21,421 nucleotides of DNA, taken from positions 1 to 21,421 of the IMG/VR virus record IMGVR_UViG_3300032246_000671; one strand, given 5' to 3'. Shown one piece after another: positions 1 to 21,421 of this stretch. Below the pieces are notes generated by a model. The model did not search any database. It was given only the letters and a program-made list of their open reading frames with translations, and was not told where the DNA came from. The DNA is from a virus. The position numbers were made by a program, and so were the translations under genes. How positions within the stretch are numbered: position 1 is the stretch's first letter; each line of letters starts with the position of its first letter.

Positions 1-692
1 CATAAATTAAGTTTAACCGGCATAGTTTTATATGACATGAGATTACGATAAAACTCTTGCCACGGAATTGGCCAACGTACAAAATCATGTACTGGGCCGA
101 TGCCGTCACAACTAACTGTAACTGTAACTTCTATGCCACGTTTAGCAATCTCTGCCAGCTCAGTTAACACAGTACTACAATTTGTGTTGAGCCTAAGGGT
201 TTTTAAATTTGGTGGTAGATTGGCTAAAATTTTCTTGTAGTTCTTACTGTAGCCAGGTTCTCCGCCATTAATATCTAAATGAACAATACGATCTTGTGGT
301 AGTTGCCAAAACTGTTCAAGATTGTTGACAATAGGAAATCCTGGACCTGTTAGACTACCTATCCTACTACTTAAATTTTCATTGCATGTTTGACAAGCCG
401 CATTACATAGGTTGTCTAATACTCCACCTACTTGTAGATAATTTTGTTGTTGAGTTTTATTGTCCAATGCTGTAGCGTAGGCTCTTATGCTGTTGGGTTC
501 TGTTTCTTGGCAACGAACACATTCACTAGGCCATTCGTTACGAGACATTTTTTCTTTTGTCTTTGCCAACCACATGCTCGATTCCATATCAGCTAATGTA
601 TCAAACTGTGGTGCATTGACCATGTGTCCACAACGACTTACGGTTCCGTTAGGGTTAAAACGTACAAAATGATCTAGTCTAGGACAATGCAT
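1..692 (-). CDS. Radical SAM protein, 3'-truncated by window edge
   Basis: This gene starts at an ATG at 692 and stays open to base 1, giving about 230 residues without a stop, so its C-terminus lies outside the window. Residues 96-103 read CNAACQTC, a CxxxCxxC motif that binds the [4Fe-4S] cluster of radical SAM enzymes. NGGEP follows as the usual SAM-contacting GGEP motif. Additional Cys at residues 3, 21, 58 and 61 (the last two as CVRC) flank the core, as in twitch/SPASM-type proteins that carry auxiliary clusters. The start overlaps the 3' end of the sulfotransferase-like gene by 14 bp, so the two are probably co-transcribed and translationally coupled; I see only a weak ribosome-binding site. 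The substrate is unknown. A second, diverged radical SAM gene lies at 6181-7323. The superfamily call is firm; the function is not known. Confidence 0.85.
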   Translation of the reverse strand, partial: MHCPRLDHFVRFNPNGTVSRCGHMVNAPQFDTLADMESSMWLAKTKEKMSRNEWPSECVRCQETEPNSIRAYATALDNKTQQQNYLQVGGVLDNLCNAACQTCNENLSSRIGSLTGPGFPIVNNLEQFWQLPQDRIVHLDINGGEPGYSKNYKKILANLPPNLKTLRLNTNCSTVLTELAEIAKRGIEVTVTVSCDGIGPVHDFVRWPIPWQEFYRNLMSYKTMPVKLNL

Positions 693-1338
693 AAGTTGGT
701 TTCAATATACGTTGACTGCGGCTAACAACAAAGTCATATGCTACAGAATCTTGTTGTTGGATATGTTGAATTAACTGATCAAATTGCAAGGATTGGCCTA
801 TACAATTTACTAAACTTTGATCTATACGTTGATACATTTCGTTATTGGGTATATTTTTTATTTGATCAATTAATTGTTGGGTTGCTGGCAATATGCCCAC
901 AGGTTTGTGATCCTCGTGTGCTATACTTGTAAGTTGATCCATGCCTAAAAAATTTAATTTAGTAGCAGGGTCGGTGTATCTTGCCAAATTTACTAGCCAT
1001 AAAAACTGTGGTGCGTAGTGACGATTTAAAAAAAGATAATTTTGAGCAAACCAAGATACTGTGTTACCATCAAGCTCTGGATGATCTTTTATGGTCATTT
1101 GAACAAAGGTATTAATGCCTGACACTAATCTTTCATCTGGGTTTCGTAATACAACGTCAATAGAATTTATTCGTTTTATTTGTTCGTTGATCAATACACG
1201 ACATTTATTTGTTTTGGCATAGTAATATAAACTAGACCGACCATTTTTAAATATAGGATAGACATACCGCTGTGACGGTATAACTTCTATTACCTCACAG
1301 CGGTCTGGAAAAATAATACTATCTAACGGTGACAGCAT
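679..1338 (-). CDS. Sulfotransferase-like protein
   Basis: This 219-residue protein has two features of PAPS-dependent sulfotransferases. PIFKNGRSSL (residues 28-37) resembles the 5'-phosphosulfate loop, with K31 as the candidate catalytic Lys. LRNPDERLVSGIN (64-76) resembles the 3'-phosphate-binding segment, where an Arg and a Ser contact the 3'-phosphate of PAPS. Spacing and length suit a compact Sulfotransfer-type domain. Such an enzyme would transfer sulfate from PAPS to a sugar, lipid or peptide hydroxyl in the host cytoplasm; the acceptor is unknown. The ATG lies 3 bp after the gene 32 stop and the 3' end overlaps the next radical SAM gene by 14 bp, so the three genes form one unit. The assignment rests on the two motifs only, and a degenerate family member without activity is possible. 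Confidence 0.6.
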   Translation of the reverse strand: MLSPLDSIIFPDRCEVIEVIPSQRYVYPIFKNGRSSLYYYAKTNKCRVLINEQIKRINSIDVVLRNPDERLVSGINTFVQMTIKDHPELDGNTVSWFAQNYLFLNRHYAPQFLWLVNLARYTDPATKLNFLGMDQLTSIAHEDHKPVGILPATQQLIDQIKNIPNNEMYQRIDQSLVNCIGQSLQFDQLIQHIQQQDSVAYDFVVSRSQRILKPTYALS

Positions 1339-1341
1339 TAA

Positions 1342-2340
1342 TTAGGCTTTCTGACGTGCCCTGATCATGGCCAAGATGTCTTGAGCTTTGTCACTAGATG
1401 CCGGAGCGGCTGCTACAGGAGCAGTTGCTACTGGTGGCTCTTCATCGTCAAAGTCACTTGATGTTGTTGATGTAGTAGTTCCTGTTGCCGCAAACCCACT
1501 GGTTTGTGCAGGAGCACTATCGGTTACTGGTGCTGATCCACCTGCAGGAGCATTAACACCTGCCGGGCGGAAATACTGACCCCAACGTTCTGTGTCATAG
1601 CTTTGACCATCAACTGACGCTTCGAACATTTCTTTGATTACTTTCAACTCAACGTCAGTTGGTTTCTTTGGTAAGAATGTTGAAAGATCAAACAAGCCGT
1701 GTTCAGCAATGGCTGCTTGTTCAGCTTCTGTGAGTGCTGTTTCTTTACGTGCCCACTTTGATCCTGAGTAGTCAGCAAAGCCGCCTTTGGAGCCTTTGGT
1801 GATACGGAAGTCTAAACCACGCATCAAGTCTGTTGGCAATTCTTCCAACTCTGGATCCATCAATGCCGATTTAATTGTTGTAAAGATCTGTGGACCAATA
1901 ATGAAACGACGAATTGGGTTGGCTGGAGTCTTGTCATCTGACAATGGATTCTCGCGAACAAAGCCTTGGAAAATATAACTACGCTTCTTCCAATACTTAC
2001 GACCCATTTCTTCTAGACTCTTGTCCTTGAACCAAGTGCGAACTTCTGTCAACACTGGGCAAGTCTCTTGCCACATTTCTACGCAAGGCACCTGAACATA
2101 TACTTGTTTTGATTCCATCTCGCCTTTGATGCCGTTAAATGGTAAACGGATCATAGCACGTTCTTGCCAAAAGAATGTGTTCTTTGAGTTACCGTCTGGG
2201 AGGAATCTGAGTGTTGCGGCTCCGCCTTCTTCCATATTCCAGTGTGGATAAATTGCATTATCACCACCTGTGGAGTTGCCGCCTTGTTGTTTACCTTCTG
2301 ATTGTGCGAGTCTTGCACGGATTTCTGCTAATGATGCCAT
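1342..2340 (-). CDS. 32: Single-stranded DNA-binding protein gp32
   Basis: This 332-residue protein matches the T4 gp32 layout. A short basic N-terminal segment (SLAEIRARLAQ) would serve cooperative binding. A core follows with aromatic and basic residues and an Ala/Pro/Thr-rich linker from about residue 265. An acidic stretch (SSDFDDEEPP) comes next and the protein ends in a helix, DILAMIRARQKA, as expected for the tail that contacts other replication proteins. It would coat ssDNA in replication, recombination and repair. Only two Cys, C86 and C94, lie in the region equivalent to the T4 zinc site (His plus three Cys), so zinc binding may be reduced or absent. A 159-bp leader with repeats and a hairpin lies upstream. 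The ribosome-binding site is GAAAGG, 8 bp before the ATG. T4 gp32 represses its own translation, and the leader here suggests comparable control. Confidence 0.85.
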   Translation of the reverse strand: MASLAEIRARLAQSEGKQQGGNSTGGDNAIYPHWNMEEGGAATLRFLPDGNSKNTFFWQERAMIRLPFNGIKGEMESKQVYVQVPCVEMWQETCPVLTEVRTWFKDKSLEEMGRKYWKKRSYIFQGFVRENPLSDDKTPANPIRRFIIGPQIFTTIKSALMDPELEELPTDLMRGLDFRITKGSKGGFADYSGSKWARKETALTEAEQAAIAEHGLFDLSTFLPKKPTDVELKVIKEMFEASVDGQSYDTERWGQYFRPAGVNAPAGGSAPVTDSAPAQTSGFAATGTTTSTTSSDFDDEEPPVATAPVAAAPASSDKAQDILAMIRARQKA

Positions 2341-2345
2341 AATAA

Positions 2346-2402
2346 GTTGCCTTTCAAATTGTTTATGGTTGTTGCCTATCTAAATTTTAGATTACGTTGC
2401 CT
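2346..2402 (-). repeat. Three AGGCAAC repeats at 25-bp spacing in the gene 32 leader
   Basis: On the minus strand AGGCAAC occurs at 2402-2396, 2377-2371 and 2352-2346, with starts exactly 25 bp apart. The spacers are AT-rich. The copy nearest the gene forms part of the Shine-Dalgarno region (GAAAGGCAAC). A perfect palindrome, ATCTAAA-A-TTTAGAT on the minus strand, occupies 2378-2392 between the first two copies. The position in the untranslated leader of an autoregulated protein suggests an RNA operator, but that role is inferred. Confidence 0.7.
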
Positions 2403-2411
2403 GTGATACTA

Positions 2412-2450
2412 AAGAAAAAAGCGTATTCACTTGTGTAGTGTACACGCTTT
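2412..2450 (-). terminator. Hairpin terminator between the 699-residue gene and gene 32
   Basis: Read on the minus strand, AAAGCGTGT pairs with ATACGCTTT (with one G-U pair), then comes an A-A mismatch, then CACT pairs with AGTG around a 5-base loop. The stem (2418-2450) is followed by a T-rich run, TTTTTTCTTT on the minus strand (2420 down to about 2411). This is the form of a Rho-independent terminator for transcripts leaving the 699-residue gene. Because gene 32 lies downstream, it may also act as an attenuator. Confidence 0.75.
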
Positions 2451-2458
2451 ATTTCTTA

Positions 2459-2480
2459 GCGTCAAGTATATTTATGACGC
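2459..2480 (-). promoter_or_regulatory. Late-promoter-like CATAAATA within a small hairpin
   Basis: The minus strand reads CATAAATA at 2476-2469, close to the T4 late octamer TATAAATA. It is flanked by a 6-bp inverted repeat, GCGTCA (2480-2475) and TGACGC (2464-2459). A transcript from here would start near 2463, cross the terminator hairpin at 2412-2450 and then enter gene 32. It could be a late promoter with attenuation, or a chance match in AT-rich intergenic sequence. Confidence 0.4.
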
Positions 2481-2499
2481 GGTTGTTCAGAATGTAGAA

Positions 2500-4599
2500 T
2501 TACTTCTTCATTCCGGAGAGTTCTTTGAGTCTATCCAAAAAGCTCAAATCTTTACTAACTGGTTTCATTTTACCGCTGTGTCCGTATTGGCCAGCTAACG
2601 GACTGGAATCGGCTCCCCAGCACTCTTCCATGCCGTGTACAGCACAGTTTTCGCCAGCTTCGGTCATGTTGCACTCAGAACCTTCGTTGAATTCTAAATC
2701 ATTGTCTTGGCCGCCCGGTACCAACGGAGCACGATTGGTTGGTTGGGCAGGTTCAGCTGGAACGCCATCTAGGTCTTCGGGTGTTACACCAGGATTGGAA
2801 TCATCTTTTAACAAATCTTTGTATTTGTTTTGGAATTCGCTTTTAGTCATGCCGTGTGCTTTGATAAATTGTACATCATTCATAACCTTGCAATCTTGAC
2901 GCATGATATCAATGTTTTTCATTTGGCCTTCGTCGGTCATTTCGGGGGCCATGCCAGCAAGTTCGCGGATTCTACTCTTTTCTTCGGCATAGTCGCCGTG
3001 CATAACACTTTCACGTTCTAAACTGTAGTCTTCTTCTGGATCGCTAGGACTATTCATGCCAGCACCAGGATGCCCTAAATCTTTAGCGAAACGATCAGCT
3101 ACCCATTCGTGCGGATCACCGGAACGAGCTTTTTTAACACCGTATGGCATATCGTCATCGTAGTAGTCGTACAATGCATTATATAGGTCGTCACTTAATT
3201 CGTCAGTTTCTTCAAAGTCTCGAACATCACGTTTAAATGTATCCATGATATGTTGCAGTTTTGAACCGGTATCATCAGTTAATACACTTTCATTCATGGG
3301 CTCTAGGTCAGCAGGGTTAGTTGGCTCTGCAGGATTCATTTCTGCGGTAGCATCAATGTTTAATTGCTCAATAACTTTTCTTACATCTGGATCGTTGCTT
3401 AACTCTTGCATACGATCAAGGATCACTTGACGTGCATCAGCATTGGCGTCACGTTCGGCTAGTTCTTCTAACTGATCAAACAGTTTATCGTCACCAATTA
3501 AATTGTACAGTTGTTCAGTGACATTGGTAGCATCGGCACCTACTGGCAGATCAGTACTCAACAGTTCAACCAATTCAGCTTGCTTCTCTGGTGTGTCTGG
3601 TGTTTGCCATGTTCCTTCGGTTAGGCGTTCTGCCCAGGCTTCAAATATGTTGGCTTCTTTCATTGCTGTTCCTTGTTGTTGTATTTTGGCCAGCAAGGGA
3701 AGTGCTGACTCAATTCTTGTGTCAATACTTTGCTTGACAAAAAGACTTTTTAAACTTTCAATCACTACATCCTGTTCTGAAATTTCAGCAGGGCTCCATG
3801 ATTCAAAATATGTTGTATATCCAGTTTTAGTACCAAGACCTTTGAGACTGCGTTGTAAGTTTGATTGGTATTCTTGAACTTGTTCTACTAATTGTTGTGT
3901 GTCGCCTTCAAAGATTTGACCTTGATTGGCACGACGGAAACGACTCAACACATTTAATTCTGTTACTATTTCTGCGATATGGTTGCCACGTGAATCATAA
4001 GGGCGACCACCCTGTCGAACATGTTCCAACATGGCTTTACCGCCGGTTAGACTCTTGAATGGCAATTTGTAACGTTCGCTGTCGGCTGTTTCGATAAACA
4101 AACTTTCAATGTAACGGAAACGGGCATCACCCTCGCCAATTGTTTTCTTGTGACGAATCATTAGACGTGCTTCTGTTGCGACACCATTCCAGCTGGTTGT
4201 TTTATTGCCAGTCCAAGATTCAAACAGGCCTTCTTTGATGGCGGCCTGTCCTTGCATACTGTAACGTAAGCGATTCAAGTTCTTGATTCCAAAGCTGTAA
4301 AAATTACGCACCGCAAAGTTTTTAAGTTGTTCTAAGAAAGCGAACCAATTGTTCTTGTCGGCACCTTCCATGCTACGGCCCACATTGTCAGCACAATATA
4401 CATCTAATTCGTTATTGTCACTGAGCATGATTACCACTGTGCCGTAGTCTTTGCCCGATTCTGCACGGAAGTCAAAACTGAATATTTCTGCTTCAGCAGG
4501 ATCTGGTGCTGGTTTGCCAGAGCTGTCTAGCATTTCTGGGTCAAAATCTCTACTGACTAACAAGTCATAAAGTTGTCGTGCGGGTGTTTGCTGTGCCAT
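2500..4599 (-). CDS. Large acidic protein, possibly virion-associated, function unknown
   Basis: I cannot assign this 699-residue protein to a named T4 gene. The first 330 or so residues look folded and carry three aromatic motifs: FESW (126-129), FESW (265-268) and FEAW (319-322). The middle and C-terminal parts are highly charged and probably flexible, with acidic runs (for example YDYYDDDMPYG) and Pro/Glu-rich linkers. Near the end are ECN and NCAVHGMEECWG, a Cys/His cluster that could hold a metal. The protein ends in a predicted amphipathic helix, LDRLKELSGMKK, echoed by IRELAGM further upstream. It lies directly after the terminase large subunit and ends before a strong terminator. No clear Shine-Dalgarno precedes the ATG. 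Position, size and composition suggest a structural, core or internal head protein, but that is inference. Confidence 0.75.
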   Translation of the reverse strand: MAQQTPARQLYDLLVSRDFDPEMLDSSGKPAPDPAEAEIFSFDFRAESGKDYGTVVIMLSDNNELDVYCADNVGRSMEGADKNNWFAFLEQLKNFAVRNFYSFGIKNLNRLRYSMQGQAAIKEGLFESWTGNKTTSWNGVATEARLMIRHKKTIGEGDARFRYIESLFIETADSERYKLPFKSLTGGKAMLEHVRQGGRPYDSRGNHIAEIVTELNVLSRFRRANQGQIFEGDTQQLVEQVQEYQSNLQRSLKGLGTKTGYTTYFESWSPAEISEQDVVIESLKSLFVKQSIDTRIESALPLLAKIQQQGTAMKEANIFEAWAERLTEGTWQTPDTPEKQAELVELLSTDLPVGADATNVTEQLYNLIGDDKLFDQLEELAERDANADARQVILDRMQELSNDPDVRKVIEQLNIDATAEMNPAEPTNPADLEPMNESVLTDDTGSKLQHIMDTFKRDVRDFEETDELSDDLYNALYDYYDDDMPYGVKKARSGDPHEWVADRFAKDLGHPGAGMNSPSDPEEDYSLERESVMHGDYAEEKSRIRELAGMAPEMTDEGQMKNIDIMRQDCKVMNDVQFIKAHGMTKSEFQNKYKDLLKDDSNPGVTPEDLDGVPAEPAQPTNRAPLVPGGQDNDLEFNEGSECNMTEAGENCAVHGMEECWGADSSPLAGQYGHSGKMKPVSKDLSFLDRLKELSGMKK

Positions 4600-4613
4600 A
4601 GTAATGTATTTAG

Positions 4614-6179
4614 TTAATATCTGGTGCTAATGAATGGCATGGGCGGCTGTACAACATCACCGTGATCCCGCATTTGATTGTCCATTTCCAAAGAAAATGA
4701 CTGTAGCTGTTGCATCATACGCACAGCTAAAACTGTGCTCATGACCAAATCGTCGGTTTCTCCGGGCTTGGCTGCAAATCCTACACCGTGGGCCACAAAA
4801 GTTTTAAGCTCACTGACCAAACTGCTACTGCGTATTTTCATCCGCCCGTTTTCAATCAAAGTTTTAAGTTTGTTACAGGCAACAAGTTTACTTTTTGGAG
4901 CAGTATTAAATCCCTTGCGATATCTACGGTTTCCACCGCCACCGGGTTCGCTGAGGAAATATCCAGGAATATTTTCTTCTCCGTATTCAGCTATGCTGAT
5001 CAGTGCAGCTTCACCAATGGTGTTGTTTTCGATACTGTAGTATATGTTTTCAGGCGAATTGGTTTTTTCATTTATGTGCCTGCAAATATCAGCCAGTATG
5101 CGAATTTGTTCTGGTATAGGTGTTCGATTATGACGCCACTCGCCAATTTGTTCTGTGGTGTTGGCTTCAAAAATTTGTATAGCAGCTGGATCGCCACCGG
5201 TGCCCAAACTAGGGTCCAAGGACACTACATAAATTCTATCAGCTTTGGGATGTTGATACCAACGCACTTGTCCAGTTTTATACATGGGCTCGTGCCCTTG
5301 TAATTCTATTAGTTTGGCCGGAGCAATAAGTGTTTCGTCGTTGATAATAAACTCGCAACCCATCTCTCTACGAAAACGATCATCGCCTAGCTGTGCTCGC
5401 TGTTCTGCGGCCCACTTTTCGTCACGGTCTGGATGTTCATTCCAATAACTGCGATAGGCTCTAAATCCATTGATGCCCAGCTGAGTAGGATTGCCAAACT
5501 CATCCTCGCATTTGTTGGCACCTTTCCATAATAACGCAAACTGATCTTCGTCTGAGTTTGGTGTACTAGTAATAATTGCCTTACCACCAGTGGCCAAGGT
5601 AGGGCTGATACTGGTCCAAAATTCTTTGGCAATGGTGGGCCGAACAAATGCAAACTCGTCAGCGTAAAGTAAGGTTATACTCATACCACGACCGGTATTT
5701 TCTGTGGTTGTGGTTGAAACTATTCGACTACCGTTTTCAAAATCCAAGTTACCTTTGTTGTAACTTGTAACACCTGCTCGAATATGATCTGGACACAGTT
5801 CATAAGCATAGCGAATACGTTGCATGATCTCTTGTGAGCCTGTGTATTTGTGTGCGGCAATAAGGATAGTAGAGTCTGGACGGAACATGGCCATCCACAA
5901 CAAATATCCAGCGGCACTTGTACTCTTACCAGTCTGTCGCGGCATCATGGATATACTATAACGATAATTGTGGTAAGTGTCTATTAGACGTTTTTGATAG
6001 TCAAACGGATGATACAGCATCTTTCCTTTGGTAGGATGTTGTATGTGGAAGAAATGATCCATGAAGTATTGTGGTCCTGTTACAGGATCAGCACAGGCCA
6101 TGAACTCAGCCAACTGCTGGTCGGTCCAATGCTGGCGACGATAGGGTGCTTTAACTAATGTCGATGCGTCTTGTGCCAC
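4614..6179 (-). CDS. 17: Terminase large subunit gp17 (packaging ATPase/nuclease)
   Basis: This 521-residue protein has the features of T4-type large terminases, which drive DNA into the prohead and cut the concatemer. The ATPase domain has a Walker A motif, MMPRQTGKST (78-87), a Walker B segment, LLYADE (170-175), and the coupling motif TSTPN (201-205). The C-terminal RNase H-like nuclease domain begins near VVSLDPSLGTGGD, with acidic D319 and D327, a further Glu in SIENN and an Asp pair in TDDLVMS. It is shorter than T4 gp17 (610 residues), mainly at the N-terminus. The start is a GTG, supported by AAGGAG 5 bases upstream that overlaps the stop of the preceding radical SAM gene. Unlike in T4, the small-subunit gene (11762-12247) is about 5.6 kb away. 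Confidence 0.95.
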   Translation of the reverse strand: MAQDASTLVKAPYRRQHWTDQQLAEFMACADPVTGPQYFMDHFFHIQHPTKGKMLYHPFDYQKRLIDTYHNYRYSISMMPRQTGKSTSAAGYLLWMAMFRPDSTILIAAHKYTGSQEIMQRIRYAYELCPDHIRAGVTSYNKGNLDFENGSRIVSTTTTENTGRGMSITLLYADEFAFVRPTIAKEFWTSISPTLATGGKAIITSTPNSDEDQFALLWKGANKCEDEFGNPTQLGINGFRAYRSYWNEHPDRDEKWAAEQRAQLGDDRFRREMGCEFIINDETLIAPAKLIELQGHEPMYKTGQVRWYQHPKADRIYVVSLDPSLGTGGDPAAIQIFEANTTEQIGEWRHNRTPIPEQIRILADICRHINEKTNSPENIYYSIENNTIGEAALISIAEYGEENIPGYFLSEPGGGGNRRYRKGFNTAPKSKLVACNKLKTLIENGRMKIRSSSLVSELKTFVAHGVGFAAKPGETDDLVMSTVLAVRMMQQLQSFSLEMDNQMRDHGDVVQPPMPFISTRY

Positions 6180-6180
6180 A

Positions 6181-7323
6181 CTAACTCCTTAACTGTTCTA
6201 CAAGGGCTGGCCATAACTGTTCAAATGTTGTGGTCTTATTTAACTCTTTTTCTATCTGCGTATGCCATTCTATTGGCCCTACTTTAGGAGCTGTAAACGT
6301 ATCATCTAACAATCTTTTGCGATATTGTAGCAAAATATTAAACGATCCAGGAGCATTAGCGTAGTTTTTGACTACATAGTCAATCTCAGCAATGGCAAGA
6401 TCTCTTAACGGTTTAGGAAGTCGACAAACATCCAAGGACCAAGGATGAGTTACATCGCACCAAAAGATTTCTAAATTGTGTTGTTTACAAAATTCATAAT
6501 ATTCTTTTAAATCAAATGCACAATAAATTGAGTATGCTGGATGTGCCATTACTCGCTGTTGATCTTGTTGTAAAATTTTTACGTTGTCAACAAATTGTTC
6601 CCAGTTGGCTCCGTGCCTAACATATTCAAATTTTTGTTTATTACAATTATCAAAACTAATTTGCCATTCTACTGTGGGCCAGGTTTTTAATTCTTGATAA
6701 ATTTTATTTTTGGTTAAATCAATACTGAGATTTGTGGTAACCATTACATTAACTTGGTTAGGGTCTAACTCATTGAGAAATTCCAACAGTCCAGGTTGTA
6801 AAAGTGGTTCGCCGCCGCCAAGACATAGGCCTTGCAGTTTTTTTCCTTGATTCCTGGCCAGCTTTATCAAACTGTCATGTTCATTTTTTATGTGTGTTAT
6901 GGGAAGTTTTTTGGCCGCTTGCCAGGCGGTACTGGTTTGAGGATTACAATAGGTGCAGGTTAAATTACACAGGTTACTCCAGTTAATTGATACATGCTGA
7001 GGCTCAAACCAATCAAAATCATTGTTGATCTTGTCTAATGATTCTTGATTACATCGACGACGAGTTCTTGCACTGGTACCATCAATTGATTCAAAATGTT
7101 GACATCGTTGACAGTGCGGATGCCACTGCCCCTGAGCCATGGCCTGTTTGATTTCAATATGCATTGGTCCATTGAGTATTTTGTCAATGGGCTGAGATTT
7201 GATATTTCCTATAGGCCGGGTCATCATAAAACAACACGACGTGTTACCTTCTTGATCAATGTTTAGGCCTGTCCAAGGTGCAGAACAAAATGTGGGGTTA
7301 TCAGTTATTTTAAATTGTGCCAT
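6181..7323 (-). CDS. Radical SAM protein with extra Cys clusters (twitch/SPASM-like)
   Basis: This 380-residue protein has the radical SAM core motif CNLTCTYC (119-126) and a GGGEP motif (169-173). Before the core are Cys pairs typical of twitch/SPASM-like relatives: C13 in TFCSAPW, C30-C31 in NTSCCFM, and CQRC at 71-74. These could ligate an auxiliary iron-sulfur cluster. Such proteins cleave SAM to make a deoxyadenosyl radical and often modify peptides or small molecules; the substrate here is unknown. The gene sits 22 bp after the exported nuclease gene and its end carries the Shine-Dalgarno for terminase, so it belongs to the same operon. No clear Shine-Dalgarno precedes its own ATG. It resembles the truncated radical SAM gene at the left edge in layout but is clearly diverged. 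Confidence 0.88.
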   Translation of the reverse strand: MAQFKITDNPTFCSAPWTGLNIDQEGNTSCCFMMTRPIGNIKSQPIDKILNGPMHIEIKQAMAQGQWHPHCQRCQHFESIDGTSARTRRRCNQESLDKINNDFDWFEPQHVSINWSNLCNLTCTYCNPQTSTAWQAAKKLPITHIKNEHDSLIKLARNQGKKLQGLCLGGGEPLLQPGLLEFLNELDPNQVNVMVTTNLSIDLTKNKIYQELKTWPTVEWQISFDNCNKQKFEYVRHGANWEQFVDNVKILQQDQQRVMAHPAYSIYCAFDLKEYYEFCKQHNLEIFWCDVTHPWSLDVCRLPKPLRDLAIAEIDYVVKNYANAPGSFNILLQYRKRLLDDTFTAPKVGPIEWHTQIEKELNKTTTFEQLWPALVEQLRS

Positions 7324-7345
7324 ACTGTAATTATGGCTGTTTTGG

Positions 7346-8056
7346 TTACGGACCTAAATTAAAACGCATACCAGTTGCTTGCTCTACTGTTGCCATAGGT
7401 ACTTGATACTTGGGTAAATCTGCCACCGGCAGTGCGGTATTTGGCATTAGATATGCTTGAACGTTACGACTGTTCTTTTCAATGATGATCTTGTATAGGC
7501 GTGTTGGGATACCCAGACCGTTGCCCACAACAGGATGTCCAGGATCGTAAATACCACCTGAGATGATGTAAAAGTCTGTGCCAGGAGCTGTGGCCCACTG
7601 ACGCTCCCAAGTTTCTAACTGTTTCCAAATGCCGCGATTGTTGTTGGCCACTTGTGCTACCATATTGCTTAGGAAAAATGACTCTGACATGATGTCATCG
7701 TTTTGTGTGTTGTTGCCTGCAGGAGCCATGTGTCCGCGGTCGTGTGTGCGACCCACTGTAGCATAGTCAGCTAGAGTAGCACTGCATTGTGGAAATACTG
7801 CTGGATCTGGGCGGAAGTTATCTTTGCGTTTGGCAGGACCAGTCATTGCGGCCATGGTCAAATGTTCAAACACGGCCACAGGTGCCTTGACACTACAGCG
7901 ATGGATCACAGCATAATTCTTATGGCAGATCTCTTGATCACCGGGTTGAGCTTGATATTCGGGTGTGCCGTTCGCTGTAAACTGTGGACATTGAGTGTTG
8001 ATCTGTGCCAGGGCCGCGAGTGGAGTAAAGATTAATACTAAGAGTAATTTTTTCAT
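7346..8056 (-). CDS. Exported DNA/RNA non-specific endonuclease (NucA/Serratia-type)
   Basis: This 236-residue protein starts with a classic signal peptide, MKKLLLVLIFTPLAALA, with probable cleavage before Q18. DRGHMAPAGNN (106-116) is the betabetaalpha-metal nuclease motif, with H109 as the general base. NNNRGIW (138-144) supplies the Asn that coordinates magnesium. Four Cys (23, 44, 54, 91) in the mature part could form disulfides after export. The protein should degrade DNA and RNA in the periplasm or outside the cell. Its ATG overlaps the stop of the upstream gene (ATGA), so translation is coupled. An exported nuclease in a lytic phage could recycle nucleotides, block a second phage or attack extracellular DNA; the sequence does not decide between these. 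The nuclease fold and the signal peptide are both clear. Confidence 0.9.
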   Translation of the reverse strand: MKKLLLVLIFTPLAALAQINTQCPQFTANGTPEYQAQPGDQEICHKNYAVIHRCSVKAPVAVFEHLTMAAMTGPAKRKDNFRPDPAVFPQCSATLADYATVGRTHDRGHMAPAGNNTQNDDIMSESFFLSNMVAQVANNNRGIWKQLETWERQWATAPGTDFYIISGGIYDPGHPVVGNGLGIPTRLYKIIIEKNSRNVQAYLMPNTALPVADLPKYQVPMATVEQATGMRFNLGP

Positions 8057-8439
8057 CTTGGATAACCCTTGAAGCCTTTTACAGGACTGGTTGTATCAGT
8101 GTTAAGAGGTTCCTCACTGTGACCTGTACCAATTAATTTTTTTCCACCCGGAGTGTCGGTCATTTGTAATGCTTGATCTATAATGGGATCTACTGTGTTG
8201 TTCATACCAGCTACCACAGCATGATTTCCAAACACTTCTTTTTTGTTCCAGGGCAATATATAAGGATTTAACTCATCTTTGACTGCATCGCTTCTAGCAC
8301 GGGCCATTGCCACGCCAAATCTATAAATTTGATATGGCTGATCCGAACTCAATCCCGGAAGTATAAAAGTTTGGCGTAGTGGATCACCTTGATCGGGCGG
8401 TAATTTTTGTTCTTCAGTAATAAACTCTCGAGCTCTCAT
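8053..8439 (-). CDS. Small protein with capsid-targeting-like N-terminus
   Basis: This 128-residue protein is of unknown function. It starts MRAREFITEEQK, which resembles the T4 internal-protein capsid-targeting sequence MKTYQEFIAEA. The tripeptide ITE fits the (I/L)-x-E rule for cleavage by the gp21-type prohead protease. The body is polar with no membrane segment. It ends TSPVKGFKGYPR, nearly the same as the end of the next gene upstream (SPVKGFAGYPR). Both its start and its stop overlap the neighbouring genes by 4 bp (ATGA), so it is tightly coupled to its paralogous neighbour and to the exported nuclease. I infer that it may be packaged in the head and trimmed there; the alternative is an ordinary cytoplasmic phage protein with a chance match. 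Confidence 0.8.
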   Translation of the reverse strand: MRAREFITEEQKLPPDQGDPLRQTFILPGLSSDQPYQIYRFGVAMARARSDAVKDELNPYILPWNKKEVFGNHAVVAGMNNTVDPIIDQALQMTDTPGGKKLIGTGHSEEPLNTDTTSPVKGFKGYPR

Positions 8440-8819
8440 CTTGGGTAGCCTGCAAATCCTTTTACTGGACTTACCTTATGTGTATCTGGATGTTCCACAC
8501 TACGGTGGTCTGGCACAACATTCTTTGAATCAGCACCAATTGTCTTCAAAGCACCGTGAATCATGTTATCTTCTTCTTTGGTATAAGGATGTGCTGTATT
8601 ATATTTTTCAACCCACGATGCAGGGTCCATTTGATCTCTAGGTATTGCATTTTTTGTTTTGCCATCATGGCAAGCAGCTGCCATCATGACACGATTTAGA
8701 TGATTTGTACGATCGTATCCGCCGTTGTCTCGCATACGATATGCACCTGGCATTGCATTGTCGTAGCCGCCAGGAATTTTACCCTTGCGATCCTCAGCAA
8801 CAAACTCTCGAGCTCGCAT
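8436..8819 (-). CDS. Small protein with capsid-targeting-like N-terminus (paralogous ends)
   Basis: This 127-residue protein shares its first residues (MRAREFVAED) and its last (SPVKGFAGYPR) with the gene that follows, while the middle regions differ. The N-terminus again resembles the T4 capsid-targeting sequence, although the potential cleavage tripeptide is VAE, not the usual (I/L)xE. The middle contains AAACHDGK and many charged residues, with no recognisable enzyme motif. The start has a good Shine-Dalgarno (GGGAG, 7 bases before the ATG) located in the end of the upstream 98-residue gene. The stop overlaps the next start by 4 bp. Shared ends with unlike centres suggest cargo proteins built on a common targeting and terminal module. 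Function is unknown. Confidence 0.8.
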   Translation of the reverse strand: MRAREFVAEDRKGKIPGGYDNAMPGAYRMRDNGGYDRTNHLNRVMMAAACHDGKTKNAIPRDQMDPASWVEKYNTAHPYTKEEDNMIHGALKTIGADSKNVVPDHRSVEHPDTHKVSPVKGFAGYPR

Positions 8820-8821
8820 AG

Positions 8822-9118
8822 TTAAACTCCCGAGGAGTTGAATACGCTGTGTTGTGCTGAACTTTGTGTGCCCAGGGCGCGGACCGTAAAGTTGGTTCCG
8901 GTCATGATCAAATAGTTGCCGGCACCTACATAGATGTCTTTTATGGTTCCGTTAGGCACCGATACCGCATTGGCATATAGATTACCCACAGCATTGGCTG
9001 TACCCAAGGCAGTAGCAAATATCTGATAAGTCACATTGTTACTTTCAGAATTGATTTCAGCTTTATCTGTGGTCCATAATACATTACCTGCTGTGTCCTT
9101 GATTACTTGAGTAGCCAT
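8822..9118 (-). CDS. Small beta-rich hypothetical protein
   Basis: This 98-residue protein is rich in Thr, Asn, Val, Ala and Gly with alternating hydrophobic residues (for example VLWTTDKAEI and YLIMTGTNFTVRALG), suggesting an all-beta fold. It has no signal peptide, membrane segment or catalytic motif. AAGG lies 10 bases before the ATG, at the end of the upstream 668-residue gene, whose stop is 5 bp away. It lies inside the block between genes 16 and 17. A small head-decoration or particle-associated protein is plausible from fold and context, but I do not recognise the family. Confidence 0.7.
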   Translation of the reverse strand: MATQVIKDTAGNVLWTTDKAEINSESNNVTYQIFATALGTANAVGNLYANAVSVPNGTIKDIYVGAGNYLIMTGTNFTVRALGTQSSAQHSVFNSSGV

Positions 9119-9123
9119 TTTAA

Positions 9124-11130
9124 TTAACCTTTATAATTTTTCCAGGTCTTGAACAGACTGCGTTCAAGTTCAACTGATTCTTCCATTGATACTTGACGAC
9201 GCAGTTGACTGGCCACAACCGGAATGGTTGTTTGTCCGGTACTCTTGGGACCGTTTAGGCCACCTGAATATTGTAGTGCATCATCACTTGTTTCTGTATT
9301 GGTTGGATAGTCGGGACTATTTTCATCCAACTCTTCTTCGCAACCGCAATCAGCACTGCCACAGGCTGAACATACTTGTTGTTTCTGTCCGTTGCCTAGG
9401 CCAGCCATTTTTAACAAGTCTGCTAGGGCTTCCGCATCTTGCTCAGTAGCGTTTACGCTGATAGATTTTTTACCTTGCTCATCAACACTGATGTTTATGC
9501 TCATGCCTTCGGTGATCATTGATTCAACTCGGTTGTTGAATCCTTCGTATACACCTTTGCCAAACTGCATGCCTTTGCTGGCTTTAGAAGCGGCTGGTGC
9601 AGTGGCTACACTTCCTGACACTGTTGTTTCGTCAACTTTTTCTTCTTTTTCTTTGGCTGCTTTTTTCATTGGCTCGGATTTGTTGCCGTCCTTATCTAGA
9701 TCTAAGAAGTCTGGTTTGCCACCTTCTTTTACTTTGTTAGGCAGGCCTTTTTCTTTGGTTGCAGCAAATTTGTGTAGCTCACCTTGAGGCATTTTGGCCA
9801 TTTCTTTGCTGGCTCCACGTAACCGGCTCTTAGGAATTTCGCCCTTCTGTGCCGCATGTGCAATACCGGCTGCTCTGCGTTGAGCTTGGCTTACTGCTTT
9901 TTCTGCCATAGGTTCCATGTGTTGTTCTGCATCACGTTCGTGTGTACTGATAATATAATCTGTAACACTAGTCATCATGCCTTTGATCTGGCCAATCTTT
10001 TCTTGTACCCACTCTGGCAAGTTTTCATTGCTACGGAGAGCACGTTCAAGTTCTTTGGCATTACGAACAATAGTGTGCAATGAGTCTTTGGCCATACCAG
10101 CTTCGTCGTCATATTCGCCACGATCGGTAATAGGCATGCCATCTTCTTTGACCTTGCGTTCACCTTTGTGCTTGTAAGCATGTTTAGTGGTACGCTCTGG
10201 GCCTTTGGCAGGTCCTTTTGGACGTCCTTTACGCTTTGGCTCATTGCTTTTAACTTCGTCGTCTTTGTCAATGTCTGTGTCCGCTGCCTTGCGAGTGTAA
10301 CGCTTGCTGTAGCCAGTGTCTTGAACATCATAACGACTGTGTGTTTCTGCTTCTTTTTCTTTGCGAAGCTTGTCCATATGCTCTTTGTCAAAAGCTGTGC
10401 CTGTGCTACGCTTTTTATCACTGGCAGCTTTTTTCATTGTTTCTTTTTTGTTGCCATCGCCGTCAAGATCGATATAGTCAGGTTTGGCTTTTTTCTTTTC
10501 GCCAAGGCCAACCATGTCAGCTTCTTTAACAGGATAAATTTTACTACCAACGCGAATAGTTTCGCCTTTTTGTACGCCATCGGCTTTGGCCTTACGTACT
10601 GCATTGCCAAACGCAGTGCCTTCCTCAAAGTCGGCTTCATCCATTTTATCATAACGATTGCGAATCTGATCCATTTTGGCTTTGCCAGCATGTTCACGTA
10701 CAGCTTTTTGCAAGGCTTTCATTCCTTTGTCGCCATATTTTTTATTACCTAGGTAGGCTTGTAATGCACTTTCTTCCATGCTGTCACACTTGCATGGTGA
10801 GCAATCGCAGGCAGGGCAGTGACCTTCTTGAACTGACTCTTTAGGATGACGTAATTTGTTTAGCACTGCACCGGCTACACGCTCGCCAGCGGCTTTAGAT
10901 CCATAACGCTCGGCTGCACCTTTGGCAATCTTAGCAAAGTTCTTGCCTGGCTTGCCCAAGTCTTTACCGGCACGGCCTGCTTTGGCACTGTAGCCAGCTT
11001 CGGCTACTTCCATTGATTCAATCAATTTGCTTTTGGGAGCTACAGCTTTGGCTTCTTCGGCCAACTGTTTGGAATCTTGTTTGTCAGCCAATTGGGCCAA
11101 TCTTTTGTTTAGGTCGTAAAAAAATGTCAT
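9124..11130 (-). CDS. Large charged protein with EF-hand-like loops and Cys clusters
   Basis: This 668-residue protein is rich in Lys, Glu, Ala and Gly. The start at 11130 is preferred over a GTG at 11154 because AAGAGGA lies 8 bases before it, in the end of the upstream gene. Two similar units, PDYIDLDGDGNKKE (about 216-229) and PDFLDLDKDGNKSE (about 472-485), have the DxDxDG calcium loop of EF-hands, each followed by MKKAA. HCPACDCSPCKCDS (about 104-117) and VCSACGSADCGCEE (about 586-599) could bind zinc. KRKGRPKGPAKGP (about 307-319) looks like an AT-hook. Several (I/L)xE sites, such as LAEE, LIES and ITEG, would suit a prohead protease. I infer a DNA-contacting internal or core head protein. 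No T4 homologue is recognised and there is no catalytic motif. Confidence 0.8.
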   Translation of the reverse strand: MTFFYDLNKRLAQLADKQDSKQLAEEAKAVAPKSKLIESMEVAEAGYSAKAGRAGKDLGKPGKNFAKIAKGAAERYGSKAAGERVAGAVLNKLRHPKESVQEGHCPACDCSPCKCDSMEESALQAYLGNKKYGDKGMKALQKAVREHAGKAKMDQIRNRYDKMDEADFEEGTAFGNAVRKAKADGVQKGETIRVGSKIYPVKEADMVGLGEKKKAKPDYIDLDGDGNKKETMKKAASDKKRSTGTAFDKEHMDKLRKEKEAETHSRYDVQDTGYSKRYTRKAADTDIDKDDEVKSNEPKRKGRPKGPAKGPERTTKHAYKHKGERKVKEDGMPITDRGEYDDEAGMAKDSLHTIVRNAKELERALRSNENLPEWVQEKIGQIKGMMTSVTDYIISTHERDAEQHMEPMAEKAVSQAQRRAAGIAHAAQKGEIPKSRLRGASKEMAKMPQGELHKFAATKEKGLPNKVKEGGKPDFLDLDKDGNKSEPMKKAAKEKEEKVDETTVSGSVATAPAASKASKGMQFGKGVYEGFNNRVESMITEGMSINISVDEQGKKSISVNATEQDAEALADLLKMAGLGNGQKQQVCSACGSADCGCEEELDENSPDYPTNTETSDDALQYSGGLNGPKSTGQTTIPVVASQLRRQVSMEESVELERSLFKTWKNYKG

Positions 11131-11134
11131 TGTA

Positions 11135-11740
11135 TTATCCTCTTGGGTTTGCACCAGTAGCTGGGCGGGGTGGGCGTTTTACTTTGGTCATTGGGCTGGT
11201 GTTGCCCATTGGCAAATCATTTGTAGTTTTAGCAGGAGGTGTCTTACCACCAGCAACTGTGAATTCACTACGGTATGTGTTCTTGAGAACTGCGTGTTGA
11301 TCATAGGGTGCAGAGTAATCGGCACTCAAGGCCTTTTGTTCTGCGGTATCAGCAGGATAATCCGTATCCAACAAGTCTTTGTTCTGTGAGTCTAAACGCT
11401 CACGCTCACTGTCCATGCCATCTTCGTATGGTGTAGTCAACATGATAATTCTGTTGGGATCCATGAATAGCAATTGAGCAATCTGTTTGATCTGTGGCTC
11501 AATAGCTGGGTAGCGGAACTCTACGTCCATGCTGGTCACTGAATCGTTGCTGTGCTTGGGAAAGTCAGCTGGTTTCAATTGCACCGGTGTAGACTTTGGC
11601 TTGCCAATTTTGACTGGGTCAAACTGTGCGAGCTTTTCTTCCAAAGCCTTGACAAAATCAGGTGCAACATCACCTACAATTTTGATGCGATAATTGTAGG
11701 TTCTTTGGCTTTCAGCCAGGTATTCTTGAAATTTTTTCAT
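11135..11740 (-). CDS. Protein with T4 internal-protein-like capsid-targeting N-terminus
   Basis: This 201-residue protein starts MKKFQEYLAESQ, very close to the MKTYQEFIAEA that directs T4 internal proteins IPI-IPIII into the prohead; LAE fits the gp21-type cleavage rule. The segment after it (YNYRIKIVGDVAPDFVKALEEKL) looks like a small alpha/beta fold, followed by a conserved-looking core (SMDVEFRYPAIEP, LLFMDPNRIIML) and a Pro-rich basic tail (MTKVKRPPRPATGANPRG). It is the first gene of the block inserted between genes 16 and 17, with its own late-type promoter and AGGGAT Shine-Dalgarno. The inferred role is an internal head protein, possibly released into the host. The body matches no enzyme I know. 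Confidence 0.82.
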   Translation of the reverse strand: MKKFQEYLAESQRTYNYRIKIVGDVAPDFVKALEEKLAQFDPVKIGKPKSTPVQLKPADFPKHSNDSVTSMDVEFRYPAIEPQIKQIAQLLFMDPNRIIMLTTPYEDGMDSERERLDSQNKDLLDTDYPADTAEQKALSADYSAPYDQHAVLKNTYRSEFTVAGGKTPPAKTTNDLPMGNTSPMTKVKRPPRPATGANPRG

Positions 11741-11758
11741 ATTTGTATCCCTATCTAA

Positions 11759-11766
11759 TATTTATG
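11759..11766 (-). promoter_or_regulatory. T4-type late promoter CATAAATA
   Basis: CATAAATA on the minus strand lies 18 bp before the ATG of the 201-residue gene, overlapping the end of gene 16. A start about 6 bases downstream would leave a short leader containing AGGGAT. It differs from TATAAATA at one base. ATCC and GGAT flank it, but this 4-bp pairing is weak. Confidence 0.6.
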
Positions 11767-12247
11767 CGGATTCATCTTTTTGGTCTCTTGACGTCATCAA
11801 GCGTTCCAATAAATCGTTGCGGCTTAGCACTTGTCCGTGTGCTGTTTCGGGCCGATCTTCTGTTGAATTTTTAACAGCGTCTTGATCTAGCTTTAACTTT
11901 TTCATTTGTAAATCAACCATTTTTAACTTCTTGTTGAGCTTGGCAGTTTTGGCTGTAATAGCATGCCCTAGCATTGTGCCAGCAACATTGAATATTTCAC
12001 TGGCATATCTACTGTCAACTTGCATGCCCAAATCCATAAGATTGTCATAGCTTTCTTTGGCCATGTTGGCCAGGTCATCCAGTTCACGATCACCAGTTTC
12101 CAAGTCGCGAACAGTGGGCAGAGCTGCATCTATTTTGTCTATGGTTGCATCTATTTCGGCTAGCTGAGCACGGGTCGGCTCAGTGGCAGGAGCAGTGTTG
12201 TCCTCACTGGCTGGAAAATCAAACAATTCTTCTAATTTGCGGGTCAT
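11762..12247 (-). CDS. 16: Probable terminase small subunit gp16
   Basis: This 161-residue protein is close in length to T4 gp16 (164). It is mostly helical: an acidic, Pro-containing N-terminus, a central helical region (about 60-125; LANMAKESYDNLMDLG, then EIFNVAGTMLGHAITAKTAKL with KMVDLQMKKLKL) and a flexible tail. This is the oligomerising coiled-coil layout of T4-type small terminases, which assemble as rings, recognise DNA and stimulate the ATPase of gp17. EIFNVAGTMLGHAITA is reminiscent of EVFATLMGQMTTT in T4 gp16. It lies 29 bp after gene 4 and before the accessory block that separates it from gene 17. Shine-Dalgarno support is weak. The call rests on similarity of pattern and length, so it is probable, not certain. 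Confidence 0.72.
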   Translation of the reverse strand: MTRKLEELFDFPASEDNTAPATEPTRAQLAEIDATIDKIDAALPTVRDLETGDRELDDLANMAKESYDNLMDLGMQVDSRYASEIFNVAGTMLGHAITAKTAKLNKKLKMVDLQMKKLKLDQDAVKNSTEDRPETAHGQVLSRNDLLERLMTSRDQKDESA

Positions 12248-12276
12248 ACCATATTTACCGCCGATTAATTAGGTTA

Positions 12277-12711
12277 CTATTTCTTACTGCCCTGATGATA
12301 GATTTGATCTTCGTTGATAACTTTAAAAGTAAGCCCGTTTCTTCTTGACCATTTAGTCGCGGCATCCCACTTGGCATAATTTAAAGCAACAATAGCACGG
12401 TCGCGATCCGTAGCTTTGCTTTCAAGTAGACTTTGTTTTTTGGGTTTGATTTCAATCAGTTCGGCAATAGTGGTGTTGTTGCGACCTCGATAGGTTACTA
12501 AAAAATCTGGAATGTACACACTTTGTTTGCCGGTCAGCGGATTACGATACGGTATGCTGATGCTTTCACTTGCCCACTGTAGCACATTGTCGTTACTGTC
12601 TAAAAACATCATGAACGTGAGTTCCCATCCTGAGCGATAGCGTGGTGTGCCTTTGCCCACATACTTGCCGGGATTTCTTACTAGGTAATTGCCTTGACGG
12701 AAATTGGGCAT
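12277..12711 (-). CDS. 4: Head completion protein gp4 (PD-(D/E)xK fold)
   Basis: This 144-residue protein matches the T4 gp4 (gp50/65) head-completion family, which seals or trims the packaged head before tail joining and has a TnsA/restriction-enzyme-like fold. The family pattern is clear: KYVGKGTPRYRSGWE (about 16-30) with acidic E30, IPYRNP, YIPDF with D69, and ELIEIKPKK giving E87-x-K89. These residues form a PD-(D/E)xK nuclease site. AGGG lies at the end of the upstream gene and the ATG is 2 bp after its stop. Location next to tail and terminase genes fits a late head-assembly role. Confidence 0.9.
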   Translation of the reverse strand: MPNFRQGNYLVRNPGKYVGKGTPRYRSGWELTFMMFLDSNDNVLQWASESISIPYRNPLTGKQSVYIPDFLVTYRGRNNTTIAELIEIKPKKQSLLESKATDRDRAIVALNYAKWDAATKWSRRNGLTFKVINEDQIYHQGSKK

Positions 12712-12713
12712 AA

Positions 12714-13073
12714 TCAGGCCCTGACGTTTCTAGCCACGTAAAAATTAGGCTGAGTGGCTTGATTGAGTCCCAACAGAGTGGTTTTACTGCGTTGACCGTT
12801 GAGATAGTAGGCCAAAGTCAAGGTCAACTCAGGTTGACTTTGCCCTTGAATTTCTTGTAGCAAGGTCATGACTGGAATATCACTTGTCTGTGAAATTCTA
12901 AATAGTGTTACTGTGAAATTGCCTGCGGCTTCTTTGGTGCCAAACACTGAGGCTAGATAACTATACACCGCATCATATTCTAGCTGTGGAACATTGGCCG
13001 CATAAGTGTAAAATTCATCAAAGATTTTTACGGTTTGATCAGTGGCCGGATTAGGGTAATTGACTGTGCCCAC
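12714..13073 (-). CDS. Small conserved-looking protein in tail cluster, function unknown
   Basis: This 119-residue protein starts at a GTG supported by AAGGTG, which overlaps the stop codon of the upstream tube-like gene, with 8 bases of spacing. It contains IFDEFYTYAANVPQLEYDAV, VFGTKEAAGNFT and TLLQEIQGQ; it is likely a mixed alpha/beta fold with no membrane segment or catalytic motif. It is packed between the second tube-like gene and gene 4, so it is likely a tail, baseplate or head-tail completion component. I do not recognise a T4 equivalent; gp3 or gp53-type roles are possible from position only. Confidence 0.75.
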   Translation of the reverse strand: MGTVNYPNPATDQTVKIFDEFYTYAANVPQLEYDAVYSYLASVFGTKEAAGNFTVTLFRISQTSDIPVMTLLQEIQGQSQPELTLTLAYYLNGQRSKTTLLGLNQATQPNFYVARNVRA

Positions 13074-13076
13074 AAA

Positions 13077-14225
13077 TTACACCTTAGGACCATTGGGGAA
13101 AAATGTGCCATTGCCTTTATTAATGGCTTGACGCATGGCTCCAGGCAATGATGCCTGTAGTATTTGTTTGCTAGCTTGTTTTGCTTCTTGATTGGCAATA
13201 CTGGCAATGTCTTTGCCTTTGAATGTGTTGTAGGCGGTGCCGGCTTTTTGTACAGCACCAATAATATTTTGTAAGCCACCACGGCCAGTAGCCAAGGCAT
13301 TGAGATCTTCTAAGGTACCAATGCCGGCATCGATAAGTCCGCCTTGTCCAAATACACTTGCGGTAGCACCTGGGCGGGCCAATGCACTCTTGACGGTGTC
13401 ATAGTGATCTGGATCAGCGAATCCAACCACGGTACTGCTTGGAGTTTCTCCACCCACAGCACCAGAATAATATTTGACTGTTTCGTATTTGATGCCCACA
13501 GTATGTGTCATAACACCAGCACCTTGACTGTAATCATAGGTATCGTGTGCCCAACTTTCAATCATGGGATTGATCAACACGTAACTGGCAAATTTCTTTT
13601 GACTGAGTCCGTAAATTTTGATGTCTCTAAAGAACGGTGGCTTGTCTTGATTTTGGCCTGTGAACGCACTGCTGTCTTGGTAACTGCCTTCACCAATGTA
13701 GCCCCAGTCATTGACTTGACGACTGTTGCTGTAGGTGTCTCGGGTGTTGTAGCCAAATCCATTTTGTAAGGTTTGTAGATTGCCAATACTGCCGTTGATG
13801 GCCGCAGTATTTTCATAATTTTGTGTGGGATCTTTGTAGTAGTAACTGTAGTAGTTGTACCACATGTTGCGAATCAAGTCGCCTTGATCATCGTTAAAAA
13901 CAACCTGTATGGGATTATAATTTATTTTGGTTTGAACCAGACGCTTTCTGTTGTACTGGTTCATTGTGGCCACTTCAATTTGATAACTGGGCAACTGCAC
14001 AGTCTTGACCATCATGCCCACAGTGGCTATGTCGCCATTGCCAAACACATTGGCCAGGGCCGGAATCTGACCAGTGTTTATGTTAAAGAAAACATGGAAT
14101 AAGAACTTTTGACGCGGAGCTAATTCATAGCCGTTGGTTCGAAAAGTTTTGGAAGCGTGACTATAGTCTTTAAGACCATTGGCTCCAAAGAATCCTTGAA
14201 GGAAATCTTCGCCGAAATACCCCAT
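13077..14225 (-). CDS. Second tail-tube-like protein, possible baseplate/tube initiator
   Basis: This 382-residue protein looks like an extended tail-tube protein. The region about 33-130 (QKFLFHVFFNIN, VKTVQLPSYQIEVATMNQYN, INYNPIQVVFNDDQGDLIRNMWYNYYSYYY) has the gp19-type tube pattern: a receptor-like beta pair, a strand fitting the neighbouring subunit, and a Trp/Tyr-rich helix. The remainder includes FFRDIKIYGLSQKKFASYVLINPMIESW and a C-terminal Gly/Ala-rich helical part. T4 gp48 and gp54, which cap the baseplate and start the tube, have a tube domain plus extra segments and similar length, so that role is plausible. It follows gene 19 directly, with GGAGG near the start. The tube-like fold is more certain than the exact role. 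Confidence 0.7.
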   Translation of the reverse strand: MGYFGEDFLQGFFGANGLKDYSHASKTFRTNGYELAPRQKFLFHVFFNINTGQIPALANVFGNGDIATVGMMVKTVQLPSYQIEVATMNQYNRKRLVQTKINYNPIQVVFNDDQGDLIRNMWYNYYSYYYKDPTQNYENTAAINGSIGNLQTLQNGFGYNTRDTYSNSRQVNDWGYIGEGSYQDSSAFTGQNQDKPPFFRDIKIYGLSQKKFASYVLINPMIESWAHDTYDYSQGAGVMTHTVGIKYETVKYYSGAVGGETPSSTVVGFADPDHYDTVKSALARPGATASVFGQGGLIDAGIGTLEDLNALATGRGGLQNIIGAVQKAGTAYNTFKGKDIASIANQEAKQASKQILQASLPGAMRQAINKGNGTFFPNGPKV

Positions 14226-14230
14226 GGCGT

Positions 14231-14854
14231 TTAGCCTCCGCCGGTTGCTACGTCACCTAAGGTACGACCAATCACAGCACCAACACCAGAACCAGCTGGA
14301 GTTTGGATAGCGTTGTCAAATCGCATGACCATACTAATAGTAGCAGCTTCGCTAGAACCATAGTTCATGTCGTTGTAGTTGACACTTTGCAAGTAGCAAC
14401 CATAAATTTCCCAAGTTTCCAATGCAATTGGTTCGTTGGCACCGTTACCGCCATCAAGAACTTCAAAGCGTGTAAGGAACTTGTAATCAACACCAGCAGC
14501 CGCAGAACTCATTTCCATAAAGTCCAATTGCTTCTGTAGTTGTTCGCCAACTAACTTACTAACATTACCGCCTGCATCATCACGAACGTTGCAGGTAATA
14601 TTTTCCCAGCTGTATTTGCCAGCCAGTTTAATTGTACTGTTGTAGATAGGAATATCAATGTCAGCAAATGTCACACTAGGACGAGTAAAATCAATGACCT
14701 GTTTGGTTAATTCTGTACGAGGTGTGCTAACACCAAAGTTTTCAAATATCACTCTAAAGCGATACTTGAGTTTAGGCATGAGCAAGCCTTGAACTGGTGA
14801 ACTTTGGTCACTTGCCAAGGGCACTGTCATTCTGCTTAGTGATGAAACGGCCAT
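14231..14854 (-). CDS. 19: Tail tube protein gp19
   Basis: At 207 residues this fits the T4 gp19 family (163 residues in T4, near 200 in marine relatives). Typical parts are LMPKLKYRFRVIFENFG, KQVIDFTRPSVTFADIDIPIYNSTI, KYSWENITCNVRDDAGG, LETWEIYGCYLQSVNYNDMNYGSSEAATISMVMRFDN. The protein stacks as hexamers to form the inner tube that carries DNA through the contracting sheath. The gene directly follows the sheath gene, as expected. It has its own late-type promoter (14877-14884) and AGGAG 8 bases before the ATG, which would allow the high output a major tail protein needs. Confidence 0.92.
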   Translation of the reverse strand: MAVSSLSRMTVPLASDQSSPVQGLLMPKLKYRFRVIFENFGVSTPRTELTKQVIDFTRPSVTFADIDIPIYNSTIKLAGKYSWENITCNVRDDAGGNVSKLVGEQLQKQLDFMEMSSAAAGVDYKFLTRFEVLDGGNGANEPIALETWEIYGCYLQSVNYNDMNYGSSEAATISMVMRFDNAIQTPAGSGVGAVIGRTLGDVATGGG

Positions 14855-14876
14855 TTGTTATTCTCCTATATACTGT

Positions 14877-14884
14877 TATTTATG
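14877..14884 (-). promoter_or_regulatory. T4-type late promoter CATAAATA for gene 19
   Basis: CATAAATA on the minus strand lies 22 bp before the gene 19 ATG. The expected start about 6 bases downstream leaves a leader containing AGGAG. One mismatch to the T4 consensus. CTCC just upstream could pair with GGAG in read-through transcripts, but only over 4 bp. Confidence 0.7.
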
Positions 14885-14892
14885 AGTTCTGG

Positions 14893-14913
14893 AGGGGGTA
14901 AAAATTACCCCCT
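14893..14913 (-). terminator. Strong hairpin between sheath and tube genes
   Basis: A perfect 9-bp inverted repeat, AGGGGGTAA and TTACCCCCT, with a 3-base loop, starts 7 bp after the sheath stop codon. It is GC-rich for this genome. On the minus strand no T-run follows, so it may protect the 3' end of sheath mRNA or act as an imperfect terminator and not as a classical Rho-independent one. Confidence 0.55.
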
Positions 14914-14919
14914 GTATCC

Positions 14920-17900
14920 TTATACTGATTGGCTAGCAATCTCTCCAGTATTCTTAATACGAACTGGAATGTAGATGAATTCAACTGCTTTGACTGGTTC
15001 AATTGCAATGTCTACATACAATTCGTTACGGTCAATACGAGCTGGTGTGTTGTTGGTTAAATCGCAAACAACCAGGTAATCGTAAATACCGCGTTTGGCC
15101 ACTAAATCAATCATCATGGTAGTGATAACGTTGGTAATTTCATTGCGTGTGATTTGATCATTAGGCTCAAACAAAAACTGTTTGGCAATAGTCTCAAGTC
15201 TGCCACGAATAAATGCTACCAAACGTGCCACGTTGATACGATTCAACGCTGAGTCGATTGTGGTCACGGTCTTGTTACCAAAGTTAGTGATACCTACACC
15301 AGGAACAAACGTAATTGGGTTGATACGATTTTCGTACAACACATCACGCAGTCCTTGATTTACACCCAGGCTTTCAAATTCGCCAGTTACAGCATTGACA
15401 TAACCAATTTGTTGGGCGTTATCAACTACACCACGGCGTGTACCAGCTGGTGCTAGCCATGGATAACTAACTTCGTCACTGCGAATAATTGTACGAACCA
15501 TCATGTGACTTGGGGGTTGTACCACTACGCTACCACTTAAATCTGTAGTTTGGCAACTTGGATAGAATGTACCAGCATAAACACTGCCTACATTTAATCC
15601 ATCTTGAGCTGGCAAGCCTAAACCACTGTTGTTTGTGGCCCAGGCTGGCACTTCGGTAGGTGCCAAACGTAACGGAGTATCTGCAATCACAAATGCTGTA
15701 TCGTTACGCTCGTTGTTGAGTGCAACCATGTTGGAAGTAAGTTCTGGATATTGTGGGCAAGCCATCAAATTAAACACACGTTGTTCTTCACGAATACTTG
15801 TGCTAGTATCAATACCTTCCTTGAGTGCTGCCACAATCAACTCACGTTGTGCCTGGCGACCCATGTATGGACTGCCATCGGCCTTGTTGCCCGACGCTGT
15901 GACCCAAGCATTGGTTTCAATTGCTGACCAATATGTAGCATTGGTTGGCGAGTTACCTGTGGTTGTTGCTTTGGCAACATAAATTACACCGCCGTATAAT
16001 ACAAAGTCGTTGTACACATAAGTTGTGGCAGAGTTGTAAGGAGGCACAGAAAAAGTAGTAGTGTTGAAATAATCTACTTCAAAGGTCTTGACATTGAATC
16101 CACTACGACGTGTATTCCATAACAACATACCCTGTGGATACAGTGTAGGATCTGGTGCGTCTAGGTCTTGATAGTTGCTGGTTAACAATCCACCAGTTCC
16201 GCTGATTGGCGGAATTGCGTCGCTGATTGGATTGGTAGTTCCGTTAGGAGCCCAACGAATATCAGCAAATAAAATACCGTTTTCTGTAGTTTGATCAGTG
16301 TTGTCAATTTGAATCCACTGTGGTACACCTTCAACATTGGTCCAGCGATAGATCACTGGATAGTTTTCTAAATCACTGGTATCAATCCAAAGATCTCCAT
16401 ACACCAACGGACTTAACGAACTATCGTTTTGTGTAGCAGGTGCTGTGGCACTGAATATAGGACCAGTGGCATTGGTGGCTGACAAGTTATCTCCACGTAC
16501 ATCGTTGGTCACAGTTTGATAACCACGCCAAACACCATTGTTTTGAATCATAATATCTGCTTGGTTAGTAGCACTGTAATACCAATAACGACCGCTGGCT
16601 GGATCTTGGTCTGGTTCGTTGATGCTGGCTGTGTAGGTAAATGTTGGAGGCCCAACAAAATAACTCATGAACACTTGATTTGGTGCTCCAGGGCGGCAAA
16701 ACTCAGTTACATCAACAATAAAGCCGGCTATGTATGAAGCGGTACCAGGAGCAGTTCCTGTTATTGTTATTGTGCCACCTGCACTGTGAGTATACACAAT
16801 TTGGCCGGCACTGTTTACATCAGCAGTAACATACGGCACACCTGCAGCACTCACAGCTGAACAATAATCGGCTGCAGTTGTGCCAACTATTGTGACTGTG
16901 GCAGTTGCGAGAGCAGTGGTTCCTGGCTGAGTTGCAAGAATATTAAAAGTTTGTCCATTTGTGAATACAGGATCTACTGTAGTACCAGTTACAATTGTTG
17001 GACCTGCAGCATATTTTTCATAAATCTCAATGGCTGAATCAGGATTAGGAGTACTGTATAATGCATTCCAACGACCAAAAGTGGTGCCAGCTGGAATATT
17101 ACCACCGCCGCCACTTGGGTCCAAGGCATAGATTGCATCTGTAGTGGTAGCATAGCAAGGGCAGGCCTGTTGTACAAATGCACCCAGTGTACTGTTGTAT
17201 TTTTTAAGAACAAAATTAACACCCAAGTTAACGTTGTTCATTTTTTGCCAAACAGAACCAGTGGGTGCTGGAACAGGTTGACCTGCTTTCCATCTTGGTG
17301 CATCGTAGCTGTAGGCTGGCAAATATGTAGGAGCATTGTACTCTCCAGCAGTGATACCAAATGTGGCCAACAAAGTGCCAGTGCCAGCTTGAATGTTAAT
17401 GCCGCCGCCAACGTCGGTGCTGTCACCAATGGTTGTGGTACTGTCAGCGTATAACTGAAGTTTGTTTCCTATATAGGCTGCATACACACCAGAGATGCCG
17501 GCTTGGTTAATTGCTTGAGCAAATCCTAAAGTTGTGTTGGCTGTCGAGCCATCACCAACTGCTACAGTTGTGCCGTTGATTATTAAAGAATACCCAGCGG
17601 TCAATGTAGTTGAAGTGTTGCTAGCTGTAAGTGTAGGCCATGCTGTTTTCCATTCGTCGCTGCCAACCCAAACCCAGGTATTGTAAAGTTCGTTGGGTGT
17701 TGCACCATCTTGATCCCAACCTGGAGCTTGAGCATTGGTGGGGCCATTACGTTTGTAATACACAGGATTATGTGTTGTTGCTGAGGTTGCAGTAACTACA
17801 GCGTAGTCGCCAATGCTACCAACACTTTGCAAAGGAACAGTAGATGCACTTTCAAGCATGTCTGTGTCGTTGATAACCATTGGTGATTTATTTGTAAATG

Positions 17901-18363
17901 CACCGGTTACTTGACTCCACTCAAACAATCCCCAAACAGTATTTGCAATATCAAACCAATAATCACCATTGTTAGGAGCACCAGTTGGGCGAACCAAGGT
18001 AGCAGTAAGTTCAGCTAGGTCAATGTCCACACGTTGTACATAACAACGATTGCTAACGCCCAAGGCACTGTAAGCTGCCAATAGGCCATATTCATTCAGC
18101 TCGTAACCGTTGATTGGTGTACCAGCTGTGGTTTTATAAAAGAAAGGAACGCCGTAAGTGGCGCTTAGATCTCGTTGACTTGAGATCAAATAAACTCTGT
18201 TAGCATTAGCTTTAAGTGTGCCTGCGGCAACACCTACGCCTGCACCAGAAATTTTATTCTGTGCGGTGGCCAATAAAATATATGGTACCGAATTGGTTGC
18301 GGCAGGAATATATTGACTTTCGTCATTGATAATAATTTCTACGCCAGGTGATGTTAGTGCCAT
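14920..18363 (-). CDS. 18: Tail sheath protein gp18, enlarged
   Basis: This is the contractile sheath subunit. The N-terminus (SPGVEIIINDES, residues 5-16) and the last 315 or so residues match the family: QRELIVAALKEGIDT, PFRL-like DTPLRLAPTEVP, SSYPWLAP-like SYPWLAPAG, NRINPITFVPGVGI, and the C-terminal EPVKAVEFIYIPVRI, which makes the handshake strand in the tube-wrapping lattice. At 1147 residues it is far longer than T4 gp18 (659). The extra part, about 130-830, is Thr/Gly/Ala-rich and beta-type, with repeated GDYWFD (near 132), GDLWID (near 656) and Trp-rich strands. Residues about 773-815 (PYNSATTYVYNDFVLYGG, then NATYWSAI) resemble a CBM5/12 chitin-binding module. The inserts probably lie on the outside of the tail. 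AAGGA lies 6 bases before the ATG. A consensus late promoter precedes it. Confidence 0.93.
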   Translation of the reverse strand: MALTSPGVEIIINDESQYIPAATNSVPYILLATAQNKISGAGVGVAAGTLKANANRVYLISSQRDLSATYGVPFFYKTTAGTPINGYELNEYGLLAAYSALGVSNRCYVQRVDIDLAELTATLVRPTGAPNNGDYWFDIANTVWGLFEWSQVTGAFTNKSPMVINDTDMLESASTVPLQSVGSIGDYAVVTATSATTHNPVYYKRNGPTNAQAPGWDQDGATPNELYNTWVWVGSDEWKTAWPTLTASNTSTTLTAGYSLIINGTTVAVGDGSTANTTLGFAQAINQAGISGVYAAYIGNKLQLYADSTTTIGDSTDVGGGINIQAGTGTLLATFGITAGEYNAPTYLPAYSYDAPRWKAGQPVPAPTGSVWQKMNNVNLGVNFVLKKYNSTLGAFVQQACPCYATTTDAIYALDPSGGGGNIPAGTTFGRWNALYSTPNPDSAIEIYEKYAAGPTIVTGTTVDPVFTNGQTFNILATQPGTTALATATVTIVGTTAADYCSAVSAAGVPYVTADVNSAGQIVYTHSAGGTITITGTAPGTASYIAGFIVDVTEFCRPGAPNQVFMSYFVGPPTFTYTASINEPDQDPASGRYWYYSATNQADIMIQNNGVWRGYQTVTNDVRGDNLSATNATGPIFSATAPATQNDSSLSPLVYGDLWIDTSDLENYPVIYRWTNVEGVPQWIQIDNTDQTTENGILFADIRWAPNGTTNPISDAIPPISGTGGLLTSNYQDLDAPDPTLYPQGMLLWNTRRSGFNVKTFEVDYFNTTTFSVPPYNSATTYVYNDFVLYGGVIYVAKATTTGNSPTNATYWSAIETNAWVTASGNKADGSPYMGRQAQRELIVAALKEGIDTSTSIREEQRVFNLMACPQYPELTSNMVALNNERNDTAFVIADTPLRLAPTEVPAWATNNSGLGLPAQDGLNVGSVYAGTFYPSCQTTDLSGSVVVQPPSHMMVRTIIRSDEVSYPWLAPAGTRRGVVDNAQQIGYVNAVTGEFESLGVNQGLRDVLYENRINPITFVPGVGITNFGNKTVTTIDSALNRINVARLVAFIRGRLETIAKQFLFEPNDQITRNEITNVITTMMIDLVAKRGIYDYLVVCDLTNNTPARIDRNELYVDIAIEPVKAVEFIYIPVRIKNTGEIASQSV

Positions 18364-18371
18364 GGTAATTC

Positions 18372-18403
18372 CTTTTTCTAGTTATGAATATTTATAGAAA
18401 AAG
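18372..18403 (-). promoter_or_regulatory. Consensus late promoter TATAAATA within a hairpin covering the sheath RBS
   Basis: TATAAATA on the minus strand (18396-18389) matches the T4 late consensus exactly, 26 bp before the sheath ATG. It lies within a perfect 9-bp inverted repeat: CTTTTTCTA (18403-18395) and TAGAAAAAG (18380-18372). The 3' arm includes part of the Shine-Dalgarno AAGGA (18374-18370). A late transcript would start near 18383, inside the loop, and so lack the 5' arm. Confidence 0.75.
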
Positions 18404-18458
18404 TCAAAAAGAAGTGGTTATTAGTGGCCTTACGGTAAGGTCTAGGGTAAATAATAGC

Positions 18459-18806
18459 ATGACAAGACCCATTTGTACAGCCTGCAATCAAAGATTATGT
18501 GCTATAAACTGTTATCGCAATGGTAAAATATATTATCGCAGTCGTTGCGGAAGTTGTATTAGCCGAAACAAAAAAATTAAGGTACCCGACCCTAGATGGA
18601 AAACCGCTGGATATAAGAAAAAACCCACCTGTGATCGTTGTGGGTTCAAATCAAGATATAGTGTTCAGTTACTGGTTTATCATGTGGATGGAAATCTAAA
18701 TAATAATTCTACTCGTAACTTAAAAACTGTGTGTCAAAACTGTGCTGTAGAAATTCCTAAGGTTGATTTGCCTTGGCGGCTTGGAGATTTAGAACCAGAT
18801 CTTTAA
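18459..18806 (+). CDS. HNH-like zinc-binding protein
   Basis: This is the only plus-strand gene. From the ATG at 18459 it encodes 115 residues; an in-frame ATG at 18384 would add 25 residues but lacks a ribosome-binding site and would overlap the sheath promoter. AGGG lies 11 bases before 18459, which is a rather long gap. Two zinc sites are visible: C6, C9, C30, C33, and C58, C61, C92, C95. Between them VYHVDGNLNNNSTRNL (73-88) matches the His-Asn part of the HNH motif. The last His of HNH is missing, since CQNC is followed by AVE. It may be a nicking or homing-type endonuclease, or a nuclease relative that now only binds DNA. Its last 50 bp overlap the dNMP kinase gene tail to tail. Confidence 0.75.
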   Translation: MTRPICTACNQRLCAINCYRNGKIYYRSRCGSCISRNKKIKVPDPRWKTAGYKKKPTCDRCGFKSRYSVQLLVYHVDGNLNNNSTRNLKTVCQNCAVEIPKVDLPWRLGDLEPDL

Positions 18807-19404
18807 CTTGGGCAAACAGTGGGTCAAGCCCATTTGCATTGTTGTCAATAACAGCATCAAACTTGGTGCCAATCCAGGCCCATTCACTAGGATGGATATT
18901 TTGGGCCTGCATATAGGCTACAGCGGATTGTACCTGTTGATTTGCGGCTATAGCCGATTCAAACCAGTAAGGTTCTGGACCACGTACTACCCGGATAACA
19001 ATACCACCTGCGTTACGCACTGCTTGAATTTCATTAGGAAATCGAACGTCGGTGATAACAATATCGTTATGTGCTCGATTTAATTTGTTTTCAAGACTGG
19101 CAATCCACGTATCGTCATGCCAGCTTTTGCGGGCAACTTCTGTACCCCATTTTTGTAGTACCAACCGAGGAGTTAAGTTAGGCATAGCCAATCGCTCAGA
19201 CCACCACGGATCCACTTGTTCACGCCAAGTTCTTGACTCGGTGGTACGTCCTTCTAGTAGCTCGCGGTCCCACCCAAACACAGCGGCCACAGCGTCTTTA
19301 AGTGTAGCAGCAAAACTGTCGCGTTTAAATCCGTAGATGTTTTGTAAGTAGTCTGCAATAGTGTCCTTGCCTGAACCCTGGAAGCCAGCAATACCAATAA
19401 TCAT
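18757..19404 (-). CDS. 1: Deoxynucleoside monophosphate kinase (T4 gp1-like)
   Basis: This 215-residue protein starts with a P-loop, GFQGSGKDT (7-15), followed by IADYLQNIYGFKRDSFAATLKDAVAAVFGWD, the usual lid and nucleotide-monophosphate region. LEGRTTESRTWREQVDPWW and VITDVRFPNE (a DxRxxNE-like segment that binds the base or the acceptor phosphate) are characteristic of the T4 gene 1 family. The enzyme phosphorylates dNMPs released from host DNA to dNDPs for phage DNA synthesis. Its start overlaps the DexA-like gene by 4 bp (ATGA), placing exonuclease and kinase in one coupled unit: one releases dNMPs, the other recharges them. The 3' end overlaps the plus-strand HNH-like gene by 50 bp. Confidence 0.92.
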   Translation of the reverse strand: MIIGIAGFQGSGKDTIADYLQNIYGFKRDSFAATLKDAVAAVFGWDRELLEGRTTESRTWREQVDPWWSERLAMPNLTPRLVLQKWGTEVARKSWHDDTWIASLENKLNRAHNDIVITDVRFPNEIQAVRNAGGIVIRVVRGPEPYWFESAIAANQQVQSAVAYMQAQNIHPSEWAWIGTKFDAVIDNNANGLDPLFAQVKDLVLNLQAAKANQP

Positions 19405-19922
19405 CTAATTTCCTTTACATTCAAATGTCGTAGCGTGTCTTGCAACATGTCAATTTGTCTACGACAATCTTCAAGTGCATGATGACTAGTTGGTGGCTTG
19501 GGTAGCTCGGGCCATAGGCTGTAGATGGTTCTGGCATCACGAACATTATAAAACTGCCAAGGCAAGCTCTTGCCATAGCTCTTGTAGGCATGTTCGAGTA
19601 TGTTCATGTCGTAAGTTGGACCATTTGCCCAAATGAATTTATGTTGCCAAGCCAGTTTGTATAGACTATCCAGTGCCTGGTCAAGATCTACGCGGCCTTC
19701 CTCCATGAATGCTTCTGCTTGTGCTTCAGGTTGAGTGGCCCACCAGTCTATGGTGTCTTGTTGTATGCTACGGTTTTCTTGACTTTCTAGCGTGATGCGG
19801 GCATAGTAGCAACGATCATAATAGCCCCGACCAAACGGATCAAAACTTTGAGCCGCAATGGTCAAAATGGTTGCATCAGGACCTGTTCCTAAACCTTCTA
19901 TGTCAATCATTAATGAGCTCAT
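19401..19922 (-). CDS. dexA: 3'-5' exonuclease, DnaQ/RNase H-like (DexA-like)
   Basis: This 173-residue protein has the DEDD exonuclease pattern. D7 and E9 lie in MIDIEGLG; TYDMNILEHAY supplies the second Asp; SHHALEDCRRQ supplies the His and last Asp (DEDDh type). TIDWWATQ resembles TIEWWKNQ of T4 DexA. It is shorter than T4 DexA (227) and nearer the short Rv2179c-like exoribonucleases, so RNA as substrate cannot be excluded. The likely role is degrading single-stranded nucleic acid to mononucleotides, which the coupled dNMP kinase could reuse. The start may be M1 at 19922 or M5 at 19910; neither has a good Shine-Dalgarno. A possible sigma70-type promoter lies directly upstream, unlike the late promoters of the neighbouring structural genes. 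Confidence 0.85.
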   Translation of the reverse strand: MSSLMIDIEGLGTGPDATILTIAAQSFDPFGRGYYDRCYYARITLESQENRSIQQDTIDWWATQPEAQAEAFMEEGRVDLDQALDSLYKLAWQHKFIWANGPTYDMNILEHAYKSYGKSLPWQFYNVRDARTIYSLWPELPKPPTSHHALEDCRRQIDMLQDTLRHLNVKEIR

Positions 19923-19957
19923 GCTAAGAGTATAGCATGATTTTAGAACAAAGTCTA
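19920..19957 (-). promoter_or_regulatory. Possible sigma70-type promoter and hairpin before the exonuclease gene
   Basis: On the minus strand TAGACT (19957-19952) and TATACT (19934-19929) are separated by 17 bases; they match 4 of 6 and 5 of 6 of the bacterial -35 and -10 consensus. The -10 overlaps a perfect 7-bp hairpin, CATGCTA (19939-19933) and TAGCATG (19926-19920), whose 3' arm contains the first ATG of the exonuclease gene. The expected transcript start falls at about that ATG. Confidence 0.45.
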
Positions 19958-19964
19958 GTGAGTG

Positions 19965-20741
19965 TTAGCCAATAACAAAAGTAATTGGCTGACTGCCGTC
20001 TACGTAGTTTTTGAGGTCTTCGATGCACTTGTCCATTTGAGTCTGGGCTTCGCCTTTCATGGCCGCACCGTTTAGGGTACCGCCGCCCTGTGGGCCAGCA
20101 ATGGTGCCAAACTTTTCACGTGCTTCGCCAATGATCATTTTACAAGCGGCAACCATGTAATCTCTAATCCACTGTTGTATTTGAAAGTCTTGTAACAAAT
20201 TGAATTCGGGTTTTAAATTGTAGGTCCAAAGTAATACATTTTCGCCAGTGCCCTTTGGATCACGGATTAACTGTAATTTCTTAGTTACCGGATTCCAAGT
20301 ATAGTTCATGTAGGCACCAAACATACGTCCAGCAAGTTCTACATACTGGCTATAGAAATCATAAGTGGCCAGTCCACCTGCTACGTTGAAGTTCATCAGG
20401 TACACGTTCATACTGGCCTGACTGAATGGGTCAAAGTTTGACGCAAACGGGCCAGTACTATCACCAAATGTTCTGCGAAAAATCTGACGTACAGTAATGA
20501 CTTCTTGTGGCAAATCGTAAATGTTTACGTTGGCCACCAACTCCATAAAAGTATAGCTTTCTTCATAGGCGTTTTGTGCCCGTTGACGATATACACCAAT
20601 GGTGCGTTGATAAGCCGCTTCGTAGTGTTCAGCATCCAGTTCAAGATCCACAATTTGATCGCCAATGGTCAGGCGTACATAATCAAACAGTTGTTGTTTG
20701 AGTGTTTCTAGGCTGGATAGTGATTGTGTGGCTTGTGTCAT
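19965..20741 (-). CDS. 13: Probable neck protein, gp13-like
   Basis: This 258-residue protein has the pattern of T4 gp13, the neck protein that joins the filled head to the tail. The N-terminus (LKQQLFDYVRLTIGDQIVDLELDAEHYEAAYQRTIGVYRQRA, in pieces) parallels the gp13 segment with LGAPIINVELT and a helix of regularly spaced charged residues. The middle has VITVRQIFRR and GLATYDFYSQYVELAGRMFG; the C-terminus (KGEAQTQMDKCIEDLKNYVDG, then ITFVIG) parallels EEARLEKEALREEL and FGILVG in gp13. It is shorter than T4 gp13 (309), as in marine relatives. The GGAG ribosome-binding site lies 7 bases before the ATG within a hairpin. Another connector-type virion protein remains possible. Confidence 0.65.
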   Translation of the reverse strand: MTQATQSLSSLETLKQQLFDYVRLTIGDQIVDLELDAEHYEAAYQRTIGVYRQRAQNAYEESYTFMELVANVNIYDLPQEVITVRQIFRRTFGDSTGPFASNFDPFSQASMNVYLMNFNVAGGLATYDFYSQYVELAGRMFGAYMNYTWNPVTKKLQLIRDPKGTGENVLLWTYNLKPEFNLLQDFQIQQWIRDYMVAACKMIIGEAREKFGTIAGPQGGGTLNGAAMKGEAQTQMDKCIEDLKNYVDGSQPITFVIG

Positions 20742-20742
20742 T

Positions 20743-20770
20743 AGGGAACTCCGTGTTCCCTGTATTTAGT
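20743..20770 (-). promoter_or_regulatory. Hairpin over the neck gene RBS with adjoining late-type promoter
   Basis: On the minus strand AGGGAAC (20761-20755) pairs with GTTCCCT (20749-20743) around ACGGA, so the Shine-Dalgarno GGAG lies in the loop and at the base of the 3' arm, directly before the ATG. ACTAAATA (20770-20763), 6 of 8 to the late consensus, lies just upstream. A start about 6 bases downstream (near 20757) would remove most of the 5' arm. Confidence 0.55.
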
Positions 20771-20773
20771 AGT

Positions 20774-21421
20774 TTACCAAGCCCAAAGTATAATCAAGTT
20801 ATCGTTACCACGTCCGTTAAACTTGGTTTCTGTGGCTTTGATTTCGCCAAATGCTTTACGAGCCGCTGGTTTGCCACCACCGGTAACTGCTTTGATTTGT
20901 TCAGCTGGTTTACGGAGTGTTTTTTGTACAGTTGTCTGAGCATCAAATCCCACAATAGCACTGCCTTTAATTGTAAAGGTTCCAATATGACTATCCGCCA
21001 TAACATGGACAAGTTTACGTTTAGCTGTGTCATACAACCATGCCTCGCTGGCATTAACTAACTTGGTCACTGGTTCTGATTTGAGTTTGAGTTCTGGAAA
21101 CTCACGCATGAACTTGAAACCGCGAGTGAGTCGTTCTGGGCTGATGGTTTTCTTGGCACGTGGTTTGCGTTCTACTTTTTTCAACTGTATATAACTGTTA
21201 CAGTCATTGATCACTGTTTCGCAGAACTTAACGCACTGTTTTAATTGATTTTTATTAAGGTGACTGTAGCCTTCAACCAAGTCAGGGTCTGTACCTTCCA
21301 ATACTTCGTTAAACTCGGCTAGACGTAATTCCCATACCGCTGATACTGTGCCTGTCATGTTAGGACTAATGTTTAGGCCGCGCATGAGTTTGATCGGACT
21401 AAAGTCTGCTGACATCTTGGC
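20774..21421 (-). CDS. Conserved-looking phage protein of unknown function, 5'-truncated
   Basis: The frame is open to the right edge: GCC and AAG precede the ATG at 21415 with no stop, so the protein probably begins outside the window. The visible 215 or so residues contain a basic helical region (LKKVERKPRAKKTISPE), then MREFPELKLKSEPVTKLVNASEAWLYDTAKRKLVHVMA and a strand-rich part ending in DNLIILWAW. There is no catalytic motif, signal peptide or membrane segment. Related-looking proteins appear near structural genes in other T4-like marine phages, as far as I recall, without a known role. The next gene (neck) starts 32 bp downstream. I do not assign a function. Confidence 0.75.
   Translation of the reverse strand, partial: AKMSADFSPIKLMRGLNISPNMTGTVSAVWELRLAEFNEVLEGTDPDLVEGYSHLNKNQLKQCVKFCETVINDCNSYIQLKKVERKPRAKKTISPERLTRGFKFMREFPELKLKSEPVTKLVNASEAWLYDTAKRKLVHVMADSHIGTFTIKGSAIVGFDAQTTVQKTLRKPAEQIKAVTGGGKPAARKAFGEIKATETKFNGRGNDNLIILWAW

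Follow-up and report, generated by a model that had tools for sequence, protein, structure and literature searches.

Two small paralogous proteins encoded in the head and terminase block of an uncultured phage likely carry a T4-type capsid-targeting propeptide, which a gp21-type protease would remove during prohead assembly. A preliminary description of this DNA had grouped these two proteins, which open with MRAREF and are hereafter called the MRAREF proteins, with a third one opening with MKKFQEYL, and had proposed that all three form a modular set of packaged, co-injected cargo. Capsid targeting with gp21-type cleavage is the best-supported reading for the MRAREF pair, considering that the tag is kept among homologues, has moved onto other bodies, and is accompanied by a prohead protease, capsid propeptides, and a depletion of further cleavage sites. 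The MKKFQEYL protein is different in that it is more likely a head component than variable cargo.

The tagged genes and their block

The window (the whole 21.4-kb record that was analyzed, 21,421 nt) was read from its ORFs and homologies as a block of head, tail, and terminase genes. The large terminase subunit at the end of the block (4614-6179, minus strand) is 52% identical to that of the Pseudomonas jumbo phage PA5oct (tblastn), and the gene order of neck, kinase, sheath, tube, closure, gp283, gp282, and terminase is also that of PA5oct. The window thus represents part of the genome of a jumbo T4-like myovirus that is uncultured. IMG/VR holds contigs that are near-identical or related to it, and no DNA-level match was found among named phages.

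All three ORFs are present on the minus strand with the N-termini first described. The 201-aa protein (11135-11740) starts with MKKFQEYLAE (11711-11740), followed by S. The 127-aa MRAREF protein of subtype A (8436-8819; 35 IMG/VR loci) starts with MRAREFVAE (8793-8819), followed by D, and the 128-aa protein of subtype B (8053-8439) starts with MRAREFITE (8413-8439), followed by E. The two MRAREF genes are in tandem, with overlapping start and stop codons. While the three genes do lie in one block, as had been claimed, they are not contiguous, as a 676-aa and a 98-aa ORF stand between them. The originally printed pattern, with three residues before the E, fits MKKFQEYLAE but not the MRAREF tags, which have two residues there. 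Likewise, the proposed likeness to the start MKTYQEFIAEA of the T4 internal proteins (IPs) IPI to IPIII holds for IPII and IPIII, but not for IPI, which starts with MKTFKEFTSTT and has its cleavage site at ITE-19 (T4 NC_000866).

A strict motif in which the spacing before the E may be two or three residues, M[KR].{2,3}E[FY][ILV].E, opens 3 of the 23 ORFs of the window, where its internal frequency predicts 0.003. This count is not by itself an independent test, as the motif was in part derived from the same sequences. Two large relatives provide a better test, and here 7 of 678 ORFs open with the motif against about 0.016 expected. It also opens two ORFs in the T4 segment and none in lambda, T7, PA5oct, or Atu_ph07; the lack of such N-termini in lambda and T7 agrees with the view that they would not occur in phages without a prohead protease.

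Block order was compared over 25 loci with both ends, the window included, some of which are overlapping views of one contig. The gp282 homologue is followed by a 676-aa-like protein, an optional MKTLRDYL protein, a 98-aa-like protein, and one to three MRAREF genes, after which usually a nuclease, often a radical SAM protein, and then the terminase are found; a few of the 25 loci have no recognized 98-aa gene, MRAREF gene, or nuclease. In other subclades, a few genes often separate the MRAREF genes from the terminase, and some loci have no terminase nearby. Within the window, the untagged 676-aa protein (9124-11154, minus strand), with a DUF3008 domain (PF11450, E=4e-15), occupies the place of PA5oct gp281, a virion protein by MS, a correspondence that is positional only. 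The untagged 98-aa protein (8822-9118, minus strand) is a nearly constant member of the block according to gene order in relatives. In contrast to the window, MRAREF genes are missing from the stretch between gp281 and the terminase in PA5oct.

The 676-aa protein is highly variable among relatives, and in some it is duplicated or tagged (MKTLKDYLEE). A DNA/RNA non-specific endonuclease that has no tag but starts like a signal peptide (7346-8056, minus strand; PF01223, E=9e-38) lies between the MRAREF genes and the terminase in most relatives; a secreted nuclease is an odd member of a late head block. The radical SAM/SPASM protein next to the terminase (6181-7323, minus strand; PF04055, PF13186) occurs in zero to two diverged copies at this position in relatives.

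Retention and spread of the MRAREF tag

The tag resemblance seen in the window extends across related phages. An HMM built from MRAREF bodies without the tag, with a remaining bias in that its training members all bear the tag, recovered 142 unique homologues, and in 104 of these MRA.EF..E was evident at once. Among the other 38, two (L030 and L046) are fragments truncated where a contig or segment stops, and the starts seen were GTG or TTG forms (VRA/LRA.EF..E) or the variants MRARDFVAE, MKITEVIIE, MKIKDIISE, and MKIKDIIIE. Some profile matches began inside the protein with the tag lying upstream; the tag was present in all five of those printed in full, and a script located it in further homologues of this kind. 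Every start examined was a tag or a variant of it, with the inspection covering homologues other than L162 and the check by eye part of the set, and no complete MRAREF homologue without a tag is known.

Another explanation would be that recent DNA-level gene conversion or duplication, or a role as a translation-start element, maintains the tag without any function in the protein. The tandem array of paralogues and its overlapping start and stop codons would suit such an origin. However, the tag is written in 130 different DNA sequences in 140 genes, with synonymous codons changing freely, so that selection on it acts at the protein level; a DNA-level element is thereby ruled out, and we give the explanation as a whole almost no weight.

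The two MRAREF bodies had been described as unlike, which proved incorrect: the proteins align over their full length (BLASTP E=2e-7, 26% identity), and subfamily profiles with tag and tail removed are collinear over 86 columns (E=5e-4, with a probability of only 32%). By these alignments, the two are distant paralogues. Both contain a core helix of the 'YR..VA.A' type and share a C-terminal tail, SPVKGFxGYPR, that was absent from the preliminary description; alignment and, for subtype A, the tail codons place it as SPVKGFAGYPR at 8439-8471 in subtype A and as SPVKGFKGYPR at 8056-8088 in subtype B (both minus strand). As far as the alignments go, this tail is a second family signal besides the tag. 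In the first set of loci it was found on no protein outside the MRAREF family, and in a wider set on one, a transporter-suffix protein. MRAREF copy number ranges from 1 to 4 in relatives, and the bodies diverge to about 24% identity. The structural model (pLDDT 82, pTM 0.51) has two 14-residue helices in mostly coil, the tag being its lowest-confidence part (54 versus a mean of 82), and a PDB fold search with it returned no match. Similarly, the 127-aa protein had no match in Pfam, PHROG, or named phages, three MRAREF proteins had none at E<=1 in 50,697 phage records (tblastn), and a search with one member as query found the family in no bacterial or archaeal genome.

While the window's two MRAREF genes alone would not reveal it, in relatives the same tag is found on several unrelated bodies. 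A GNAT-like protein opens with MRAHEFLSE, a weakly ParB-like protein with MRAEEFLFE, DUF6321 proteins with MKAYEFITE or MRASEFIVE, and other proteins with MKTLRDYLAE. DUF6321 also occurs with MRAAEFIVE inside an MRAREF array, the placement seen for the tagged DUF6321 gene of locus L170. In the cyanophages read, a DUF6321 body is likewise encoded near the terminase, but as the C-terminal domain of a larger protein without an MRA tag. At L241:4651-5004, also inside an MRAREF array, the tag MRAKEFVNE and a family-like tail, LKPLKGYKR, flank a transporter-suffix domain (NF033684, E=2.6e-16); this ORF comes from a single contig of a metagenome, in which misassembly could have produced it. Taken over hundreds of relatives, the distribution suggests that the tag is a reusable head-loading label.

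Two further proteins were noticed among these loci. In Prochlorococcus phage P-TIM68 (L316), a DUF6321 protein (1976-3259) lies directly upstream of the terminase, placed like the tagged gene of L170. Locus L278 encodes a 314-aa protein (5366-6310) with the start MRAKELINE and a YHYT motif, for which no sequence match was found in Pfam, NCBIfam, or the PDB. The motif is reminiscent of ADP-ribosyltransferase-like phage proteins.

Could the N-terminus instead be integral to the fold, or mediate an interaction that has nothing to do with head assembly, its likeness to T4 being convergence? The MRA.EF pattern is more constrained than a T4 tag has to be, the C-terminal tail is fixed too, so that both ends might serve another partner, and the tag of the gp282 homologue is a predicted helix. 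In contrast to what this would imply, the same N-terminus stands on unrelated bodies, and one body type changes its tag class to MKIKDII.E in other phages while keeping I-x-E. Moreover, the (I/L/V)-x-E end is kept: the E is invariant in 62 aligned sequences, and the position before it varies freely. We therefore regard convergence as unlikely.

Prohead protease and cleavage sites

The preliminary description had proposed looking for a gp21-type protease elsewhere in the genome, and Peptidase S77, which is of this type, was found in 11 of 17 MRAREF-bearing IMG/VR contigs, including all six longer than 300 kb; the contigs in which it was not found are all 200 kb or less. It is also present in PA5oct, Atu_ph07, and Phosso, and was not seen in the window record, which spans only 21 kb. 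A head cassette of portal, gp67, gp68, protease, gp22, and capsid, assigned by position, occurs in the relative G002 and in PA5oct. The capsid propeptides of relatives end in YLKE/NAS, YLRE/NAS, or FLVE/NAS where T4 has FLTE/A, the slash marking the cut position, which is presumed in the relatives.

The tags close with the same type of site, namely LAE in the 201-aa protein and ITE in subtype B, with VAE in subtype A being a conservative departure. Beyond the tag, (I/L)-x-E sites occur at 0.23 of the shuffled expectation in 35 MRAREF proteins that are less than 70% identical yet still related sequences, and 89% of them have none. The corresponding value is 0.0 in three T4 IPs, 0.70 in the untagged 98-aa family, 0.85 in the gp282 family (one further site of this type, ALE, in the 201-aa protein), and 1.3-2.1 in the nuclease, radical SAM, terminase, 676-aa, 699-aa, gp283, and SSB families.

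Mutational work has explained capsid targeting in T4, and the propeptides of other giant phages are longer. The MRAREF proteins resemble T4 IPI, IPII, IPIII, and Alt, with their capsid-targeting sequence (CTS), in having an N-terminal tag that is short, contains an aromatic residue, and closes with (I/L)-x-E, as well as a single cleavage site, several small tagged proteins per genome, and a gp21-type protease (here in relatives). They differ in ways that count against the preferred reading, as MRA.EF[IV].E is one residue shorter and has no aromatic at T4 position 4 (its F6 equals T4 position 7), and the subtype A site has V in place of I or L. Further differences are that the T4 IP genes lie near e and tRNA genes and the MRAREF genes near the terminase, that the window copies are paralogues with a conserved C-terminal tail, and that the mature MRAREF proteins are not consistently basic (median pI 7.2), unlike the T4 IPs. 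The inner-head ejection proteins of phiKZ-like phages (e.g., SPN3US gp53/gp54) are comparable as diverged paralogues with an identical short N-terminus and prohead-protease motifs (PMC5694885); their propeptides, however, are mostly over 100 residues, their cleavage motif is another, and they belong to another lineage.

In the mechanism that we propose, the N-terminal 9-10 residues would act as a T4-type capsid-targeting propeptide, which, by analogy with T4, would bind the scaffold core during prohead assembly and draw the protein inside. A gp21-type protease would then cut after (I/L/V)-x-E, leaving new starts at D or E in the MRAREF pair and at S in the gp282 homologue. The MRAREF pair are paralogues from a family that diverges fast and is duplicated in tandem, as the family and the array show, and its members would be internal head proteins. 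Once cleaved, they would probably remain beside the DNA within the head, and they may reach the host cell. Over 230 MRAREF proteins of uncultured phages bear the tag, and if this mechanism is correct, candidate internal head proteins could be read from metagenomes in a group in which most genes have no known function.

The gp282 homologue and the fate of tagged proteins

The 201-aa protein is homologous to PA5oct gp282 (tblastn 28.6%, E=5e-7; PHROG 14802, E=8e-5) and lies in the same place, between gp283 and the terminase. PA5oct gp282 is annotated as a structural protein and was detected in the virion by ESI-MS/MS. The gp282 homologues are syntenic in relatives, with 76% mean column identity in 37 aligned sequences, and 81 of 85 match M[KR].F..[YF][LIV].E; the exceptions are L014 (MTKTFSQYLTE), Atu_ph07 (MKTLQDYLTE), PA5oct (MKSFRDYYDA), and Phosso (MKNFYEYLSS). 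Since the 201-aa protein is a conserved, syntenic homologue of a virion protein, it is probably a conserved head component with the same class of tag and would stand outside the variable set.

Unlike the MRAREF tag, the tag of this protein has both F4 and Y7 of the T4 CTS. Residues 4 and 7 of the T4 IPIII tag direct targeting and residues 8 and 10 processing, and F4, Y7, L8, and E10 of MKKFQEYLAE match these positions tested by mutation (PMC9026906). PA5oct gp282, which starts with MKSFRDYYDAS, and its Phosso counterpart keep F4 and Y7 but have lost E10, and the PA5oct protein, which has also lost L8, is still found in the virion. It may thus serve as a natural experiment in which the targeting residues are kept and the cleavage residues lost. 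In PA5oct, a loose form of the tag occurs on two MS-detected proteins and one undetected protein, too few to test an association. The AF2 model of the 201-aa protein (pLDDT 69) has an N-terminal helix that includes the tag, followed by a ferredoxin-like first half; a function could not be assigned from the fold, as the only PDB matches were weak ones of the ribosomal S6/ACT-like ferredoxin type (whole-query TM about 0.3).

If the tag is a true prohead propeptide, the tagged proteins could still have a structural role in the head, as core, shell-lining, or DNA-packing proteins, and remain behind in the emptied capsid instead of being injected, a serious alternative that we place somewhat short of an even chance. 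The T4 shell protein gp24 (MAKINELLRE) and gp22 (MLKEQLIAE) likewise start with propeptides ending in (I/L)-x-E, and with so comparable a cleaved start on a shell protein, the tag is not proof of cargo or injection. The virion detection of gp282 and the position of the MRAREF genes in the head-terminase block in most relatives also point this way, whereas the variable copy number and divergence of MRAREF bodies, and the enzyme-like and membrane bodies that bear the tag, seem to argue against it. This alternative shares targeting with the propeptide reading and differs only on injection, so that the two are not mutually exclusive. Injection of the tagged proteins and a role against host defenses are possible. 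More tentatively, and as something we would rather doubt than expect, the removable MRA.EF[IV].E tag and the retained SPVxxFxGYPR tail may form a two-ended cassette, i.e., a portable head-loading shuttle with swappable unrelated bodies (in one contig, a membrane transporter-suffix domain) that would supply a fast-evolving injected set beside the terminase in uncultured aquatic jumbo phages.

Elsewhere in the window, one site identical to the T4 late-promoter consensus (TATAAATA, 18389-18396, minus strand) lies ~30 bases before the sheath start codon; it was rejected as a signal, as chance alone would yield about one such site in the window. A plus-strand ORF (18384-18806) with CxxC pairs, HNH-endonuclease-like by eye, sits between the minus-strand sheath and kinase genes.
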